64,000 bases of DNA from Oscillospiraceae bacterium (lineage in GTDB: Bacteria > Bacillota > Clostridia > Oscillospirales > Oscillospiraceae), in contig JAETSB010000007.1 of the NCBI GenBank assembly GCA_021769865.1, forward strand, positions 1 to 64,000, written 5' to 3'. Below, one piece after another: positions 1 through 64,000 of the stretch. A program made the translations under genes and the position numbers. The notes beneath the pieces were generated by a model. The model did not search any database. It saw nothing but the letters and a program-made list of their open reading frames with translations, and was not told where the DNA came from. Within the stretch, counting starts at the first letter, position 1. Each line of letters opens with the position of its first letter.

Positions 1-225
1 GACTTTTGGCCCACGGAGGACACTGGCCGGGTGGGGGGAAAGGCTGTGCCTTTCCCCCCTGCCCAACGGCGAGTGTCAAAGTTTAGGCGGGGTGCAGGGT
101 GCCCTTTTCAAAGGGCAGCCCTGCTGGGGGAGCCGTCCGCAGACGGCGGGGGCAACGCCCCCACTCCACCCCGTAGGGCGCAAATGCGCTTTTGATGGCC
201 GCAAGGCTGTCAAAAGTGCTTTTGC

Positions 226-246
226 GTTACTTTCGCAGAAAGTAAC
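226..246. other. Putative oriT hairpin upstream of the relaxase remnant
   Basis: A perfect inverted repeat (arms GTTACTTTC and GAAAGTAAC, loop GCA) lies 38 bases before the relaxase start. Several other GC-rich hairpins crowd the preceding 140 bases (for example around 100-115, 135-150 and 155-170). Relaxases of the MobV/Pre type usually lie just downstream of their origin of transfer, and structured non-coding DNA like this is typical there. The oriT assignment is an inference from position and structure; no nick site was identified. Confidence 0.4.
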
Positions 247-283
247 AAAGGCCGCCGCTTCGCGGCGAAAGGAGGTTTTGATT

Positions 284-790
284 TTGAAAAGGACAATCAG
301 CGCCATGGTGGGGAAAGGCTCGGTCAACCACAACAGCCGGAAGTTTCTGGCTGAAAATGTAGACGGCAGACGCACACACTTCAATATAGACTATTGCAAC
401 GAAAATATCAAGGTGGTGTACCACGAACTTTTTGACGAGGCCCTCAAGCGGTACAATGACAGGCAGACCAGGGCAGACCGCAAAATTGAGGATTACTATG
501 AAAAGATACGTTCCAGCAAGCAGGAAAAGCCGTTCCATGAAATCATCCTGCAAGTGGGCAACAAGGACGACATGAGCGCCGAGAGCGAGGACGGCCAGCT
601 TGCGGCGGCGGTGCTGGACGAGTACATGAGGGGCTTCCAGGAGCGCAATCCCCAGCTTCGGGTATTCTCCGCCCATCTCCACATGGACGAGGCCACGCCC
701 CATCTGCACATCGACTTTGTACCGTTCACCACCGGGAGCAAACGGGGCCTGGACACGAGGGTATCTCTCAAACAGGCGTTCGGAAATTAG
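284..790 (+). pseudogene. Truncated MobV/Pre-type plasmid recombination/mobilisation protein
   Basis: This is the N-terminal ~168 residues of a MobA/MobV-type relaxase (Pre/Mob family), which nicks oriT to start conjugative mobilisation. The start is TTG at 284, preceded by AAAGGAGG at 268-275 with 8-base spacing; the first Met codon is at 305. The hallmark histidine-rich metal-binding motif HLHMDEATPHLHIDF is present near residues 135-149, with the N-terminal SVNHNSRKF region. The match to the family runs to about base 780 (RVSLKQA), then two foreign residues and a stop follow. Full-length family members are over 400 residues, so the catalytic domain is followed by nothing. The following bases encode part of an integrase, so this is a deletion scar of a larger mobile element. 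Probably non-functional. Confidence 0.8.
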
Positions 791-1081
791 ACTGCAAGGG
801 CAAACCGTGGCAAGCAAGAGCAAAATACAAAGACACACAAGGCAAGTGAAAAGAACTTAGTAAAATGTTGCCAGGCGCAAAGGGCAAGAGAGAAGCGCAA
901 CGGATAGCAAAAGAGTGGTTAGACGCTCTTAATGCAGAAGCCGATTTAATGCCAAATGCTAGTACAGTAGATAAAACCTTTATGGAACATCGAAAGTACC
1001 AGTTAGACACAGGAGAAATAGAAAGAAGCACTTATAGCAATAGCATAACTTATACAACAAGTATATTGCATTTTCGAAGCA
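784..1081 (+). pseudogene. Tyrosine integrase remnant (N-terminal and core-binding fragment)
   Basis: Reading in the frame of position 793 gives KGKPWQARAKYKDTQGK, a TGA stop at 847-849, then KELSKMLPGAKGKREAQRIAKEWLDAL and a stretch ending near YQLDTGEIERSTYSNS. This is the arm-binding and SAM-like core-binding part of a transposon-type tyrosine recombinase. It has a nonsense codon where the family usually has Trp, and no catalytic domain. The fragment begins immediately where the relaxase homology ends, so one deletion probably joined the two genes. The remnant stays in frame with the downstream nicotinate phosphoribosyltransferase but is not part of that protein. Confidence 0.65.
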
Positions 1082-1094
1082 TTTTCCGTATAAT
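1066..1094 (+). promoter_or_regulatory. Promoter for nicotinate phosphoribosyltransferase
   Basis: TTGCAT (1066-1071), a 17-base spacer, and TATAAT (1089-1094). This is a near-consensus sigma-A promoter, 35 bases before the pncB start. It overlaps the end of the integrase remnant, so the mobile-element scar now abuts the promoter. Confidence 0.75.
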
Positions 1095-1128
1095 CAAGAG
1101 AACAACTAGAGAAGAGGGTGTTACCACC

Positions 1129-2577
1129 ATGCGCACCGAACAAAAGCTGAACATGACCATGCTCTGCGATTTCTACGAGCTGACCATGGGCAACGGGTAT
1201 TTCCAGGCGGGCTTCCAGGACCGGATGACCTATTTCGACGTGTTCTTCCGGGACGTGCCGGACAAGGGGGGCTTCGCCATCTGCGCGGGTCTGGATCAGC
1301 TCATCGACTATATCCTGGACCTGCACTTCGACGAGGAGGACATCGCCTACCTCCGGGGCCGGAACCTGTTCTCCGAGGAGTTTCTGTCCTACCTGAGGGA
1401 CTTCCGCTTCACCGGAGACATCTGGGCCATCCCCGAGGGGACCCCCATCTTCCCCCAGGAACCCGTCGTGACGGTCCGGGCCCCCGCCATTCAGGCCCAG
1501 CTCATCGAGACCTTCACCCTGCTGGCCATCAACCACCAGAGCCTCATCGCCACCAAGGCCAACCGCATCGTCCGGGCGGCCCAGGGGCGGACGGTGCTGG
1601 AATTCGGCTCCCGCCGTGCCCAGGGTACCGACGGGGCCATCACCGGCGCCCGGGCGGCCTATATCGGCGGCTGCGCCGGGACCGCCTGCACCATCTCCGA
1701 CCAACTCTACGGCGTGCCCGCCGGGGGCACCATGGCCCACGCCTGGGTCCAGATGTTTGACACCCAATACGAGGCGTTTGAAACCTACTGCAAGCTTTAC
1801 CCCCACAACGCGACGTTGCTGGTAGACACCTACAACACCCTGAAATCCGGCATCCCCGACGCCATCCGGGCCTTTGACACCGTGCTCAAGCCCCTGGGCA
1901 TCAAGCAGTGCGGCATCCGCCTGGACTCCGGCGATATCGCCTACCTCACCCAAAAGGCCCGGAAGATGCTGGACGACGCGGGCTGGACAGAGTGCCGGAT
2001 CTCCGCCTCCAACTCCCTGGATGAGTACATCATCCGGGACCTGCTGATCCAGGGGGCCCAAGTGGACATGTTCGGCGTGGGCGAGCGGATGATCACCGCC
2101 AGCAGCCAGCCGGTTTTCGGCGGGGTGTACAAGCTGGTGGCGGTAGAGGATGAGACGGGGAAGGTGATCCCCAAAATCAAGGTCAGCGAGAACGTGGATA
2201 AGATCACCAACCCCCATTTCAAAAAGGTCTACCGGATTTTCGACAAGGCCACCGGCAAGGCCGAGGCGGACTATATCGCCGTCTGGGACGAGCGGGTGGA
2301 CGAGACCCGGAGCCTGGAGCTCTTCGATCCCCGGGCCACTTGGAAGCGGAAGACCTACACGGATTTCACCGCCAAGCCTCTCCAGGTCCCCATTTTCCAG
2401 GGGGGGGAGCTGGTCTACAAGCGGCCCGGCCTGACGGAAATTCAGGCGTACTGCAAGGAGCAGGTGGACACCCTCTGGGACGAGGTGAAGCGGTTTGAGA
2501 ACCCCCACCGGTACTATGTGGACCTCAGCCAAAAGCTGTGGGACATCAAGCAGGGTCTCCTGCGTCAGAGCGAATAA
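1129..2577 (+). CDS. pncB: Nicotinate phosphoribosyltransferase
   Basis: Makes nicotinate mononucleotide from nicotinate, PRPP and ATP in the NAD salvage (Preiss-Handler) pathway; cytosolic. The 482-residue protein opens with the conserved N-terminal block MLCDFYELTMGNGYF (residues 11-25). It has FGSRRAQGTDGAI around 159-171, the TMAHAW segment (His204) matching the phosphorylated-His region, and GIRLDSGDI (262-270) of the PRPP-binding barrel. Length fits the Gram-positive form (about 480-490). I chose ATG 1129 because homology starts there; the open frame extends back to 865 only through integrase debris. It has its own promoter, and a hairpin follows at 2583-2608. Confidence 0.93.
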   Translation: MRTEQKLNMTMLCDFYELTMGNGYFQAGFQDRMTYFDVFFRDVPDKGGFAICAGLDQLIDYILDLHFDEEDIAYLRGRNLFSEEFLSYLRDFRFTGDIWAIPEGTPIFPQEPVVTVRAPAIQAQLIETFTLLAINHQSLIATKANRIVRAAQGRTVLEFGSRRAQGTDGAITGARAAYIGGCAGTACTISDQLYGVPAGGTMAHAWVQMFDTQYEAFETYCKLYPHNATLLVDTYNTLKSGIPDAIRAFDTVLKPLGIKQCGIRLDSGDIAYLTQKARKMLDDAGWTECRISASNSLDEYIIRDLLIQGAQVDMFGVGERMITASSQPVFGGVYKLVAVEDETGKVIPKIKVSENVDKITNPHFKKVYRIFDKATGKAEADYIAVWDERVDETRSLELFDPRATWKRKTYTDFTAKPLQVPIFQGGELVYKRPGLTEIQAYCKEQVDTLWDEVKRFENPHRYYVDLSQKLWDIKQGLLRQSE

Positions 2578-2582
2578 GCGTC

Positions 2583-2608
2583 CGGGCCAGGCGGAAACGC
2601 CTGGCCCG
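2583..2608 (+). terminator. Hairpin after pncB
   Basis: Perfect 11-base arms (CGGGCCAGGCG / CGCCTGGCCCG) around a GAAA tetraloop, 5 bases after the pncB stop. A T-rich stretch follows only after about 10 bases, so it may be a weak terminator or an mRNA 3' stabiliser. Confidence 0.55.
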
Positions 2609-2636
2609 AATGTCATCTATTTTTAATATTTTGTTG

Positions 2637-2665
2637 TTGAAGACGGCGCCGTCTTTTTGTATAAT
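2637..2665 (+). promoter_or_regulatory. Promoter of cardiolipin synthase with a palindrome in the spacer
   Basis: TTGAAG (2637-2642), 17-base spacer, TATAAT (2660-2665). The spacer contains the perfect 14-base palindrome AGACGGCGCCGTCT (2641-2654), which could be an operator. Because T residues follow it, it could also act as a terminator for upstream transcription. Confidence 0.65.
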
Positions 2666-2708
2666 AGAAAGGTCAAGCGTTGAGACTGTTTGCAAGGAGG
2701 TAAGCGCC

Positions 2709-4283
2709 GTGCATAAAAACATCCCCCATATCCCCCCGGTGGAGGAGCGGATCGAGCGGAAGATCTCCGCCGTCACCAGCATCTCCATGTGCGCGCTGAC
2801 GGTCATCATCCAGATCGCCACCTCCCTGCTCATCTCTATCCTCCTGGCGGAGTACTCCAGCTTTGTCTACGCCCTGCTGCTCATTGCCGGCGCGGCGCTG
2901 GCCATCCGGGTCTACCAGCGGCCCGGCAGCCCCACCTACAAGCTGGTGTGGATGTGCCTGCTACTGGCCATGCCGGTATCCGGTATGATCCTGTTCTGCC
3001 TCTGGGGCGGGACCCATCAGGCCAAGCAACTCAGCCTCCAGAAGGTGCCCCCCATCCCCTGCGGGGAGAGCCAGCGGATGGCCAGCGAGATCGACCTCGG
3101 CCGCCTCCGGCGGCAGTCCCCGGCTTGGGGACGGCTGGCGGCCTATCTGGAGAAGCGGGGGTTCCTCCTCTACCGGGACACCGGCGCCGTCTACTTCAAG
3201 GAGGGCGCGGAGTTCTTCGAGGACCTGATCGCCCATCTGGAAAAGGCGGAGATCTATATCTTTCTGGAGTACTACATTCTGGCGGAGGGCCGGCTCTGGG
3301 ACCGGATCTTCGCCGTGCTGAAGGAGCGGGCCGCCGCCGGAGTGGAGGTCCACATCACCTTCGACGACTTCGGCAACCTCACCCGCTTCTCCGACGAGAC
3401 CCTCCAGGCCGTCCAGAACGCGGGCATCGAGGTAAAGGTCTTCAACCCCGTCCACCGCTATGTGAACCGCATCTACTTCAACTACCGGGACCACCGGAAA
3501 ATCGCCGTCATCGACGGGCAGTACGCCTACACGGGCGGCATCAACATCGCCGATGAGTACGCCAATCTCATCGTCCGTTTCGGCCACTGGAAGGACACCG
3601 CCGTCCGCATCGAGGGCGAGGGGGTCTGGGGCTTTGCCACCCAGTTCATGCAGATGTGGAAAATGATGGGCGGCTCCTTCCACAACGAGGACGACTACTA
3701 CCGCCCCCGCCATCCGGTGGAGACCGCCAGGGGCTGGTGCCAGCCCTTTACCGACGGGCCGCTGAACAATCCGGACAATCCCATTGAGGAGGTCTATCTC
3801 CAGCTCATTGCCTCCGCCCAGAAGATGCTCTACCTCACCACGCCCTATTACGCCGTGGAGGAGTCCATGCAGAAGGCTCTGTGCATCGCCGCCGACGCGG
3901 GGGTGGACGTACGGCTGTTCATCCCCGGCGTCCCGGATCACCACAAGTTCACCTACATGGTGGCGGAGACCTACTGGGGCGAGCTTTTAAGCCACGGCGT
4001 GAAGATCTACAAATACACCCCCGGCTTCCTCCACGCCAAGAGCGTCATGGCGGACCGGGAGGTGGCTCTCATCGGCAGCACCAATATGGATTACCGGACC
4101 TTCCAGCTCCACTACGAATGCGGCGTGCTGCTCTATCACATGCCGGTGGTAGAGGACCTGCTGGAGGACCTGGACGGCATCCTGGCGGAGAGCAAGCCCT
4201 ACACCCTGGAGGACTGGGGCAAGCGGTCCTGGTTCCGCAAAATGTGCGCTTCCGTGTTCCGCCTGGGCTCAATCTGGTTATAA
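2709..4283 (+). CDS. cls: Cardiolipin synthase (phospholipase D superfamily)
   Basis: Condenses two phosphatidylglycerols into cardiolipin and glycerol at the membrane. The 524-residue protein has two N-terminal membrane segments (about residues 27-47 and 52-67, with a further hydrophobic stretch near 80-98). It carries two HKD phosphodiesterase motifs: HRKIAVID near residue 261 and HAKSVMAD near residue 442, each followed by the usual G(S/G)xN segment (TGGINIADEY, IGSTNMDYR). Length and layout match bacterial ClsA. The GTG start at 2709 is chosen because AAGGAGG lies 8 bases upstream (2694-2700); longer in-frame readings have no Shine-Dalgarno. A promoter lies at 2637-2665. The next gene starts 21 bases downstream and may be co-transcribed. 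Confidence 0.92.
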   Translation: MHKNIPHIPPVEERIERKISAVTSISMCALTVIIQIATSLLISILLAEYSSFVYALLLIAGAALAIRVYQRPGSPTYKLVWMCLLLAMPVSGMILFCLWGGTHQAKQLSLQKVPPIPCGESQRMASEIDLGRLRRQSPAWGRLAAYLEKRGFLLYRDTGAVYFKEGAEFFEDLIAHLEKAEIYIFLEYYILAEGRLWDRIFAVLKERAAAGVEVHITFDDFGNLTRFSDETLQAVQNAGIEVKVFNPVHRYVNRIYFNYRDHRKIAVIDGQYAYTGGINIADEYANLIVRFGHWKDTAVRIEGEGVWGFATQFMQMWKMMGGSFHNEDDYYRPRHPVETARGWCQPFTDGPLNNPDNPIEEVYLQLIASAQKMLYLTTPYYAVEESMQKALCIAADAGVDVRLFIPGVPDHHKFTYMVAETYWGELLSHGVKIYKYTPGFLHAKSVMADREVALIGSTNMDYRTFQLHYECGVLLYHMPVVEDLLEDLDGILAESKPYTLEDWGKRSWFRKMCASVFRLGSIWL

Positions 4284-4304
4284 TCATATGTCGGGAGGAA
4301 TCCC

Positions 4305-5177
4305 ATGTCCCGTGATCTCAGTCCTCAGGAGACCGCCGAGCGCAGTCTCATCAAGACCTATCGAAAGTCCCTGTGGAATCCCTTCATCGCCGCAGTCAAG
4401 CGGTACGAGCTGGTTTCCCCGGGGGACCGGATCGCCGTCTGCGTCTCCGGCGGGAAGGACTCCTTCGTCCTGGCCAAGCTGATGCAGGAGCTCCAGAAGC
4501 ACACGGACCGGCCCTTTGGGCTGACCTTTCTGGCCATGGACCCCGGCTATAACCCGGCCAACCGGGCGCTGCTGGAGGAAAACGCCCGGCGGCTGGGCGT
4601 CCCTCTCGTCGTTTTCGAGAGCGACATCTTCGACGTGACGGTGCAGGTGGACAAAAACCCCTGTTACCTCTGTGCCCGGATGCGCCGGGGCTGCCTCTAC
4701 GCCAAGGCGCGGGAGCTGGGCTGCAACAAGATCGCCCTGGGGCACCACTTCTCCGACGTCATCGAGACCACCCTGCTGGGCCTTTTTTACGGCGCGCAGC
4801 TCCAGGCCATGCCCCCCAAGCTCCGCAGCAAGAACTTCCCCGGCATGGAGCTGATCCGCCCGCTGTACTGCGTCCACGAGGACGCCATCGTCCACTGGCG
4901 GAATTACAACGGGCTTCGGTTTCTCCAGTGCGCCTGCCGCTTCACCGAGGCCCGGGACGCCAGCCACGACGGCGTGGGGGAGAGCAAGCGCCAGGAGATC
5001 AAGCTGCTCCTGCGGGAGCTGAAACGGACCAATCCCAACATTGAAAAGAGTATTTTCCGGGCCATTCACGGGGTCCAGCTGGACACCTTCCCCGGCTTCA
5101 AGCACCGGGGCGCGGCCCATATCTTCACCGAGATTTACAACGGCTCCTCCGACTTCGACGGCGGAGCGGACGCGTAA
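4305..5177 (+). CDS. TtcA/TtuA-type tRNA thiolation ATPase (PP-loop)
   Basis: PP-loop ATP pyrophosphatase that adenylates a tRNA base for sulfur insertion, as in 2-thiocytidine or 2-thiouridine synthesis. The 290 residues show the ATP-binding P-loop SGGKDS (48-53) and a CxxC pair (Cys120, Cys123). There is also a GHHFSD segment near 148 and a further cysteine pair (LQCACRF) near 207-210. In this family three cysteines hold an Fe-S cluster. GGGAGG lies about 8 bases before ATG. It probably shares a transcript with cls and the Sel1 protein 14 bases downstream. Which base of which tRNA is modified cannot be read from the sequence. Confidence 0.82.
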   Translation: MSRDLSPQETAERSLIKTYRKSLWNPFIAAVKRYELVSPGDRIAVCVSGGKDSFVLAKLMQELQKHTDRPFGLTFLAMDPGYNPANRALLEENARRLGVPLVVFESDIFDVTVQVDKNPCYLCARMRRGCLYAKARELGCNKIALGHHFSDVIETTLLGLFYGAQLQAMPPKLRSKNFPGMELIRPLYCVHEDAIVHWRNYNGLRFLQCACRFTEARDASHDGVGESKRQEIKLLLRELKRTNPNIEKSIFRAIHGVQLDTFPGFKHRGAAHIFTEIYNGSSDFDGGADA

Positions 5178-5191
5178 GGGAGGAATCGATC

Positions 5192-7591
5192 ATGGACTTC
5201 TATCGCTGTGAAAGCCCCGACTGCGGCTTTGTGGCCGAGGAGGAGCCGGATATCTGTCCCCGCTGCGGGGGAACCTTTTTCACCGCCGTGGAGGAGGAGG
5301 AGATGACCGCCTCCGACTGGGTGAGCCTGGGCAATCAGGCCGTGGACGAGAAACGGGAGACCGACGCCCTGGCCGCCTATCAGCGGGCGGCGGCGCTGAA
5401 CGACCCCCTGGGTCTGACGAACCTGGGCTGGTGCCTGGAGGCGGGCGTGGGCGTGCCGGCGGACCCGAAGCAAGCCGTGATGCTCTATGCCCAGGCGGCG
5501 GAGCAGGAGTACATGCCCGCCCTGACGAACCTGGGCTACTGCTATACATACGGCATCGGTGTGGAGACCGACTATGACAAGGCCCTGAAATGCTTCCAGC
5601 GGGGAGCGGAGCAGGGCTTCCCCCGGGCCCAGTTCCTGCTGGCGGAGGCGTACCGCCGGGGCAGCGGCGTGGAGGCGGACGAGGCGGAGGCCGCCAAATG
5701 GTATCAGTCCGCCGCCTGGCTGGGCTATCCCGGCGCCCAGACGGAGCTGGGCCGCTGCCTGGAATTCGGCGCGGGGGTGGAGGAGGACCTGGAGCAGGCC
5801 GCCAAGTGGTACTCCGCCGCCGCCGAGCAGGGCAACGCCCCCGGCATGTGCTGCCTGGGCTTCCTGTACGAGTCCGGCCGGGGCGTGGAGCAGAGCTGGG
5901 AGACTGCCGTGGAGTGGTACCGCAAGGCGGCGGAGAAGGGCTATCCCCGGGCGCTGTGCAATCTGGCCTGGTGCTATGAGCACGGCCAGGGGGTGAAGCA
6001 GAGCTTCGCCGAGGCGGTGCGCCTCTACCGGGCGGCGGCGGACCAGGACTATCCCCGGGGCCAGCTGTGCCTGGGGCTCTGCTACGAGCGGGGCCGGGGC
6101 GTGCCCGCGGACAAGGCGGCCGCGGCGGAGCTCTACCGCAAGGCCGCCGAGCAGGGGGACGAGGACGGCGCGTGCTGTCTGGGCTTCCTGTACGAGTGCG
6201 GCGAGGGCGTGGAGCAGAGCTGGGAGACCGCCGCCGAGTGGTACCGCAAGGCCGCCGACGGCGGACTGTCCCGGGGCATGTGCAACCTGGCCTGGTGCTA
6301 TGAGCACGGCCAGGGCGTGGAAACGAATCTGGAGGAGTCCTTTGTCTGGTACAGCAAGGCCGCCGAGCAGGGGGACCCCCGGGGCTTGTTCAGCGTGGCC
6401 CGGGCCTATGACTACGGCATCGGCACGGCTCAGGACGTGAACCTGGCCGCACAATGGTACCAAAAGGCCGCCGACGCCGGGTCCGCCCCCGCCGCATGCG
6501 ACCTGGGCGTGTGCTATGAGCGGGGAGAGGGCGTGCCCCAGAGCTTTGAGAAGGCGGTGGAGCTGTACCGCAAGGCCGCCGAGATGGGCAACGCCCCGGG
6601 CCAGTGCAACCTGGGCTTCATGTACGAATCCGGCCGGGGCGTGGAGCAGAGCTGGGAGGAGGCCGTCAAGTGGTACTCCGCCGCCGCCCAGCAGGGCTTT
6701 CCCCGGGCCATGTGCAACCTGGCCTGGTGCTATGAGACGGGAAACGGCGTGGAGCAGAATCTGACCCGGGCCGTTCACTGGTACCGCAAGGCCGCCGGGC
6801 AGGGGGACCCCAGGGGCATGTTCTGCCTGGGCCTGTGCTGTAAGCACGGCAAGGGCCTGGACCGGGACGACGCCGAGGCCGTCAAGTGGTACCAAAAGGC
6901 GGCGGAGGCAGGCTACACCCGGGCGCTGTGCAATCTGGGCGTGTGCTATGAGTTCGGCGAGGGCGTGGAGCAGAGCCTGGAGCGGGCCGCGGACCTCTAC
7001 CGCCAGGCGGCGGAGAAGGGGGACCCGGCGGGCCAGTGCAATCTGGGCTACCTGTATGAGACGGGCCGGGGCGTGGAACAGAGCGCCCTGGAGGCCGCGC
7101 GGCTTTACAAGCTGTCCGCGGAGGCGGGCTATCCCCGGGCCATGACCAACTACGGCTACTGCTGCGAATCGGGCCAGGGCGTCGCGAAAAAGGACGCCGC
7201 CGAGGCGGCGGAGTGGTACCGGAGGGCTGCTGAGGCCGGGGACGCCACCGGCGCGTGCAACCTGGGCTATCTCTACGAGACCGGCGAGGGCGTGAACCAG
7301 AGCTGGGACCAGGCCGTGAGCTGCTACCGCCAGGCGGCGAAACTGGGCCAGGCCCGGGGACAGTACCTCTTGGGCTGGTGCTATGAGCACGGCAAGGGCG
7401 TGGCCGCCAGCACGGAACGGGCCCGGGAGCTCTACGAAGCCTCCGCCCGGCAGGATTACAAGCACGCCGTGGAGGCGCTGGAGCGCCTGAAGACCCCCGC
7501 AAAGGCGGGGGAGAAAAAAGCACCGGAGAAAAAGGACCGGAAACCGGAAAAGGGCGGCTTCCTCAAGGGCCTGTTCGGCGGGAAGAAGTGA
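5192..7591 (+). CDS. Sel1-repeat protein with N-terminal zinc ribbon
   Basis: A 799-residue protein built almost wholly of Sel1-like (SLR) helical repeats. About 20 units of 36 residues run from residue ~43 to ~760, with consensus GxxxxLGxCYExGxGVxxxxxxAxxWYxKAAExG. The first 28 residues hold four cysteines (6, 11, 22, 25) in a rubredoxin/zinc-ribbon pattern. The tail is lysine-rich and ends GGFLKGLFGGKK. No signal peptide or membrane segment is visible, so it is likely cytosolic. SLR proteins act as scaffolds; the partner here is unknown. Repeat pairs 6-7, 9-10 and 13-14 are especially alike, which points to internal duplication. AGGGAGG precedes the ATG, and a strong terminator follows. Confidence 0.85.
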   Translation: MDFYRCESPDCGFVAEEEPDICPRCGGTFFTAVEEEEMTASDWVSLGNQAVDEKRETDALAAYQRAAALNDPLGLTNLGWCLEAGVGVPADPKQAVMLYAQAAEQEYMPALTNLGYCYTYGIGVETDYDKALKCFQRGAEQGFPRAQFLLAEAYRRGSGVEADEAEAAKWYQSAAWLGYPGAQTELGRCLEFGAGVEEDLEQAAKWYSAAAEQGNAPGMCCLGFLYESGRGVEQSWETAVEWYRKAAEKGYPRALCNLAWCYEHGQGVKQSFAEAVRLYRAAADQDYPRGQLCLGLCYERGRGVPADKAAAAELYRKAAEQGDEDGACCLGFLYECGEGVEQSWETAAEWYRKAADGGLSRGMCNLAWCYEHGQGVETNLEESFVWYSKAAEQGDPRGLFSVARAYDYGIGTAQDVNLAAQWYQKAADAGSAPAACDLGVCYERGEGVPQSFEKAVELYRKAAEMGNAPGQCNLGFMYESGRGVEQSWEEAVKWYSAAAQQGFPRAMCNLAWCYETGNGVEQNLTRAVHWYRKAAGQGDPRGMFCLGLCCKHGKGLDRDDAEAVKWYQKAAEAGYTRALCNLGVCYEFGEGVEQSLERAADLYRQAAEKGDPAGQCNLGYLYETGRGVEQSALEAARLYKLSAEAGYPRAMTNYGYCCESGQGVAKKDAAEAAEWYRRAAEAGDATGACNLGYLYETGEGVNQSWDQAVSCYRQAAKLGQARGQYLLGWCYEHGKGVAASTERARELYEASARQDYKHAVEALERLKTPAKAGEKKAPEKKDRKPEKGGFLKGLFGGKK

Positions 7592-7603
7592 GGAACGTTC
7601 AAA

Positions 7604-7637
7604 AGAGCCTGGAGGCTGTGCCTCCAGGCTCTTTTTT
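7604..7637 (+). terminator. Rho-independent terminator after the Sel1 gene
   Basis: Twelve-base arms AGAGCCTGGAGG / CCTCCAGGCTCT around CTGTG, followed by six T residues. Closes the rightward run of genes before the convergent LacI gene. Confidence 0.92.
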
Positions 7638-7673
7638 GCCGCCGGACCGCGGCGCGTCTTTGAAGCGCTTCAC

Positions 7674-8711
7674 CTATAGATTCTCCACGCAGAGGATGTC
7701 GATCCGGCCCTGGAATGGCTGGGCCCCCAGGGGCCGCTTTTTCCGGAGGTAGTCCCGCAGCAATAACAGGGGGGCGTAACCCTGCCGCTTCAGGTCCTGG
7801 GGAATGGTGAAATCCACCGCGCCGGAGCGGACCAGCTGCCGGATGCTCTCGTTGATATCATGGCAGACCACGTGGACCCGGCCGGTCCTCCCGGCCCGCT
7901 CAATGGCGGCGCAGCAGCCGGAGACGCTGAAATTCGCCATGTAGACCCCCCGCAGCTCCGGCCACTGTCCCAGGGTCTCCTCCACCACCCGGAGGGTGGT
8001 CCCGTAGTCGTTGAAGGTCTCCCGGACGAGGAGCTGCCCCGCCGGAAAGCCCAGCTCCTCCAGCCGCTCCCGGAAGCCGTCCAGCCGCTGGCGGTGGCCG
8101 TCGAACTTGAGGTTCCCCGCCGTGGCCAGGATAGGGCCCTGACCGGATACGCACTTGTACAGCAGGCCGGCGGCTACCCGCCCCGCCTGGCGGATGCTCT
8201 GCCCGACGAAGCACAGCCGGCCGCTGTCGGGCAGGTCGGAGTTAAAGGTGACGCACGGGACGCCCTCCGCGCTTCTGGCGGCGATCCAGCTTTGGATGGC
8301 CGGGTCGTTGACGGCGCAGACGGCAAAGCCCTCCGCCCCCTCGGCCCGCATAGCCGCCAGCAGCTCCACCGCCTCCTGGGGCAGGTCCGTTTCGCAGCGG
8401 CGGACCAGCACCTGCACCCTGGACTCCTCCAGCTCTTCGCAGGCCGTGCGGACGCCCTCCGTCACCTCCGTTCGGAACTGCCCCTCCCAATTGGGCAGCA
8501 GGACCCCCAGGGTCAGGGGCCGGAGGGAGGTGTCCGCCTGCCGCCGGTAAGCCTCCCGGGGGGAGACGTATCCCAGCTCCCGCATGGCCTCCTGCACCCG
8601 CCGCCGAACCTCCTCGTTGACATGGGGCCGGTCGTTCAAAACCCGGTCCACCGTCCCCCGGGAGACCCCTGCCAGTTCCGCCACCATTTGGATCGTCGGT
8701 CTGCTTCCCAT
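7674..8711 (-). CDS. LacI-family transcriptional regulator (cluster 1)
   Basis: A 345-residue repressor with an N-terminal LacI helix-turn-helix (TIQMVAELAGVSRGTVDRVL, residues ~6-25). A type I periplasmic-binding-like sugar sensor domain follows from about residue 63. GGGAGG lies 8 bases before the ATG at 8711 but only 2 bases before the ATG at 8717, so I use 8711. It is divergent from an inositol dehydrogenase-type gene and closely resembles the regulator at 26392-27438 (shared SRGTVDRVLN, PCVTFNSD/PVVTFNSD, LSFVGQ-type segments). It probably controls the adjacent catabolic genes in response to a cyclitol or sugar. The ligand is unknown. Confidence 0.88.
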   Translation of the reverse strand: MGSRPTIQMVAELAGVSRGTVDRVLNDRPHVNEEVRRRVQEAMRELGYVSPREAYRRQADTSLRPLTLGVLLPNWEGQFRTEVTEGVRTACEELEESRVQVLVRRCETDLPQEAVELLAAMRAEGAEGFAVCAVNDPAIQSWIAARSAEGVPCVTFNSDLPDSGRLCFVGQSIRQAGRVAAGLLYKCVSGQGPILATAGNLKFDGHRQRLDGFRERLEELGFPAGQLLVRETFNDYGTTLRVVEETLGQWPELRGVYMANFSVSGCCAAIERAGRTGRVHVVCHDINESIRQLVRSGAVDFTIPQDLKRQGYAPLLLLRDYLRKKRPLGAQPFQGRIDILCVENL

Positions 8712-8736
8712 TGTCATCGCCTCCCATTGTGTGTTT

Positions 8737-8752
8737 GCACAACCTTTCTTCT
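8737..8752. promoter_or_regulatory. Candidate LacI operator
   Basis: TTGTG-N6-CACAA inverted repeat immediately upstream of the cluster 1 lacI-type gene. Similar TTGTG/GCACA half-sites recur near 8890 and in the control region of the second cluster (27589-27605, 27804-27819). Operator role inferred from recurrence at homologous regulators. Confidence 0.4.
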
Positions 8753-8846
8753 ATCATATACGGAAACACATTCGTTGTCAATCCGCAAAAAAGAGGCCCT
8801 ATTTTTGTGCGTTTCGCTGGTTTTTGGGAAGTTGGCCGGTTCCCCA

Positions 8847-8874
8847 TTGACATATCCCCCGGATGTGCTATTAT
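8847..8874 (+). promoter_or_regulatory. Promoter for the cluster 1 catabolic genes
   Basis: TTGACA (8847-8852), 16-base spacer, TATTAT (8869-8874), upstream of the decayed isomerase and the dehydrogenase. TGTGC and TGTGTATAGCACA half-sites overlap or follow the -10, as expected for LacI control. Confidence 0.65.
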
Positions 8875-8923
8875 GTGCTTAAATTCAAATTGTGTATAGC
8901 ACAGAACAAGAGGAATCCGAATT

Positions 8924-9138
8924 ATGGTCTTTCAAACATCAGCCTGTATCGAACCGATGTACCGCGAGCTTCCCTTCCTGGAGCGGTTCCAGGCGGCCAC
9001 GAGCCCGGCACCGGCGAGATCAACTACCCCAACGTATTCGCCTGCCTGGAGGAGACCGGCTACGCCGGGCTGGTCGGCTTCGAGCTGATCCCGAAGACCA
9101 CCACCAACCAGGCGGTAAAAGCCATCCGGAAGCTTTAA
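8924..9138 (+). pseudogene. Internally deleted hydroxypyruvate isomerase-like gene
   Basis: The first ~25 codons (ACIEPMYRELPFLERFQAA) match the start of the intact isomerase at 32553-33338. The last ~45 codons (HEPGTGEINYPNVFACLEE to a TAA at 9136-9138) match its end. They are joined at about base 8999 in different reading frames. Roughly 590 bases that encode the middle of the TIM barrel, including the metal-binding residues, are missing. The ribosome-binding site and promoter are still present, so a short frameshifted peptide may be made, but enzyme activity is not expected. It sits 29 bases before the dehydrogenase gene, as an isomerase does in the intact cluster. Confidence 0.88.
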
Positions 9139-9167
9139 TTGGACATTTTAGATAAGGAGAGACGCTT

Positions 9168-10187
9168 ATGAAGACCATCAAAATCGGCATCATCGGAGCG
9201 GGCCGCATCGGCCGGGTCCACGCGGAGAACATCGCGAAATTCGTTCCCGAAATGGAGATCAAGACCATCGCCGACCCCTACATGAGCCCCGAAACCGTGG
9301 AGTTCCTCCAGCGCCTGCGCATCCCCAACATCGTCAAGGACGCGGACGTCATCCTGAAGGACCCCGAGATCAAGGCGGTCGTCGTCTGCTCCCCCACGGA
9401 CCTCCACGCGGAGTACGCCATCAAGGCGGCCCAGGCGGGGAAGGACGTGTTCGTGGAGAAGCCGGTGGACTACCGGATCGGGCGGGTGCGGGAGGTCATC
9501 GCCGCGGCGAAGAAGGCCGGGGTCAAGCTCCAGGTGGGCTTCAACCGCCGGTTTGACCACAACCACCGGGCCGTTTACGAGGCCGTCCGGGCTGGGAAGG
9601 TCGGCAAGGTGAACCTCATCAAGATCAGCTCCCGGGACCCGGAGCCTCCCTCCATCGACTATGTGAAGGTCTCCGGCGGCATCTTCTACGACATGATGGT
9701 CCACGACTTCGACATGGCCCGGTTCCTGGCGGGCTCCGAGGTCACGGAGGTCTTCGCCTACGGCGGCGTGCTGGTGGACCCGGCCATCGGCGAGGCGGGC
9801 GACGTGGACACCGCCGTGGTGTCCCTGAAATTCGAGAACGGGGCCATGGGCGTCATCGACAACAGCCGCAAGGCCGTCTACGGCTACGACCAGCGGGTGG
9901 AGGTCTTCGGGTCCGAGGGCGCGGTGATGGACGAAAACGACACCCCCAACAACGCCACCTTCTACGGAGCGGACGGCACCGTCTCCGGCGCCTGCTACAA
10001 GATCATGTGGGACCGCTATACCATGGCCTTTGCCGCCGAGCAGAAGTCCTTCGCCGAGGCGGTCATCAACGGCACGGAGACCCAGGTCACCGGCGAGGAC
10101 GGCCTCTATCCCATCCTCATCGCCGCCGCCGCCACGAAGTCCCTGAAAGAGGGGCGGCCCGTCAAGCTCAGCGAGATTACGGAATGA
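9168..10187 (+). CDS. iolG: Gfo/Idh/MocA dehydrogenase, inositol 2-dehydrogenase type
   Basis: NAD-dependent oxidoreductase, best matched to myo-inositol 2-dehydrogenase, which makes scyllo-inosose in the first step of inositol catabolism. In 339 residues it has the Rossmann motif GIIGAGRIGRVHAENI (7-22), the EKP motif that carries the catalytic Lys near residue 97, and the GGIFYDMMVHDFDMARFL segment with the usual Asp/His pair near residues 173-183. Length is normal for IolG. AAGGAGA precedes the ATG. It follows the broken isomerase and faces groEL, with a shared hairpin terminator. The related gene at 33559-34572 is more divergent. The family is secure; the exact cyclitol substrate is inferred. 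Confidence 0.86.
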   Translation: MKTIKIGIIGAGRIGRVHAENIAKFVPEMEIKTIADPYMSPETVEFLQRLRIPNIVKDADVILKDPEIKAVVVCSPTDLHAEYAIKAAQAGKDVFVEKPVDYRIGRVREVIAAAKKAGVKLQVGFNRRFDHNHRAVYEAVRAGKVGKVNLIKISSRDPEPPSIDYVKVSGGIFYDMMVHDFDMARFLAGSEVTEVFAYGGVLVDPAIGEAGDVDTAVVSLKFENGAMGVIDNSRKAVYGYDQRVEVFGSEGAVMDENDTPNNATFYGADGTVSGACYKIMWDRYTMAFAAEQKSFAEAVINGTETQVTGEDGLYPILIAAAATKSLKEGRPVKLSEITE

Positions 10188-10212
10188 TCCCCATACAATG
10201 GGGGAAAACGGA

Positions 10213-10246
10213 AGCGGCGCCCGCTTATAGCGGGCGCCGCTGTTCT
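10213..10246. terminator. Terminator between iolG and groEL
   Basis: Arms AGCGGCGCCCGC / GCGGGCGCCGCT around TTATA, followed by GTTCTT, between two converging genes. Confidence 0.8.
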
Positions 10247-10274
10247 TATCTTGCGTTTCTTGTGCTTTGACGGC

Positions 10275-11906
<1,632 letters not shown>

Positions 11907-11938
11907 TTACCTCCCGATGTTTTGAAATCAAAATTTGC

Positions 11939-12223
11939 TTAGTCGACAATGGCCAAGATGTCGTTCTGCCGGACGACGACATACTCGACTTCCTCCAGGG
12001 TGACCTTGGTGCCGGCGTACTGGCTGGTAATCACCTTGTCGCCGGGCTTCACGGTCATGGTGACTTCCTTGCCGTCCACGGTGCCGCCGGGGCCCACGGA
12101 GATGACTTCCGCCACGGAGGGCTTTTCCTTGGCGCTGCCGGTGAGGATGATGCCGCCCTTGGTGGTCTCCTCGGTTTCCACCATCTTCAGAATGACGCGG
12201 TCTGCAAGCGGGGTGAGTTTCAT
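11939..12223 (-). CDS. groES: Co-chaperonin GroES
   Basis: The 94-residue lid of the GroEL chamber. It starts MKLTPLADRVILKMVETEETTKGG, the canonical N-terminus. The mobile loop (about residues 17-33, TTKGGIILTGSAKEKP) has the usual II(L) tripeptide that contacts GroEL. AAGGAGG precedes the ATG. It is the first gene of the operon, with promoter and CIRCE element directly upstream. Confidence 0.98.
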   Translation of the reverse strand: MKLTPLADRVILKMVETEETTKGGIILTGSAKEKPSVAEVISVGPGGTVDGKEVTMTVKPGDKVITSQYAGTKVTLEEVEYVVVRQNDILAIVD

Positions 12224-12263
12224 AATGGGTTCCTCCTTAAAATATAAAAATTTGAAAAAACGT

Positions 12264-12306
12264 AATCACTGTTAGCACTCAAATACCAGGAGTGCTAACA
12301 GTGATT
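12264..12306 (-). promoter_or_regulatory. CIRCE operator (HrcA site), extended
   Basis: The core 12272-12298 is a perfect consensus CIRCE: TTAGCACTC, 9 bases, GAGTGCTAA. The symmetry continues outward, so the full arms are 17 bases each (12264-12280 and 12290-12306). CIRCE binds the heat-shock repressor HrcA. It lies between the promoter and groES. Confidence 0.97.
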
Positions 12307-12335
12307 ATCATAGTACAGCCGCCCCCATTTGTAAA
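12307..12335 (-). promoter_or_regulatory. groES-groEL promoter
   Basis: On the minus strand: TTTACA (12335-12330), a 17-base spacer, TATGAT (12312-12307), directly upstream of CIRCE. Sigma-A type. Confidence 0.88.
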
Positions 12336-12359
12336 GGGGGATTTCGCCAAAAGTTATGA

Positions 12360-12372
12360 AGAATTTGTAAAT
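12360..12372 (+). other. Putative attL core
   Basis: AGAATTTGTAAAT, repeated exactly at 20273-20285. It lies 25 bases beyond the groE -35 box, at the transition from host to island sequence. Confidence 0.6.
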
Positions 12373-12460
12373 TCAAGATTGTTGTCCCAGGGATTCCGAA
12401 ATATGGAGCAATTGCGGTGCAAAGGCTTTTGTATTCACTCGGTTTGTGCAGAAATTTGAA

Positions 12461-12500
12461 ATGAAACCGCTAAAGGGAAAAAATAAGGGAAAATATCTTC
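12461..12500 (+). repeat. Arm-type repeat inside the left end
   Basis: ATGAAACCG-CTAAAGGGAAAA followed by TAAGGGAAAAT and ATC. This closely matches 20180-20218 in the same orientation. Each copy holds two AAGGGAAAA units. In a circular form the two copies would flank the core, as arm-type integrase sites do. Confidence 0.5.
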
Positions 12501-12551
12501 GGCAGAATTTTTCCACAGCGGACCGCCGCTTTCTTCCTGGACCGGAGGCCT

Positions 12552-12606
12552 GCCGCCATTGCCCAGGGCCTCCGGGAGGCTGCCAGGACGGGCACGGTGC
12601 ACCGCC
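12552..12606 (+). repeat. GC-rich module, third copy
   Basis: A ~55-base segment starting GCCGCCATTGCCCAGGGCCT that matches the inner part of both long inverted repeats (12857-12909, and 14144-14200 in reverse). This copy is outside the recombinase unit. Confidence 0.6.
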
Positions 12607-12610
12607 CTGG

Positions 12611-12635
12611 TTATGTGTCCAAGTTGGACACATAA
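12611..12635. promoter_or_regulatory. Perfect 25-base palindrome, operator candidate (site A)
   Basis: Arms TTATGTGTCCAA and TTGGACACATAA around one G. The same core occurs at 15561-15579 and 17156-17174, each at the start of a minus-strand transcription unit of the island. Likely binding site for an element-encoded regulator or recombinase; the protein is unknown. Confidence 0.6.
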
Positions 12636-12651
12636 AGGAACTGTCATTTCA

Positions 12652-12909
12652 GGAGGCCCCCAGTTTACCCCGACCCGGGGCCCGGTCGTTGAAAGCCTCT
12701 TCTTCCACAATACCATTATAGCAAAGCATTAACCCTAAGTCTAGTGTTAATATATCCAAACTTTCACCCTAAAGTTTGGATTATTGTACAAAAATGCCGA
12801 AATAAGCATTTGTGCAAGGCTACAAAGAGGGCTGTCCAGGAAGACCGGGCGGCCCGCCGCCATTTCCCAAGCCCCGGGAGGCCGCCAGGACGGGCCCGGT
12901 TCGCCGCCG
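12652..12909 (+). repeat. Left long inverted repeat of the recombinase unit
   Basis: About 258 bases that match the reverse complement of 14144-14406, nearly identical by eye. It contains an outward-facing TATAAT-type promoter (near 12716-12721, minus strand), a CCAAACTTT/AAAGTTTGG inverted repeat (12756-12779), and a GC-rich inner module. Confidence 0.9.
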
Positions 12910-13260
12910 AGAGTGCTGCCGTCTTCTTCAGCGCAGGGCCGGGGGCCTCCAGCAGGGCCAGGGACGCCCCTCCGGGGCGCTGACGCCGCCGGGAGAGGCC
13001 AGGGTACTCGGGGGAGCTCCCCGCCTCCGGTGCGTCCTGGAGGCCACCAGAGGCCGCCTCGCCGATCCGGCCCGCAAGGCTCCCGGAGCTGGGTCCGGCG
13101 CTCCGCCGGGAGTGCTACCGCCTCCTCCAGCACGGGGGCCAGGCTTCCAGCGGGGCTAGGACTGGCCCGCCGGTCAGCTGACGCCGCCGGAAGGACCCAG
13201 GGCCACCCGGGGGAATCTCCCCGCTTCCGGCGCGTCCTGGAGGCCGCCACGGGCTGCCGT
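12905..13260 (+). repeat. Diverged GC-rich tandem repeat
   Basis: Two related ~155-base units (about 12905-13060 and 13102-13258). Both run from GCCG-GAGTGCT through a GCTGACGCCGCCGG segment to GCGTCCTGGAGGCC. Several open frames cross them but none has a ribosome-binding site or a recognisable product, so I treat the stretch as non-coding repeat DNA. Confidence 0.6.
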
Positions 13261-13348
13261 GGTCCGCTGACCGGCGCCGCAGCTTTTGTCCAGGGCATGG
13301 AGACTGTCGCCAGAGCCCCAAAGCGTTTCAATAGGGTATCAAAACTTA

Positions 13349-13428
13349 TGACACGTTGCATAAATGGCAAAACCAACTTATATGACACGCTTTTTTGACG
13401 TGTCATTAGACTATGACCTATTGACACG
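13349..13428 (+). promoter_or_regulatory. Putative res site of the serine recombinase
   Basis: Four TGACACG half-sites: 13349-13355 (+), 13383-13389 (+), 13399-13405 (-) and 13422-13428 (+). The middle pair forms an inverted repeat around nine bases. The last half-site overlaps the recombinase -35 box. Clustered dimer sites upstream of the gene are how resolvases bind and autoregulate. Confidence 0.6.
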
Positions 13429-13449
13429 TCCCACAAGGTATGCTATACT
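13421..13449 (+). promoter_or_regulatory. Serine recombinase promoter
   Basis: TTGACA (13421-13426), 17-base spacer, TATACT (13444-13449). Confidence 0.8.
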
Positions 13450-13496
13450 TCCAAATAGGGTAGATGCACACTGTTACGCAGAAAGGAATTGTTTTT

Positions 13497-14057
13497 ATGG
13501 AAGTCGGCTATATTCGCGTCAGCACGGAAGATCAGAACACGGCCCGCCAGTTCGCTTTAATGGACGCCCGTGGAATCAAGAAGATTTTTTCGGAGAAGGA
13601 GAGCGGGAAGAACGCGGAGCGGGAACAGCTCAAGGCCATGCTTGCTTATGTTCGAGAGGGTGACACGGTTGTCACGGAGAGTATTTCACGTATTGCCAGG
13701 AATACACGGGACCTGCTTTCCATCGTCGAAAAGCTCACGGACAAGGGCGTCGAGTTCGTCAGCCTGAAGGAGAGCATCGACACCACCACGCCGCAGGGCC
13801 GTTTTATGCTGACGGTTTTCGGGGCCATGGCGGAGCTGGACCGGGAAACCATTTTGCAACGGCAAAAGGAGGGGATCGCAATAGCTAAGGCGGAAGGGAA
13901 ATACCAGGGGCGAAAGCCAATTGAAATTAACCAGGAAGATTTTAAAGCCATCTGCAAGAGCTGGCGGGCCGGAGAGATTACAGGCGTCGAGGCAGCGAAC
14001 CGGGCCGGGCTGAAGAAGAACACCTTTTATCGCAGGGTCAAGGCGTTGGGGCTGTAA
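13497..14057 (+). CDS. Serine recombinase (resolvase/invertase family)
   Basis: Site-specific recombinase of 186 residues that cuts DNA through a 5'-phosphoserine link. The catalytic N-terminus GYIRVST has Arg7 and the nucleophile Ser9. A segment near residues 53-65 (VTESISRIARNTR) and DTTTPQGRFMLTVFGAMAELDRE fit the resolvase/invertase core and dimer helix E. The last ~45 residues form a compact helix-turn-helix (GVEAANRAGLKKNTFYRRVKAL). The size is that of Tn3-type resolvases and Hin/Gin invertases, not large serine integrases. AAAGGA lies 9 bases before ATG 13497. The gene is alone between ~260-base inverted repeats, with TGACACG half-sites in its promoter. Confidence 0.93.
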   Translation: MEVGYIRVSTEDQNTARQFALMDARGIKKIFSEKESGKNAEREQLKAMLAYVREGDTVVTESISRIARNTRDLLSIVEKLTDKGVEFVSLKESIDTTTPQGRFMLTVFGAMAELDRETILQRQKEGIAIAKAEGKYQGRKPIEINQEDFKAICKSWRAGEITGVEAANRAGLKKNTFYRRVKALGL

Positions 14058-14143
14058 GCGCTGCCCCGGCAAAACTGAACACAGACGGAAACGGGCTGGA
14101 AGCAAAACGCTTCAGCCCGTTTCCTTTTGCGCCTCCAGAGAAG

Positions 14144-14406
14144 CGGCGGCGAACCGGGCCCGCCCTGGCGGCCTCCGGGGGCCCTGGACAATGGAGGCGG
14201 GCCGCCCGGTTTTCCCTGGCCGGTTCCTTTTTGTAGCCTTGCACAAATACTAAATTCCGGCATTTTTGTACAATAATCCAAACTTTAGGGTGAAAGTTTG
14301 GATATATTAACACTAGATTTAGGGTTAATGCTTTGCTATAATGGTATCATGGAAGAAGAGACTTTCAACACCCGGGCCCCGAGTCGGGGTAAACTGGGAG
14401 CCTCCC
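14144..14406 (-). repeat. Right long inverted repeat of the recombinase unit
   Basis: Reverse-complement partner of 12652-12909. It contains the CCAAACTTT/AAAGTTTGG inverted repeat (14278-14301) and the TATAAT at 14337-14342 that points right toward the regulator at 14439. The match begins abruptly at GGGAGGCTCCC and ends at CGGCGGCGAACC. Confidence 0.9.
14337..14342 (+). promoter_or_regulatory. Outward -10 box in the right repeat
   Basis: TATAAT; the hexamer 17 bases upstream (TAGATT, 14314-14319) is a poor -35. An imperfect TTAAC...GTTAA repeat overlaps the -35 region. It probably drives the small regulator at 14439. Confidence 0.5.
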
Positions 14407-14438
14407 GGTTTCCGGGAAGCCTGGAAAGGTGGTGAAAT

Positions 14439-14654
14439 ATGCCGATTATCTATAACAAGCTCTTTGCCCTCTTGGCGGAAAGGGGTTTGAACGCCTACAC
14501 CCTGCAAAAAGAAAAAATTGTAGGCAACGCAACTATTGAAAAACTGCAAAAGAACCAGGGAAACATTGACACACGGTCGATTGTCAGGCTATGTAAATAC
14601 CTCCAGTGTCAGCCCGGCGATATCATGGAGTATGTCGAGGATGAAGCGGAATAA
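14439..14654 (+). CDS. Small XRE/Cro-type DNA-binding protein
   Basis: A 71-residue single-domain helix-turn-helix protein (IIYNKLFALLAERGLNAYTL, then IDTRSIVRLCKYLQCQPGDI), matching the compact YozG/HTH_26-type Cro family common in Firmicutes mobile elements. AAAGGTGG lies before the ATG. It sits 33 bases outside the right inverted repeat and is read from the promoter within it, so its expression may depend on that repeat. The target is unknown; the repeat's own palindromes are candidates. Confidence 0.82.
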   Translation: MPIIYNKLFALLAERGLNAYTLQKEKIVGNATIEKLQKNQGNIDTRSIVRLCKYLQCQPGDIMEYVEDEAE

Positions 14655-14657
14655 TAA

Positions 14658-14690
14658 ACAGCGGCGCCAGCTGGCGCCGCTGTTCCTATA
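14658..14690 (+). terminator. Hairpin after the small regulator
   Basis: CAGCGGCGCCAG / CTGGCGCCGCTG arms with almost no loop, then TTCCTAT. Probably stops transcription from 14439 and from the opposing operon. Confidence 0.6.
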
Positions 14691-14734
14691 TGCTGCCGCA
14701 TGGGTTGGGTAGACACACACGCCGCATAAGCCGC

Positions 14735-15142
14735 TTATTTTTCCCACGGTACCGACAGGCCCAGCAGGGCGCACAATCGTTGAAAATCTTCCGGGGCCAT
14801 CGTCTCCAATGACTCCCGAAATTCTGCCGACGCGTAGTCGTCCAAGGAAAAGGGCGCGTTTTCTGACTCCATATCTTCCGTAAGCATGGAGCGGTATTCC
14901 TCCGCGCCCCGGAGCACGCCCAGGAAATAGAAGCTCCGCATATGGAACAGGGCGCGGGCCTGTCCGGTCGTCAGCTTCGCCGCCTGGACCGCCGACGCCA
15001 CGGCTACCTCTTCCGCCGCCATCCAAAAACCGCATCCGTCCCCGTCCTCCAGGAAGCCGACCGGCTCCCCTTCGGAGAATGGAGTTGTGTCCGTAAGATT
15101 CCGTATAGCCTCATTGCTCAAAATGTACTCGTTCGCTTCCAT
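14735..15142 (-). CDS. Hypothetical island protein, paralogue of its neighbour
   Basis: A 135-residue acidic protein with no signal peptide or membrane segment. I do not recognise the family. It shares a core (QARALFHMRSFYFLGVLRGAEE, residues ~61-82) with the gene directly upstream (RARALFLMRGFYLLGVLRGGEA), so the two arose by duplication. ACGGAGG lies 8 bases before the ATG. It is the second gene of a two-gene minus-strand operon, with a 15-base gap. The role is unknown; small paired proteins like these in mobile elements are often accessory or anti-host factors, but nothing here proves it. Confidence 0.72.
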   Translation of the reverse strand: MEANEYILSNEAIRNLTDTTPFSEGEPVGFLEDGDGCGFWMAAEEVAVASAVQAAKLTTGQARALFHMRSFYFLGVLRGAEEYRSMLTEDMESENAPFSLDDYASAEFRESLETMAPEDFQRLCALLGLSVPWEK

Positions 15143-15157
15143 GAAAACCTCCGTTTC

Positions 15158-15541
15158 TTAGAGCCCGATTGCTTTGCAGTTCGCTTCCAGCTGGAAGGAG
15201 GACAGCCCGGACAGCTCCTCCAGGAACAGCAGGGCGCACGCCCTGGAGAGGACGAACCGCCCCTCTTCCGCCTTCTCATCCAGCAGGACGGCCCGCGCCG
15301 CCTCTCCTCCCCGGAGCACGCCCAGCAGATAGAAACCCCGCATCAGGAACAGGGCGCGGGCCCGCTGGTCCTTGGTTTTGCTCAGGCATATCCCCGCATC
15401 CTTTACCGCCGCCGTTAACCCCCGGGCCTCCGACATGAAGTCGACGAATCCACTTTCTTCCGAAAGCGGCGTACCCTCCGCCAAGTCCGCCAGGTCCATC
15501 CCCAGGAAATAGGGGAGTGTGCTTTTCGCTATGCCGTCCAC
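15158..15541 (-). CDS. Hypothetical island protein, first of a paralogous pair
   Basis: A 127-residue protein. I use GTG 15541 because AAAGGAGG lies 6 bases upstream; an in-frame ATG at 15580 would put the start inside the palindromic site at 15561-15579 and has no ribosome-binding site. The core ARALFLMRGFYLLGVLRGGE is shared with 14735-15142. The C-terminus (LFLEELSGLSSFQLEANCKA) differs from the paralogue. Family not recognised. The palindrome immediately upstream suggests the pair is regulated by whatever binds the repeated TGTGTCCAA motif. Confidence 0.7.
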   Translation of the reverse strand: MDGIAKSTLPYFLGMDLADLAEGTPLSEESGFVDFMSEARGLTAAVKDAGICLSKTKDQRARALFLMRGFYLLGVLRGGEAARAVLLDEKAEEGRFVLSRACALLFLEELSGLSSFQLEANCKAIGL

Positions 15542-15560
15542 AACGGCCCTCCTTTCCGCA

Positions 15561-15579
15561 TGTGTCCAACATGGACACA
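15561..15579. promoter_or_regulatory. Palindromic operator candidate (site B)
   Basis: TGTGTCCAA-C-ATGGACACA: one mismatch to the perfect core seen at 12611-12635. It lies 19 bases upstream of the GTG start of the paralogous pair. Confidence 0.6.
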
Positions 15580-15631
15580 ATTTGTTTCCCGTCCAAATCC
15601 GTCTACGTATTCGAATTTGAAAAGCTCACTG

Positions 15632-15862
15632 TCAGCCCGCCTCCCGGATCACAAGCGCCAGCCGCACAATATCCCGCCTCTGCCGCTCCGTCAGCATCGC
15701 CGCCAGCCGGCGCGCCTGGGCATATCCCAGGCCGCCGCTCTTGACAAGCCGCCCCGTTTCCTGTACACTGTCGGTGGAAACAAGGCCCGTGAAAACCTGT
15801 TCCCGCTTGCCGCCTGTGCTGCCGCTAACAGCATGGGCGGTGTTTTTGTTCTCAAATGCCAT
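15632..15862 (-). CDS. Hypothetical island protein
   Basis: A 76-residue protein starting MAFENKNTAHAVSGS. The second half is basic and helical (GYAQARRLAAMLTERQRRDIVRLALVIREAG). GGAGG lies 8 bases before ATG 15862. The open frame continues upstream to 16288, but only through the tandem repeats, with no ribosome-binding site. I recognise no family. The charged helical C-terminus and position in an element suggest a small nucleic-acid-associated or accessory protein, which is a guess. Confidence 0.55.
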   Translation of the reverse strand: MAFENKNTAHAVSGSTGGKREQVFTGLVSTDSVQETGRLVKSGGLGYAQARRLAAMLTERQRRDIVRLALVIREAG

Positions 15863-15982
15863 GTGTGCTTCCTCCTTCAAGGCCGTTTCTCCGGCCAGTT
15901 TTCCACAAAGTTTTCCACTTTTCCACGGTCCCACCGTGCGAAATTTCCCCCCTGCACCCCCCGTCCTAGTTGAAAGATGATA

Positions 15983-16017
15983 GTTGTAAGTTGGTAGTTG
16001 TACGTTGGTTATTGGCA
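15983..16017 (+). repeat. Five tandem heptamers
   Basis: GTTGTAA, GTTGGTA, GTTGTAC, GTTGGTT, ATTGGCA, back to back with a strict 7-base period, in the non-coding stretch upstream of 15862. Confidence 0.75.
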
Positions 16018-16040
16018 TCTCCAAGCATTGCTTGGCAATG

Positions 16041-16120
16041 CGGACGCATGCTGGCGCATCCCAGCGCATGCCGACGCATGCCAGCGCATACGGACGCATG
16101 CTAACGCATACCCACGCATA
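16041..16120 (+). repeat. Iteron array, eight units of exactly 10 bases
   Basis: Eight consecutive decamers of the form CNN(A/G)CGCAT(G/A/C), with no change in spacing. Three further CGCAT/CGTAT units with a 10-base step follow at 16171-16200. A period of ~10 bases places every motif on the same face of the helix, as in replication-initiator or partition-protein binding sites. The 15863-16196 stretch has no credible gene apart from these arrays. Confidence 0.8.
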
Positions 16121-16196
16121 GCGGATATCCCATCGGATACGGGCAACTGCCGCCGCACAGCGGGATACACAGCGTATGCCAGCGCATGCGGGCGCA

Positions 16197-16475
16197 TCAG
16201 CCCTTTTCCCCCTTCTTCTCCCAGCGGGCGCTTGCCGCCTTGGCGGCCTTCTCGCATTTCTTCCGGTAGGTCTCCGCGTCCCGGTCAACCATCTGCTGGA
16301 AGAAGGGCCACACGGGAGACAGGCGGGCGCTGAGCTCCGGTTTCACGTCATATTCGGCATAATCGAAAACCGCCGCCAGAATCTGCCCCCGCTCTTCGTC
16401 GCTCATCAGGGCCAGCAGGGGACGTGTTTCTGCAAAGTACAGCATCACTCCCGGCGGGCGCTTCTCCGTGCTCAC
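16197..16475 (-). CDS. DUF6291-like phage/element protein
   Basis: A 92-residue protein with the segment MLYFAETRPLLALMSDEERG and VWPFFQQMVDRDAETYRKKC. This is the pattern of small phage-type proteins (DUF6291-like) often found beside replication genes. The C-terminus is strongly basic (KKCEKAAKAASARWEKKGEKG). The GTG start at 16475 overlaps the TGA of the upstream gene (GTGA), which favours translational coupling. It is last in the three-gene operon from 17139. The gene ends where the CGCAT units begin. The family name is from memory and no function is established. Confidence 0.62.
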   Translation of the reverse strand: MSTEKRPPGVMLYFAETRPLLALMSDEERGQILAAVFDYAEYDVKPELSARLSPVWPFFQQMVDRDAETYRKKCEKAAKAASARWEKKGEKG

Positions 16476-16831
16476 AAGGCCCCGCCCCCGGCCTGCTGCC
16501 GCACCCACTCCGCCAGCAGTTCGGCGGAGATCAGCCGCCGCCCCCGGAGCTTCACCGACGGGAAGCCGCTTTGGTGGATCAGCCGGTACACCAGCGCCCG
16601 GGACACGCCCAGGGCCTCCGCCGCCTCCTCCACGCTGTAGGCCAGCTTTGGTACGCCGCCCGGCGTAGCGGGAACGGGAGCCTGGACCGGGGGCGGCGGC
16701 TGGGCCGGGGCCGCTGGCGGGCCGTAGAACCACCACGGGAGACCGGGAGGCAAAGCCGCCGTGTTATAGGGATTCCGCCCGGCGGGCCGTGTCGGAAGAC
16801 CAAGTGAATTTATGTAATATTCCTGGCTCAT
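16472..16831 (-). CDS. Excisionase-family helix-turn-helix protein
   Basis: A 119-residue protein. The C-terminal half is a winged helix-turn-helix of the MerR-like excisionase class (YSVEEAAEALGVSRALVYRL, ~65-84, then GFPSVKLRGRRLISAELLAEWV). The N-terminal half is proline-rich (PPAAPAQPPPPVQAP), an unusual extension for Xis. Its start lies 2 bases after the upstream stop, so the genes form an operon. In integrative elements such proteins bend DNA at att sites to direct excision with the integrase, or regulate transcription. Xis activity is likely but not proven. Confidence 0.75.
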   Translation of the reverse strand: MSQEYYINSLGLPTRPAGRNPYNTAALPPGLPWWFYGPPAAPAQPPPPVQAPVPATPGGVPKLAYSVEEAAEALGVSRALVYRLIHQSGFPSVKLRGRRLISAELLAEWVRQQAGGGAL

Positions 16832-16833
16832 GT

Positions 16834-17139
16834 CTAACTCCCCTTCCCTTTAGGATTTTGTTTGCGCACGGCTGCGACTGTTTCCGCCCATCGTATGGCA
16901 TCGGCAATTATGCTGCTGAACGCAATGGATACTCTTTGCGGCAGGCCCGTCCGGCCTGTAAGCTGTTCCACCTCCACCAATTCCGCCATTGCCTCCATCA
17001 AGGCGAATTTTCCTTTCTCTAGGGTTTCCATTCTCTTGTTTCGGTCCTCTGTCAGCTTCTTTTGCTCCAGCTGCGTTCTGTCTGGAAAAGAAATGACCTC
17101 GCAATTTGGCTTTTCTGCCAGTTTCTCTGGCTCTTTCAT
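16834..17139 (-). CDS. Hypothetical protein, first gene of the excisionase operon
   Basis: A 101-residue charged protein. The start is ATG 17139, with GGAGGTGAG 5 bases upstream. The longer in-frame start at 17175 lies inside the site C palindrome. The N-terminal half is rich in Lys/Glu (LEQKKLTEDRNKRMETLEKGK) and probably a coiled helix; the rest is helical with no motif I recognise. It is followed directly by the excisionase-like gene. Confidence 0.62.
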   Translation of the reverse strand: MKEPEKLAEKPNCEVISFPDRTQLEQKKLTEDRNKRMETLEKGKFALMEAMAELVEVEQLTGRTGLPQRVSIAFSSIIADAIRWAETVAAVRKQNPKGKGS

Positions 17140-17155
17140 TTGCTCACCTCCGTTC

Positions 17156-17174
17156 CGTGTCCAAGTTAGACACA
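17156..17174. promoter_or_regulatory. Palindromic operator candidate (site C)
   Basis: GTGTCCAA-G-TTAGACAC: one mismatched pair within the arms. Third copy of the motif at 12611 and 15561, 17 bases before the 17139 start. Confidence 0.55.
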
Positions 17175-17233
17175 AGCTCGCACGTTAGAATACTCTGCCT
17201 CTCCTACAAATTCATCCCCTTACAACGAGAAAA

Positions 17234-17248
17234 TTGCAATAATGCGAA
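17234..17248 (-). promoter_or_regulatory. CI/Cro-type operator O1
   Basis: TTGCAATAATGCGAA, the exact reverse complement of 17475-17489. It lies directly after the Cro-like stop codon, on the promoter side of the 17139 operon. Confidence 0.6.
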
Positions 17249-17249
17249 G

Positions 17250-17453
17250 TTATGTCAAAAAAATATCTACAGCATCTTCTGCGCTTAGGTTTAATGCAGC
17301 CACAATACGATGCATTTCTCCAACGGAAAATTCCAATGCGTTACTCTTCATTTTCCGCGAAAAAGTGCTCTTATTCATTTCGATTTCTGCAGCTAGCTTT
17401 TCCTGCGTAAAGCCTGCTTCAACAATTTTCCCACGCAACTTAGAAATGTTCAA
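17250..17453 (-). CDS. Cro-like XRE repressor
   Basis: A 67-residue single helix-turn-helix protein (TQEKLAAEIEMNKSTFSRKM, residues ~16-35). TTG 17453 is the start, with GGAGGGG 8 bases upstream. It is transcribed away from the CI-like gene at 17609, so the two form a lambda-like divergent switch. Operator copies flank it on both sides (17234-17248 and 17475-17489). It is more AT-rich than the chromosome around it, as is the CI gene, in line with acquisition from another host. Confidence 0.83.
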   Translation of the reverse strand: MNISKLRGKIVEAGFTQEKLAAEIEMNKSTFSRKMKSNALEFSVGEMHRIVAALNLSAEDAVDIFLT

Positions 17454-17474
17454 GACAATGCCCCTCCTCGTATT

Positions 17475-17489
17475 TTCGCATTATTGCAA
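17475..17489 (+). promoter_or_regulatory. CI/Cro-type operator O2
   Basis: TTCGCATTATTGCAA, identical in reverse to O1, between the Cro-like start and its -10 box. Confidence 0.65.
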
Positions 17490-17501
17490 ATCTTGTATTT
17501 A

Positions 17502-17530
17502 AGGTTATCACGTATCATCCCCTTTGTCAA
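17502..17530 (-). promoter_or_regulatory. Promoter of the Cro-like gene
   Basis: Minus strand TTGACA (17530-17525), 17-base spacer, TAACCT (17507-17502). Confidence 0.65.
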
Positions 17531-17559
17531 CAACTTTTCTCGCATTTATGAAAAACATA

Positions 17560-17588
17560 TTGCATTTCTGCAACCAGCGTGTTAATAT
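17560..17588 (+). promoter_or_regulatory. Promoter of the CI-like gene with operator O3
   Basis: TTGCAT (17560-17565), 17-base spacer, TAATAT (17583-17588). The -35 is part of the inverted repeat TTGCA-TTTC-TGCAA (17560-17573), a variant of O1/O2, so repressor bound here would control its own gene. Confidence 0.62.
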
Positions 17589-17608
17589 GCACATGGGGAG
17601 GAGATAAA

Positions 17609-18082
17609 ATGACTACTGGTGAACGAATGAAAACCAGACGTAAAGAGCTGGGGATTCCTGTTGAATATATTGCAAGCTCCCTTGGTGTATCTGTGGCCAC
17701 CATATACAGATATGAAAATGGAGATATTGAAAAAGTACCAGGTTCTGTATTGGAACCACTCTCCAGAATCCTACAAGTTTCACCTGCGTATTTAATGGGA
17801 TGGGGAGACTATGTTTCTAATTTGGCAGGAGAAAACGTTATGGATTGCGGAGCGCTTCTTTCCAAAAAATTGAGTGAACTTGAAATATTAAAGAGGACAG
17901 GTGCGTCACCTGATGAAATTAAAAAAGCAGAAAATGAATGTCAAGAACTAGCTGCCCAAGGTGTGCAACTATCAAAATACGCAGCACTCTCAAAATATTT
18001 TAATCTTTTAAATAATGCCGGGCAAGAAGTTGCCGTAGAACGGATAAAGGAACTATCGGAAATACCAAAATACAAGAAATAG
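17609..18082 (+). CDS. CI-like XRE repressor of the island
   Basis: A 157-residue repressor. It has an N-terminal Cro/CI helix-turn-helix (VEYIASSLGVSVATIYRYENG, ~15-35, then LEPLSRILQVSPAYLMGW) and a helical C-terminal half with no peptidase Ser/Lys signature seen. That lack argues against LexA-type self-cleavage; release may rely on an antirepressor. The start is ATG 17609, with GAGGAG upstream. AT-rich like its Cro-like partner. Operators lie in the 150-base divergent region. Confidence 0.85.
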   Translation: MTTGERMKTRRKELGIPVEYIASSLGVSVATIYRYENGDIEKVPGSVLEPLSRILQVSPAYLMGWGDYVSNLAGENVMDCGALLSKKLSELEILKRTGASPDEIKKAENECQELAAQGVQLSKYAALSKYFNLLNNAGQEVAVERIKELSEIPKYKK

Positions 18083-18157
18083 TTCTGAATATAAATATTA
18101 GGGCACGGAAAGAACCAAATTGAGGATTTGCGCAACACAAAATAATCAGGGGGAATC

Positions 18158-18739
18158 ATGAAAACCTACACCATCATAGGCGGCGTCAACGGCGTCGGGA
18201 AAAGCAGCTTTACCGGCGTTCTCAAGAGCCGGACAACGGACCTTGGGGTCATTGTCGACGTGGACAAGATCACCGCTCAAATGGGCGGAAAGGCCCTGGA
18301 GGGCGGCAAGCGGGCAATCCGCATCATGGAGGACTGCATCCGGGACGGCGTGAGCTTCACCCAGGAAACCACCCTCTCCGGCCACCGCCCGAAGTCCGCC
18401 GCAAAGCGGGCAAAGGAGGCGGGCTATTATATCCGCCTTTACTACGTCGGCCTCGATACGGCGGAGGAGAGCAAACGGCGCATTGCGAACCGGGTGGCCC
18501 GGGGCGGGCATAACATCGGCGAAGAGGACGTAGAGCGGCGCTTTGCCGGTCGCTGGGAGGCACTGCGGGCCGTCCTGCCCTTCTGCGACGAGGCCGCTTT
18601 TTATGACAATGACAACGGTTTTGTTGAAGTGGCGGCGTATCGGAACGGTGAATTGATTCTGGAGGGGGAACACCGTCCCCGCTGGATCGTGGAGCTTGCC
18701 GGTTACCTGAAGGGGGAGGCCCCGGGGGCGGGAGAGTAG
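18158..18739 (+). CDS. Zeta-toxin-like P-loop kinase
   Basis: A 193-residue P-loop protein: Walker A GGVNGVGKSSF (8-18), then a DVDKIT segment (~34-39) and TQETTLSGH (~69-77). These match the zeta toxin/AAA_33 kinase fold, where the second Asp and the ETT(L) segment handle the sugar substrate. Bacterial zeta toxins phosphorylate UDP-N-acetylglucosamine. No epsilon-type antitoxin gene is recognisable beside it, so it could be a solitary kinase with another role. A GGGGGA Shine-Dalgarno lies before ATG 18158. GC-rich, unlike the AT-rich repressor upstream, so it probably joined the element separately. Confidence 0.7.
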   Translation: MKTYTIIGGVNGVGKSSFTGVLKSRTTDLGVIVDVDKITAQMGGKALEGGKRAIRIMEDCIRDGVSFTQETTLSGHRPKSAAKRAKEAGYYIRLYYVGLDTAEESKRRIANRVARGGHNIGEEDVERRFAGRWEALRAVLPFCDEAAFYDNDNGFVEVAAYRNGELILEGEHRPRWIVELAGYLKGEAPGAGE

Positions 18740-18741
18740 GC

Positions 18742-18874
18742 AAATCCGCAAGCGCTTGCGGATTTCATGCGACAGCGCTGTCGCACCAAATCCGACACCG
18801 CGGACGTTTTTCAAATCCGTCAGCGCTGACGAATTTAGGCAGTAACCGCAAATCCGCAACCGGTTGCGGATTTG
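18742..18874. repeat. Array of five palindromes (AAATCCG motif)
   Basis: Perfect palindromes at 18742-18765 (half AAATCCGCAAGC), 18768-18785 (half TGCGACAGC) and 18849-18874 (half CAAATCCGCAACC). A near-perfect one is at 18813-18836 (half AAATCCGTCAGC) and a degenerate AAATCCG unit at 18788-18811. They fill most of the gap between the kinase and integrase genes. No loops or T-runs, so they look like protein-binding sites or cruciform DNA, not terminators. Confidence 0.85.
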
Positions 18875-18890
18875 AGCATAAAGAAACCGC

Positions 18891-18910
18891 CCAGGGGCGG
18901 CAACCCCTGG
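18891..18910. other. Hairpin between palindrome array and integrase
   Basis: CCAGGGG / CCCCTGG around CGGCAA, extendable by CCG/CGG outside one mismatch. No T-run. Confidence 0.5.
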
Positions 18911-18974
18911 ACGGCTTCGGAACTATAACCGGGACAGGCCCGATAATAGCGCCACAGAACAGCGTTATTATAAC

Positions 18975-19016
18975 ACCTGTCCTTGGTTCATTGCAACCAT
19001 TTTTGAAAGGACAGGT
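18975..19016 (+). promoter_or_regulatory. 5' hairpin overlapping the integrase ribosome-binding site
   Basis: ACCTGTCCTT (18975-18984) pairs with AAGGACAGGT (19007-19016). The second arm contains the only AAAGGA-like ribosome-binding site of the integrase, so the hairpin would hide it and lower integrase translation. Confidence 0.55.
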
Positions 19017-19024
19017 AATTTTTT

Positions 19025-20191
19025 ATGGCAAAAAAGGGAGCCAAAGGCGGCGGGACTATCCGAAAAAAGACCGTCACGCGAAACGGGAAGGAATACACCT
19101 ATTGGGAAGCCCGTATTACCACGGGCCGGGACCCCGGCACGGGGAAGCAGGTCCAGCGATCTTTCACCGGCAAGACACAGAAAGAGGTCCGGGAGAAGCT
19201 GCAGGCCGCCGCCGTGGCCGTCAATGGCGGGACCTATGCGGATCTGTCCCGGCTCACCGTGGGGCAATGGCTGGATATCTGGACGCGGGATTATCTGGGC
19301 AATGTAAAGCCCACAACAGCCAATGCTTACAAAAGCTATATCAAGAACCATATCCGCCCTTCCCTGGGGGCCGTCCGCTTGACAGATCTGCACCCGCATA
19401 CCGTTCAGAATTTTATAAACGGCCTGGGCGGCCTTGCGCCTTCTTCGGTTCACGTCCTGTACCGGGTCCTGCATATCGCCATGGGAAAGGCCGTGGACCT
19501 GAATTACATACCAAGGAATCCAGCCGCCCGCTGCGTGCTTCCAAAAGCGGAGCGAAAAGAGATCCATCCGCTCACCGACGAACAGGCCGCCGCGCTGATC
19601 CGGGCCGCTGGCGGCACGCGGATAGAGCATCTTGTGACACTGGCCCTGTTTACCGGCTTCCGCCTCTCTGAGCTCCTGGGCCTCACCTGGGACGCCGTGA
19701 ACTTCGACAGGGGAACAATTGCGGTAGACAAGCAGCTCTCCGCCGACTTTACCAGGGGGCCGCTGTTCTCAACGCCAAAGAGCGGGAAGCCCCGGATTGT
19801 CATGCCCGCCGCCTCCGCCTTCCAGGTGCTGCGCAAGCAGAAGACGAAACAGGCAGAACAGCGGTTGAAGGCGGGGCCGCTCTGGGACAACCCCTGCGGC
19901 CTGATCTTCACTGATGAAGACGGCGGGCCGATGTCCCAGCAAACCGCAGAAAAAGAATTTTCCTCCATTCGGGCCGCCGTCGGGCTTGACGCCTTCCGCT
20001 TTCATGATCTCCGGCACACCTTCGCCGTGAACTCCATCCGGGCCGGGGACGATATCAAGACCATACAGGGCAACCTGGGCCACGCAACCGCCGCCTTTAC
20101 GCTGGATGTCTACGGGCACGTTACGGAGACCATGAAGCAGGACAGCGCCGCCAGGATGGAAACGTTTATTAAGGGCGTTATGAAACTGTAA
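19025..20191 (+). CDS. int: Tyrosine integrase of the island
   Basis: A 388-residue site-specific recombinase. The N-terminal ~60 residues (TIRKKTVTRNGKEYTYWEAR) form the arm-DNA-binding domain, ~77-170 is the SAM-like core-binding domain, and the C-terminal half is catalytic. Catalytic residues are Arg213 (TGFRLSE), a Lys near 252, His327 and Arg330 (HDLRH), His353 (LGHA) and the nucleophile Tyr363 (DVYGHV). All are present, so it should be active. It sits ~80 bases from the right junction, as integrases usually do. The stop codon overlaps the arm-type repeat at 20180-20218. A hairpin may limit its translation. Confidence 0.95.
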   Translation: MAKKGAKGGGTIRKKTVTRNGKEYTYWEARITTGRDPGTGKQVQRSFTGKTQKEVREKLQAAAVAVNGGTYADLSRLTVGQWLDIWTRDYLGNVKPTTANAYKSYIKNHIRPSLGAVRLTDLHPHTVQNFINGLGGLAPSSVHVLYRVLHIAMGKAVDLNYIPRNPAARCVLPKAERKEIHPLTDEQAAALIRAAGGTRIEHLVTLALFTGFRLSELLGLTWDAVNFDRGTIAVDKQLSADFTRGPLFSTPKSGKPRIVMPAASAFQVLRKQKTKQAEQRLKAGPLWDNPCGLIFTDEDGGPMSQQTAEKEFSSIRAAVGLDAFRFHDLRHTFAVNSIRAGDDIKTIQGNLGHATAAFTLDVYGHVTETMKQDSAARMETFIKGVMKL

Positions 20192-20218
20192 AGGGAAAAT
20201 GTAAGGGAAAATTATATC
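20180..20218 (+). repeat. Arm-type repeat inside the right end
   Basis: Matches 12461-12500: ATGAAAC-TG-TAAAGGGAAAA, then TAAGGGAAAAT and ATC. It includes the last codons and stop of the integrase gene. Confidence 0.5.
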
Positions 20219-20222
20219 AAGA

Positions 20223-20266
20223 ACAGCCTGTGACCGTTGCTATTCAATGGTCACAGGCTGTCTTTT
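20223..20266 (+). terminator. Integrase terminator
   Basis: ACAGCCTGTGACC / GGTCACAGGCTGT arms with a 13-base loop, followed by CTTTT. Confidence 0.85.
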
Positions 20267-20272
20267 GCGTTT

Positions 20273-20285
20273 AGAATTTGTAAAT
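20273..20285 (+). other. Putative attR core
   Basis: AGAATTTGTAAAT, the exact direct repeat of 12360-12372, just after the integrase terminator and 11 bases from the next chromosomal gene. Confidence 0.6.
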
Positions 20286-20295
20286 GTTGCCCCGC

Positions 20296-20541
20296 TTATT
20301 CCAGCAGCCAGTCGTCCACTACGTCCCGGAGCCCCACCGGCGTCACGGCCCCCCGGGCCAGGGCCTCCGCCAGCTCCAGGACCCTTTGGCGGGAGGGACC
20401 GAGGTCCCTCACCGACGCCTCCTCCCCCTTCAGCTCGATCTGAACGCCATAGGACCCGGGGTCCGACGCCTCCTCCTCCAGCAGGTAATAGCGCGCCGGC
20501 AATGCCCGGCATCGGGCCTCTCCCACGAACAGCTTACGCAA
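20296..20541 (-). CDS. DUF6514-like small protein
   Basis: An 81-residue protein conserved in clostridia (DUF6514-like), starting MRKLFVGEARCRALPARYYLLEEEA and ending in a VGLRDVVDDWL helix. The start is TTG 20541, with AAGGAGG about 9 bases upstream. It begins the chromosomal side right of the island. Its 3' end lies only 11 bases from the putative attR, so insertion did not remove coding sequence. Function unknown; no membrane segment. Confidence 0.65.
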   Translation of the reverse strand: MRKLFVGEARCRALPARYYLLEEEASDPGSYGVQIELKGEEASVRDLGPSRQRVLELAEALARGAVTPVGLRDVVDDWLLE

Positions 20542-20650
20542 TCCGTCTCCTCCTTACTGGACCCGCCCTTTCCTCCCGGAAACGGCGGGTGTTTTCTGCT
20601 TCCAGCATAGCACGGCTGTCCTATGAACCATGTCGAATCCTGTCGGGGAC

Positions 20651-21238
20651 CTACACTTCCGCCAGCAGCGCCTCCAGCTCCTCCCGGCTGAAAAGAAGGT
20701 TCAGCGCCTCCAGCATGCCGTTGGCGGTGAGGTGCTCGGGCAGGTCCAGGCGCTTTAAAAGGAGGCGGCGCTTCTCCGCGCTGCCCTCCCCGCCGCTGAG
20801 ACCCAGAGCAAAGAGGTCCGCCTTGGTGATGGCCTCCCCCCGCTCCCGCGGGGCCTCGTTCTCAAAGGTGGCGCCGCAGCGGCGCAGGGCCTCCAGGAGG
20901 ACGGCGGGGGACATGCCCTCCACGCCCAGCTTGCCCTCCTTGCCGCCCTTGCGCTTCCGGCGCTCCTTGCCCTTCACGTCGGGGATATAGGCCTGCTTCA
21001 CCCGGTCCTTGGGCAGGGCCCCTTTCAGGTAATTCCGCAGCACGAAGCCCGCCCCGTCGCTGTCCGTCAGGATGATAAGCCCCCGCTTCTCCGCCAGGCG
21101 GCGGAGGAAGGTCAGCTTCTCCTTGTCGTTGAACACGGCAAAGCCCCCCAGGGTGACCACCGTGGCGTCCACCACCTGGGAAATCGTATTTTTGTCATAG
21201 CGGCCCTCCACCACGATGACTTCCTGAATGCGCTCCAT
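20651..21238 (-). CDS. rnmV: Ribonuclease M5-like toprim protein
   Basis: RNase M5 matures the 5S rRNA precursor. The 195-residue protein has an N-terminal toprim domain with the catalytic Glu (VVEGRYDK, ~9-16) and the DSDGAG motif (~59-64), followed by a DUF4093 C-terminal region. Clostridial proteins of this form are assigned to the M5 family; the Bacillus enzyme is similar in length. It lies 4 bases after the DNA polymerase delta gene, so it is in the comEC-holA-rnmV operon. Family assignment is firm; activity on 5S rRNA is inferred. Confidence 0.82.
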   Translation of the reverse strand: MERIQEVIVVEGRYDKNTISQVVDATVVTLGGFAVFNDKEKLTFLRRLAEKRGLIILTDSDGAGFVLRNYLKGALPKDRVKQAYIPDVKGKERRKRKGGKEGKLGVEGMSPAVLLEALRRCGATFENEAPRERGEAITKADLFALGLSGGEGSAEKRRLLLKRLDLPEHLTANGMLEALNLLFSREELEALLAEV

Positions 21239-21242
21239 TTCC

Positions 21243-22298
21243 TCAGCTCCTCCCGGCGGCCAACTGGACCAGCAGCAGTTTCAGCTCTCCCGCGCTGTCC
21301 ACGCCCCGCTCGCTCTTCATCCGGCGGTCCAGCTCCTGGCACCGCCGCACCGCCCGGGCGCACCACTCCGACGTGGTCCGCCGAGCCGCGGAGACCAGAA
21401 GCTTTGCAGGGTAGTCGGACTTCATGCCCCAGAGCTCCATCAGCCAGTAGCGGTCCCGGCCGCCGTCCAAGGCCAGCCGGGCCGTCCAGATGCGGCGGAG
21501 CTGGCTTCCCAGGGCCGCCAGGATCATGATGGGCTCCGTCTGCATCTTCAAAAGGTCCCCCAGGATGGAGGCCGCCTGGTCGTAATGCCCCTGGAGCACC
21601 GCGTCGGACAGCTTGAACACCTCCGCCGACAGCACCGGGTCCGCCACGGCGTCGATGTCCGCCTGGGTAACCGTCCCCCCCTTGGCGTAGGCGGCGATTT
21701 TCTCGATCTCCGGCACCAGGCCCGTCATCAGCCCGCCGCAGGTGAAGACCAGGTACTCCGCCTCCGTCCGGCCGATCTCCTTCCCCAGGGCCTTGAAGCG
21801 CCGGGAGATCCAGGGCAGCAGGTCCGCGCTGGACGCCGCCGGGAACTCCACCGCCTCCACGTAAGTCTCCAGAGCCTTGCAGAGCTTTTTCATCGTCTTA
21901 TTGGGCTTGTACTCCAGGGTATCGTAGACGAAGACGACGCAGCCATAGGGGGGCAGGTCCTCCAGCAGAGCGATGAGCTTCTCCCGCTGGTCCTCCCCCA
22001 GCTTGAAGAGGTCCCAATCCGTGACGGCGGTCAGCGTCCGCTCCGCCATCATCGGCATGGCCTCCACGGCCTCCGCCAAAGCCTGGGCCGTCAGGTCCTT
22101 CCCCTCCAGGGTGTGGACATTGAAGGTCTCAAAGCCCGGGGGCACCAGCTTCTTCCGCAGCTCCCCCAGGTAGTACTCCCGGAGGTAGCTCTCCTCCCCA
22201 TAGAAGACGTAGGCGGGGCCGATGGTCCCGGCCGCCAGGTCCTCCTTCAGCTTTTGCAGGGCCGCCCCTTTCCGGGGGGCCTTTTTCTTCTCAGCCAT
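21243..22298 (-). CDS. holA: DNA polymerase III subunit delta
   Basis: Clamp-loader delta subunit, 351 residues, which opens the sliding clamp. It shows the N-terminal AAA-like fold (GPAYVFYGEESYLREYYLGE, 27-46), no functional Walker A, and a C-terminal helical collar (LLKMQTEPIMILAALGSQLR), all typical of HolA. The start ATG 22298 has AGGAGG upstream and overlaps the comEC stop by 8 bases, which indicates coupling. The comEC-holA order is very common in Firmicutes. Confidence 0.93.
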   Translation of the reverse strand: MAEKKKAPRKGAALQKLKEDLAAGTIGPAYVFYGEESYLREYYLGELRKKLVPPGFETFNVHTLEGKDLTAQALAEAVEAMPMMAERTLTAVTDWDLFKLGEDQREKLIALLEDLPPYGCVVFVYDTLEYKPNKTMKKLCKALETYVEAVEFPAASSADLLPWISRRFKALGKEIGRTEAEYLVFTCGGLMTGLVPEIEKIAAYAKGGTVTQADIDAVADPVLSAEVFKLSDAVLQGHYDQAASILGDLLKMQTEPIMILAALGSQLRRIWTARLALDGGRDRYWLMELWGMKSDYPAKLLVSAARRTTSEWCARAVRRCQELDRRMKSERGVDSAGELKLLLVQLAAGRS

Positions 22299-24558
22299 AG
22301 CTGTCCTCCTGATTCCAGGCGAGATGAACGGTCCCGTGGAGGTCCGTCCGGTAGATGTCACAGCCCTGCCGGGCCAGGCGGAGCAGGGTCTCCTCCGTGG
22401 GGTGGCCGTAGGGGTTGGAGCCCACGCTGATACAGGCCGTCTCCGGCCGCAGGGTCTCCAGCAGGGCCTGGGATGTGGCGTATTTGGAGCCGTGGTGCCC
22501 CGCAACCAGCGCCTCAATATCCGGCAGCTCATAGGCCGCCAGCAGCGTCCCCTCCGTGGCGGCGTCCATGTCGCCGGTGATGAGGAGGTCGCTCTCCCCG
22601 GCGGAGGCCAGGATGGTCAGGCCCCGCTCATTGTCTCCAGCCTCTCCCAGGGGCGGGAAGATGGTCAGCACTCCCCTGCCGAAGTCCAGGCGTTCCTCTT
22701 CTGTGATAAAGCGGACCCGGACGCCGCATCCCTCCGCAGCGGAGAGGACCGCGTTTTGCAGTCCCTCGTCATCCTCCTCTTCGGGAACCAGCAGCGTGTC
22801 CACCTCCAGCCGGGCCAGCAGGCCCGTCACGCCGGAGACGTGGTCCTTGTCGTAGTGGGTGAGCAGCAGATAGTCCAGGCGCTCGCAGCCCATGGCGGCC
22901 AGCTGCCGGGCGGCGGTCTCCCCGGGATTTTTCCAGCTGTTGGCGCTGCCGCAGTCCACCAGGGCGAACACCCCGTCGGAGGACAGGACCACGCTCTGCC
23001 CCTGCCCCACGTCCAGTACCAGGGCGTCCAGGTCATTGCCGCACCGGGCCTCTCCCAGCCGGACGGTGAGGACCAGGGTCAGCGCCGCCAGGACGGAGGC
23101 CAGCAGGTACTTCCGCCGCCCCGCCCGCTTGGCAAGGTACGCGGCGGCGAAGAGCAGGTAGGCGTAAGCTATCCAGTATTTCAGATAGGGATTGGCGGTG
23201 TAAACCGCGTGGTACGGAATTTTTGAGAGAAGCCCGGCGGCAAGAAGGATATACTCCGCCGCCAGCCGGGCCGGGAGGGCCAGCAGCGCCCCCAGGGGCG
23301 GATAGAAAAAGCTGACGAACACCGACAGCAGCCCAAAGCTGAACGCCCATGTGGCCGCCCAGAGACACAGGGCGCTGCTCAGCGGGGCGATCAGCACCAG
23401 CGCGCCGAAGTAATAGGCCGCCAGCGGCACGGTGAACACCATGGCCCCCATGGAGGCGGAAAAGGCGACGGCTAGGAAGCGGAACACCTTTCCCCAGGTC
23501 TTCCCCCCCTTCTTTTCGCCAGTCAGCCCTTTGTAGAGCTTCGGCGTCAGCCAGAGGATGCCCGCCATGGCGGCAAAGGACAACTGCAAACTGACGGAGG
23601 CGGCGGCAAAGGGGTTTGCCAGCAGGATCAAAAGCAGGGCCGTCAGCAGGGACGTGGGCCCGTCGTTCTCCCGGCGGGCCAGAATCGCCAGCAGGGGCAG
23701 GGACAGCATGACGCAGGCCCGGAGCACCGAGGGGCTGCCGCCGGTGAGGGCGGCGTAAAACGCCAGCAGCGGAATGCCCAGCAGAGCCTGCAGCTTCCGG
23801 CTTTGCAGCAGGAGGCCGGCCAGGGCCATGAGGAAGCCGCAGTGCATGCCGGACACCGCCAGAATGTGGTTCAGCCCCGCCTCGCTGAGGGCCAGGTAGG
23901 CACCCTCGGACACCTCGCCCCGGTCTCCGGTGAGGATGGCCGTCAAAAATCCGGCGGCGTCCCCGGAAAAGAGGACCCGAATCCGCTCCGTCATGGCCCG
24001 GCCCACCCGGGCGGGAAGCCAGCGGAGGCCGTTCCCCCGCGTCACCTCTCCCACGGTGAGCGCTCCCCGGCCGTAGGCCAGGAGGAACACGCCCTTGGAG
24101 GTGAAGGTGGTGATGTCCTCGTCCCGGATGCGGGCGGCGTCGCTGAACCGGGCCTGTCCGGAAACGGTCTGCCCCGGGACCAGCTCCAGCAGCTCCTCCC
24201 CGGCGTAGAGCACCGCCTTGCCGGGGACGCCCTCCAGCCGGACCGTCACCCGGGCCCCGAAGTCCGTCTCGGAGGCGTAGCCGCAGAGGGTGGCGGTGAA
24301 GTCCCCCGTCTGTCCCGCCAGGGCTTGGGCAGGCCGCTGGACCTGGCGGGCGTAAAGCCAGCTCCAGCCCAATCCCAGGGACAGCGCCGCACAGAGAATC
24401 ACGCCCCGCCGCCGCCACTCCCGGGGCAGGAGCACCGACAAAGAGCCCAGCGCCAGGGCCAGTCCGGCTCCAAGCAGGATCCAGCCGTCCCGGAGGAGAT
24501 ACTGGGCCAAAAACACACCCAGGGAAAACCCTCCGGCGAATACTGCCAGCCGCCTCAT
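22291..24558 (-). CDS. comEC: DNA uptake channel ComEC/Rec2
   Basis: A 755-residue membrane protein that carries single-stranded DNA across the membrane during competence. The order is an N-terminal DUF4131/OB-like region after two or three membrane helices, a central multi-helix Competence domain (AVSGMHCGFLMALAGLLL), and a C-terminal metallo-beta-lactamase domain with the metal motif HYDKDH. The start is ATG 24558 with GGAGG upstream; longer in-frame readings are not supported. With dprA at 61066 this gives two competence genes, but comEA and comGA-type genes are not in this window. Confidence 0.92.
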   Translation of the reverse strand: MRRLAVFAGGFSLGVFLAQYLLRDGWILLGAGLALALGSLSVLLPREWRRRGVILCAALSLGLGWSWLYARQVQRPAQALAGQTGDFTATLCGYASETDFGARVTVRLEGVPGKAVLYAGEELLELVPGQTVSGQARFSDAARIRDEDITTFTSKGVFLLAYGRGALTVGEVTRGNGLRWLPARVGRAMTERIRVLFSGDAAGFLTAILTGDRGEVSEGAYLALSEAGLNHILAVSGMHCGFLMALAGLLLQSRKLQALLGIPLLAFYAALTGGSPSVLRACVMLSLPLLAILARRENDGPTSLLTALLLILLANPFAAASVSLQLSFAAMAGILWLTPKLYKGLTGEKKGGKTWGKVFRFLAVAFSASMGAMVFTVPLAAYYFGALVLIAPLSSALCLWAATWAFSFGLLSVFVSFFYPPLGALLALPARLAAEYILLAAGLLSKIPYHAVYTANPYLKYWIAYAYLLFAAAYLAKRAGRRKYLLASVLAALTLVLTVRLGEARCGNDLDALVLDVGQGQSVVLSSDGVFALVDCGSANSWKNPGETAARQLAAMGCERLDYLLLTHYDKDHVSGVTGLLARLEVDTLLVPEEEDDEGLQNAVLSAAEGCGVRVRFITEEERLDFGRGVLTIFPPLGEAGDNERGLTILASAGESDLLITGDMDAATEGTLLAAYELPDIEALVAGHHGSKYATSQALLETLRPETACISVGSNPYGHPTEETLLRLARQGCDIYRTDLHGTVHLAWNQEDSYG

Positions 24559-24648
24559 GCCGCGCCCTCCTCCCTCTCTTCCCCGATACCGAAAACTCCC
24601 GGAGGGGTGTCCCTCCGGGAGCCTGTTTTCTGCAATCAATGCGCCTCG

Positions 24649-25719
24649 TTATTCCGCCAGAATCAGGCGGCTTCCCGTCAGCGTGGGGCTGTCCGCCGTC
24701 AACTCCGGGACAAATTCCGTTTTCCCTTCCTCCCCCGCCGCCTGGGACACCAGATTGGAGAGGGTCTCCGCCTTCTCCGGCGTAGTGGCGGCGTAGATGC
24801 GGTCCACCCGGCTCACCAGGCGGCTCAGGTCCAGCCCGGACACGGTGTCGGGGCCCTCGGAAATAATCGCCTCCGGAACCTCCACGGACAGGAGGATGTC
24901 ATAGCCCTCCAGCGCCGTGTTCAAATCGCTGAGGAGCAGGTCCAGGTTGTTGGCCAGGGGCACATCGGTGTTGTAGTTGATCTTGTTGATCTTGCCTACG
25001 GTGGGATACCCGAAGTCCGTCAGCAGCAGCTCGTCAAAGCCCAGCTCCGCAACTTCCTTCGCCAGGGCGCAGACATACTCCCGGGTGGAGGGCTTGGCGG
25101 GGTCCAGCCAGAGACTGTTGTTGCCGTCGTAGAAGATATAGCCGCCGGTGTTTTTCAGCCCCCGGCCCTCCACATCGGCGTTGGCGGCCTTGAAGTCCTG
25201 GAGGCAGGCCAGGCTGGCGATGGTGTACAGCTCCTCCTGGGCCGTGACGGCGGCCAGGGCGGCGGCGGTGTCCAGCTCCGTCTCCACCGCGCCGGAAACG
25301 GCGTTGTCCGCATTGAAATAAACGGTGCCGTTGGAGGTTTTCAGGCGGACGGCCACGGCGTTGGCTCCCGCGGGCTTCGCCGCCAGGGCCTGCTGCCAGA
25401 GGGCCTCCGTCAGCGCCTGGGCCGGGAGGGAAACGGCCGTCGTCTCCGCCGGCTTCGGAACCTCCGGCTCCTGGACCACCACGTCCACGTTTGGCTGCTC
25501 CTCCGGGTTCTCTCCCTCTCCGTCCGGCGGCGGAGCCTTCTCCTCCGTCTGCCAGGGCAGGCGGATCTGGCGGCTGCCGTCGGCGCCGTAAACGAGAAAC
25601 TGCTGCAAATAGATGACGCTGGAGGCCACCGCGATCACCAGCACCAGCAAAATCGCCAGTAGAATTTTCCATCTGGGCCCCCGGCCCCGGTAGCTGCTGT
25701 AGCCTTTGGTTCCCGCCAT
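24649..25719 (-). CDS. Putative glycoside hydrolase (DUF4015-like) with membrane anchor
   Basis: A 356-residue protein with a basic N-terminus, one membrane helix (WKILLAILLVLVIAVASSVIYL, ~17-38), an acidic/proline-rich linker (~55-95) and an extracytoplasmic domain. That domain resembles the DUF4015/GHL13 TIM-barrel putative glycosidases (LKTSNGTVYFN, then GFDELLLTDFGYPTVG). It is likely anchored outside the cell. The start is ATG 25719 with GAGGTGA; a GTG 9 bases upstream is less well placed. Substrate unknown. Confidence 0.7.
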   Translation of the reverse strand: MAGTKGYSSYRGRGPRWKILLAILLVLVIAVASSVIYLQQFLVYGADGSRQIRLPWQTEEKAPPPDGEGENPEEQPNVDVVVQEPEVPKPAETTAVSLPAQALTEALWQQALAAKPAGANAVAVRLKTSNGTVYFNADNAVSGAVETELDTAAALAAVTAQEELYTIASLACLQDFKAANADVEGRGLKNTGGYIFYDGNNSLWLDPAKPSTREYVCALAKEVAELGFDELLLTDFGYPTVGKINKINYNTDVPLANNLDLLLSDLNTALEGYDILLSVEVPEAIISEGPDTVSGLDLSRLVSRVDRIYAATTPEKAETLSNLVSQAAGEEGKTEFVPELTADSPTLTGSRLILAE

Positions 25720-25774
25720 GCGCGTCACCTCTTTTCCGGAGCGGCGCTCCCGTCGTTTTTATGTTCTTGGAAGC

Positions 25775-26212
25775 TCAGCCCTCCAGGGCCATCATCTTCT
25801 CCACCCGGCGGGCATGGCGTCCTCCCTCAAACTCCGTGGAGAGGAACACCTCCACCATCCGCTCGGCCATGTTGGGGCCGGTGAAGCCCGCGCCGATGGC
25901 CATCATGTTGGCGTCGTTGTGGCGGCGGGTCATCTCCGCCTGGAGACAGTCGGCGCAGTGGGCGCAGCGAATGCCCTTCACCTTGTTGGCGGCGATGGAG
26001 ATGCCGATGCCGGTGGTGCAGATCACGATGCCCCGGTCGCATGTTCCCTCCGCCACGGCTTTGGCGGCGGCGGCGCCGAAGTCGGGGTAATCGCAGCTCT
26101 CCTTGGAGAAGCAGCCGAAATCCTCCACCTCGTGGCCCAGGCGCTCCAGAACCTTGATGACATGCTGTTTCAAATCGTAGCCGCCGTGGTCGCAGCCCAG
26201 CGCGATCTTCAT
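25775..26212 (-). CDS. rpiB: Ribose 5-phosphate isomerase B
   Basis: Interconverts ribose 5-phosphate and ribulose 5-phosphate (pentose phosphate pathway). 145 residues with the family start KIALGCDHGGYDLK, the catalytic Cys region ICTTGIGISIAANK (~69-82) and RCAHCADCLQAEMTRRHNDANM. The Cys and the HN motif are present. The start ATG 26212 has GGGGGA 8 bases upstream. Confidence 0.94.
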   Translation of the reverse strand: MKIALGCDHGGYDLKQHVIKVLERLGHEVEDFGCFSKESCDYPDFGAAAAKAVAEGTCDRGIVICTTGIGISIAANKVKGIRCAHCADCLQAEMTRRHNDANMMAIGAGFTGPNMAERMVEVFLSTEFEGGRHARRVEKMMALEG

Positions 26213-26250
26213 GATAGTATTCCCCCGTGCGTTCAATTTTTGTGGCTTAT

Positions 26251-26279
26251 ATTGTACTCCAGATTTTTTAAAAAATCAA
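26251..26279 (-). promoter_or_regulatory. rpiB promoter
   Basis: Minus strand TTGATT (26279-26274), 17-base spacer, TACAAT (26256-26251). Confidence 0.72.
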
Positions 26280-26391
26280 GCGGATTTTCGACCGCAAATG
26301 CGCGCGGCGGATTACATGAAACAGCAACGAAGCATCACCGGAAAATCTCCGCCAGTTGGGCGCTTTGACATATTTCAGGCAGGCCCTAATC

Positions 26392-27438
26392 TCAATCAGC
26401 CATATTCTCTGAGCAGACAATGCCGATCGGGGGTATCTCCTGACAGGGCGAGATATGCTTTTGCAGATACTCCTGCAAGATTACCAAAGGGCGGTATCCC
26501 TGTCGGTGGAGATCTTGAGAGATCACAAAGTCAAGCTCTCCCCGCTGAAGCAGCCGCCGCCTGGAATCCGTAATGTCATGACTGATCACATGGATTTCCC
26601 CCTGCCTTCCTGCATCCCTAATTGCTTCGACACAGCCAGTAACGCTGCGGTTTGCCATGTAAATGCCCCGCAGCGCCGAATCAGCCCGGAGGATCTCGGA
26701 TACTTTTTGGTAGGTTAACGAGTAATCGTTGTAAGTTTTAACCATATGCCTTGATTCCTTTGGAAACCCGATTTCATTCAAGCGGGCACAAAACCCCTGA
26801 AGCCGGATGCGGTGCCCGCTGAACTCCGGGTTTCCCACGGTGATCAGCAGATGGTCCTCCGGACGCAGATATTTGCCCATCAGCTCCCCCGCTACCCGAC
26901 CGCCGCGAAGCAGGTCCTGACCAACAAAGCTCAGCCGCTTACAGCCCGATATGTCCGAGTTGAACGTCACCACAGGGACGCCCTGAATATGTAAGGTATT
27001 TATTTTTTCAGCAATCGTCCTGTGGTCCTTGGCGCAGAGGGCCAGGCCGACGGCCTTTTTTGCCAGCAAACCGTCCATCCTTTCAATCACCTCATCCGGA
27101 AGGTTCGTCTCACATGCGTCGACCAGCACATCCACTAAATAAGGCCGCAGGTAATCCTGGGCATCCTCGATTCCCCGCATGATTTCACGGTAAAAGTAGC
27201 CGCGCTCGCTGGAAAGCAGAATTCCAATCTTGAGCGGCTCCCGGACAGGCATGGTTAGGCCCAGTGCCTTGGCCTGCTGTTCGGTAGGCGGAATATAATC
27301 CATCTCTTTCATAACCCGCACAACGCGTTCGTAGATATCTGGCCGGACGTGAGGACGCTGATTGAGCACCCGGTCCACTGTGCCGCGAGACACACCCGCC
27401 CGAAGTGCGATGGTATTAATGGTTGCTTTCTGCGCCAT
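26392..27438 (-). CDS. LacI-family regulator of the inositol-type cluster
   Basis: A 348-residue repressor with a LacI helix-turn-helix (TINTIALRAGVSRGTVDRVL, ~6-25) and a periplasmic-binding-like sensor domain from ~residue 69. It is a clear paralogue of the 7674-8711 regulator. It is divergent from iolE across a 430-base AT-rich control region with several TTGTG/GCACA half-sites. Likely represses the iolE-ABC-isomerase-dehydrogenase genes until an inositol-derived signal is present. The ligand is inferred from context only. Confidence 0.88.
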   Translation of the reverse strand: MAQKATINTIALRAGVSRGTVDRVLNQRPHVRPDIYERVVRVMKEMDYIPPTEQQAKALGLTMPVREPLKIGILLSSERGYFYREIMRGIEDAQDYLRPYLVDVLVDACETNLPDEVIERMDGLLAKKAVGLALCAKDHRTIAEKINTLHIQGVPVVTFNSDISGCKRLSFVGQDLLRGGRVAGELMGKYLRPEDHLLITVGNPEFSGHRIRLQGFCARLNEIGFPKESRHMVKTYNDYSLTYQKVSEILRADSALRGIYMANRSVTGCVEAIRDAGRQGEIHVISHDITDSRRRLLQRGELDFVISQDLHRQGYRPLVILQEYLQKHISPCQEIPPIGIVCSENMAD

Positions 27439-27588
27439 GGAATCAGCTCCTTGCGTTTGGTCTTTATTTTCAGTATAACAGGAACCTTATCGGAATTGCA
27501 ATAGAAGTTTTGCTGGTTTGGCGGAGCTTGCTGATTTATACAAACAAAATGTGTGAATTGTGCTGTTTTGACGGTCTAATTCCCCGCC

Positions 27589-27605
27589 TTGTGCATAACC
27601 CACAA
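27589..27605. promoter_or_regulatory. Candidate LacI operator, distal
   Basis: TTGTG-N7-CACAA in the iolE/lacI intergenic region (27439-27869). Apart from promoter signals and such half-sites, no other gene is seen in that 431-base stretch. Confidence 0.35.
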
Positions 27606-27769
27606 TTTTTGTTCTCTTTATTCGTCAAACAGGTCACGAAAGATAAAAAAATTTCGGTTTGCGTACAAAGATTGCACACAGCTTCTGACAAGTTGGCACA
27701 ATATTGACACAATTCAATTTTTGTTTTGCATTTAAAAAATTTTTCTCAATTTTCTGGATATTTTTTATG

Positions 27770-27819
27770 ATGACAGTGTGAAATAAACGTGATATAAAGT
27801 AATTGTGCCATAAAGCACA
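27770..27819 (+). promoter_or_regulatory. iolE promoter with operator at the start point
   Basis: ATGACA (27770-27775), 17-base spacer, TATAAA (27793-27798). Immediately downstream, TGTGC-CATAAA-GCACA (27804-27819) would block RNA polymerase if a LacI protein bound it. Confidence 0.6.
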
Positions 27820-27869
27820 TAGTAGATAGACACAAACCGTTTCTTCTGAAGGCAATAAGGAGGAGAGAG

Positions 27870-28760
27870 ATGTTCAACCAGGTAAAGTTGGGAATCGCGC
27901 CTATCGGGTGGACAAACGACGATATGCCCCAGCTGGGCGGTGAACTGACCTTTGAGCAAATGGTTTCCGAGGCGGCATTGGCGGGCTTTCAGGGCACGGA
28001 GGTGGGCGGCAAATTCCCCACGGACCCAGGGGAGCTGAACCGGGCGCTGGATTTGCGGGGTATCAAGATCGCTTCTCAGTGGTTTTCATCCTTCCTGTGC
28101 TCCACACCCTACGAGGAAAACGAGACGGCGTTTCGAAAACAGCTGGACTTTCTGGAGGCTGTGGGCGCCCGGAGGATTAACGTCTGTGAGCTGACTCGGA
28201 ACCTTTTCGCAGAGAAATGCTCTATGTTCGGCAGCAACAAGCCCGTGGCGACGGATGAGGAGTGGATGTCACTCTGCACCGGCTTGAACAGACTGGGAAA
28301 GATCGCTGCGGACCGGGGATTCAAGTTGTGCTTCCATCATCACATGGCAACCCTGGTCCAGACCGTGGCGGAGACCAGGCGGCTGCTGGAAAACACGGAC
28401 CCCCGGTACGTCTGGCTGTGCTTTGACACGGGTCATTTCACCTTCTCAAGGGAAGATGCCGCCGCCGCCGCAAGGGAATTCGGCCCCCGCATCGGCCATG
28501 TCCATCTCAAAGATATCCGCCCGGGAAAAATGGATCAGGCGTATCGTGAAGGGTTTCCCTTCCGCCGGGCGGTTTTGGAAGGCTGCTTCACCATCCCCGG
28601 CGACGGCTGTGTGGATTATCCCAGTGTATTCATGGCGCTGAACGATGCACATTACGAGGGCTGGTTCATTGTTGAAGCAGAGCAGGACCCCGCCAAGGCG
28701 AATCCCCTGGCCTGCGCACTCCAAGCGCGGGAGTATCTGCGGACAACAGCGGGTATTTAG
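27870..28760 (+). CDS. iolE: Inosose dehydratase
   Basis: Dehydrates 2-keto-myo-inositol (scyllo-inosose) in the second step of inositol catabolism. The 296-residue TIM barrel starts VKLGIAPIGWTNDDMPQLGG, the IolE signature. Metal-binding Glu/Asp/His residues appear in CFDTGHFTF (~188-196) and HVHLKDI (~211-217). GGAGG lies before the ATG. It is the first gene right of the LacI-controlled promoter, followed by an ABC transporter. Confidence 0.9.
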   Translation: MFNQVKLGIAPIGWTNDDMPQLGGELTFEQMVSEAALAGFQGTEVGGKFPTDPGELNRALDLRGIKIASQWFSSFLCSTPYEENETAFRKQLDFLEAVGARRINVCELTRNLFAEKCSMFGSNKPVATDEEWMSLCTGLNRLGKIAADRGFKLCFHHHMATLVQTVAETRRLLENTDPRYVWLCFDTGHFTFSREDAAAAAREFGPRIGHVHLKDIRPGKMDQAYREGFPFRRAVLEGCFTIPGDGCVDYPSVFMALNDAHYEGWFIVEAEQDPAKANPLACALQAREYLRTTAGI

Positions 28761-28975
28761 AATCTGTATCTGTCGAACACCGCCCCGGCGGGCCTTTTTC
28801 CGTTGGAACTCCGTCACCTTTCCTTCAAATCTGCCCGGATTCCTGCGGGAAAGTTTCCCGCCCGGCGAGAAGATTCCTCGCCCAACCGGTAATAAATACA
28901 GGTTCTTAGAATCCATCTTCCCGGCTCTGTTCCCGTAAGCGCCGGGAAGCGGAAATAGGAGAAAAGGAGTGCGAC

Positions 28976-30505
28976 ATGGAACAAGAGTACATCGTGCAAA
29001 TGGAAGACATTACGGTGCGGTTCCCCGGCGTGCTGGCATTGGACAAGGTGCGCTTCGACGCAAAGCCGGGGGAGGTTCACGTTCTTCTGGGCGAAAACGG
29101 CGCGGGGAAAAGCACCATCATGAAGGTGCTGGCCGGCGTCAACACGAACTACGAGGGGCGGATTATCTACAAGGGCGAGGAGATTACCGTCCGCAGCGTG
29201 GAGGAGCAGAGAGCGCGGGGAGTCAGCATCATCTTTCAGGAGATGAACCTGCTGAAAAACCTGACGGTGGCGGAGAATATGTTCCTGGGCCGCCAGCCGG
29301 TGACCAAAACCGGCTCTGTGGATTGGAAAGCCATGAATCGCCAGGCCAGGGAGCTGCTGGACTCCATTGACTCCAACATCTCGGAAAAGGCGATGGTCTC
29401 CACCCTGAGCGTGGGGCAGATGCAGATGGTGGAAATCGCCAAGGCTTTGTCCTTCAAGTGCGACATCATCATTATGGACGAACCCACCTCCGCCCTGACG
29501 GAAAAAGAGGTGGCGGCCCTTTTCCGGATCATTGACAAGCTGAAAAAAGAGGGCGTGGCCATTGTCTATATCTCTCACCGGCTGGAAGAAATCGCAAAGG
29601 TAGGAGACCGGCTGACCGTCTTCCGGGACGGCAAATACATCGACACGGTCAATGTAGCCGACGTTACCATTGACCAGATGGTGGCCATGATGGTAGGCCG
29701 AGAGATGACGGACTATTACCCTAAGGCAGACGTAGAACCGGGAGAAACTCTCCTGGAGGTACGTGACATCCGCAGGGGCAATGTGCTGAAGGGCGTGTCT
29801 TTCCATGCCAGGGCCGGGGAGATTACCGGGTTCTACGGCCTAATGGGCGCGGGGCGCACGGAGCTGATGCGGGTCATTTTCGGGGCGGACCCTTGTGACA
29901 GCGGGGAAATCCTGGTAAAGGGGAAGCCCGTGCAAATTCACAGCTGCCAGAAGGCCAAGTCCCTGGGACTCGCCCTTTTGACGGAGGACCGAAAGAGCCA
30001 GGGCCTGATCCTGAACTTTGACCTGAATCAGAACATTTCCCTGGCGAACATGGATCCCGCCATGACCGCCTTCGGATTCAGCCCGGCAAAGGAGACGAAG
30101 AATAACCAGCGCCTGGCGGATTCCATCAACGTCAAGACGCCATCTCTGGCCCAGAAGGCGAAGAACCTATCCGGCGGCAACCAGCAGAAGGTGGTCATCT
30201 GCAAATGGCTGAACACAGACTCCGACATCATCATTTTCGACGAGCCGACCCGGGGCATCGACGTGGGCGCGAAGGCCGAGATTTATAAAATTATGAACAG
30301 CCTGAAGGAACGCGGCAAAGCGGTGGTCATGGTTTCCTCGGAGCTGGCGGAGTGCATCGGCGTCTCCGACCGTATTTACGTCATGCACGAGGGAGAAATG
30401 ACCGGCGTCATTGACGACCCCAAGGATTTTACCGAGGAACTGGTCGTAGGTTACGCCACCGGCGCGAAGAATATGAATCTAAGTAAGGGAGCGGAAGCGG
30501 GATGA
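28976..30505 (+). CDS. Sugar/cyclitol ABC transporter ATPase (RbsA/MglA type)
   Basis: A 509-residue protein with two fused ABC domains, the energising subunit of a CUT2-type importer. Domain 1 has Walker A GENGAGKST (~39-47) and Walker B DIIIMDEPTSAL (~163-174). Domain 2 has the degenerate nucleotide loop GLMGAGRTEL, signature LSGGNQQKV and DEPTRGIDVGAK. CUT2 transporters take up monosaccharides and inositol. The position between iolE and an isomerase points to a cyclitol or related sugar. The stop overlaps the permease start (ATGA). Confidence 0.92.
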   Translation: MEQEYIVQMEDITVRFPGVLALDKVRFDAKPGEVHVLLGENGAGKSTIMKVLAGVNTNYEGRIIYKGEEITVRSVEEQRARGVSIIFQEMNLLKNLTVAENMFLGRQPVTKTGSVDWKAMNRQARELLDSIDSNISEKAMVSTLSVGQMQMVEIAKALSFKCDIIIMDEPTSALTEKEVAALFRIIDKLKKEGVAIVYISHRLEEIAKVGDRLTVFRDGKYIDTVNVADVTIDQMVAMMVGREMTDYYPKADVEPGETLLEVRDIRRGNVLKGVSFHARAGEITGFYGLMGAGRTELMRVIFGADPCDSGEILVKGKPVQIHSCQKAKSLGLALLTEDRKSQGLILNFDLNQNISLANMDPAMTAFGFSPAKETKNNQRLADSINVKTPSLAQKAKNLSGGNQQKVVICKWLNTDSDIIIFDEPTRGIDVGAKAEIYKIMNSLKERGKAVVMVSSELAECIGVSDRIYVMHEGEMTGVIDDPKDFTEELVVGYATGAKNMNLSKGAEAG

Positions 30506-31452
30506 AACTGAAGGAACGGAAAATTGATTTTTCCAACATGTCGGCATTGATTGTGTTAATCGTGCTTTGCATTGGACTCTCCATCGCGGAACCGGCCTTT
30601 TATTCCATCGGAAATCTCATCAACATTTTGCAGCAGGTGACTGTGTACGCCGTGCTGGCCTTGGGTGTGAACGTGGTCATTTTCACCGGCGGCATTGACA
30701 TCTCCGTGGGTTCCATTGTGGCCTTCACCGGAATCGTCATGGGCAAGCTGATTGTAGAGTGCGGACTTCCCGATCCCGTGGGCATCTTGGCGGCCCTGCT
30801 CATCGGCGCGGCCTGCGGTACATTCAGCGGCGTCATGATCGCGAAGTTCAAGCTCCAGCCGATGATCGCCACCCTGGCAATGATGTCCATGGCCCGCGGC
30901 GCGGCCTACACCCTGGCCGACGGGCAGACCATCACGGGCTACTCCGACGGCTTCCGCTGGATCGGCGTGGCGAATATCCCCGGCACGAGAATTCCGGTCC
31001 AAATCGTTTTCATGCTCCTGCTTTACGTGCTTTTCTACTATGTGATGAAATACCGAAAGTTCGGGCGGTTCATTTACTCCATCGGCGGCAATGAGGAAGC
31101 CACCCGCCTTTCCGGCATCGACGTGGACAAATACAAAATCCTGGCCTATACCATCTCCGGCCTCTGCGCCGCCATTGCCTCCGTGATTCTGGTAGCGAAG
31201 CTGAACTCCGCTCAGTCTACCGCCGGATTGGACTATGAGATGGACGCCATCGCCTCATGCGTGATTGGCGGCACCTCCCTGCTGGGCGGCTACGGCTCCG
31301 TGTGGGGCACCCTGGTAGGCGCAATCATCATGTTCGTCATCCGCAACGGGCTGAATCTGCTGAACGTATCCTCCAACCTCCAGAAGCTGGTGCTGGGTGT
31401 TGTCATCCTTCTGGCGGTTCTGGCGGATTCCCTGCGGAATCGGAAAAAGTAA
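30502..31452 (+). CDS. Sugar/cyclitol ABC transporter permease (RbsC type)
   Basis: A 316-residue inner-membrane subunit with about ten hydrophobic segments. The conserved GGIDISVGSIVAFTG motif (~68-82) and late segment SCVIGGTSLLGGYGSVWGTLVGA identify the CUT2/branched-chain-type permease family. It presumably forms a homodimer with the ATPase. Translationally coupled to the ATPase by a 4-base overlap. Confidence 0.93.
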   Translation: MKLKERKIDFSNMSALIVLIVLCIGLSIAEPAFYSIGNLINILQQVTVYAVLALGVNVVIFTGGIDISVGSIVAFTGIVMGKLIVECGLPDPVGILAALLIGAACGTFSGVMIAKFKLQPMIATLAMMSMARGAAYTLADGQTITGYSDGFRWIGVANIPGTRIPVQIVFMLLLYVLFYYVMKYRKFGRFIYSIGGNEEATRLSGIDVDKYKILAYTISGLCAAIASVILVAKLNSAQSTAGLDYEMDAIASCVIGGTSLLGGYGSVWGTLVGAIIMFVIRNGLNLLNVSSNLQKLVLGVVILLAVLADSLRNRKK

Positions 31453-31534
31453 TCCCCCTTGGTTTTTCACCCCCTATGTCACGATGTCAAAGAAGCCGGA
31501 ACGGCTTCACAATAAATGAGAGGAGATTATCAAC

Positions 31535-32527
31535 ATGTTTACGTGCAAAAAAATCCTGGCTATCCTTCTGGCGGCGGTGTCTGTCCTCAGCCTGACCGCT
31601 TGCGGCGGCGGCAGCGGCAGCGGCAGCGACAGCAGTTCCGGCGGCGGCGAGAGCAAGACCCAGATCGCCTACATCGTCAAGGCCAAGTCCGACGCCTTCT
31701 GGACCAGCATGGAGGACGGCGCCATGGCTTATGCCAAGGAAGTGGGCGTCCAGGTGGACTTCCAGGCCCCCGAGAAGGAGACCGATGTGGAAAAACAGGT
31801 TCAGTTCATGGAAAACGCCGTCATCAAGGGTTACGATGCTATTATTCTCTCTGCGGCGGACTCCAATGCGCTGGCCCCCGCCATCAAAAAGGCCAATGAC
31901 GCGAACATCCCCGTAATCCTGGTCAACGACACCATGGACCAGGGGGCGCTGGATGCCGCCGGGGCCCATGTTGAGACCTATGTCGGCATCGACCAGTATG
32001 AGGCCGCTTCCCTGGCGGGCGCTTACGCGGCTGCCAATATCTCCGACGGCCAGATCTGCTACCTTGAGGGCGTTCCCGGCGTGAAGGCCCTGGACGACCG
32101 GCTCAGCGGCTTCCAGGACCAGTGCCCGAATTTCACCACCGTGGCCTCCCAGACTGCCCGCTGCGACCGCAACGAGGGCTTTAACGTCATGCAGAACGTC
32201 CTCTCCTCCAATCCCAATGTAAATGTGGTCTGGGCTGTCAACGCCGAGATGGGACAGGGCGCCATCCAGGCCATTGAACAGGGCGGCTTCTCCGGGAAGG
32301 TGCAGGTCTTCGACTTCGACGCCGCCCCCGACGACATCAAGGCCATCAAGGACGGCACCCTCACGGGTTCCGTGGCCCAGTACCCCGACCTCCAGGCGAA
32401 AGCCGCCATTCAGGCCTGCCTGGATGTGCTGGACGGCAAGAGCCTGGATGCCCACACAAAGACGAAGGCCGCGCTGGTCACCGCTGACAACGTGGAGGAT
32501 TACGAGGCGGGCAAGGAAATTGGCTGA
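31535..32527 (+). CDS. Sugar/cyclitol-binding lipoprotein (RbsB type)
   Basis: A 330-residue type I periplasmic-binding-like protein. The signal peptide ends in lipobox LTAC (Cys23), followed by a Gly/Ser linker, so it is anchored outside the membrane. The mature domain (QIAYIVKAKSDAFWTSMEDG to the C-terminus) is of RbsB type and captures ligand for the permease. The 82-base gap to the permease carries a GAGGAG site and no terminator. Confidence 0.92.
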   Translation: MFTCKKILAILLAAVSVLSLTACGGGSGSGSDSSSGGGESKTQIAYIVKAKSDAFWTSMEDGAMAYAKEVGVQVDFQAPEKETDVEKQVQFMENAVIKGYDAIILSAADSNALAPAIKKANDANIPVILVNDTMDQGALDAAGAHVETYVGIDQYEAASLAGAYAAANISDGQICYLEGVPGVKALDDRLSGFQDQCPNFTTVASQTARCDRNEGFNVMQNVLSSNPNVNVVWAVNAEMGQGAIQAIEQGGFSGKVQVFDFDAAPDDIKAIKDGTLTGSVAQYPDLQAKAAIQACLDVLDGKSLDAHTKTKAALVTADNVEDYEAGKEIG

Positions 32528-32552
32528 ACGGCCATAACATAAGGAGAGATTT

Positions 32553-33338
32553 ATGAAATTTGCGAAATCTGCCTGCATTGAGCCCATGTACGGCGAGCTC
32601 CCCTTCCTGGAGCGTTTCCAGGCGGCCAAGGACGACGGCTTCGAGTTCGTGGAGTTCTGGAGCTGGACGGACAAGGATCTGGACGCGGTGAAGGCCGCGG
32701 CGGAGAAGGCCGGAATCGGCATCTCCGGCTTCAACGGCGACGCAGATTATTCCCTGATCGACCCCACCCATAAGGACAAATACCTGGATTTTCTCAAGCG
32801 GTCCGTGGAGGCCGCCCGGAAAATCGGCGCGAAGAGCGTCACCATTCACTCCAACGCCCTGGGCGACGGCGGCATAGTGGTCAACCACTATACGGAGCTC
32901 TCTGACACGGTGAAGCTGTGCTCCATGTACGGTGCCCTGCTGGAGTGCGCCAAAATTGCGGAGGGAAGCGGCATCACCATGAACCTGGAGCCTCTGAACA
33001 TCACCACCGACCATGTGGGCAACTACCTGTCCACCACCCGCATGGCGGCGGAGATGACCCGGCTGATTGGTTCCCCTATGCTGAAGGTGCTCTATGATGT
33101 GTACCACATGCAGCTCAACGAGGGTTCCCTCTGCGACAACATCCGGGCCTATGGGGACCAGTTCGGCCACATCCACGTGGCCGACGCTCCAGGCCGGCAT
33201 GAGCCGGGCACGGGAGAGATCAACTACGCCCGCGTCTTCCAGGCTCTGGAGGACTGCGGCTACACGGGCCGCGTGGGCTATGAGCTCTTTCCCAAGACCT
33301 CTACGGCGGAAGCCGTCAAAACCATCATGTCCTATTAG
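32553..33338 (+). CDS. Hydroxypyruvate isomerase-like TIM-barrel protein
   Basis: A 261-residue xylose-isomerase-like barrel related to hydroxypyruvate isomerase (Hyi) and IolI/IolH-type epimerases. Motifs include the N-terminal CIEPMYGELPFLERF, metal ligands in NLEPLN (~144-149) and YDVYHMQ (~179-185), the HIHVADAPGRHEPGTGEINY segment, and a C-terminal VGYELFPK. All expected Glu/Asp/His ligands are present. AAGGAGA lies before the ATG. It sits 25 bases after the binding-protein gene. In an inositol cluster it probably isomerises a keto-inositol or its ring-opened product. The 8924-9138 fragment is its decayed paralogue. Confidence 0.82.
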   Translation: MKFAKSACIEPMYGELPFLERFQAAKDDGFEFVEFWSWTDKDLDAVKAAAEKAGIGISGFNGDADYSLIDPTHKDKYLDFLKRSVEAARKIGAKSVTIHSNALGDGGIVVNHYTELSDTVKLCSMYGALLECAKIAEGSGITMNLEPLNITTDHVGNYLSTTRMAAEMTRLIGSPMLKVLYDVYHMQLNEGSLCDNIRAYGDQFGHIHVADAPGRHEPGTGEINYARVFQALEDCGYTGRVGYELFPKTSTAEAVKTIMSY

Positions 33339-33434
33339 AGTAATCCCCTAAAAGCCGGGAAGAGCTCAGCGGGCCGGGCATCACATGGCTGTGTTGCCGC
33401 CTTTGAAGGGTACCAGCCTCAGCCCAGAGGAACC

Positions 33435-33465
33435 GGCCGGCTTCACGGGTAATGTGAAGCCGGCC
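33435..33465 (+). terminator. Hairpin between isomerase and second dehydrogenase
   Basis: GGCCGGCTTCAC / GTGAAGCCGGCC around seven bases, in a 220-base gap. No strong T-run follows, so partial read-through to the dehydrogenase is likely. Confidence 0.55.
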
Positions 33466-33558
33466 TGCGTTCTCCGCCCCGCAATCCTCAGCTTCTTTTT
33501 TCGCATGATATCTGGGAATTGCTTCAAAAACACTTTGCCAATTAGAGGAGTTTTCAAT

Positions 33559-34572
33559 ATGCTGAAAGTAGGTATTATCGGAATCGGCGCCATGGGCACC
33601 GCGCACTTCCTCCGTCTGATGAACAAAATCAACAACGCCACGGTGGCCGCCGTCTCCGATATCAATGAGGAGCGGGCCCGGAACGCCATCGCCCCCTACC
33701 CCGGCGTGCGCTTCATTGCCGACCCTATTGCCCTGATCAACGACCCCGAAGTGGAGGCCGTGGTCATCGTCAGCGCCGACAGCACCCACGAGGAGTTCTG
33801 CTTGGAGGCCCTACGGCTGAAGAAGTTCATCTTCTGTGAAAAGCCCTTGTCCTCCTCCGCGGCAGGGGCCCGCAAGGTGGTGGACGCGGAGTTGGCGGGG
33901 GGAAAGCGTCTGATCCAACTGGGCTTCAACCGCCGCTTCGACCCCGCTTACGGGGAGCTGAAGGAGCTGGTGTCCTCCGGCAAGCTGGGCATGCCCCTGA
34001 TGGCCCACTGCGCCCACCGCAACGCCACCTATCCCGAGGCCTTTGACGACGTGGTAGCCGTCACCGGTACCGCCATCCACGAAATCGACATCATGAGCTG
34101 GCTGGTGGGGGATTATTTCACCAAGGCCCAGGTCATTTTCCCCAAGACTTCCCGCCACGCCAAGAATCCCAACCTGCATGACCCGCAGATCGTCCTGCTG
34201 ACGACTTCCTCCGGCATGGTTGTCAATTGCGAAATCTGGGTGAACTGCCAGTACGCCTATGACATCCGCTGCGAGGTCCTCTGCGAAGACGGAACCGCCA
34301 CTCTGCCCCGCCATGCCCGCGTGGAAGTCTGCAACGCCAACAACAGGTCCTGCGGCATGACCTCCGATGGTTTGAATTTCTTCGCCGAGTCATACGACAG
34401 GGAATTTCAGGCCTGGGTAGACGCCTGCAGCGCGGATACCTACTGCGCCGCGGCGGCCTCCGCCTGGGACGGATACTGCGCAGCCGTTACGACGGACTCC
34501 TGCCTAAAATCCCAAAAGAGCGGCGGAATTGAGTCCGTGCCGCTGACGAACCGCCCGGACTTCTACTGCTGA
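33559..34572 (+). CDS. Gfo/Idh/MocA dehydrogenase, second inositol dehydrogenase-like
   Basis: NAD(P)-dependent oxidoreductase of 337 residues. Rossmann motif GIIGIGAMGTAHFL (5-18), catalytic EKP (CEKPLSSS) and GFNRRFDPAY are all present. The HEIDIMSWL segment supplies the active-site Asp/His pair. It is closest to IolG/scyllo-inositol dehydrogenase-type proteins. ATG 33559 has AGAGGAG 8 bases upstream; the open frame extends further back without a Shine-Dalgarno. Last intact gene of the cluster. It may act on a different inositol isomer from the 9168 enzyme. Confidence 0.82.
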   Translation: MLKVGIIGIGAMGTAHFLRLMNKINNATVAAVSDINEERARNAIAPYPGVRFIADPIALINDPEVEAVVIVSADSTHEEFCLEALRLKKFIFCEKPLSSSAAGARKVVDAELAGGKRLIQLGFNRRFDPAYGELKELVSSGKLGMPLMAHCAHRNATYPEAFDDVVAVTGTAIHEIDIMSWLVGDYFTKAQVIFPKTSRHAKNPNLHDPQIVLLTTSSGMVVNCEIWVNCQYAYDIRCEVLCEDGTATLPRHARVEVCNANNRSCGMTSDGLNFFAESYDREFQAWVDACSADTYCAAAASAWDGYCAAVTTDSCLKSQKSGGIESVPLTNRPDFYC

Positions 34573-34592
34573 GGTAGAACTGAGGCAGCCGG

Positions 34593-34814
34593 GTGGACGC
34601 CGCCATCCACCAGCACACCGCCATGGGCGAAGGAGCAGTGGACTTCAACGATCGCTTTGAGACCCTGCGGGAGATGGACTTTGCGGGCAAGCGGCTGAAA
34701 CCCGGCGCGCTCAAGGCCGGCGGCGGCATTATTTGCGTCAGGTTTTCCGGCTCCCTGGAGAAGATGGACAAACAAGCCCCGGATCGCATTAAGTGTGAGT
34801 TCCTGAAAAAGTAA
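34593..34814 (+). pseudogene. Possible fragment of a sugar isomerase/epimerase
   Basis: Open frame with no ribosome-binding site. The segment HTAMGEGAVDFNDRFETLREMDFAG recalls the C-terminal part of xylose-isomerase-like epimerases (GxGxVDF...L...G), where upstream barrel strands would be expected. It follows the dehydrogenase directly. It could be the tail of a deleted cluster gene; I am not sure of the family. No other gene is seen in 34573-35152. Confidence 0.35.
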
Positions 34815-34849
34815 AGCAGGGAACTGTTTTACATACTTCTTTTCTCTGC

Positions 34850-34884
34850 GAAACGCCCAACCAGGATTCCTGGTTGGGCGTTTC
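34850..34884. terminator. Long hairpin closing the inositol-type cluster
   Basis: Perfect 17-base arms (GAAACGCCCAACCAGGA and its complement) around a single T. It has A and T residues at the stem base but no separate T-run. Confidence 0.7.
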
Positions 34885-35077
34885 GTGAATGGTAGTATTA
34901 CAAGGCTCTCAGCCAAACAAATGTAGGAAAGATAGCGCTGAAATATCTGCGCAAAGCTGGTATCGTTCAGAATCTTATTAGCAATCAGTGTAACGTTGGT
35001 CGGCCCGAATGTTCCATAGGAAATCTTGTAGAAATTCGCGCTGTACTTGGCGGACACTCCCCTTTCGAGGCGCCGCC

Positions 35078-35107
35078 TTGACAAAGACAGCAGCCCTTTG
35101 CTATACT
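35078..35107 (+). promoter_or_regulatory. Promoter of the phosphodiester glycosidase gene
   Basis: TTGACA (35078-35083), 18-base spacer, TATACT (35102-35107). The preceding 34885-35077 is AT-richer than its surroundings and holds no gene I can support. Confidence 0.8.
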
Positions 35108-35152
35108 AGATCGATCAAAAAAACCGTGATTCCCCTGGTGGAGGCCCTGTTC

Positions 35153-36328
35153 ATGAACGAGGAAAACCGTTTTCCCCGCAAGCGCGGCCGCTGGATCGCC
35201 GCCGCTGCCGCCGCCCTGCTGGCGGCGCTGTATTTGCTGTTCGCCTTCTCCGGCATTCCCTTCATTGCCAAGTGGCGGACGCTGTACATCGAAACCGCCA
35301 TGGGCACCATGACCCATCAGTGGCTGGCCACGGCGTTTCTGCCGGACTTCGTCATTCAGGAGGCCATGAAGGACGTGGAGGCCCGCTTTCAGGACAATCT
35401 CATCGAGGCCAGCGACATCGCCCAGGGGGAGGAGGTCCCCCCTCCCCCTGCGGAGCCCGCCCAAACTCCAGAGGAGCGGGCCGTGGCGAACTTTGCCTCC
35501 CTGTTCCCGGAGGTAGACCTGGACACTCTGCCGGAGTCCGTCACCTGGGAGGACCTGCCCACCCTGGAAATGGAGAAGCTGGAGGGCGTGTACACCACCG
35601 CCGGAGACAGGGTGTGGGCCATCGACGTGCCCAATAAAATCCTCATCCTCACCGTCTCCGGGGAGGGGTATCAGGGCAAGCTGGCCATCGCCAAGGACAG
35701 CTCTCAGGTTGTCCTGGCGAAAAACACCCTCTCCGGCCGGGGACAGACGGTGACGGAGCTCTGCGAGGCCTACGGCGCGGTGCTGGGGGTCAATGCCAGC
35801 GGCTTTTACGACCCGGAGGGCAAGGGCCGGGGCAACGTGCCCATGGGCTTCGTCCTCTCCGGCGGGGAGTACTCCGGCCAGGCTCTCAAGGGCCGTTACC
35901 AGACCGCCGGGTTCGACTACGACGACAACTTCCGGGCGGGCCGGGGGCTGGACCTGGACGGGATGCGGGACGCCGTGCAGTTTTACCCTATTATCGTGCT
36001 GAACGGGGAGAAGAACATCGACGGTTCCTTCGGCATGGGCATCCAGCCCCGGACGGTCATCGGCCAGACGGCGGACAAAGCCACGCTCCTGCTGGTCATC
36101 GACGGCCGCCGGGTGGGCCACAGCCTGGGAACCACCGTGTCCGAGTGCGCGGACATCCTCCTGCGCTATGGCTGCTGGACCGCCATGAACATGGACGGCG
36201 GGTCCAGCTCCTCCATGACCTACAACGGGCGCAGCATCACGAAAAACAGCAGCGCCATGCCCCAGGGCCGCTACCTGCCCGACGCCTGGGTGGTGAAGGG
36301 CATCCCCTTTATAGATGTCTTAGATTGA
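35153..36328 (+). CDS. Membrane-anchored phosphodiester glycosidase-family protein
   Basis: A 391-residue protein with a basic N-terminus, one membrane helix (~14-35), a variable proline-rich linker (~95-110) and a C-terminal NAGPA domain. NAGPA enzymes remove a sugar from a phosphodiester, as in mannose-6-phosphate uncovering enzyme and bacterial cell-surface glycopolymer enzymes. Motifs: GVNASGFYDPEG (~212-223), PRTVIGQT and the conserved NMDGGSSSSM (~345-354). Likely works on the outer face of the membrane. ATG 35153 has GGAGG 8 bases upstream. It overlaps the converging radical SAM gene by 20 bases. Confidence 0.82.
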   Translation: MNEENRFPRKRGRWIAAAAAALLAALYLLFAFSGIPFIAKWRTLYIETAMGTMTHQWLATAFLPDFVIQEAMKDVEARFQDNLIEASDIAQGEEVPPPPAEPAQTPEERAVANFASLFPEVDLDTLPESVTWEDLPTLEMEKLEGVYTTAGDRVWAIDVPNKILILTVSGEGYQGKLAIAKDSSQVVLAKNTLSGRGQTVTELCEAYGAVLGVNASGFYDPEGKGRGNVPMGFVLSGGEYSGQALKGRYQTAGFDYDDNFRAGRGLDLDGMRDAVQFYPIIVLNGEKNIDGSFGMGIQPRTVIGQTADKATLLLVIDGRRVGHSLGTTVSECADILLRYGCWTAMNMDGGSSSSMTYNGRSITKNSSAMPQGRYLPDAWVVKGIPFIDVLD

Positions 36329-37244
36329 CCCGGTAGGCCCGCAGGGCCTCCTCGTCCGCCCCGGCGATGAGGTTTTCCAGATATCCCGCCAGCCGTTCCC
36401 GGTCCTCCGGCAGGTTCCCCCGGACGCGGACCAGGTTGGAGGCCCCGTCTGTCTCGAAGCGGGTGGGGATGTTCAGGCTCTCGATGAGGACCTTTAGTTC
36501 CCCCAGCTTTTCCAACTCGCTCTCCTCCCGCCAGTTCCCCGCCTGAATCTCCTGGTACAGCTTGGAGCTTGGGAAGACGGTCAGCATGGAGGAGCCGATT
36601 CGCTTGGGTTGGGTCTGATTGAAGACCTCCGCCGTCCGCAGGGCCCCTTCGGCCCCCCGGCCCGCGCCGGAGATACCCGCCAGGTAGAAGAAGGTGTAGG
36701 AGATTCCCGCCCCGTCCAGGCGGCCCGCCTGCTCCACGATGTCCCGGGCCTTATAGCCCTTGTTCATAAAAGCCAGAGCCTCGTCGTCCCCGGTCTCCAC
36801 GCCGACGGTGAGTCCGTCGTAGCCCAGGGACCGGAGGCGGCGCAAATCCTCATCGCTTTTCAGCCCCACGTCCGTCACCCGGGCAAAGCAGCCAATGGTC
36901 TCCACGGTGGGAAGATACCGCCGGATGAGCTTCGCGATGTCCTCCAGCCGTTTGGCCTGGAGGACGAAAGGATTCGCCCCCACCAGGAACACCCGCCGGG
37001 GTCCCTCCGGCCTGGGGAGGCCCTGGAGCCGGGCGGAGAGCAGGACCATGGGGTCCGTGCCCCAGAGCTGGGCCTCTCCCAGGTCCGCTTCGATCTCCTC
37101 CAGGGGGGACATGCGGAAGCGGAAGGGCAGGTCCTCATACAGCGTGCAGAATTTGCAGGCGTGGTGGGTGCAGCCCGCCGTGGCCTGGAGCAGCAGCGCG
37201 TCCGCCTCGTAGGGCGGCCGCCAGATGGTTCCGTGAAAGTGCAT
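36309..37244 (-). CDS. Radical SAM protein
   Basis: A 311-residue Fe-S protein that cleaves S-adenosylmethionine to start radical chemistry. The cluster-binding cysteines are Cys25, Cys30 and Cys33 (GCTHHACKFC, CX4CX2C). This spacing differs from the commonest CX3CX2C but, as I recall, is usual in one clostridial radical SAM group. A VGVETGDDEALAFMNKG segment (~166-182) forms the next barrel strand. The start ATG 37244 has GAGGAGA upstream. It is divergent from an HxlR regulator, which may control it. Substrate unknown. Confidence 0.82.
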   Translation of the reverse strand: MHFHGTIWRPPYEADALLLQATAGCTHHACKFCTLYEDLPFRFRMSPLEEIEADLGEAQLWGTDPMVLLSARLQGLPRPEGPRRVFLVGANPFVLQAKRLEDIAKLIRRYLPTVETIGCFARVTDVGLKSDEDLRRLRSLGYDGLTVGVETGDDEALAFMNKGYKARDIVEQAGRLDGAGISYTFFYLAGISGAGRGAEGALRTAEVFNQTQPKRIGSSMLTVFPSSKLYQEIQAGNWREESELEKLGELKVLIESLNIPTRFETDGASNLVRVRGNLPEDRERLAGYLENLIAGADEEALRAYRVNLRHL

Positions 37245-37328
37245 GAACGCGTCTCCTCTCAAATTGGATTCTGCCGCTATGGTACTCCGAACTTTAGAGC
37301 GCCGCAAGTACGCAATTTTTTTGGTGCC

Positions 37329-37349
37329 GGTACCCTTTTTTGTACCAAT
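37329..37349. promoter_or_regulatory. Candidate HxlR operator
   Basis: GGTAC-CCTTTTTT-GTACC inverted repeat between the divergent radical SAM and hxlR-type genes, overlapping the likely regulator promoter. GTAC-containing dyads are typical for HxlR/YodB-type proteins. Confidence 0.45.
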
Positions 37350-37358
37350 GGAGGGAGT

Positions 37359-37736
37359 ATGGACGGAAACAAGTTTCAGACCCCGGACATGATGTCCCGC
37401 TGCGTCCCCATGGCCAGCCTTCAGGCTGTCCTGGGGGGCAAGTGGAAGATCCTGATTCTCTGGTATGTGGCCTTCTACAAGGTCCAGCGCTTCGGCCAGC
37501 TGCTGCGCCGCCTGGACGGGATCACCCAGTCCTCCCTGACCAAGCAGCTCCGGGAGCTGGAGCGGGACGGGTTTCTGCACCGGGAAGTCTACGGGGAGGT
37601 TCCGCCCCGGGTGGAGTACTCCCTGACGGAGCTGGGGCGGAGCTTCCAGCCCATTCTGGACCAGATGCTCCAATGGAGCGCGGAGCGCCTCTGCCCGCCG
37701 GGTTACGTTTCCCCTTATCAGGGGCCGGACCAATGA
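37359..37736 (+). CDS. HxlR-family transcriptional regulator
   Basis: A 125-residue winged helix regulator with the HxlR pattern: VLGGKWKILILWYV (~25-38), RFGQLLRRLDGITQSSLTKQLRELERDGFLHREVY (~44-78), then PPRVEYSLTELG. The single N-terminal Cys (MSRCVPMAS, Cys15) is where many HxlR proteins sense oxidants or electrophiles. GGAGGGAG lies before ATG 37359. Divergent from the radical SAM gene, its probable target. Confidence 0.88.
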   Translation: MDGNKFQTPDMMSRCVPMASLQAVLGGKWKILILWYVAFYKVQRFGQLLRRLDGITQSSLTKQLRELERDGFLHREVYGEVPPRVEYSLTELGRSFQPILDQMLQWSAERLCPPGYVSPYQGPDQ

Positions 37737-37775
37737 AAAAGCGGCCCGCTGTCTTTTGACAGCGAGCCGCTTTTC
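37737..37775. terminator. Bidirectional terminator, hxlR and symporter
   Basis: AAAAGCGGC...GCTGTC, loop TTTT, GACAGC...GCCGCTTTT, with two mismatched bases in the stem. T-runs are present in both directions, between converging genes. Confidence 0.85.
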
Positions 37776-37807
37776 TTGCCAAATTCAGGAAGCTGTTTGC
37801 AATCGGC

Positions 37808-39208
37808 TTAGCCGATGCCGCCCAGCATGGCGCCGGCCACCAGGGCGATGAAGCACATGACGATGAACAGGTAGCCCAGATACTCGAACCACTTGCCCAC
37901 GGGCTTCTTGGCGCCGTGATTGATCTCCTCCAGGGCCTCCTTCCGGGGCAGGACCAGGAAGAACATGATGGCGGCGAGCCCAGCGCCCAGGGGGCAGATG
38001 TAGATGGAGACAATGTCCATCCACTGAGAGGTGTAGGGCTGAATCAGCAGGGCCACAATCACGCCGACGATGCCGATGACGGCCACGGCGGGGCCTCTCT
38101 TGAGCTTGAACTGCTCCTGCATGGTGGCCACGGGAGCCTCATACAGGTTGACGATGGAGCTCAGGCCCGCGAACAGGACGGCCACGTAGAAGATGATGCC
38201 GATGATCCGTCCGCCGGGCATGCCGTTGAGGATGTTGACCAGGTACACGAACATCAGGCCGGGGCCGGGGTTGATGTCGCCCATGGCGAAGCCGGACGCG
38301 CCGATGGCGGGGATGATCACGAAGGCGGCCAGCAGGGCGGCGATGGTGTCGAACAGGGCCACGCGCCGGGCGGAGGAGGGAATGTCCTCGTTCTTGGGCA
38401 GGTAAGAGCCGTAGATCACGGAGCCGTTGCCCGCCACGGACAGGGAGAAGAAGGCCTGACCGAAGGCATAGATCCACACCTGGGGATTCACCAGGCCCGC
38501 GGGGTCCAGGGTGAACAGGAACTTGTAGCCCTCGGAAGCGCCGGGCTGGAAGCCGACGTACACGGCCAGAATGACAAACAGGCCGAACAGCACGGGCATC
38601 ATGATCTTGTTGGCGGCTTCGATGCCGTTGGCCACGCCCATGGCCATGATGACCAGCGCCACAGCCAGGCCGATGACCAGCCACACGCCGTTGCCGATTC
38701 CGAAGATGCCGTTGCTGAACATCATGCCGATGGCCTCGCCGAAGCTCTCCGCTCCGGGAGCGGCGGCGTCAAAGGCGGGCCCGATCTGGGACATGTCCTG
38801 TCCCATGGCGTACAGGCTGCCGGAGATGGACATGAAGGTGTACTTGAAGATCCAGCTCATGACCACGGTGTAGCCGATGGCCAGCATCATGGAGCCGATG
38901 ATGGGGACCAGGCCGATGATCTGGCCCAGCTTTTTGTTGCCGTTCTTGGCCTCGGTGCAGTGGCCGAAGGCGTCGATGGGTCCCGCCTGGGCCCGGCGGC
39001 CCAGGGCGAACTCCTCCATCACGCCGGAGTTGCCCACCAGCAGGACGATGACGAAGTACGGCAGCAGGAAGGTCAGGCCGCCCCAGCGGGCCACCATGAT
39101 GGGGAAGCGCCAGATGTTGCCCATGCCGACGGCGGAGCCGATGCAGGCCAGAATAAAGCCCCACTGGCTCTTAAACCCGTCGCGGGTTTGCAAGGTCTCA
39201 TTGCTCAT
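37808..39208 (-). CDS. Sodium-dependent amino acid symporter (NSS family)
   Basis: A 466-residue neurotransmitter:sodium symporter with about 11-12 membrane helices. The Na+/substrate motif GSAVGMGNIWRFP (25-37) in helix 1 and the FFSLSVAGNGSVIYGSYL segment in helix 6 are typical. Bacterial NSS proteins import tryptophan, tyrosine or other amino acids with Na+. It lies just downstream of a tryptophanase-family lyase in the same direction (158-base gap with a hairpin), so it probably supplies that enzyme's substrate. Confidence 0.93.
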   Translation of the reverse strand: MSNETLQTRDGFKSQWGFILACIGSAVGMGNIWRFPIMVARWGGLTFLLPYFVIVLLVGNSGVMEEFALGRRAQAGPIDAFGHCTEAKNGNKKLGQIIGLVPIIGSMMLAIGYTVVMSWIFKYTFMSISGSLYAMGQDMSQIGPAFDAAAPGAESFGEAIGMMFSNGIFGIGNGVWLVIGLAVALVIMAMGVANGIEAANKIMMPVLFGLFVILAVYVGFQPGASEGYKFLFTLDPAGLVNPQVWIYAFGQAFFSLSVAGNGSVIYGSYLPKNEDIPSSARRVALFDTIAALLAAFVIIPAIGASGFAMGDINPGPGLMFVYLVNILNGMPGGRIIGIIFYVAVLFAGLSSIVNLYEAPVATMQEQFKLKRGPAVAVIGIVGVIVALLIQPYTSQWMDIVSIYICPLGAGLAAIMFFLVLPRKEALEEINHGAKKPVGKWFEYLGYLFIVMCFIALVAGAMLGGIG

Positions 39209-39264
39209 GTAAAAATTTCCTCCTCTTTCTCAACAGTTTCCACACACTCGCCGGAAAAAACACG

Positions 39265-39306
39265 GACGGCGCCCGCTGGAACACTTTAGTTTTCGCGGGC
39301 GCCGTC
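39265..39306 (-). terminator. Hairpin between lyase and symporter
   Basis: GACGGCGCCCGC / GCGGGCGCCGTC with an 18-base loop. No clear T-run, so a partial terminator or mRNA stabiliser. Confidence 0.55.
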
Positions 39307-39366
39307 GATCGGCTTAACAGAACCTGCGCACTCTCCGCGCGGCGCAGCTACGCTGAATTATCTCTC

Positions 39367-41022
39367 TTACTTCTCCTCGTTGGCGTAGGGCTCGAGGAAG
39401 GCGTGGAAATGACGCATGGGCAGGTTGTGGCCCCAGACGATGCGCATGTTGGGGATGCTCTCCCGGTCCTCGTACAGGGCCTTGACGGCGGCGATGACAT
39501 AATCCAGGTGCTCCTGGGTCAGCCGGTCGCGGTCAATGGCGAAGCGCACCACGTTGGCAAGCTCGGCCTGCTGCTCGGGGGTCTTCAGGTCGTACTCCAT
39601 GGAGTAGTCGCCAAGCTCGCTGACGCGGATGCCGTAGCGGCGGATGAGCTCCAGGGAGAAGCCCTCGCCGGCGAAGGTGTCGTGGCCCCGCTTGCCGTCG
39701 AAGAACTCGTCCATGTTGATGTACACGGCATGGCCGCCGGCGGGCAGCACCACGCCCTTGACCCCGGCCTTGTAGAAGCCCTGAGCCAGGTACTCGCACT
39801 GCTTCACGCGGCCGTCCATGTAACGGAAGTCGCAGCTCTCATACAGGCCGCAGGCCAGCGCCATGATGTCGCGGCCGCTCATGCCGCCGTAGGAGTCGTT
39901 GCCGTAGCAGGAGATCTGCTTCACCTTCAGCAGCACGCCCACGTCGGTCTTGACGGTGCCGTCGGGGTTGAAGTCGGAGAACTTCTTCCAGAACAGGCCC
40001 TTGTCCCGGAAGGCCAGCATGCCGCCCATGTTGGCGTGGCCGTCTTTCTTGGCGGACATGGAGAAGCCGTCGCAGTAGGAGAACATCTCGGTGGCGATCT
40101 CGGCAATGGACTTGTTCTCATAGCCGGGCTCGTTCATCTTGATGAAGTAGCAGTTCTCCGCCCAGCGGGCCACGTCGAAGATCAGGGGGATGTCGTACTT
40201 GTGGGCCACCCGGTTGATCTCCTTGATGTTGGCCATGGAGACGGGGTGTCCGCAGATGGGGTTGTTGGTGATGCAGGTGAAGATCAGGGGCACGTTCTCG
40301 GGGCCGACGCCCTGGATCAGCTGCTCCAGCTTCTCAATGTCCATGTTGCCCTTGAACGGGTTCTTCTCGTAGCTTCCGCCCTCGGGAACCTGGTACAGCA
40401 GCTCCTTGTGATAGAGGTTGCGGGGGATGGAGCCCATCTGCTTGATGTTGCCCTCGGTGGTGTCGAAGTGGCCGTTGGAGGGGATGGTGAAGACCTTGCC
40501 GGGATGGCGCTGGGCCAGGATCTTCTTCACGATCTCCATCAGCACGGACTCGGCGGCCCGGCCCTGCTGGATGATAAAGCTGTTGGGACGCTCCATCTGC
40601 GCGGCGCCGCCGTTGAAGAGGCCGCCCTCGTACTCGCACAGGTACAGCTCGTTCATCATCTTCTCCACGTCCCGGCAGTCGGTGCGCACCAGGTCGATGG
40701 ACTTCTTCCAGTTCTTCTCCCCGCCCCGCTCAAAGATGTCGCGGAAGGTGTCCAGCAGCACATAGTAGCCGGTGTTGCGGCCATAGGCCTCGTCGCCCAG
40801 GAACAGGGTGGCCCACTGCTGGTTCGTCATGGCGGTGGTGCCGGAGTCGGACAGCATGTCGACCGTCAGCATCCCGGAGGGGAAGGCGAACTCGTTGTAG
40901 TGAGTGGCCTTCAGGGCCCGCTCGCGCTGCTCGATGGTGACGGTGGGCAGGTCGCGAACCGCGAAGGTGAAGTGATGAGGAGCGGGAACGTCCAGGGGAT
41001 AATTCGTCATGTTCTTGTCCAT
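39367..41022 (-). CDS. Tryptophanase/tyrosine phenol-lyase family enzyme
   Basis: PLP-dependent beta-eliminating lyase that would split tryptophan to indole, or tyrosine to phenol, plus pyruvate and ammonia. The PLP Lys is in SMSAKKDGHANMGG (Lys326, second of the pair by family alignment). TNNPICGHPVSMANI and DVARWAENCYF are the usual PLP-domain segments. At 551 residues it is ~80 longer than the E. coli enzyme; much of the extra is in the N-terminal half and the segment after the Lys. AGGTAG lies before the ATG. Flanked by an NSS symporter and a PAS-type regulator. The substrate cannot be fixed from sequence alone. Confidence 0.83.
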   Translation of the reverse strand: MDKNMTNYPLDVPAPHHFTFAVRDLPTVTIEQRERALKATHYNEFAFPSGMLTVDMLSDSGTTAMTNQQWATLFLGDEAYGRNTGYYVLLDTFRDIFERGGEKNWKKSIDLVRTDCRDVEKMMNELYLCEYEGGLFNGGAAQMERPNSFIIQQGRAAESVLMEIVKKILAQRHPGKVFTIPSNGHFDTTEGNIKQMGSIPRNLYHKELLYQVPEGGSYEKNPFKGNMDIEKLEQLIQGVGPENVPLIFTCITNNPICGHPVSMANIKEINRVAHKYDIPLIFDVARWAENCYFIKMNEPGYENKSIAEIATEMFSYCDGFSMSAKKDGHANMGGMLAFRDKGLFWKKFSDFNPDGTVKTDVGVLLKVKQISCYGNDSYGGMSGRDIMALACGLYESCDFRYMDGRVKQCEYLAQGFYKAGVKGVVLPAGGHAVYINMDEFFDGKRGHDTFAGEGFSLELIRRYGIRVSELGDYSMEYDLKTPEQQAELANVVRFAIDRDRLTQEHLDYVIAAVKALYEDRESIPNMRIVWGHNLPMRHFHAFLEPYANEEK

Positions 41023-41219
41023 TTTGATCTACCTCCATAAAGTGTGGCTTTCGCCAGATGTTCAGGAGGTACCCCGGTCGTCGCCAGTCCGGCTTTCCCA
41101 TGGCCGGACCGGGCGCCTAGCGGACAGTACCTGGTGTAAGGGACGGGGATCTGCGAACGCTCCTGGGAGGGGAGCATGGGGTGCGGACGCCGTCAAAAAA
41201 CGGCGTTCATTTCTTGGCG
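41023..41219 (-). promoter_or_regulatory. Long structured 5' leader of the lyase gene
   Basis: About 190 bases of leader separate the promoter from the lyase ATG. Two hairpins stand out: ACGCCG/CGGCGT (41188-41208) and GTCCGGC/GCCGGAC (41084-41107). A short frame in the leader runs into the coding region in another frame and has no ribosome-binding site. No riboswitch or T-box consensus was recognised. Confidence 0.5.
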
Positions 41220-41226
41220 TGAGACA

Positions 41227-41255
41227 ATTTTATCAGCATTTCTAAAAAATGTCAA
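41227..41255 (-). promoter_or_regulatory. Promoter of the lyase gene
   Basis: Minus strand TTGACA (41255-41250), 17-base spacer, TAAAAT (41232-41227): near-perfect consensus. Confidence 0.88.
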
Positions 41256-41363
41256 CGCTATTTGGTCGTTTTGTATGAATCACCATTTTCTTGTCCAGTT
41301 TTTTATGGAAAAGATAAATAATTCTCCAGAGGTCAACCTTTCTCACAATAAGAAAAATTTTCT

Positions 41364-41392
41364 TTGACAGAAAAACATTCTAGTACTATAAT
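41364..41392 (+). promoter_or_regulatory. Promoter of the PAS-type regulator
   Basis: TTGACA (41364-41369), 17-base spacer, TATAAT (41387-41392): exact consensus hexamers. Confidence 0.92.
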
Positions 41393-41448
41393 ACTAAAAA
41401 AGGAAGAAGCAGAAGGCTGTTCACCACACGGGAGAAAAGGAGGCCCCT

Positions 41449-42123
41449 ATGCCGGACACCGCCAACGCCCTGCTGCGCCAGTATGTGAAGCTGACGGAAT
41501 TTCTGGGCGCCGCCCTGGGCCCGGACTACGAAGTGGCCCTTCACGACCTGACGGATAAAAACCGTTCCATCATCGCCATAGCCAACGGCTACATCAGCGG
41601 CCGGGAGATCGGCGCGCCGCTGACCAACATGGCCCTGAGCGTATTGAAGGATGAGAGCTACGAGTGGCAGGACTACCGCCTGCATTACTCCGGCGTCTCC
41701 GCCGCCGGCAACGTCCTGCGCTCCAGCACCATGTTCATCAAGGAGGACGGGAAGCTCATCGGGATGCTCTGCATCAATTTTGACGACAGCCGCTTTCAGG
41801 CCCTCGCCCGGCAGGTCCTGACGCTGTGCCATCCGAACCAGTTCGTTCAGGTCCTGGACCAGCCGCCGGAGGACGGCCACGCCCCCCGGCCGGAGACCTT
41901 CCGCAACTCCACCGAGGCCGTAGCCCAGGACGCCATCGCCCACGAGCTGGAGCACCTGGGAGTCCCGGCGGAACGTCTGACCTCCGAGGAGCGGCTGCAG
42001 ATCATCGCCGCCCTGGAGGAGAGCGGCATCTTCCTGCTCAAGGGAGCCGTGAAGGACGTGGCCGCGGGCTTGGGCTGCTCCCAGGCCAGCGTCTACCGCT
42101 ACCTGTCCCAAATCAAGAAGTAG
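41449..42123 (+). CDS. YheO/DauR-type PAS-HTH regulator
   Basis: A 224-residue transcriptional regulator: an N-terminal YheO-like PAS domain (~10-125; ALGPDYEVALHDLTDKNRSI and FIKEDGKLIGMLCINFD) and a C-terminal helix-turn-helix (VKDVAAGLGCSQASVYRYLSQIKK). This architecture regulates amino acid catabolism genes in several bacteria (DauR). GGAGG is placed well before the ATG. Its divergent, strong promoter and position suggest it controls the lyase and symporter. Confidence 0.85.
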   Translation: MPDTANALLRQYVKLTEFLGAALGPDYEVALHDLTDKNRSIIAIANGYISGREIGAPLTNMALSVLKDESYEWQDYRLHYSGVSAAGNVLRSSTMFIKEDGKLIGMLCINFDDSRFQALARQVLTLCHPNQFVQVLDQPPEDGHAPRPETFRNSTEAVAQDAIAHELEHLGVPAERLTSEERLQIIAALEESGIFLLKGAVKDVAAGLGCSQASVYRYLSQIKK

Positions 42124-42163
42124 CGGCATGCTTCGGACATGCGCCCCGAACGCCGCAAGCGCG

Positions 42164-42210
42164 GCGGCCCCATGGACCCGGCGGAAGGCCGGTCCATGGG
42201 GCCGCTGTTT
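42164..42210. terminator. Terminator after the PAS-type regulator
   Basis: Perfect 15-base arms (GCGGCCCCATGGACC and complement), 12-base loop, then TGTTTTG. Lies between converging genes. Confidence 0.8.
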
Positions 42211-42228
42211 TGTGGGCGCTGTTTGTTT

Positions 42229-43218
42229 TTACCGGTCCTCCCGGAAGTAGGCCAGCCCCAGGCTGGCGGGGGGCTGCTTCTCCTTGTTGTTGCGCATGCT
42301 GGAGACGATGAGCACGATCACCGTCACCACGTAGGGCAGGATCTTATAAAGCTGGGTGGGGACGAAGGGCAGCACCAGCCGCAGATACAGGATCATCAGC
42401 GCGCCGAAGAGCACCGAGCCCCAGATGGCGGCCAGGGGCCTCCACATGCAGAAGATGACCAGGGCCACCGCCAGCCAGCCTACGCCGCTGAGGCCCTCGT
42501 GGTTCCACACGCACCCGGCGATGGTCATGATATACACCATGCCCCCCACGGCGGAGACGCCGCCGCCGATGACGGTGGCCAGGTACTTGTACCGCTCCAC
42601 GGGGATGCCCGCCGCGTCCGCTGTGGCCGGGGACTCACCCACGGAGCGGAGGTACAGCCCCGCCCGGGTGCGGTTCAGGAAGACGAACATGCCCACGGCC
42701 AGAATCAGCCCCAGGTAGAAGAAGACGCTGTTGCCGAAGAGCACGCCGCCCACCACCGGGATCTTCTGGAGGAAGCCCGGGAAGGGGGAGTTCTGGAAAA
42801 AGCCCTTCAGGTGGTTGCCGATGGAAATATACCCGTTCTCCCGGACCCGCATGAACTCGCCCACAAACTGGCCCACGCCGGTGCCGAAGATGGACAGGGC
42901 CAGGCCGGTGACGTTCTGATTGGCCCGGAGGGTGATGGTGAGAAAGCTGAAAATCAGGGACGCCAGAGCCCCCGCCAGGAAGGCGCAGAGGATGCCGATG
43001 CCCACGGCCGCAAAGCCGCTGGCCCCGCCCGCCTTCTCGTAGTAGAACACGCCTCCCAGGCCCAGGGCGCCGCCCATGAACATGATGCCCTCCACGCCCA
43101 GGTTCAGGTTGCCGGATTTCTCCGTCAGGATTTCGCCCAGGGTGCCGAAGAGCAGCGGCGTCCCGTAGGTGATGGCGGCGATGATGAGGGCCAGGAACAG
43201 ACTCAGAAAATTACTCAT
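42229..43218 (-). CDS. Nucleoside-type ABC permease (second permease)
   Basis: A 329-residue membrane protein with about ten helices, of the NupQ/YufQ half of BMP-dependent nucleoside importers (GTLGEILTEKSGNLNLGVEGIMFMG, ~26-50; LYLRSVGESPATADAAGI). It starts 8 bases inside the upstream permease gene (overlapping ATGAGTAA), so the two are coupled. It is the last gene of the lipoprotein-ATPase-permease-permease operon. Confidence 0.92.
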   Translation of the reverse strand: MSNFLSLFLALIIAAITYGTPLLFGTLGEILTEKSGNLNLGVEGIMFMGGALGLGGVFYYEKAGGASGFAAVGIGILCAFLAGALASLIFSFLTITLRANQNVTGLALSIFGTGVGQFVGEFMRVRENGYISIGNHLKGFFQNSPFPGFLQKIPVVGGVLFGNSVFFYLGLILAVGMFVFLNRTRAGLYLRSVGESPATADAAGIPVERYKYLATVIGGGVSAVGGMVYIMTIAGCVWNHEGLSGVGWLAVALVIFCMWRPLAAIWGSVLFGALMILYLRLVLPFVPTQLYKILPYVVTVIVLIVSSMRNNKEKQPPASLGLAYFREDR

Positions 43219-44305
43219 GCCGCGCCTCCTTCTTCCCCGCGCCGCGGAAAATCAGCTTGTAGTTGATGAAGAACTCACAGCCCAGCATGCAGAACAGCAG
43301 GATGCCGGTGATGATGTCCGAAATGGAGGTGGGCACCGCCATGCGGGTCTGGAGAGTCTCGGCCCCCTTGCTCAAAACCGCCAGCAGGCCGGAGATCCCC
43401 ACCATGGCGAAGGCGTTCAGCTGGCTGAGCCAGGCCACGGTGATGGAGGTGAAGCCCACGCCGCCGGCCACGCCGTCATACAGGGTGTTGTTGGCCCCGG
43501 AGGCCACGATGAAGCCCACCAGGCCGCTGATGGCCCCAGAGAGGAACATGGTCCGCATCATCACCCGGCCCACGTTCATGCCCGCGTACCGGGCGGTGTT
43601 GATGCTGTCTCCGATGACGGCGATCTCATAGCCGTGTTTCGTATGGTTCATGTAGACGTGCATAAAGACCACCAGCACCAGCACGATGATCCAGCCGCAG
43701 TGGACCCCCAGCACCCGGGGGAGGCAGGCGGCGGAATCGAACTGGGGGATGATCTGAGAGCCCTTCCGGCCCTCCCAGGGCCCGCCCTGGAGCCAGCGGA
43801 CCACGCCGATGACGATGTAGTTCATCATCAGGGTGAACAGAGTCTCGTTGGTGTTCCACTTGGCCTTGAAAAAGGCGGGGATCAGGGCCCAGACGCCTCC
43901 GGCCAGAGCGCCCGCCAGCCCCATCACCACCAGCAGCACGGGAGAGGGCAGGCGGTCTACCCAAAAGAGGGCGAAATAGGTGGCGGCAATGGCCCCGGCG
44001 GTGATCTGGCCCTCCGCGCCGATGTTCCAGAAGCGCATCTTGAAGCAGGGGGCGATAGCCAGGGCGCAGCCAAGCAATGGGACGGCGATCTTCACGGTCT
44101 GGCGGATGGCGCTCTTCTTTCCCAAGGCGCCGGAGATCATGGTGCCGTAAGCGGTGACGGGGTTGGCCCCCGCCAGGGCCATCACCAGGGCCCCCAGCAG
44201 CAGGGCGAAGAGGATGGAACCGGCCCGGATGCACCAGACCTTCCAGCCCTCCATGCCGTCCCGCTTCGCCAGGCGGATCAAGGGGGTTTTCTTTTCGTGA
44301 CTCAT
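43211..44305 (-). CDS. Nucleoside-type ABC permease (first permease)
   Basis: A 364-residue membrane protein of the NupP/YufP family. It has helices throughout, MRFWNIGAEGQITAGAIAATYF (~89-110), ALIPAFFKAKWNTNETLFTLMMNYI, and an ISGLVGFIVASGANNTLYDG segment. It forms a heterodimer with the 42229 permease. ATG 44305 overlaps the ATPase stop by 4 bases (ATGA). A longer in-frame reading only runs through the ATPase gene. Confidence 0.92.
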   Translation of the reverse strand: MSHEKKTPLIRLAKRDGMEGWKVWCIRAGSILFALLLGALVMALAGANPVTAYGTMISGALGKKSAIRQTVKIAVPLLGCALAIAPCFKMRFWNIGAEGQITAGAIAATYFALFWVDRLPSPVLLVVMGLAGALAGGVWALIPAFFKAKWNTNETLFTLMMNYIVIGVVRWLQGGPWEGRKGSQIIPQFDSAACLPRVLGVHCGWIIVLVLVVFMHVYMNHTKHGYEIAVIGDSINTARYAGMNVGRVMMRTMFLSGAISGLVGFIVASGANNTLYDGVAGGVGFTSITVAWLSQLNAFAMVGISGLLAVLSKGAETLQTRMAVPTSISDIITGILLFCMLGCEFFINYKLIFRGAGKKEARHE

Positions 44306-45840
44306 GCCTCTGCCTCCTTTCCGCCCAGGCGGGTCATCAGCAGGCCGATCTGCTCCTTGGTGGCGGACCGGGCGTCCACCACGCCGCTGACCTGGCCGCC
44401 GCAGAGGACCAGAATCCGGTCGCACAGCTCCAGCAGCACGTCCAGGTCCTCGCCCACGTAGATGACGGCCACGCCCTTCATCTTCTGCTCCGTCAGCAGG
44501 TTATAGATGGTGTACGAGGTGTTGATGTCGAGCCCGCGGACCGCGTAGGCGGTCATGAGCACCGAGGGGGCGCTGGCGATTTCCCGGCCCACCAGCACCT
44601 TCTGCACGTTGCCGCCGGACATGCGGCGGACGGGGAAATCCGTGCTGGGAGTGACCACCTCCAGCTCCTTCCACACCCGCAGGGCCAGCTCGTTGGGGTC
44701 CTTCCGGTTGAGGAAGACGCCCGGCCCCTTCTTCCAGGAGCGGAGCATCATGTTCCCCGTCATGCCCATGGACCCCACGAGGCCCATGCCCAGCCGGTCC
44801 TCGGGCACAAAGGCCATAGCCACCCCGGCCTTCTTGATCTGCATGGGGGTCTTACCCACCAGATTCGAGGGTTCCCTTCCCTCGGGGGTGTAGGCGATCT
44901 CCCCGGCGGCGACGGGGCAGAGACCGGAAATGGCCTCCAGCAGCTCCTTCTGGCCGGACCCGGCGATGCCGGCCACGCCCAGAATCTCGCCGCCCATGGC
45001 GGTGAAGCTGACGCCGTCCAGCTTTTTGACCCCCTCCCCGTCCAGAACGGTGAGACCCTTGACGGTCAGCCGCTCCACGGGCTTGTCGTATTGGGGCCGG
45101 TCGATGTTCAGGGTAACCGCGTGGCCCACCATCATGTCCGTCAGGGCCTGGGGGTTCGTCTCGGAGGTGTTCACGGTGCCGATGTACTTGCCCTTGCGGA
45201 GGACGGCCACCTTGTCGGAGAGGGCCATGACCTCGTGGAGCTTGTGGGTGATGATGACGATGGCTTTGCCGTCGGCCTTCATGGCCCGGAGGACGTCGAA
45301 GAGCTTGTCGGTCTCCTGGGGGGTGAGGACGGCGGTGGGCTCGTCCAGGATCAGAATCTCGGCCCCCCGGTAGAGGACCTTGACGATCTCCACCGTCTGC
45401 TTTTGGGAGACGGACATGTCGTAGATCTTCTGGCCGGGGTCAATGTCGAAGCCGTACCGTTGGCAGATGTCCCGGACCTTGGCCTCGGCGGCCTTGATGT
45501 CCAGCTTCCCCGGCTCCTCCAGACCCAGGACGATGTTCTCCGCGGCGGTGAACACGTCCACCAGCTTGTAGTGCTGGTGGATCATGCCGATGCCGTAGGC
45601 GAAGGCGTCCTTGGGGGAGCGGATGGAGACGGGCTCGCCGTTCACGAAGATCTGGCCCTCGTCGGGGAAGTAGATGCCGGAGAGCATGTTCATCAGGGTG
45701 GTTTTCCCGCTGCCGTTCTCCCCCAGAAGGGACAAAATCTCTCCCCGGTTCAGCTTCAGGTCAATGCCGTCGTTGGCCACCACCTCGCCGAAGCGCTTGG
45801 TAATGCCCTGAAGCTCAATGGCGCATACACTGTGTTCCAA
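44302..45840 (-). CDS. Nucleoside-type ABC transporter ATPase
   Basis: A 512-residue double ABC ATPase of the NupO/YufO type. Domain 1 is complete: Walker A GENGSGKTT (~39-47), signature-like MSVSQKQTVEI, Walker B EILILDEPTAVL. Domain 2 is degenerate: nucleotide loop GIAGSGQKELL, signature MSGGNVQKV, and MTAYAVRGLDIN where relatives, as I recall, have a QPTRGLD-type segment. Only site 1 is likely to hydrolyse ATP. It energises the BMP-type importer. GAAAGGAT precedes the ATG. Confidence 0.92.
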   Translation of the reverse strand: MEHSVCAIELQGITKRFGEVVANDGIDLKLNRGEILSLLGENGSGKTTLMNMLSGIYFPDEGQIFVNGEPVSIRSPKDAFAYGIGMIHQHYKLVDVFTAAENIVLGLEEPGKLDIKAAEAKVRDICQRYGFDIDPGQKIYDMSVSQKQTVEIVKVLYRGAEILILDEPTAVLTPQETDKLFDVLRAMKADGKAIVIITHKLHEVMALSDKVAVLRKGKYIGTVNTSETNPQALTDMMVGHAVTLNIDRPQYDKPVERLTVKGLTVLDGEGVKKLDGVSFTAMGGEILGVAGIAGSGQKELLEAISGLCPVAAGEIAYTPEGREPSNLVGKTPMQIKKAGVAMAFVPEDRLGMGLVGSMGMTGNMMLRSWKKGPGVFLNRKDPNELALRVWKELEVVTPSTDFPVRRMSGGNVQKVLVGREIASAPSVLMTAYAVRGLDINTSYTIYNLLTEQKMKGVAVIYVGEDLDVLLELCDRILVLCGGQVSGVVDARSATKEQIGLLMTRLGGKEAEA

Positions 45841-45909
45841 ATTCGATCATCCTTTCTAAGAGGTCCCGGCGGGAAACATGCTGAACCGGGCGGAGTCGGG
45901 ATGGAGTGG

Positions 45910-45939
45910 AAAAAAGAGGGGCCCCCGCAGGGGCCCCTA
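45910..45939 (-). terminator. Attenuator between lipoprotein and ATPase genes
   Basis: On the minus strand, GGGGCCCCT / AGGGGCCCC arms with a 4-5 base loop, followed by six T residues. A terminator inside the operon would make more binding protein than ATPase, as is common for ABC importers. Confidence 0.75.
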
Positions 45940-45964
45940 TGGAGTTCGTTTGTTGAACCCGGGA

Positions 45965-47245
45965 TCAGAACGCGGAGTTCAGCCACTCGATGCCGTCGAT
46001 GGACAGGGCGAAGTAGGGAGCGGACTGGAAGTAGGACTCGTGGAAGGCGCCGTCGAACACGGCCTCCTCGGAGTCGGGTGCGAAGTCGCCGTCGGTGTCC
46101 AGGGCGAAGGCGCTCTCCAGGGCCTTGCCGTCGATGGTGAAGGTGCTGGTGTCAAAGACCTGGAGCTTGCCGGAGCGGATCTGCTCCTCCACCTCCGCCA
46201 GCTTCTCGGCGGTGCCGGGGGCGGCGATGGCCTCGTTCAGGTCCGTCATGACCACGGCGTCCATGTCCATGCCGTGGCACCAATCCTGGTCGAAGCTCTC
46301 GCCGTTGGCCACGGACTCGATGGCGTACTCGAAGTAGGGCGCCCAGTTGATCCGGGTGCCGATGAGGGACGCCTCGGGGGCAACGGAGATCATGTCGTTG
46401 TTATAGCCCGTGTGGAACACGCCCTTGGACTGGGCGGTGGTGGCGGGGGTGGTGTTGTCAGAGTGCTGGGAGATCATGACGCAGCCCATGTCGGCCAGGG
46501 CGGAAGCGGCGTTGGCCTCCTCCGTGGCGTCGGACCAGGAGCCCACGAACTGGACCTTCATGGTGACGCTGGGGCAGACGCTCCGGGCGCCCAGGAAGTA
46601 GCTGGTAAAGCCGGAGATGACCTCCGCGAAGGAGAAGGCGCCTACGTAGCCGATGACAGCCTGATCGGCGGTGATCTCGCCGTCGTCGATCATCTGCTGG
46701 AGCTTCATGCCCGCCACGACGCCGGCGAGGTAGCGGCCCTCGTAAATGTTGGCGAAGGCGTTGTGGGTGTTCTCCAGGCCGTCGCCCCAGGAGGCCTGGT
46801 TCGTGCAGGAGATGAACTCAATGTCGGGATAGTCGGGAGCCACCTTCAGCATGAAGGGCTCGAAGCCGAAGGAGTTGTTGATGATGAGGTCGCAGCCCTC
46901 GTCCGCCAGCTCGATGTTGGCGTCCTCGCAGCCGGAGTCCTCGCCGATGTTCCACTTAGGGACCCATTCCACGTTGATGCCCTTGGCGGCCAGGGCCTCC
47001 GTGGCGGCCTCCTTGCCGCGGATAAAGTTGTAGGTGTAGCCCTGGTCGTTCTCGTCGCCGATGCAGATCAGGCCCACCTTGACGGTCTTGGCCTCGGGCT
47101 CGGCGGGCTCGCTGCCGGAATCGGCCGGCTGGGAGTCGGCGGGCTGGCTGTCGTCGGCGGGCTGGCTCTCGCCGGAGCCGCCTCCGCAGGCGGCCAGGCT
47201 CAGGGCCAGAATCATAGACAGCAGCAATGCAAGAAACTTCTTCAT
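45965..47245 (-). CDS. BMP-family substrate-binding lipoprotein
   Basis: A 426-residue binding protein of the BMP/PnrA (basic membrane protein) family that captures nucleosides or purine-like ligands. The signal peptide ends with lipobox SLAAC (Cys20). A low-complexity linker with repeated SQPAD follows (~25-45), then the binding domain from KTVKVGLICIGDENDQGY. ATG 47245 has AGGAGG upstream. First gene of the importer operon, with its own consensus promoter. It is larger than typical BMP proteins (~350) because of the linker and an extended C-terminus. Confidence 0.9.
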   Translation of the reverse strand: MKKFLALLLSMILALSLAACGGGSGESQPADDSQPADSQPADSGSEPAEPEAKTVKVGLICIGDENDQGYTYNFIRGKEAATEALAAKGINVEWVPKWNIGEDSGCEDANIELADEGCDLIINNSFGFEPFMLKVAPDYPDIEFISCTNQASWGDGLENTHNAFANIYEGRYLAGVVAGMKLQQMIDDGEITADQAVIGYVGAFSFAEVISGFTSYFLGARSVCPSVTMKVQFVGSWSDATEEANAASALADMGCVMISQHSDNTTPATTAQSKGVFHTGYNNDMISVAPEASLIGTRINWAPYFEYAIESVANGESFDQDWCHGMDMDAVVMTDLNEAIAAPGTAEKLAEVEEQIRSGKLQVFDTSTFTIDGKALESAFALDTDGDFAPDSEEAVFDGAFHESYFQSAPYFALSIDGIEWLNSAF

Positions 47246-47315
47246 TCCAATTTTCCTCCTTAATAAAAATCTGTACGGAAGGGAACGGGGACGACATCCT
47301 ACCCCGTTTAGCATC

Positions 47316-47344
47316 ATTATACAGGAAACGGGCGGAAAGTTCAA
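47316..47344 (-). promoter_or_regulatory. Promoter of the BMP importer operon
   Basis: Minus strand TTGAAC (47344-47339), 17-base spacer, TATAAT (47321-47316). Confidence 0.85.
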
Positions 47345-47458
47345 TGTGCATTTTCATCTTTTTGGAAATTTCCAGAAAAATGTTGAAAGTTCCCGCCGGT
47401 TTCCCCAAACCTGCCCAAGGCGCAAAGGCCGCGCGGGAAAACCGTCTCCCGATTTTCT

Positions 47459-47487
47459 TTGACAAACCGGCGGGAATGTGGGATACT
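47459..47487 (+). promoter_or_regulatory. Promoter of the HAD phosphatase gene
   Basis: TTGACA (47459-47464), 17-base spacer, GATACT (47482-47487). The 304-base gap 47246-47549 holds this and the divergent BMP promoter and nothing else seen. Confidence 0.8.
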
Positions 47488-47549
47488 TGAAAAACGGGAA
47501 AACCCAAATCACACAGGGCCCAGTGCCCTTGGAGCGACAGGAGTGGACC

Positions 47550-48326
47550 ATGGATCAACTGAGAAAAAAGAAGGGCTTCATCTGCGATATGGACGGCGTG
47601 ATCTATCACGGCAATCAGCTTTTGCCCGGCGTCAAGAAATTCGTCGACTGGCTGGCGGAGGAAAAGAAAAACTTTCTGTTCCTGACGAACTCCAGCCAGT
47701 ACACCCCCAAGGAGCTCCAGCAGAAGCTGGCCCGGATGGGGCTGGACGTGGACGAGTCCCATTTTTACACCAGCGCCCTGGCGACGGCCCACTTCCTGGA
47801 CAGCCAGGCCCCGGGGTGCAGCGCCTACGTGGTGGGCGAGCACGGGATTACCAACGCCCTGTACGACAAGGGCATCACCTACAACGACGTGAACCCGGAC
47901 TATGTGGTGGTGGGGGAATCCTCCGCCTATAACCTGGAGCAGATCACCAAGGCCATCCGTCTGGTGAACGCCGGGGCGAAGCTCATCGGCACAAACCCGG
48001 ACCTGACCGCCCCGGCGGAGGCGGGCATCGTCCCCGCCTGCCGGGCCCTCATCGCCCCCATCGAGCTGGCCACGGGGAAGAGCGCCTACTTCGTGGGCAA
48101 GCCCAACCCCCTGATGATGCGCACCGGTCTGCGGATGCTGGGCGTCCACTCCGAGAACGCCGTGATGGTGGGAGACCGGATGGACACGGATGTCATCGCC
48201 GGTATCGAGACGGGCCTGGACACCGTGCTGGTGCTCTCCGGCGTGTCCACCCGGGAAACCTGTGAGGAGTACCCCTACCGGCCCAAGTTCATTTTGAAGG
48301 GCGTGGGAGAAATTCCCGGGAAATAA
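47550..48326 (+). CDS. HAD-IIA phosphatase (NagD-like)
   Basis: A 258-residue sugar-phosphate or nucleotide phosphatase of the haloacid dehalogenase superfamily. The nucleophile motif is DMDGVIYHG (14-22, Asp14 and Asp16), motif II is FLTNSSQ (~44-50), and the final motif GDRMDTDVIAGI is near residue 208. The C2-type cap lies between. NagD is the best-known relative; substrates vary and cannot be predicted. ATG 47550 has AGGAG upstream, and a strong terminator follows. Confidence 0.88.
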   Translation: MDQLRKKKGFICDMDGVIYHGNQLLPGVKKFVDWLAEEKKNFLFLTNSSQYTPKELQQKLARMGLDVDESHFYTSALATAHFLDSQAPGCSAYVVGEHGITNALYDKGITYNDVNPDYVVVGESSAYNLEQITKAIRLVNAGAKLIGTNPDLTAPAEAGIVPACRALIAPIELATGKSAYFVGKPNPLMMRTGLRMLGVHSENAVMVGDRMDTDVIAGIETGLDTVLVLSGVSTRETCEEYPYRPKFILKGVGEIPGK

Positions 48327-48353
48327 ACCATAACCCCCCTGCGGAGGTTTTAA

Positions 48354-48385
48354 GGGTCCCCGGTGAAGACCGGGGACCCCTTTTT
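48354..48385 (+). terminator. Terminator after the HAD gene
   Basis: GGGTCCCCGG / CCGGGGACCC around six bases, followed by CTTTTT. It reaches the stop codon of the opposing gene. Confidence 0.85.
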
Positions 48386-49787
48386 ACACCAATTTCTCAA
48401 AATAGAAGAATGTCCCGTCCTCCCCATTCCGCCGCATACAGGCGGAGAGCATCTTGAAGGACGCCTGATTTTCTCGGTAGCACTTGGCGAACACTCGGCC
48501 CAGGTGGAGCTTGTACAAGCCCCACTCCGCCGCCGCCGTGAACGCCTCCACGCCGTAGCCGTTCCCGGCGTAAGCCTTGTCGATCCGGCACCCCAGTTCC
48601 GCGCCGCCCCGGCAGTCGAAGTTGTACAGCACCGCCTCGCCGATGAGCTTTCCGTCCAGACGCACGGCGAAATTCACCGCCAGATGGTTCTCAAAGTCCC
48701 GCTTGGCAACGTTATAGAAGCTCCGCTCCTCCACCGGGCCCCCCAGGCCCGCCACGTCGTCATAGCCCCACCAGCGGTTCCGCTCCTGGTCCAGCACCAG
48801 GGCGTTGTAGGCGGGAATGTCCTTCTCCGTCAGGGCGGAGAGGGTCAGGCGGGCCGTCCGCACCGTGGGGATTTCCGTGATGTGGCGCATCAGCTCGTTC
48901 ATGGGCTCGAAGCGGTACTTGGGGGCCAGCTTGGCGGGGCCGTACTGGAGCTTGGAGGTCCGGAGGCCCTTGTCCGCCGCGTCATCCTCCCGGTCGATCC
49001 ACTGGCAGTTCCCCCCAAAGGCCAGGGCAAACGCCTGGACAAAGGCGGGGTACACGCCGGTGTAAGAGTACAGCGCCTTCTCAATATGGATGATGAGGGT
49101 GTCCCCGCAGCGCTCCGCCAGGGCCAGGGCGATGAGCTTGTCCCCGTCGAACATCCCTCCGGCCACGAACCAGGGCTTCCCCGCCAGCTTCAGCATCTTC
49201 TTCGCCAGCTTCAGCTCGTCCAGGGCTTTGGCGTTGTCCCCCTTGGGGAACTCCGCCTCGTAATCCCGCCAGAACCGCTCCACGGCGTCCATATTCTCCG
49301 CCGTCAGCGGCCGAACCTCCGCCTCCGGCCACTGGGCCCGGAACTTTTTGATGTGGTTCCGCTGGCCGGAGTAGCGGCGGCCGGTGAAGTACTGGAGATC
49401 CTCCCGGTAATACACATAGTCCCGCCAAGTGCGGATGTCGCTGACCCGGACGTAGGGGTAGCGGCTCAGCACCTTTCCCGCCAGGTGCTCCGGCACCATG
49501 GAGATCACCGGCAGCTGCCCCGCCTCCAGACAGTACGCCTCAATGGCCCGCAGGGCCGCGTCCACGTCCCCCTCCGGTCCCGGGACCGGGTAGTCGAAGT
49601 TCCAGCCATTGGCGTCCCGGTTTCGGACCACCAGGCAGCCCGCAATCTCCGCCCAGGCGGGGTGGAGCACCTTCTTCCACATGAGCTTGGTGCCCAGGGA
49701 GTACTCGCACAGGCCGTAATTACAATCCTTGTAGTAGCGGCGGAGCTTGGCGCCGTCCTGCTTGGTCACTGGTTTAAATTGTTGCAT
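48384..49787 (-). CDS. Fusion of lysyltransferase-like (DUF2156) and GNAT domains
   Basis: A 467-residue protein made of two acyltransferase-type parts. Residues ~1-290 match the C-terminal catalytic domain of phosphatidylglycerol lysyltransferase (DUF2156): LPVISMVPEHL, GRRYSGQRNHIKKF, FVAGGMFDGDKLIALALAER. Residues ~300-467 form a RimJ/RimL-type N-acetyltransferase (VRTARLTLSALTEKDIPAYN, AELGCRIDKAYAGNGYGVEAF). No membrane segment is seen, so it is not a full MprF. The start could be ATG 49787 (AGGATGGG upstream) or 49796. Activity unknown. Confidence 0.8.
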   Translation of the reverse strand: MQQFKPVTKQDGAKLRRYYKDCNYGLCEYSLGTKLMWKKVLHPAWAEIAGCLVVRNRDANGWNFDYPVPGPEGDVDAALRAIEAYCLEAGQLPVISMVPEHLAGKVLSRYPYVRVSDIRTWRDYVYYREDLQYFTGRRYSGQRNHIKKFRAQWPEAEVRPLTAENMDAVERFWRDYEAEFPKGDNAKALDELKLAKKMLKLAGKPWFVAGGMFDGDKLIALALAERCGDTLIIHIEKALYSYTGVYPAFVQAFALAFGGNCQWIDREDDAADKGLRTSKLQYGPAKLAPKYRFEPMNELMRHITEIPTVRTARLTLSALTEKDIPAYNALVLDQERNRWWGYDDVAGLGGPVEERSFYNVAKRDFENHLAVNFAVRLDGKLIGEAVLYNFDCRGGAELGCRIDKAYAGNGYGVEAFTAAAEWGLYKLHLGRVFAKCYRENQASFKMLSACMRRNGEDGTFFYFEKLV

Positions 49788-49907
49788 AAGTCCCATCCTT
49801 AGTTTTGTTTTGTAATAATTGTATCAAAAACCATGTTACGTCAAAGCGTGAAATGGACAGTTTTCCTTCTAGTAAAAACATTTTGTAAATTTTTTTTGTA
49901 TTTTTTC

Positions 49908-49936
49908 TTGACGAATGGATTTCCGTATAGTATATT
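49908..49936 (+). promoter_or_regulatory. Promoter of the second symporter
   Basis: TTGACG (49908-49913), 17-base spacer, TATATT (49931-49936), in an AT-rich region. Confidence 0.78.
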
Positions 49937-49969
49937 TGTTAATAATTACCGATAAGAGGAGGTATTTTT

Positions 49970-51517
49970 GTGGAAAATGAGAGAGGTTCATGGGGAAGCA
50001 ACTTAGGCTTCCTGATGGCTGCCATCGGCTCCGCCGTGGGCCTGGGCAACATCTGGGGCTTCCCCTACAAAATGGGCAAGTCCGGCGGTTTCGCGTTCCT
50101 GGTCATCTACGTGCTGCTGGCCATCTTCGTGGGCTTCAGCATCATGATGAGCGAGCTGGCCATGGGCCGGAAAACCGGCAAGGGCACCATCGGCGCCTAC
50201 CACGCCCTGTCCGCCCGCTTCAAGTGGGTGGGCTGGCTGGCGGTGTTCTCCCCCTTCGTCATCCTGAGCTTCTATACGGTTCTGGGCGGCTACTGCATCG
50301 AGTACATGTCTCTGAACCTCAGCAACCTGGCCTTCGGCGGGGCAGAGGTCAAGGCCGGCGCGGACCTGTTCGGTTCCATGCTGACCAATCCCTTCGGCTG
50401 CGTCATGTTCACCTTCCTGTTCATGATCATCTGCTACCTCATCAACCGGGGCGGCATCTCCGGCGGCATTGAGAAGTTCAACAACGTGGGCATGCCCGCC
50501 CTGTTCGTGATGCTGGTCATCATCATCATCCGCTCCGTTACCCTGCCCGGCGCGGCGGAGGGCTTGAAGTTCATGTTCCTCCCCGGCTACGCGGTGGAGG
50601 CGGGCTTCATTGAGAAGTCTCCCCGCCTCATCTCCGTTCTGGCTACCGCCGGCGGGCAGATGTTCTTCTCCCTGTCCCTGGCCATGGGCATCACCATCAC
50701 CTACGGCTCCTATATGAAAAAGGAGCAGAACATTGTGAAGAACTCCCTGGTGGTGGTCTTCGCGGACACGCTGGTGGCCATCATGGCGGGCATCGCCGTC
50801 ATTCCCGCCGCCGTGGCCACCTATGGCCCCAGCGCCACCCTCAGCGGCCCTAAGCTGCTGTTCATCACCCTTCAGGACGTGTTCCAGGCCATGGGCTCCA
50901 TCGGCCCCCTGTTCGGCGTGATCTTCTACCTGTTCGTGCTGGTAGCCGCTATTTCCTCCGCCATCGCCCTGATCGAGGTGGTTGTCACCTTCCTGCTGGA
51001 CCACGCGGAGAGCAAGGGCAAGCAGGGCAACCGGCCCAAGGTGGTGTTCTGGGTGTGCGTGGCGGTCATGCTTGAGGCGACTCTGGTGGCCGTGGACGGC
51101 CTGGGCAGCAACGGCATCTGGGTCCCCTTCCAGAAAATGATTGGCATCGGCCCCTGGAACGACTGCTGGCTGGACTTCATGGACGCCTTCTCCGAGGGTC
51201 TCGCCATGCCCGCCGGCGCGCTGATCATGAGCATCATGATCGGCTGGGAGCTCCGGACCAAGCCCATCACCGACGAGATCCACCACGGCGCGGAGCAGAT
51301 CCATTGGCTCAACGCCTTCATGAACATCTGCCTGAAGTTCATTGTCCCCGTGGCCATGGCCTTCATTCTGGGCGGCCAGATCGGCGACTTCTTCACCATG
51401 GACGCCGGGACCCAGGGCGAGAGCGTCTACTATATCGGCTATGTCATCGGCGCGGTCATCCTGCTGGTCTCCTGGCTGGTGGCCCTCAACTCTCCCAAGC
51501 GGAAGGAGCCGCTGTAA
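49970..51517 (+). CDS. Sodium-dependent amino acid symporter (NSS family), second copy
   Basis: A 515-residue NSS transporter with ~12 membrane helices. Helix 1 carries GSAVGLGNIWGFPYKMG (20-36), with Gly where the 37808 protein has Arg (GNIWRFP); helix 6 has GGQMFFSLSLAMGITITYGSY. The Trp-Arg to Trp-Gly change at the extracellular gate position is notable for the family. The start is GTG 49970 with AGAGGAGG upstream. It stands alone with its own promoter and terminator. Substrate unknown. Confidence 0.92.
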   Translation: MENERGSWGSNLGFLMAAIGSAVGLGNIWGFPYKMGKSGGFAFLVIYVLLAIFVGFSIMMSELAMGRKTGKGTIGAYHALSARFKWVGWLAVFSPFVILSFYTVLGGYCIEYMSLNLSNLAFGGAEVKAGADLFGSMLTNPFGCVMFTFLFMIICYLINRGGISGGIEKFNNVGMPALFVMLVIIIIRSVTLPGAAEGLKFMFLPGYAVEAGFIEKSPRLISVLATAGGQMFFSLSLAMGITITYGSYMKKEQNIVKNSLVVVFADTLVAIMAGIAVIPAAVATYGPSATLSGPKLLFITLQDVFQAMGSIGPLFGVIFYLFVLVAAISSAIALIEVVVTFLLDHAESKGKQGNRPKVVFWVCVAVMLEATLVAVDGLGSNGIWVPFQKMIGIGPWNDCWLDFMDAFSEGLAMPAGALIMSIMIGWELRTKPITDEIHHGAEQIHWLNAFMNICLKFIVPVAMAFILGGQIGDFFTMDAGTQGESVYYIGYVIGAVILLVSWLVALNSPKRKEPL

Positions 51518-51555
51518 GTTCAGTCTTCCCGGGGAAAATCCATTTTAGCCTTAAG

Positions 51556-51586
51556 CGGGCGGAGCTTCGGCTCCGCCCGTTTTTTT
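51556..51586 (+). terminator. Terminator after the second symporter
   Basis: Ten-base stem CGGGCGGAGC / GCTCCGCCCG capped by a stable TTCG tetraloop, followed by seven T residues. Confidence 0.95.
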
Positions 51587-51697
51587 GCCGGGCTCTCCCT
51601 ACTATATACCAGATTCGCCAAAAAAAGCAAGGCTTTTCTTGACCGGGCCGTTTCGCTCTGCTATGATGGTCCAAAGAATTTTACAGGAGGGATTCTC

Positions 51698-52303
51698 ATG
51701 ACCGAACAGGAAAAGCGCCTGGCCGGGAAGCTCTACTATCCGGCGGACCCGGAATTGACGGAGGCCCGGATGCGGGCCAAGCGGCTCTGTTACCGCCTCA
51801 ACACCCTGGCCCCCGACGACTTCCAGGGACGGGACGCCACGATCCGGGAGCTCTTCGGCCACGCCGGAAAGGATGCCTGGGTGGAGTCCAATTTCCGCTG
51901 TGACTACGGGACGCAGATCTCCGTGGGAGACTATTTCTACGCCAACTACGACTGCGTTTTTCTGGACGTCGCCCCCATCACCATTGGAAACCGGGTCTAC
52001 GTCGCCCCCCGGGTCTGCATCTACACGGTGAACCACCCCATGGTCCCCGAGGTGCGGAACACGGACCTGGAATATGGCCGCCCCGTCACCATTGAGGACA
52101 ACGTGTGGATCGGCGGCAACGTGGTCATCCTCCCTGGAGTCACCATCGGGGAGGGGGCGGTCGTCGCTGCCGGGTCCGTGGTCACCCGGGACATCCCGCC
52201 TCGGGCGGTGGCCGGGGGAAATCCCTGCCGTGTCATCCGCTCCCTGACGGAGGCGGACCGGGAGAAGTGGGAGGCCGCCCTTCGGGAGTACCGGGAACGC
52301 TGA
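51698..52303 (+). CDS. Sugar O-acetyltransferase (maltose/galactoside type)
   Basis: A 201-residue left-handed beta-helix acetyltransferase (Maa/LacA group) that moves acetyl from acetyl-CoA to a sugar. It has the N-terminal MAC domain (LAGKLYYPADPEL), hexapeptide repeats from ~60 to 185, and the catalytic His in YTVNHPM (~112). WIGGNVVILPGVTIGEGAVV binds CoA. All key residues are present. AGGAGGG lies before the ATG. The physiological sugar is unknown; such enzymes are thought to detoxify non-metabolised sugars. Confidence 0.92.
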   Translation: MTEQEKRLAGKLYYPADPELTEARMRAKRLCYRLNTLAPDDFQGRDATIRELFGHAGKDAWVESNFRCDYGTQISVGDYFYANYDCVFLDVAPITIGNRVYVAPRVCIYTVNHPMVPEVRNTDLEYGRPVTIEDNVWIGGNVVILPGVTIGEGAVVAAGSVVTRDIPPRAVAGGNPCRVIRSLTEADREKWEAALREYRER

Positions 52304-52309
52304 GCGCCC

Positions 52310-52335
52310 CAAGCCGCCCTGACCGGGCGGCTTTC
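52310..52335. terminator. Terminator between acetyltransferase and Nudix gene
   Basis: AAGCCGCCC / GGGCGGCTT around five bases, followed by TCT, between converging genes. Confidence 0.65.
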
Positions 52336-52803
52336 TCAGTGGAGCGGCTTCCCGTTCAGCGCCGCCGCCGTCAGCTTGTCCCCCTGGTAGCGGAGCTTGA
52401 GGGAGAAAAAGGGCGCGTCTTCCTCCAAGAGGCGGAGGAAGATCTTGTCTCCCTCCCACAGGGGCAGGGAGAGGAGGTCCGCCTTTTTAATCCAGGCCAG
52501 CTCCCCCTCATCGCAGGGGTGGGGCGTCCCCGTCCAGGCGGAGGCGGTGAAGAGGTGCATGTACTCCGTGGGGGCCTGGTCGGAGACAAAGGTCACCAAT
52601 CCCCGATAGCGATATTCCGTCAGCGTCAAGCCCGTCTCCTCGAAGCACTCCCGGAGCACACAGTCCTCGGGGCTTTCCCCGTCCTGGAACTTGCCTCCCA
52701 CGCCGATCCACTTCCCCTGGTTCACGTCGTGGTCCTTCTTCACCCGGTGGAGCATCAGATACTCGTCTCCCCGCTCCAGATAGCACAGGGTGGAATACAG
52801 CAT
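52336..52803 (-). CDS. Nudix hydrolase (8-oxo-dGTP diphosphatase-like)
   Basis: A 155-residue pyrophosphohydrolase. The Nudix box G37x5E43x7R51E52xxE55E56xG58 is complete (GKFQDGESPEDCVLRE...). This form, starting LYSTLCYLERGDEYLMLHR, is close to MutT/YtkD-like enzymes that clean oxidised nucleotides in Firmicutes. GGAGAGAGA lies before the ATG. Monocistronic. Substrate inferred. Confidence 0.9.
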   Translation of the reverse strand: MLYSTLCYLERGDEYLMLHRVKKDHDVNQGKWIGVGGKFQDGESPEDCVLRECFEETGLTLTEYRYRGLVTFVSDQAPTEYMHLFTASAWTGTPHPCDEGELAWIKKADLLSLPLWEGDKIFLRLLEEDAPFFSLKLRYQGDKLTAAALNGKPLH

Positions 52804-52940
52804 GCGCGTCTCTCTCCTTCCCGCGGCGGACGCCGCTTAAACTTTATTATACCTTCCCTGGCCGGAAAAGAAAAGGCTTTACATTTCGGAACAAATGTTC
52901 TATAATAATTTCATCATTCTGCCGGGAGAGGAGGTCTTCC

Positions 52941-53456
52941 ATGCGGTCCAGACAAATTAGCTGCTGCTTCACCGGGCACCGCCCCGAGAAGCTGCCCTGG
53001 CGCTACCATGAGACGGACCCCCGCTGTCTGTCCCTGAAACGGCGGATCGCCGACGCGGCGGAGGCCGCCTATGAGGAGGGCTACCGCCACTTCCTCTGCG
53101 GCATGGCCCTGGGCTGCGATCTCTATTTCTGCGAGGCTGTCCTGGCCCTCCGGGAGACACACCCGGACATCACCGTGGAGGCCGCCATCCCCTGCCCCAC
53201 CCAGCCAGACGCCTGGCCTCCGGACCAGCGGGAGCGGTACAGGCGCCTGGTGGCGGCTTGCGATTTCGAGACCCTGGTCTCCGTCAAATACACGCCCTCC
53301 TGCATGCTGCGGCGGGACCGCTACATGGTGGACCACGCCTCCCTGCTCATCGCCGCCTTTGACGGCACCCCCGGCGGCACCCAATATACCATGCAGTACG
53401 CCATGAGCCGCGGGCTCTCCATTGCGGACCTGCCCCTGCTGCTGGAGGAGCCCTGA
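52941..53456 (+). CDS. SLOG-family nucleotide-binding protein (DUF1273-like)
   Basis: A 171-residue Rossmann-like protein of the SLOG superfamily: CCFTGHRPEKLPWRY (8-22), GMALGCDLYFCEAVL (~54-68), PDAWPPDQRERY. Members bind nucleotide ligands and are used in signalling or nucleotide metabolism; the closest known type is YpsA/DUF1273. GGGAGAGGAGG lies before the ATG. Role unknown. It is followed by the germination protease gene with an 82-base gap. Confidence 0.82.
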   Translation: MRSRQISCCFTGHRPEKLPWRYHETDPRCLSLKRRIADAAEAAYEEGYRHFLCGMALGCDLYFCEAVLALRETHPDITVEAAIPCPTQPDAWPPDQRERYRRLVAACDFETLVSVKYTPSCMLRRDRYMVDHASLLIAAFDGTPGGTQYTMQYAMSRGLSIADLPLLLEEP

Positions 53457-53538
53457 ATTTTTCAGGGCTCTTTTCGCATATTCCGCCGCTTTCCGCAAAA
53501 CCTAACGCCGGAAATTTTTCGGTTTGGGAGGCGGCTCG

Positions 53539-54435
53539 ATGTTTGCAAAGCGCACCGACCTGGCCCTGGAGGCCCGGGAGCTCTGGCAGGAATCCGCAGA
53601 GAAAACCACCCGACTCTCCGGCGTCAAGGCCACAAAGTCCCGGGAGGAGGGCTACCCGGTGACCCGGGTGGAAATCCTGGACCAGCGGGGGGAGGAGGCC
53701 CTGGGAAAGCCCCGGGGTAATTACCTCACCATTGACCTCACCAGCTTCTGGCAGCGGAAGGCGGACTTTTTCGAGCGGGCCGTCCGGGCGGTGGGAACCC
53801 AGCTGAAGGCCATGCTCCCGGCGGAGGGCCCCGCCCTGGTGGTGGGTCTGGGGAACGCCGCCATGACCCCGGACGCCGTGGGCCCCCTGGCGGCGGACAG
53901 CGTGCTGGTCACCCGGCACCTCATCGCCGCCATGCCGAAACACTTCGCCGGGTTCCGGCCTGTGGCGGTGTTCCGGGCGGGGGTGCTGGGCACCACCGGC
54001 GTGGAGTCCGCCGAGGCCGTCCGGGGACTGGTGGAGCAGGTGAAGCCCTCCCTGGTCATCGCCATCGACGCCCTGGCCGCCCGGCGGGTGGGGCGGATGT
54101 GCGCCACGATCCAACTCTCGGACACGGGCATCGTCCCCGGCTCCGGCGTGGGGAATCACCGGGCGGCCCTGAACCGGGAGACCCTGGGGGTCCCGGTGTT
54201 CGCCATCGGCGTGCCCACGGTGGTGGAGGCGGCTACCCTGGCGGCGGACCTGCTGGAGGAGGCGGGCATCCCGGAGCTGGACGAAACCCGCCTCCGCCAC
54301 GGAAAGGCCCCCCTGACGGTGACCACCCGGGACGTGGACCAGCAGGTCCGGGAGCTGAGCAAGGTGGTGGGCTACGGCGTGAACTGGGCCTTGCAGGACT
54401 TGGAGATCGAGGAAATCAACGCCTTATTAGCCTAA
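53539..54435 (+). CDS. gpr: Spore germination protease GPR
   Basis: A 298-residue protease that degrades small acid-soluble spore proteins when a spore germinates. The N-terminus FAKRTDLALEARELW is the conserved pro-region and start of the mature enzyme. The central segment VVGLGNAAMTPDAVGPLAAD (~102-121) is the family hallmark, with a later LSDTGIVPGSGVGNHR. ATG 53539 has GGGAGG upstream. Its presence is direct evidence that the host forms endospores. It is normally made in the forespore under sigma-G; I did not find a clear sigma-G promoter. Confidence 0.95.
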   Translation: MFAKRTDLALEARELWQESAEKTTRLSGVKATKSREEGYPVTRVEILDQRGEEALGKPRGNYLTIDLTSFWQRKADFFERAVRAVGTQLKAMLPAEGPALVVGLGNAAMTPDAVGPLAADSVLVTRHLIAAMPKHFAGFRPVAVFRAGVLGTTGVESAEAVRGLVEQVKPSLVIAIDALAARRVGRMCATIQLSDTGIVPGSGVGNHRAALNRETLGVPVFAIGVPTVVEAATLAADLLEEAGIPELDETRLRHGKAPLTVTTRDVDQQVRELSKVVGYGVNWALQDLEIEEINALLA

Positions 54436-54469
54436 CACAATAACGTTTCGTATTTTAAACCGCAAAAAA

Positions 54470-54498
54470 ATCCCCGGCGGATCTCCTCCGCCGGGGAT
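54470..54498. terminator. Bidirectional terminator, gpr and rnc
   Basis: ATCCCCGGCGGA / TCCGCCGGGGAT around five bases. Seven A residues on the left give a T-run for the minus strand; the right has TCGTTTT. Confidence 0.92.
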
Positions 54499-54505
54499 GC
54501 TCGTT

Positions 54506-55186
54506 TTATTCAGGCAGGTGCTCCAGCGCGCTGCGGGCGGCGGCCTGTTCCGCCTCCTTCTTGCTGTGGCCGGAACCGGACCCGATGGGCGCGCCGTTCA
54601 GCAGCACCTCCGCCGCGAAGGTCTTGGCATGGTCCGGGCCCCGCTCACCCACCATGCGGTAGATCAGCACCTGGTCCGCCTGGCGCTGGACCAGCTCCTG
54701 GAGGGCCGTCTTGTAGTCCCGGCGGCGCTCCTCCACCACCTCTTCCCGCTCCGCGTCCAGCAGAACCCGGTGAATCAGCGCCGAGGCGGCGGCAATGCCC
54801 CCGTCCAGGTAGACCGCGGCGAACACCGCCTCCGTGGCATCCGCCAGAATGGAGGTCCGGGTCCGGCCGCCGCCGGACTCCTCTCCCCGGCCCAGGCGCA
54901 GATAGGCCCCCAGGTTCAGCTTCTTGGCCACCTCGTAGAGGCTCTGCTCACAGACCAGGGCCGCCCGGATGCGGGTCAGATCCCCCTCCGGCAGGTCCGG
55001 GTGGTGGGCGAAGAGGAACTCCGCCGTCACGAAGCCCAGCACGGAGTCTCCCAGGAACTCCAGCCGCTCATTGCTGGACAGATGCTCCACCCGGTGCTCG
55101 TTGGCGTAGGAGCTGTGGCACAGGGCCTCCTCCAGCAGCGCGTGATTCTGGAAGGTGTAATTCAGTTTTTTCTCCAGTTCCTGCAT
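54506..55186 (-). CDS. rnc: Ribonuclease III
   Basis: Double-strand-specific RNase (226 residues) for rRNA and mRNA processing. It has the signature NERLEFLGDSVL (39-50), a second catalytic acidic pair in DATEAVFAAVYLDGG, and a C-terminal double-stranded RNA-binding domain (~155-225, HSKKEAEQAAARSAL). ATG 55186 has GAGAGGA upstream. It follows acpP in the conserved plsX-acpP-rnc order of Firmicutes. Confidence 0.96.
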   Translation of the reverse strand: MQELEKKLNYTFQNHALLEEALCHSSYANEHRVEHLSSNERLEFLGDSVLGFVTAEFLFAHHPDLPEGDLTRIRAALVCEQSLYEVAKKLNLGAYLRLGRGEESGGGRTRTSILADATEAVFAAVYLDGGIAAASALIHRVLLDAEREEVVEERRRDYKTALQELVQRQADQVLIYRMVGERGPDHAKTFAAEVLLNGAPIGSGSGHSKKEAEQAAARSALEHLPE

Positions 55187-55233
55187 GACGGTCCTCTCTG
55201 AAAGGGCGCCCCGTAGAAACACGGGGCGGGCGC

Positions 55234-55482
55234 TTACTTATTCAGCTTGCCGGCCAGGTAGTTCACCGCGTCGCCCACGGTCTTGAGGGAGGAGAGCTCC
55301 TCTTCCTCGATCTCGCCGACCTCGAATTCCTCTTCCATGGCCATGACCAGCTCCACCAGGTCCACGGAGTCCGCCCCCAGGTCCCCCTCAAAAGCGGTGT
55401 CCATGCCGATCTCCTCCGGCTCCTTGGCGAACTGCTCCGCCACCAGCTCCCGCAGGATCTTCAAAATCTCTTCGTTTGACAT
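55234..55482 (-). CDS. acpP: Acyl carrier protein
   Basis: An 82-residue acidic helical protein that carries growing acyl chains. The phosphopantetheine site is Ser39 in GADSVDLVELV. AAGGAG lies before the ATG. It is between plsX (79-base gap) and rnc (47-base gap). It has the usual length plus a few residues. Confidence 0.95.
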   Translation of the reverse strand: MSNEEILKILRELVAEQFAKEPEEIGMDTAFEGDLGADSVDLVELVMAMEEEFEVGEIEEEELSSLKTVGDAVNYLAGKLNK

Positions 55483-55561
55483 TGCCGTTTCACTCCTTCA
55501 CAGACTTGCTCTATTAGAGGCTTTTCATGAAGCCTATCATACGGCAATTGCCGCTGTGCTG

Positions 55562-56608
55562 TCAAGGGGCATCCGGCAAATTTTGCCTATCCGTCCCGAC
55601 TTTCATCAATTCGATGTTCTCCTGCACGTCCGCGATGAAGCCGCTGGCGGCGTACTCCTCCGCCCGGAGGATGGCGTTGCGGACGGCCCGGGCGTCGGAG
55701 GAGCCGTGGGCCTTGATGACGGGCTTGGAGATCCCCAGGAAGGGAGTCCCTCCCACCTCGCTGGGGTCCAGCAGCTTTTTCATCTCCGCCAGGTCCCCCT
55801 TGACCAGCCCCGCGGCGATCTTGTTCTTCCCGCTGGAGAGGAAGACCTTCTTCAATTCCTTCAGCAGGAACTTGGCGGTGCCCTCCAGGGATTTCAGCAT
55901 CACGTTCCCGGTGAAGCCGTCGGCCACCAGCACGTCCGCCCCGCCCAGCATGGCGTCGCTCGCCTCCAGGTTGCCCACAAAGTTCAGCCGCCCGGCCTCC
56001 GCCGCCTCCGTCAGCAGGGCGTGGGTCTCCTGGCGGAGCTTGTCGCCCTTCTCCGACTCCGCGCCGATGTTCAGCAGGGCCACCCGGGGCCGCTCCACTC
56101 CCAAAACCCGCCTGGCGTAGTAATTCCCCAGGTAGGCGAACTGGAGCAGGTACTCCGGTGTGCACTCGGCGTTGGCCCCGCAGTCGCACAGGAGCATCTT
56201 TCCCTCCGCCGTGGGGAGCACCGGCCCCATGGCCGCCCGGCGGATGCCCCGGATGCGCTTCACTACCAGAGTCGCCCCGGCGAGCAATGCCCCGGTGGAC
56301 CCGGCGGAGACGAAGGCGTCCCCCTCCCCGCTTTTCAGCAGGTTCAAGCCCACCGTCAGGGAGGAGTCCTTTTTCCGCTTGAAGGCGGTGGCGGGGTCGT
56401 CGGCGATCTCCACCACCTCCGACGCATCCCGGAGCTCCACCCCGGAGGGGAGGTTTTTCTCCCCGCACTGCTCCACGGCCTTCAGGATGTCGGCCATGCG
56501 GCCCACCAGCAGCACGTTGGTCCCAACCTGCTTATGGGCCTCCAGAGCTCCCTGGACCAGGGCCAGAGGGGCGTTGTCTCCGCCCATGGCGTCCACGATG
56601 ATCTTCAT
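55562..56608 (-). CDS. plsX: Phosphate acyltransferase PlsX
   Basis: Makes acyl-phosphate from acyl-ACP, the first step of phospholipid synthesis in Gram-positive bacteria. The 348-residue protein starts KIIVDAMGGDNAPLALVQGA and has FVSAGSTGALLAG (~99-111), LCDCGANAEC and DGFTGNVMLKSLEG, all typical of PlsX. AGGGAGGG lies before the ATG. No FapR operator was recognised upstream. Confidence 0.96.
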   Translation of the reverse strand: MKIIVDAMGGDNAPLALVQGALEAHKQVGTNVLLVGRMADILKAVEQCGEKNLPSGVELRDASEVVEIADDPATAFKRKKDSSLTVGLNLLKSGEGDAFVSAGSTGALLAGATLVVKRIRGIRRAAMGPVLPTAEGKMLLCDCGANAECTPEYLLQFAYLGNYYARRVLGVERPRVALLNIGAESEKGDKLRQETHALLTEAAEAGRLNFVGNLEASDAMLGGADVLVADGFTGNVMLKSLEGTAKFLLKELKKVFLSSGKNKIAAGLVKGDLAEMKKLLDPSEVGGTPFLGISKPVIKAHGSSDARAVRNAILRAEEYAASGFIADVQENIELMKVGTDRQNLPDAP

Positions 56609-56637
56609 GCTTGACCCTCCCTTTTGTTAATCTCTGT

Positions 56638-57945
56638 TTATTCCAGCACCGTCTCCCGCAGGCTGTCTATGATCTTTAAAGACCTCTGGCTGAGCTCCGC
56701 GTTCTTGTTCCGCTTCCCCCGGACCCGATGCGTAAGGGGCGGCATGATGCCGAAGTTGATGTTCATGGGCTGGAAGACCGTGACGGACGGATTGGAGATG
56801 TACAGTCCCAGCGCGCCAATCGCGGTCTCCTGGGGGAAGTCCACGGGGGACAGTCCCCGGAGGCGGCGGGCCGTCTCCACGCCCACCAGGAAGCCGCTGG
56901 CGGCGGACTCCACGTAGCCCTCCACGCCGGTCATCTGCCCGGCGAAGGAGATGCGGGGCTCCGCCTTGAGGCGGTAATAGCGGTCCAGCAGCCGGGGGGA
57001 GTTCAAAAACGTGTTTCGGTGCATGACCCCGTAGCGGAGGAACTCCGCGTCGTGGAGGGCGGGGATCATGGAGAACACCCGCCGCTGCTCCGGGAAACGG
57101 AGGTGGGTTTGGAAGCCCACCAGGTTATAGACGCTGCCCTCCTGGTTGTCCCGCCGCAGCTGGACCACGGCGTAGGGCTCCTTCCCCGTCCGGGGGTCCG
57201 TCAGGCCCCGGGGTTTCAGCGGGCCGTAGCAGAGGGTCTCCCGGCCCCGCCGGGCCATGACCTCCACGGGCATACAGCCCTCGAAGACCTTCTTGTCCTC
57301 GAAGCCGTGGACCTCCGCCTCCTGGGCGGTGGTCAGGGCTTGCCAGAAGGCGCCGTACTCCTCCTCGGTCATGGGGCAGTTCACGTAGTCGGCGGTGCCC
57401 CGGTCGTAGCGGGAGCCCATCCAGGCCCTCTCCATGTCGATGCTCTCGGCGGAGACCAGCGGGGCCGCCGCGTCGTAGAAGTGGAGGGCGGTGTCCTCGC
57501 CCAGCATGGCTTGGAGGCGCTCCGCCAGGGCGTCGGAGGTCAGGGGGCCGGAAGCTACCACCACTTCGCCAACCGGGAGGTCGGTGACCTCGCCGGGGAC
57601 CACGGTGACGTTGGGGTGGCTTTGCACCCGTTCCGTCACCAGGCGGGCAAAGCCGTGGCGGTCTACCGCCAGGGCCCCTCCGGCCTCCACGCGGGTTAAG
57701 TCGGCGCAGGAGAGGATCAGGGAGTCCAGGCGGCGGAGCTCCTCCTTTAAAAGGCCCACGGCATTTTCCAGCTGGTCGCTCCGCAGGGAGTTGGAGCAGC
57801 AGAGCTCCGCGAAGTATTCCGTCTCATGGGCGGGGGTCTTTTTTTCTGGCTTCATCTCCCGAAGAGTCACGCTTATGCCTCGTTTGGCAAGCTGCCAGGC
57901 GCATTCGCTGCCGGCTAGGCCGGCGCCGATCACGGTTACGTTCAT
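56638..57945 (-). CDS. trmFO: tRNA m5U54 methyltransferase TrmFO
   Basis: Folate- and FAD-dependent enzyme (435 residues) that methylates uridine 54 in the T loop of tRNA. FAD-binding N-terminus VTVIGAGLAGSECAWQLAKRG, CCSNSLRSD with the conserved Cys, and FAGQMTGVEGYVESAASG near the C-terminus are signatures. ATG 57945 has AGGAGGTG upstream; the GTG 9 bases earlier overlaps that site. In many Firmicutes it lies near topA and dprA, as here. Confidence 0.96.
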   Translation of the reverse strand: MNVTVIGAGLAGSECAWQLAKRGISVTLREMKPEKKTPAHETEYFAELCCSNSLRSDQLENAVGLLKEELRRLDSLILSCADLTRVEAGGALAVDRHGFARLVTERVQSHPNVTVVPGEVTDLPVGEVVVASGPLTSDALAERLQAMLGEDTALHFYDAAAPLVSAESIDMERAWMGSRYDRGTADYVNCPMTEEEYGAFWQALTTAQEAEVHGFEDKKVFEGCMPVEVMARRGRETLCYGPLKPRGLTDPRTGKEPYAVVQLRRDNQEGSVYNLVGFQTHLRFPEQRRVFSMIPALHDAEFLRYGVMHRNTFLNSPRLLDRYYRLKAEPRISFAGQMTGVEGYVESAASGFLVGVETARRLRGLSPVDFPQETAIGALGLYISNPSVTVFQPMNINFGIMPPLTHRVRGKRNKNAELSQRSLKIIDSLRETVLE

Positions 57946-58008
57946 CAGATTCACCTCCTGGGTGGGGAGTCAACAGCCATGAAGATGGCTGGTCCTTTGC
58001 ACCCCCCA

Positions 58009-58042
58009 TTTTCTCTTTTCCTTCCAGAAGGAAAAGAGAAAA
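58009..58042. terminator. AT-rich perfect hairpin
   Basis: Fifteen-base arms TTTTCTCTTTTCCTT / AAGGAAAAGAGAAAA around CCAG, downstream of the small repressor gene. Probably a terminator for that gene. Confidence 0.55.
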
Positions 58043-58104
58043 CGGGCCGTGCACGGTCCAAAAGAGAAAAGGAAGTATGGGCCCTTCGGGCCAGCTTTTT
58101 TCCT

Positions 58105-58314
58105 CTATCTCTCCTCAGAGCGCCCCAACAGATAGTCCGTGGACACTCCAAACAAATCTGCCATTTTCATCAGACCGGGAACATCAGGGTAATGCTTTGC
58201 TCCCTCGTAATACTGGTATGCCCGGAGACCGATTTCTAAATATTCGGCCATTTCTTTTTGCGTTTTCTTATGCTCTTGGCGCAACGACTTTACCCGCTGT
58301 GCAAAAATTTTCAT
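58105..58314 (-). CDS. Small XRE-family repressor
   Basis: A 69-residue single helix-turn-helix protein (KTQKEMAEYLEIGLRAYQYY, ~18-37, then DVPGLMKMADLFGVSTDYLLGRSEE), typical of short Xre regulators that act on an adjacent gene. The start ATG 58314 is divergent from 58404. A 31-base operator-like inverted repeat covers the neighbour's -10 box, so repression of both genes is likely. Confidence 0.85.
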   Translation of the reverse strand: MKIFAQRVKSLRQEHKKTQKEMAEYLEIGLRAYQYYEGAKHYPDVPGLMKMADLFGVSTDYLLGRSEER

Positions 58315-58324
58315 GGCAAACCTC

Positions 58325-58367
58325 TTGACTTGCTGTCAAAGTTCGTATATAATAAATACGAACTTTG
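58325..58367 (+). promoter_or_regulatory. Promoter with 31-base operator
   Basis: TTGACT (58325-58330), 17-base spacer, TATAAT (58348-58353). Across the -10 lies a perfect inverted repeat, arms CAAAGTTCGTAT (58337-58348) and ATACGAACTTTG (58356-58367) with seven bases between. A bound dimer would block polymerase. Confidence 0.85.
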
Positions 58368-58403
58368 AGGGCAACTTTTTCAAAAAGTATAGGAGGCAAC
58401 CCT

Positions 58404-58652
58404 ATGTCACCCTTAATGCAAACCATCTGCGACGAGCTCCGCGCGTACGGCCTGGAGCGCTACATAGACGGCTTTGAGCGGGATACTTATGCCACGGAGC
58501 TTGCCCGGCTCTATGGCGCGCTTTCCGCCGCCTTGCCGGAGTCCTGCCATCCGCTCTTTCAAGAGTACATCCTGACGCTGAACGCCCGCGCCCGCATGGA
58601 GACGGAAGCCATGTTTCAGGCCGCCTTTGCCGCCTCAAAAGAGCTTTCTTAG
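58404..58652 (+). CDS. Hypothetical small protein under XRE control
   Basis: An 82-residue, mostly helical protein (MQTICDELRAYGLERYIDGFERDTYATELARLYGALSAAL). ATG 58404 has AGGAGG 7-8 bases upstream. The pattern, ending LNARARMETEAMFQAAFAASKEL, recalls small clostridial helical proteins found next to Xre regulators, but I cannot name a family with confidence. The stop codon overlaps that of topA by 4 bases. A toxin-antitoxin relation with the repressor is possible but unsupported. Confidence 0.7.
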   Translation: MSPLMQTICDELRAYGLERYIDGFERDTYATELARLYGALSAALPESCHPLFQEYILTLNARARMETEAMFQAAFAASKELS

Positions 58653-61015
58653 CCCTCCGGCGTCTCCGCCTCCCCGGCGGGTTTCTTGGCGGCAGGTTTT
58701 TTCGCGGTGGTCTTTTTTGCGGCTGTGGTCTTCTTGGCGGAGGCCGCCTTCGTGGTTTTCGCCGCCGTCTTCTTGGCGGAGGCCGCTTTTGTGGTCTTGG
58801 CTGTGGTTTTTTTCGCGGCGGTCTTTTCCTCCGCGGGCTGCTCTTCTGTTGCGACGGGCTCCGCGTCCCCCCCCTTCTTGGCGGCGAAGCGGGGATAGCC
58901 CCGCTTGTCCTCCGGCAGGAAGTTGGAGCACTCCGGGTTGATGCAGAAGGGCTTCTTGGCCCCCCGGCCCGCCTTCTTGAACATGGTGTGACCGCACACC
59001 GGGCAGTCGTCCTGCACCGGCACGTCCCAGGTCATGAAGTCGCACTTCTCCGCCTCCACCTTGCTGGTGGAGTGCTCGCAGCAGTAATAGGTATACTGCT
59101 TGCCGTTTTTCTTGCTCTTGCCCGTGCGCTTCATCAGCCGCCCGCCGCACTTGGGGCAGCGGCCCGGCATCTCCACCACCAGCGGCATGGTGAAATTGCA
59201 CTCCGGGAAGCCCGGGCAGGCCAGGAAGCGGCCGAAGCGGCCGGACTTCACCACCAGGTTCCGCCCGCACTCGGGGCAGACCTCCGTGGAGACCTCGTCG
59301 GGCACCTTGATGCGCACGCCCTCCAGGTCCTGCTCCGCCTGTTTGAGGCTTTTGTCGAAGTCCCCGTAGAAGTCCCGCAAAACCCCCTTCCAGGGGATAC
59401 TGCCCCCCTCCACGGAGTCCAGCTTTTCCTCCATGTGGGCGGTGAATTTCAGGTCGGCGATGTCGGTGAATTTGTCCTTCATCAGCTCTGTCACCACCCG
59501 GCCCAGGTTGGTGATTTTTAAATACTTGCCCTCTTTTTCCACATAGTCCCGGTCCAGAATGGTGGACACGGTGGGAGCGTATGTGGAGGGCCGCCCGATG
59601 CCCTGCTCCTCCATAGCCCGGATGAGGGACGCGTCTGTGTACCGGGCGGGGGGCTGGGTGAAGTGCTGGCTGGGGGCGAAGCCCTTCAGCTCCAGGCCGT
59701 CCCCCTCCCGGAGCTCCGGCAGGGGAGAGTTCTTTTCTTCCTTCTCCTCGTCCCTGCCCTCTTCGTAGACGGCGGTATAACCGGCGAATTTCAGGCTGGA
59801 GGAGCTGGCCCGGAAGTCGTGCCCCCCCGCCCCGATCTCCACGGCCACACTGTCATAGACGGCGTTGGACATCTGGCAGGCCACAAAGCGGCTCCAGATC
59901 AGGCGGTAGAGGCGGTACTGCTCCCCGGTCAGGTCCGCTTTCAGGTCCTCCGGGGTCCAGCGGACGTTGCTGGGGCGGATGGCCTCGTGGGCGTCCTGGG
60001 CGCCCGCCTTGGCCTTGTAGCGGTTGGTTTTGGCGTAGGCGTCCCCGTAGCGGCCCAGGATGAACTCCTTGGCCTCCGACAGGGCCTCCTCGCTGAGGCG
60101 CAGGGAGTCGGTACGCATATAGGTGATGAGGCCCACGGTGCCCTCACCGGCGATGTCCACGCCCTCGTAGAGCTGCTGGGCGATGGCCATGGTGCGCCGG
60201 GGGGTCATGCTGAGCTTCCGGGAGGCCTCCTGCTGCATGGTGGAGGTGGTGAAGGGGGGCGAGGGGCTCCTTTGCTTGTCGGTGCGCTTCACGCTCTTCA
60301 CCGAGAAGGCGGCGTTTTCCGTCTCCCGGACCACCTGGTCCACCTCGGCCTGGCTCCTGAGGTCCGCCTTCTTTCCGTCCTTCCCGTGGTAGCGGGCGGC
60401 GAAGGGCTTGTGACCGGCCAGGAGGTTGGCGTCCAGGGTCCAGTACTCCTCCGGCTGGAAGGCCTCGATCTCCCGCTCCCGGTCGTCCACCATCCGGGTG
60501 GCCACGGACTGGACCCGCCCGGCGGAGAGGCCCCGGCGGACCTTTTTCCACAGCAGGGGGCTCAGCTCATAGCCCACCAGCCGGTCCAGGATGCGCCGGG
60601 CCTGCTGGGCGTCCACCAGGTTCTGGTCGATGGCCCGGGGGGACCGGATGCTCTCCTGGACCACTTTCTTCGTGATCTCGTTGAAGGTCACCCGCTTTGT
60701 CTTCTCGTCCGGCAGGTCCAAAAGGTGCTTGAGGTGCCAGGAGATGGCCTCCCCCTCCCGGTCCGGGTCGGTGGCGAGAAAGACGGTGTCCGCCGCCTTG
60801 GCGGATTTTTTCAGGTCCTTGATGATATCTTCTTTACCCTTGATGGGCTGATAGACCGGCTCAAAATCCTGCTCCGGGTCCACGCCCAGCTTGCTCTTGG
60901 GCAGGTCCCGCAAATGGCCCATGCAGGCCTTGACGGTGTACTCCTTCCCCAGATACTTTCCGATGGTCTTGGCCTTCGCCGGGGATTCCACGATGACCAA
61001 ATACTGCTTTGCCAT
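58649..61015 (-). CDS. topA: DNA topoisomerase I
   Basis: Type IA topoisomerase (788 residues) that relaxes negative supercoils. It has an N-terminal toprim domain (VIVESPAKAKTIGKYLG, 8-24; ATDPDREGEA, 81-90) and the nucleophile Tyr299 (ITYMRTDS). Three C-terminal four-cysteine zinc ribbons start near CPECGRNL, CPKCGGRL and CPVCGHTM. After the last ribbon is a ~85-residue tail of Lys/Ala/Thr repeats (AAKKTTAKTTKAASAKK) resembling histone H1-type tails, which probably strengthens DNA binding. The start ATG 61015 has GGAGGTAA upstream. Confidence 0.96.
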   Translation of the reverse strand: MAKQYLVIVESPAKAKTIGKYLGKEYTVKACMGHLRDLPKSKLGVDPEQDFEPVYQPIKGKEDIIKDLKKSAKAADTVFLATDPDREGEAISWHLKHLLDLPDEKTKRVTFNEITKKVVQESIRSPRAIDQNLVDAQQARRILDRLVGYELSPLLWKKVRRGLSAGRVQSVATRMVDDREREIEAFQPEEYWTLDANLLAGHKPFAARYHGKDGKKADLRSQAEVDQVVRETENAAFSVKSVKRTDKQRSPSPPFTTSTMQQEASRKLSMTPRRTMAIAQQLYEGVDIAGEGTVGLITYMRTDSLRLSEEALSEAKEFILGRYGDAYAKTNRYKAKAGAQDAHEAIRPSNVRWTPEDLKADLTGEQYRLYRLIWSRFVACQMSNAVYDSVAVEIGAGGHDFRASSSSLKFAGYTAVYEEGRDEEKEEKNSPLPELREGDGLELKGFAPSQHFTQPPARYTDASLIRAMEEQGIGRPSTYAPTVSTILDRDYVEKEGKYLKITNLGRVVTELMKDKFTDIADLKFTAHMEEKLDSVEGGSIPWKGVLRDFYGDFDKSLKQAEQDLEGVRIKVPDEVSTEVCPECGRNLVVKSGRFGRFLACPGFPECNFTMPLVVEMPGRCPKCGGRLMKRTGKSKKNGKQYTYYCCEHSTSKVEAEKCDFMTWDVPVQDDCPVCGHTMFKKAGRGAKKPFCINPECSNFLPEDKRGYPRFAAKKGGDAEPVATEEQPAEEKTAAKKTTAKTTKAASAKKTAAKTTKAASAKKTTAAKKTTAKKPAAKKPAGEAETPEG

Positions 61016-61065
61016 AGTTACCTCCGTTATTTCCCGCCTTTGCGGGAGGGGAAATGATATGCGCG

Positions 61066-62271
61066 TTATTCCGCCAGCGTCACAAGCCGGGTGTACCGCT
61101 TGCCGTCGTGCTGATGTACCATGCCGTCAATTTCCAGCATGGTCAGGGCCGACGAGACCCGCCGGGCGGGAATGCCGGTGGTTTCGATCAGGTCGTCCAC
61201 CTGAATAGGGTCCTCCGGCTCCAGAGCCCGCAGAAGGGCCATCTGGTCGTCCGTCAGGCCCTCCTGGCTCACGGTCCGAAGGGAGGGCGCCGTCTCCGGC
61301 TCCGGGGCGGCCTCCGGCTTTTGCCGGGGCTCCGGCGCGGCCCGCCGCCGGGTGGGCAGGGGCGTCCACGCCGGGATGTTTTTCGCCGGGCGCAGCTTTT
61401 CCGGGAAACGCTCCTGGAAGTCCCGCAGGATGTCCCAGCCCTCCGCCGCCAGGCCCGCGCCGTCCCGAATCAGGCGGTTGCAGCCCACGCTGACGGGTGC
61501 GCCGATGGGCCCGGGCACGGCGTACACCTCCCGGCCCTGCTCCAGGGCCAGGCGGGCGGTGATCAGCGCGCCGCTGTGCTCCGGGGCCTCCACCACCAGG
61601 GCCGCCACGCTGAGGCCGGACATGATCCGGTTCCGGACGGGGAAGTGATGCTTCTCCGGCTCCGAGCCCGGCGGGTACTCCGACAGCAGGACCCCGGCGG
61701 CGGCCACGTCGGCGTACAGGTCCCCGTTCTCCGGGGGATAGATGACGTCCAGGCCGCTGCCCGTCACGCCCACGACGGTTCCTCCCGCCCGAAGGGCGCC
61801 CCGGGCCGCGGCGGAATCCACGCCCCGGGCCAGGCCCGTCACCACCACCGCGCCGGAGGCTGCCAGCTCCTGGCCCAGCCGCTCCGCGCAGGCGATACCG
61901 TAAGGCGTGCACTTCCGGGTGCCCACCACGGCGATGGCCGCCTCCTCGTCGATCACGGGCATGCGGCCCTTGACATAGAGCACCAGAGGCGGGTCGAAAA
62001 TGTTCCGCAGACGCTGGGGATACTCCGCGTCCTGAATGGTCAGGATCCGCTGTCCCAGCCTCTGGCAGTCCGCCAGAATACGGTCCGCGGCGGAGAGGTC
62101 CCGGTTCAGGGCCAGCTCCGCCCTGGCCGGGGTCACGCCCTCCGCCAGAAGCAATTCCTCCCGGTCGGCGAAGAACAGATCCTCCGGCGAACCGAAGTGC
62201 CGCAGAAGCGCCAGCCGCTCGGGGCCTTTCAGCCCCGGAAGCTCCGCCAGCCACACCCAGTATTTCAGCAT
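61066..62271 (-). CDS. dprA: DNA processing protein DprA
   Basis: A 401-residue protein that loads RecA on incoming single-stranded DNA during transformation. It has the Rossmann-like core (VVGTRKCTPYG, TGLARGVDSAAARGAL, GVTGSGLDVIYPPEN), a SAM-like N-terminal region and a C-terminal winged helix (~340-400). The linker before the C-terminal domain is Pro/Ala-rich. It is upstream of topA in the usual dprA-topA-trmFO order. Confidence 0.95.
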   Translation of the reverse strand: MLKYWVWLAELPGLKGPERLALLRHFGSPEDLFFADREELLLAEGVTPARAELALNRDLSAADRILADCQRLGQRILTIQDAEYPQRLRNIFDPPLVLYVKGRMPVIDEEAAIAVVGTRKCTPYGIACAERLGQELAASGAVVVTGLARGVDSAAARGALRAGGTVVGVTGSGLDVIYPPENGDLYADVAAAGVLLSEYPPGSEPEKHHFPVRNRIMSGLSVAALVVEAPEHSGALITARLALEQGREVYAVPGPIGAPVSVGCNRLIRDGAGLAAEGWDILRDFQERFPEKLRPAKNIPAWTPLPTRRRAAPEPRQKPEAAPEPETAPSLRTVSQEGLTDDQMALLRALEPEDPIQVDDLIETTGIPARRVSSALTMLEIDGMVHQHDGKRYTRLVTLAE

Positions 62272-62341
62272 GTCCCGCCCCTCCTCATATCCAAGGTTTT
62301 CTATACTATATTAAATAGAATCAAAATGCAAGCGTCATTTT

Positions 62342-63112
62342 TTAAAATTCTCCCCGGGCCGCCTCCCACAGCAGCACGGCGGCCGCCGAAGCGGCGTTCA
62401 GGGACTCGCACCGGGGGTCCATGGGAATGCGGACCGTCCGGTCACAGGCCGTCAGTACCTCCGCCGAGAGGCCCCGGCCCTCGCTGCCCACCGCCATAGC
62501 GCAGCGGCGGAGGTCTACCTCCCGCACGTCCGCGGTGTCGTCCCGCAGGGCCGCACCGTAGAGGGGCAGGCCCGCCTCCCTCAAAAAGGCTGTCAGCTCC
62601 GGCAGGGTACAGCGGTAAATGGCGGAGCGGAAATGAACTCCCATCCCCGCCCGGAGGGTTTTCGGATTGTAGAGGTCGGCACAGCCGGGGAGCAGGACCA
62701 CCGTGGTTCCGAAGGCGTCCGCCGTCCGGAGGATGGTCCCCACATTGCCCGGGTCCTGGACGCCGTCCAGCACCAGGAACCGGCCATCCGGCTCCAGCCG
62801 CTCCGGCCGGCGGCAATCCGGGAGGCGGCAGGAGAACACCGCCCCCTGGGGGGTCTCCATGGGGCTGACGGAGCGCATGACGCTCTCGCTGACCTTCGCC
62901 AGCCGGGGAACGCGCCCCTCCAGCTCTGGGGGCAGCTCCACACCCTCGGTATACAGCAGCGCCTGGACCGGCGCGCCCCACAGCGCCGCCTCCCGGAGGA
63001 GCTTCGGGCTGTCGCACAAAAATTCTCCCGTTTCCTCGCGATAGGAACGGGAGGAAGTCAGCTTCCGCAGATGGACGCAGAGGGAATTCGTCTTACTGGT
63101 AATCATTTCCAT
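62342..63112 (-). CDS. SpoU-family rRNA 2'-O-methyltransferase
   Basis: A 256-residue RNA methyltransferase of the SPOUT class. The N-terminal part resembles the SpoU substrate-binding domain (SRSYREETGEFLCDSPKLLREA). The C-terminal part forms the trefoil knot that binds S-adenosylmethionine (DGVQDPGNVGTILRTADAFG; MAVGSEGRGLS; IPMDPRCESLNAASAAAVLL). All three motifs are intact. 23S rRNA is the probable target, but a tRNA target cannot be excluded. Confidence 0.9.
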   Translation of the reverse strand: MEMITSKTNSLCVHLRKLTSSRSYREETGEFLCDSPKLLREAALWGAPVQALLYTEGVELPPELEGRVPRLAKVSESVMRSVSPMETPQGAVFSCRLPDCRRPERLEPDGRFLVLDGVQDPGNVGTILRTADAFGTTVVLLPGCADLYNPKTLRAGMGVHFRSAIYRCTLPELTAFLREAGLPLYGAALRDDTADVREVDLRRCAMAVGSEGRGLSAEVLTACDRTVRIPMDPRCESLNAASAAAVLLWEAARGEF

Positions 63113-63250
63113 AACAGTCCGCCTCTCCCTCTGCGATTGTCGGCATACTGACGGAAATAGCCGTCCGCCGCCGCGGCAAAATGTTGATTCTTCCTTATCA
63201 TAAAGGTATCCGCCCGGCTTGTCAAGCGGCCGGGCGGTCTTTTTAGCTGT

Positions 63251-64000
63251 TTAACGCGTTTTAGACCAGGCAGACCGGACCTCGCCGCAGAGATACAGGG
63301 ACCCCAGAGCGCAGGTCACGCCGTCCTTTCCCGCCGCCGCCAGGGCGGCCTCCAGCCCCGTTTCCACAGAGGCGCAGGGCCGGGCTTCCACCCCCCGCTC
63401 CGTCAAAAGGGCGCACAGCGCCGCCGGGTCCATGGCCCGGGGGCTGTCGGGCCGGAGGACAAACACCCGCTCCGCCAGAGGGGCCAGCAGGTCCAGCATC
63501 TCCCCGGCGTCCTTGTCCGCCAGAATGCCCAGGAGGAAGGTCAACTTTCTCCCGGGGAACAAGGTCTGCAAACTCTCCGCCGCGGCCCGCATTCCGTGGG
63601 CGTTGTGGGCGCCGTCCAGGAGAAAGACGGGGTCTCTCCCCAGGACCTCAAACCGCCCCGGCCAGCGGACCTCCGCCAGGCCCCGGCGAAGGGCCTCGTC
63701 CGGGATACACCAGCCTTTTTTCCGCAGGGCCTCCAGGGCCGTCAGGGCCAGGGCGGCGTTCTCCGCCTGATAGGCCCCCGCCAAGGGAATCGCCAGTCCC
63801 TCCCAAGGGGCGAAGTCGAAGGCCGCGCCCTCCAGGCTCAGCAGCCGGACCGTCAGGCGGCTGAGGTCCAGCTCGGTCAGGGACGCCCCCCGCTCCCGGC
63901 AGGTCCGGCGGAACACCTCGTCCGCCTCGGGACAGCCTCCCCGGCTCACCACGCTGCCGCCGGGCTTGATGATCCCCGCCTTGGCGGCGGCAATGTCCCG
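63251..64000 (-). CDS. folC: Folylpolyglutamate/dihydrofolate synthase, 3' part
   Basis: C-terminal ~249 residues of FolC, running off the right edge; the frame is open to base 64000 (RDIAAAKAGIIKPGG). FolC adds glutamate to folate (and to dihydropteroate in the dual-function form). Visible motifs are PLAGAYQAENAALALTALEAL, RWPGRFEVL and DGAHNAHGMRAAAESL, of the Mur-ligase-type C-terminal domain. The N-terminal ATP-binding P-loop lies outside the window. The internal GTG at 63952 is not the start. Confidence 0.92.
   Translation of the reverse strand, partial: RDIAAAKAGIIKPGGSVVSRGGCPEADEVFRRTCRERGASLTELDLSRLTVRLLSLEGAAFDFAPWEGLAIPLAGAYQAENAALALTALEALRKKGWCIPDEALRRGLAEVRWPGRFEVLGRDPVFLLDGAHNAHGMRAAAESLQTLFPGRKLTFLLGILADKDAGEMLDLLAPLAERVFVLRPDSPRAMDPAALCALLTERGVEARPCASVETGLEAALAAAGKDGVTCALGSLYLCGEVRSAWSKTR

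Follow-up and report, generated by a model that had tools for sequence, protein, structure and literature searches.

A putative resolvase module framed by long inverted promoter repeats within an integrative element of an Oscillospiraceae bacterium

Small serine resolvase systems such as those of Tn3/gamma-delta and Sin have a single res that lies upstream of, and overlaps, the resolvase promoter and is made up of site I and an accessory region. To our knowledge, none of these systems is framed by long inverted repeats that carry promoters. In Mpi-type systems, a promoter located between short repeats is turned by an invertase. Long inverted repeats around a resolvase gene have been described for TIME-COMP1, in which inverted 262-bp TIMEs with 38-bp Tn3-type terminal repeats flank a gene for a 187-aa TnpR-type resolvase; this composite is non-autonomous, made 5-bp target duplications and holds a second gene assigned to DUF1652 (Szuplewska et al. 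2014, PMC4133298). The same paper records target duplications for only four of the TIMEs found in databases, and a second report describes IMU-bounded TIME-COMPs that have none (PMC13367494). TIME-RES, which was termed a portable recombination system, encodes a 309-aa resolvase and has 40-bp terminal repeats similar to TIME ends (PMC4133298). Portable resolvase modules with Tn3-type ends are already known; what differs at the locus described here is a frame of long promoter/operator repeats. The literature searched, which lay largely outside subscription journals, showed no resolvase module set between long repeats with promoters.

The window, that is, the whole stretch of DNA analysed, comprises the first 64,000 nucleotides of contig JAETSB010000007.1 (assembly GCA_021769865.1), and the features considered are collected in Table 1. 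The unit delimited by the two arms of the inverted repeat lies inside a ~7.7-kb integrative element beside groESL, for which both a tyrosine integrase and flanking att-like repeats were found. The genes to the left of the element we take, from their translations, to be groES and groEL. The att-like repeats have counterparts in a genome of the same genus (G381), where they lie on two contigs, and in G409, where a related element with partly different genes (L158) occupies the same site and the flank corresponding to 10211-12386 is 93% identical. The preliminary description of this DNA had presented a serine recombinase gene between near-identical inverted repeats with outward promoters, and had offered two readings, an invertible switch and a composite module that moves by its recombinase; the surrounding element, the res-like site, the third partial copy of the arm and the GC-rich tandem repeats go beyond that account.

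Table 1. Features of the unit and of the element around it (positions in the window; a point marks features given no strand).
Feature	Position	Strand	Basis or remark
attL-like direct repeat	12461..12494	+	34 bases
Third, partial copy of the arm's GC-rich half	12544..12606	.	sequence repeats
Palindrome TGTGTCCAAGTTGGACACA at the unit's left edge	12614..12632	.	3 sites in the genome (at most 2 mismatches), each of them in the element
Left arm of long inverted repeat	12652..12909	-	promoter points left
Left outward promoter, TAGACT-17-TATAAT with TG	12715..12743	-	promoter scan
28-bp dyad ATCCAAACTTT-N6-AAAGTTTGGAT, same as in right arm	12754..12781	.	left arm
Two GC-rich tandem repeats, ~200-base period, inside the unit	12944..13258	.	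pieces recur at left end of the G381 sibling element
res accessory region, three other half-sites that differ from CGTGTCAWWAG at 0, 1 and 2 positions	13324..13389	.	half-site scan
res-like site I, GACGTGTCATTAGACTATGACCTATTGACACGTC, 34-bp imperfect palindrome	13397..13430	.	half-sites, palindrome listing, relatives' motif
Recombinase promoter TTGACA-17-TATACT, overlaps res site I	13421..13449	+	promoter scan; putatively autoregulated
Small serine recombinase, resolvase type, 186 aa, PF00239	13497..14057	+	profile match
Inverted repeat 3' of recombinase gene, terminator-like stem	14082..14129	+	repeat listing
Right arm of long inverted repeat	14144..14406	+	promoter points right
Right promoter/operator core	14258..14347	+	sole mismatch to left copy at 14318; extended -10 TGCTATAAT at 14334-14342
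28-bp dyad ATCCAAACTTT-N6-AAAGTTTGGAT, probable operator	14276..14303	.	right arm
Cro/C1-type regulator HTH_26 (PF13443), 71 aa	14439..14654	+	profile match
Tyrosine integrase of the element, PF00589	19025..20191	+	profile match
attR-like direct repeat	20180..20212	+	33 bases

The assignment of the gene between the arms to the serine recombinases was borne out by a match to PF00239 that covers the full length of the domain (profile positions 2-145 of 145, 147 bits). When the protein was compared with PDB chains, gamma-delta resolvase scored 88 bits, aligned over 4-180 of 187; the top two matches were DNA-invertase chains, presumably those of Gin, which scored 115 and 113 bits over residues 3-145 only, the catalytic part. 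Given this order of matches, the sequence would still allow an invertase activity. The match of the recombinase to NCBIfam NF009949 (Mpi-type invertase) reached 65 bits against a cut-off of 272.

Upstream of the recombinase gene lies a res-like region that as a whole spans 13324-13430. With a half-site consensus, CGTGTCAWWAG, derived from the window itself, half-sites with at most one mismatch were found only at 13324, 13345, 13399 and 13418, and one with two mismatches at 13379; the scan of both arms gave none with fewer than three mismatches. Two of these half-sites make up the 34-bp palindrome of site I. A site-I motif, TAGGGTATACCCTA, was found with up to three mismatches within 260 bp upstream of the gene in 25 of 40 relatives, as compared with 0.48 expected from shuffles, and was absent there in the remaining 15. 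This count is partly post hoc, in that the motif was first noticed in the relatives' own loci, and it includes some near-duplicates (for example L024/L025/L026 and L198/L199); of the 42 loci considered, two whose contigs stop at the gene were left out. Within the unit, the sequence closest to the motif is the res palindrome itself, which departs from it at 4 of 14 positions and would fail the three-mismatch test, and we therefore regard site I of the window as a divergent version of the motif of the relatives. Judged by sequence, the gene and its upstream sites have the layout of a resolvase with its res, including conservation in relatives. As in Tn3/gamma-delta and Sin, the res of the unit, with site I and an accessory region, lies upstream of the gene and overlaps the recombinase promoter. 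The stem that follows the recombinase gene is absent from the listing of the terminator scan, in which the loop limit was 8.

The enzyme has many relatives. Some match was found in 66 of the 86 genomes of the same genus, with a best identity of 65% outside the genome of the window, and in a family sample of 400 genomes identity reached at most 67% across the whole protein and 72% across residues 32-187. Related proteins, all below 60% identity, are encoded in at least 5000 plasmid records, and among the best 120 of 8000 matches listed for public assemblies there were 10 full-length recombinase clusters of at least 80% identity, whose longest contigs measure 1.1-8.2 kb. The study of loci drew on 13 and 10 stretches from genus and family relatives, respectively, with L041-L055 and L089-L092 (lower identity) and short loci set aside. 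Inverted repeats that bracket the gene were found at one of the 47 relatives' loci, and none were homologous to the arms; these 47 are part of the relatives found and in many cases lie on short contigs, including two that stop at the gene. The exception, a 257-base inverted pair around the related resolvase of L198, was considered as a second case and rejected, as it is a duplicated coding sequence, which to us looks like rubrerythrin, unrelated to the arms. The long repeats are apparently not part of the enzyme's own system, and the proposal that the module moves by its recombinase is unlikely, given that none of the 47 loci has homologous repeats. Nor does the regulator regularly accompany the enzyme: of 31 relatives' loci, one had an HTH_26 match (E up to 1e-3).

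The arms themselves, 258-263 bp long and inverted, share 90% identity across 262 alignment columns (E 6e-95), far more than chance would give. The inverted repeats are thus real, but the near-identity ascribed to them holds only in the core. Mismatches are unevenly distributed, with 1 in the 87 columns of 14260-14346 versus 26 in the 176 elsewhere (86/87 against 150/176 identical columns; Fisher p 3e-4, limits chosen post hoc), and the run of 90 columns with at most one mismatch that forms the core in Table 1 is the longest between the arms (permutation p 0.003). This core holds the dyad and the extended -10 and ends at the transcription start predicted from the -10 (~14349). An outward -10 box and a common dyad had been reported for each repeat, and both were located in both arms: the outward TGCTATAAT of the left arm scored 10/12 in the promoter scan, and that of the right arm was read from the sequence, being missing from the scan because its -35 is too weak for it. 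The same scan gave a weaker, inward-pointing match (9/12) in each arm. Both arm promoters may have been maintained, or else converted, and gene conversion instead of function could account for the conserved core.

The left promoter points toward groESL, the first start codon of which is ~485 bases away, and no terminator-like site is listed between them on that strand. Folding of the leader RNAs gave a z of -1.6 on the right and of -2.7 on the left, where the leader includes the 19-bp palindrome; an Rfam scan of the window gave nothing at gathering scores. A short open frame begins almost at the predicted start after each outward promoter, at 14349-14435 (+, 28 codons) and 12708-12649 (-, 19 codons). 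The two stand in the same frame in both arms, and most of the differences between them, judged by eye, would change the amino acid.

The regulator gene is found without the unit in G381, where the protein is 90% identical and the DNA is 90% identical over 330 bases; the unit was accordingly inserted or deleted and is present or absent as a whole. In G381, sequence whose alignment to the window begins at position 14400 (GCCKCCCGGTTTCCGGGAAGCC...) starts 9 nt after the 19-bp palindrome, and in the window the palindrome stands on the far side of the unit, which fills the gap to 14400. The regulator of G381 has no such arm promoter, its leader following the palindrome after those 9 nt, and it is plausible, as proposed earlier, that the right repeat drives the regulator in the window. 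Relatives of the HTH_26 protein were found at two loci in viral contigs (61% and 39%), with different upstream DNA (400 bases compared by eye). The preliminary description had also suggested a search for the unit elsewhere and a comparison with empty sites. G381 supplied a copy without the unit, which agrees with a composite module that comes and goes as a block; the edges, however, are ambiguous, and no further copy of the arm was found in the window's own draft genome. Specifically, GCGGGCCGCCCGGTTT of G381 also matches 14197-14212 inside the right arm, GC-rich repeats of G381 match the inside of the unit, and CCCGGTTT(T)CC flanks the AT-rich core of the right arm on both sides (14205-14215 and 14404-14413), so that the breakpoints are ambiguous and more than one event is possible.

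We favor, with a probability of roughly 0.6, the hypothesis that the unit is a portable res and resolvase module, framed by two inverted promoter/operator repeats and lodged in an integrative element, and that it is not an invertible switch. The unit would have been placed between the palindrome at the element's left end and the HTH_26 regulator gene. The resolvase would bind res and thereby repress itself, and the single res might, when two copies of the element come together, serve to resolve their dimers or cointegrates. The right arm would have replaced the earlier upstream region of the regulator and would now supply its promoter; the regulator probably binds the dyads in both arms, and the left arm, with the same promoter, would read toward groESL. 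If the frame is maintained, a DNA-resolution system would be linked to the control of its neighbors. Transcription from the left promoter into groESL would mean that a host chaperone operon had gained a second promoter from a mobile element; should it not reach groESL, the locus would still illustrate neatly how a small integrative element grows as a mosaic.

One alternative, which we consider unlikely but the strongest of those weighed here, is that the frame is an accident of history, in which an inverted duplication of the regulator promoter and a solitary resolvase insertion came about among recombination-prone GC-rich repeats and have no joint function. The third partial arm copy, the tandem repeats that the unit shares with the left end of the G381 element, and the paired CCCGGTTT(T)CC are consistent with such a history. 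So is the search of the family with the whole arm (400 genomes, up to two candidates scored in each), which gave 17 genomes, namely the window's own and 16 of the 399 others, the latter with matches of 21-63 bases in the GC-rich half; the AT-rich promoter half, searched in the same way, gave the own genome and one 29-base match (E 9e-4). What argues against an accident is that the promoter core was kept while its flanks drifted, which plain decay without conversion would not produce.

Another scenario, to which we give rather less credence, is a non-autonomous composite of the TIME-COMP type, in which two inverted miniature elements carry the resolvase and are mobilized in trans by a transposase. 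The arms and the size of the resolvase that they enclose (258-263 bp and ~187 aa) are like those of TIME-COMP1 (PMC4133298), and the unit is present in the window and absent from G381. As in that composite, long inverted repeats surround a resolvase, no transposition gene lies inside, and the whole is non-autonomous; in a comparison by description, the arms here differ in having outward promoters and a common dyad and in showing neither paired ends of ~38 bp nor a duplication. No target-site duplication was seen at the outer edges of the unit, which are uncertain; the longest word shared there is 4, as compared with an average of 4.9 for random pairs. Its absence weighs little, because published TIMEs often have none (PMC4133298, PMC13367494), and it is no bar to this scenario. 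Further results are less favorable to the composite. The ends of the arms are not inverted repeats of each other (60-base ends score 15 against a shuffle mean of 12.9, p 0.19), a comparison of the two ends with each other that rests on the arm edges as delimited. In addition, a search with the arm of the draft genome that contains the window (2.13 Mb, 80.8% complete), in which 40 of 59 first-look candidates were scored, gave two matches only, the two arms. No match to the Tn3 transposase profile PF01526 was found in this draft genome, the control genomes being positive in 2 of 14 cases. With neither paired ends at the arm edges nor a Tn3 transposase detected in the draft, we note a resemblance to a TIME-COMP but do not class the unit as one. 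TIME-RES is alike in being a portable res with a resolvase and differs in its 40-bp terminal repeats and its resolvase of 309 aa. Searches for the arms outside chromosomes gave none in viral contigs (two pattern scans) and, at blastn sensitivity, 9 plasmid and 2 phage records, which covered at most 13% of the query and so all fell short of 80%. Both the composite and the accident concern the origin of the frame, and either can be compatible with the reading as a resolvase with res; because they can hold together with it, our confidences in the separate readings need not sum to one.

A more ambitious version of the favored hypothesis, and a distinctly doubtful one, is that of a promoter-framed mobile cassette, in which a single repressor encoded by the element would govern maintained outward promoters at both inverted ends, and the cassette would thereby subject both neighbors, here the regulator and groESL, to control by the element at any site where it landed. 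Least probable of all is the invertible switch, in which the recombinase (or RecA) would flip the 1.2-kb stretch that the arms enclose. In its favor, the arms are inverted, invertase chains lead the PDB matches, and the dyads are 28-bp near-palindromes with an asymmetric central 6 bp, similar in size to an invertase crossover site; the two dyads and res site I are the only places listed within 12640-14440 where 11 or more of 15 positions pair about an even centre. Against it, no recombinase half-site with fewer than three mismatches was found in the arms, the motif conserved upstream of 25 of 40 relatives was found at res, none of the 47 relatives' loci examined has homologous repeats, and, because the arms are symmetrical, inversion would turn the recombinase gene only and leave both outward promoters as they were. 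The likely target of the enzyme is instead the single res between the arms. The unit is like Mpi-type systems in having a serine recombinase beside inverted repeats and differs in that its promoters lie within the repeats and would not turn.

Several other repeats were noted in the element. The 19-bp palindrome TGTGTCCAANTTGGACACA occurs at 12614-12632, 15561-15579 and 17156-17174, within the searched genome only in this element (up to two mismatches), and sibling elements carry it as well, with five sites in L158 and two in both L156 and L157. In the window, small ORFs begin at two of the three sites, and an operator or a centromere-like site are possible readings. Two adjacent small minus-strand ORFs (14735-15142 and 15158-15580), neither of which has a Pfam or NCBIfam match, have a 99-base direct repeat (73%) in common. 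At 16038-16207 a 32-base pattern recurs seven times, its first six copies being spaced by 10 bases and thus forming a run of 10-base units. Finally, three palindromic repeats like GCAAATCCGCAAGCGCTTGCGGATTT lie at 18740-18873, between a zeta-toxin-like gene and the integrase gene, and were matched in the elements of G381 and G409.
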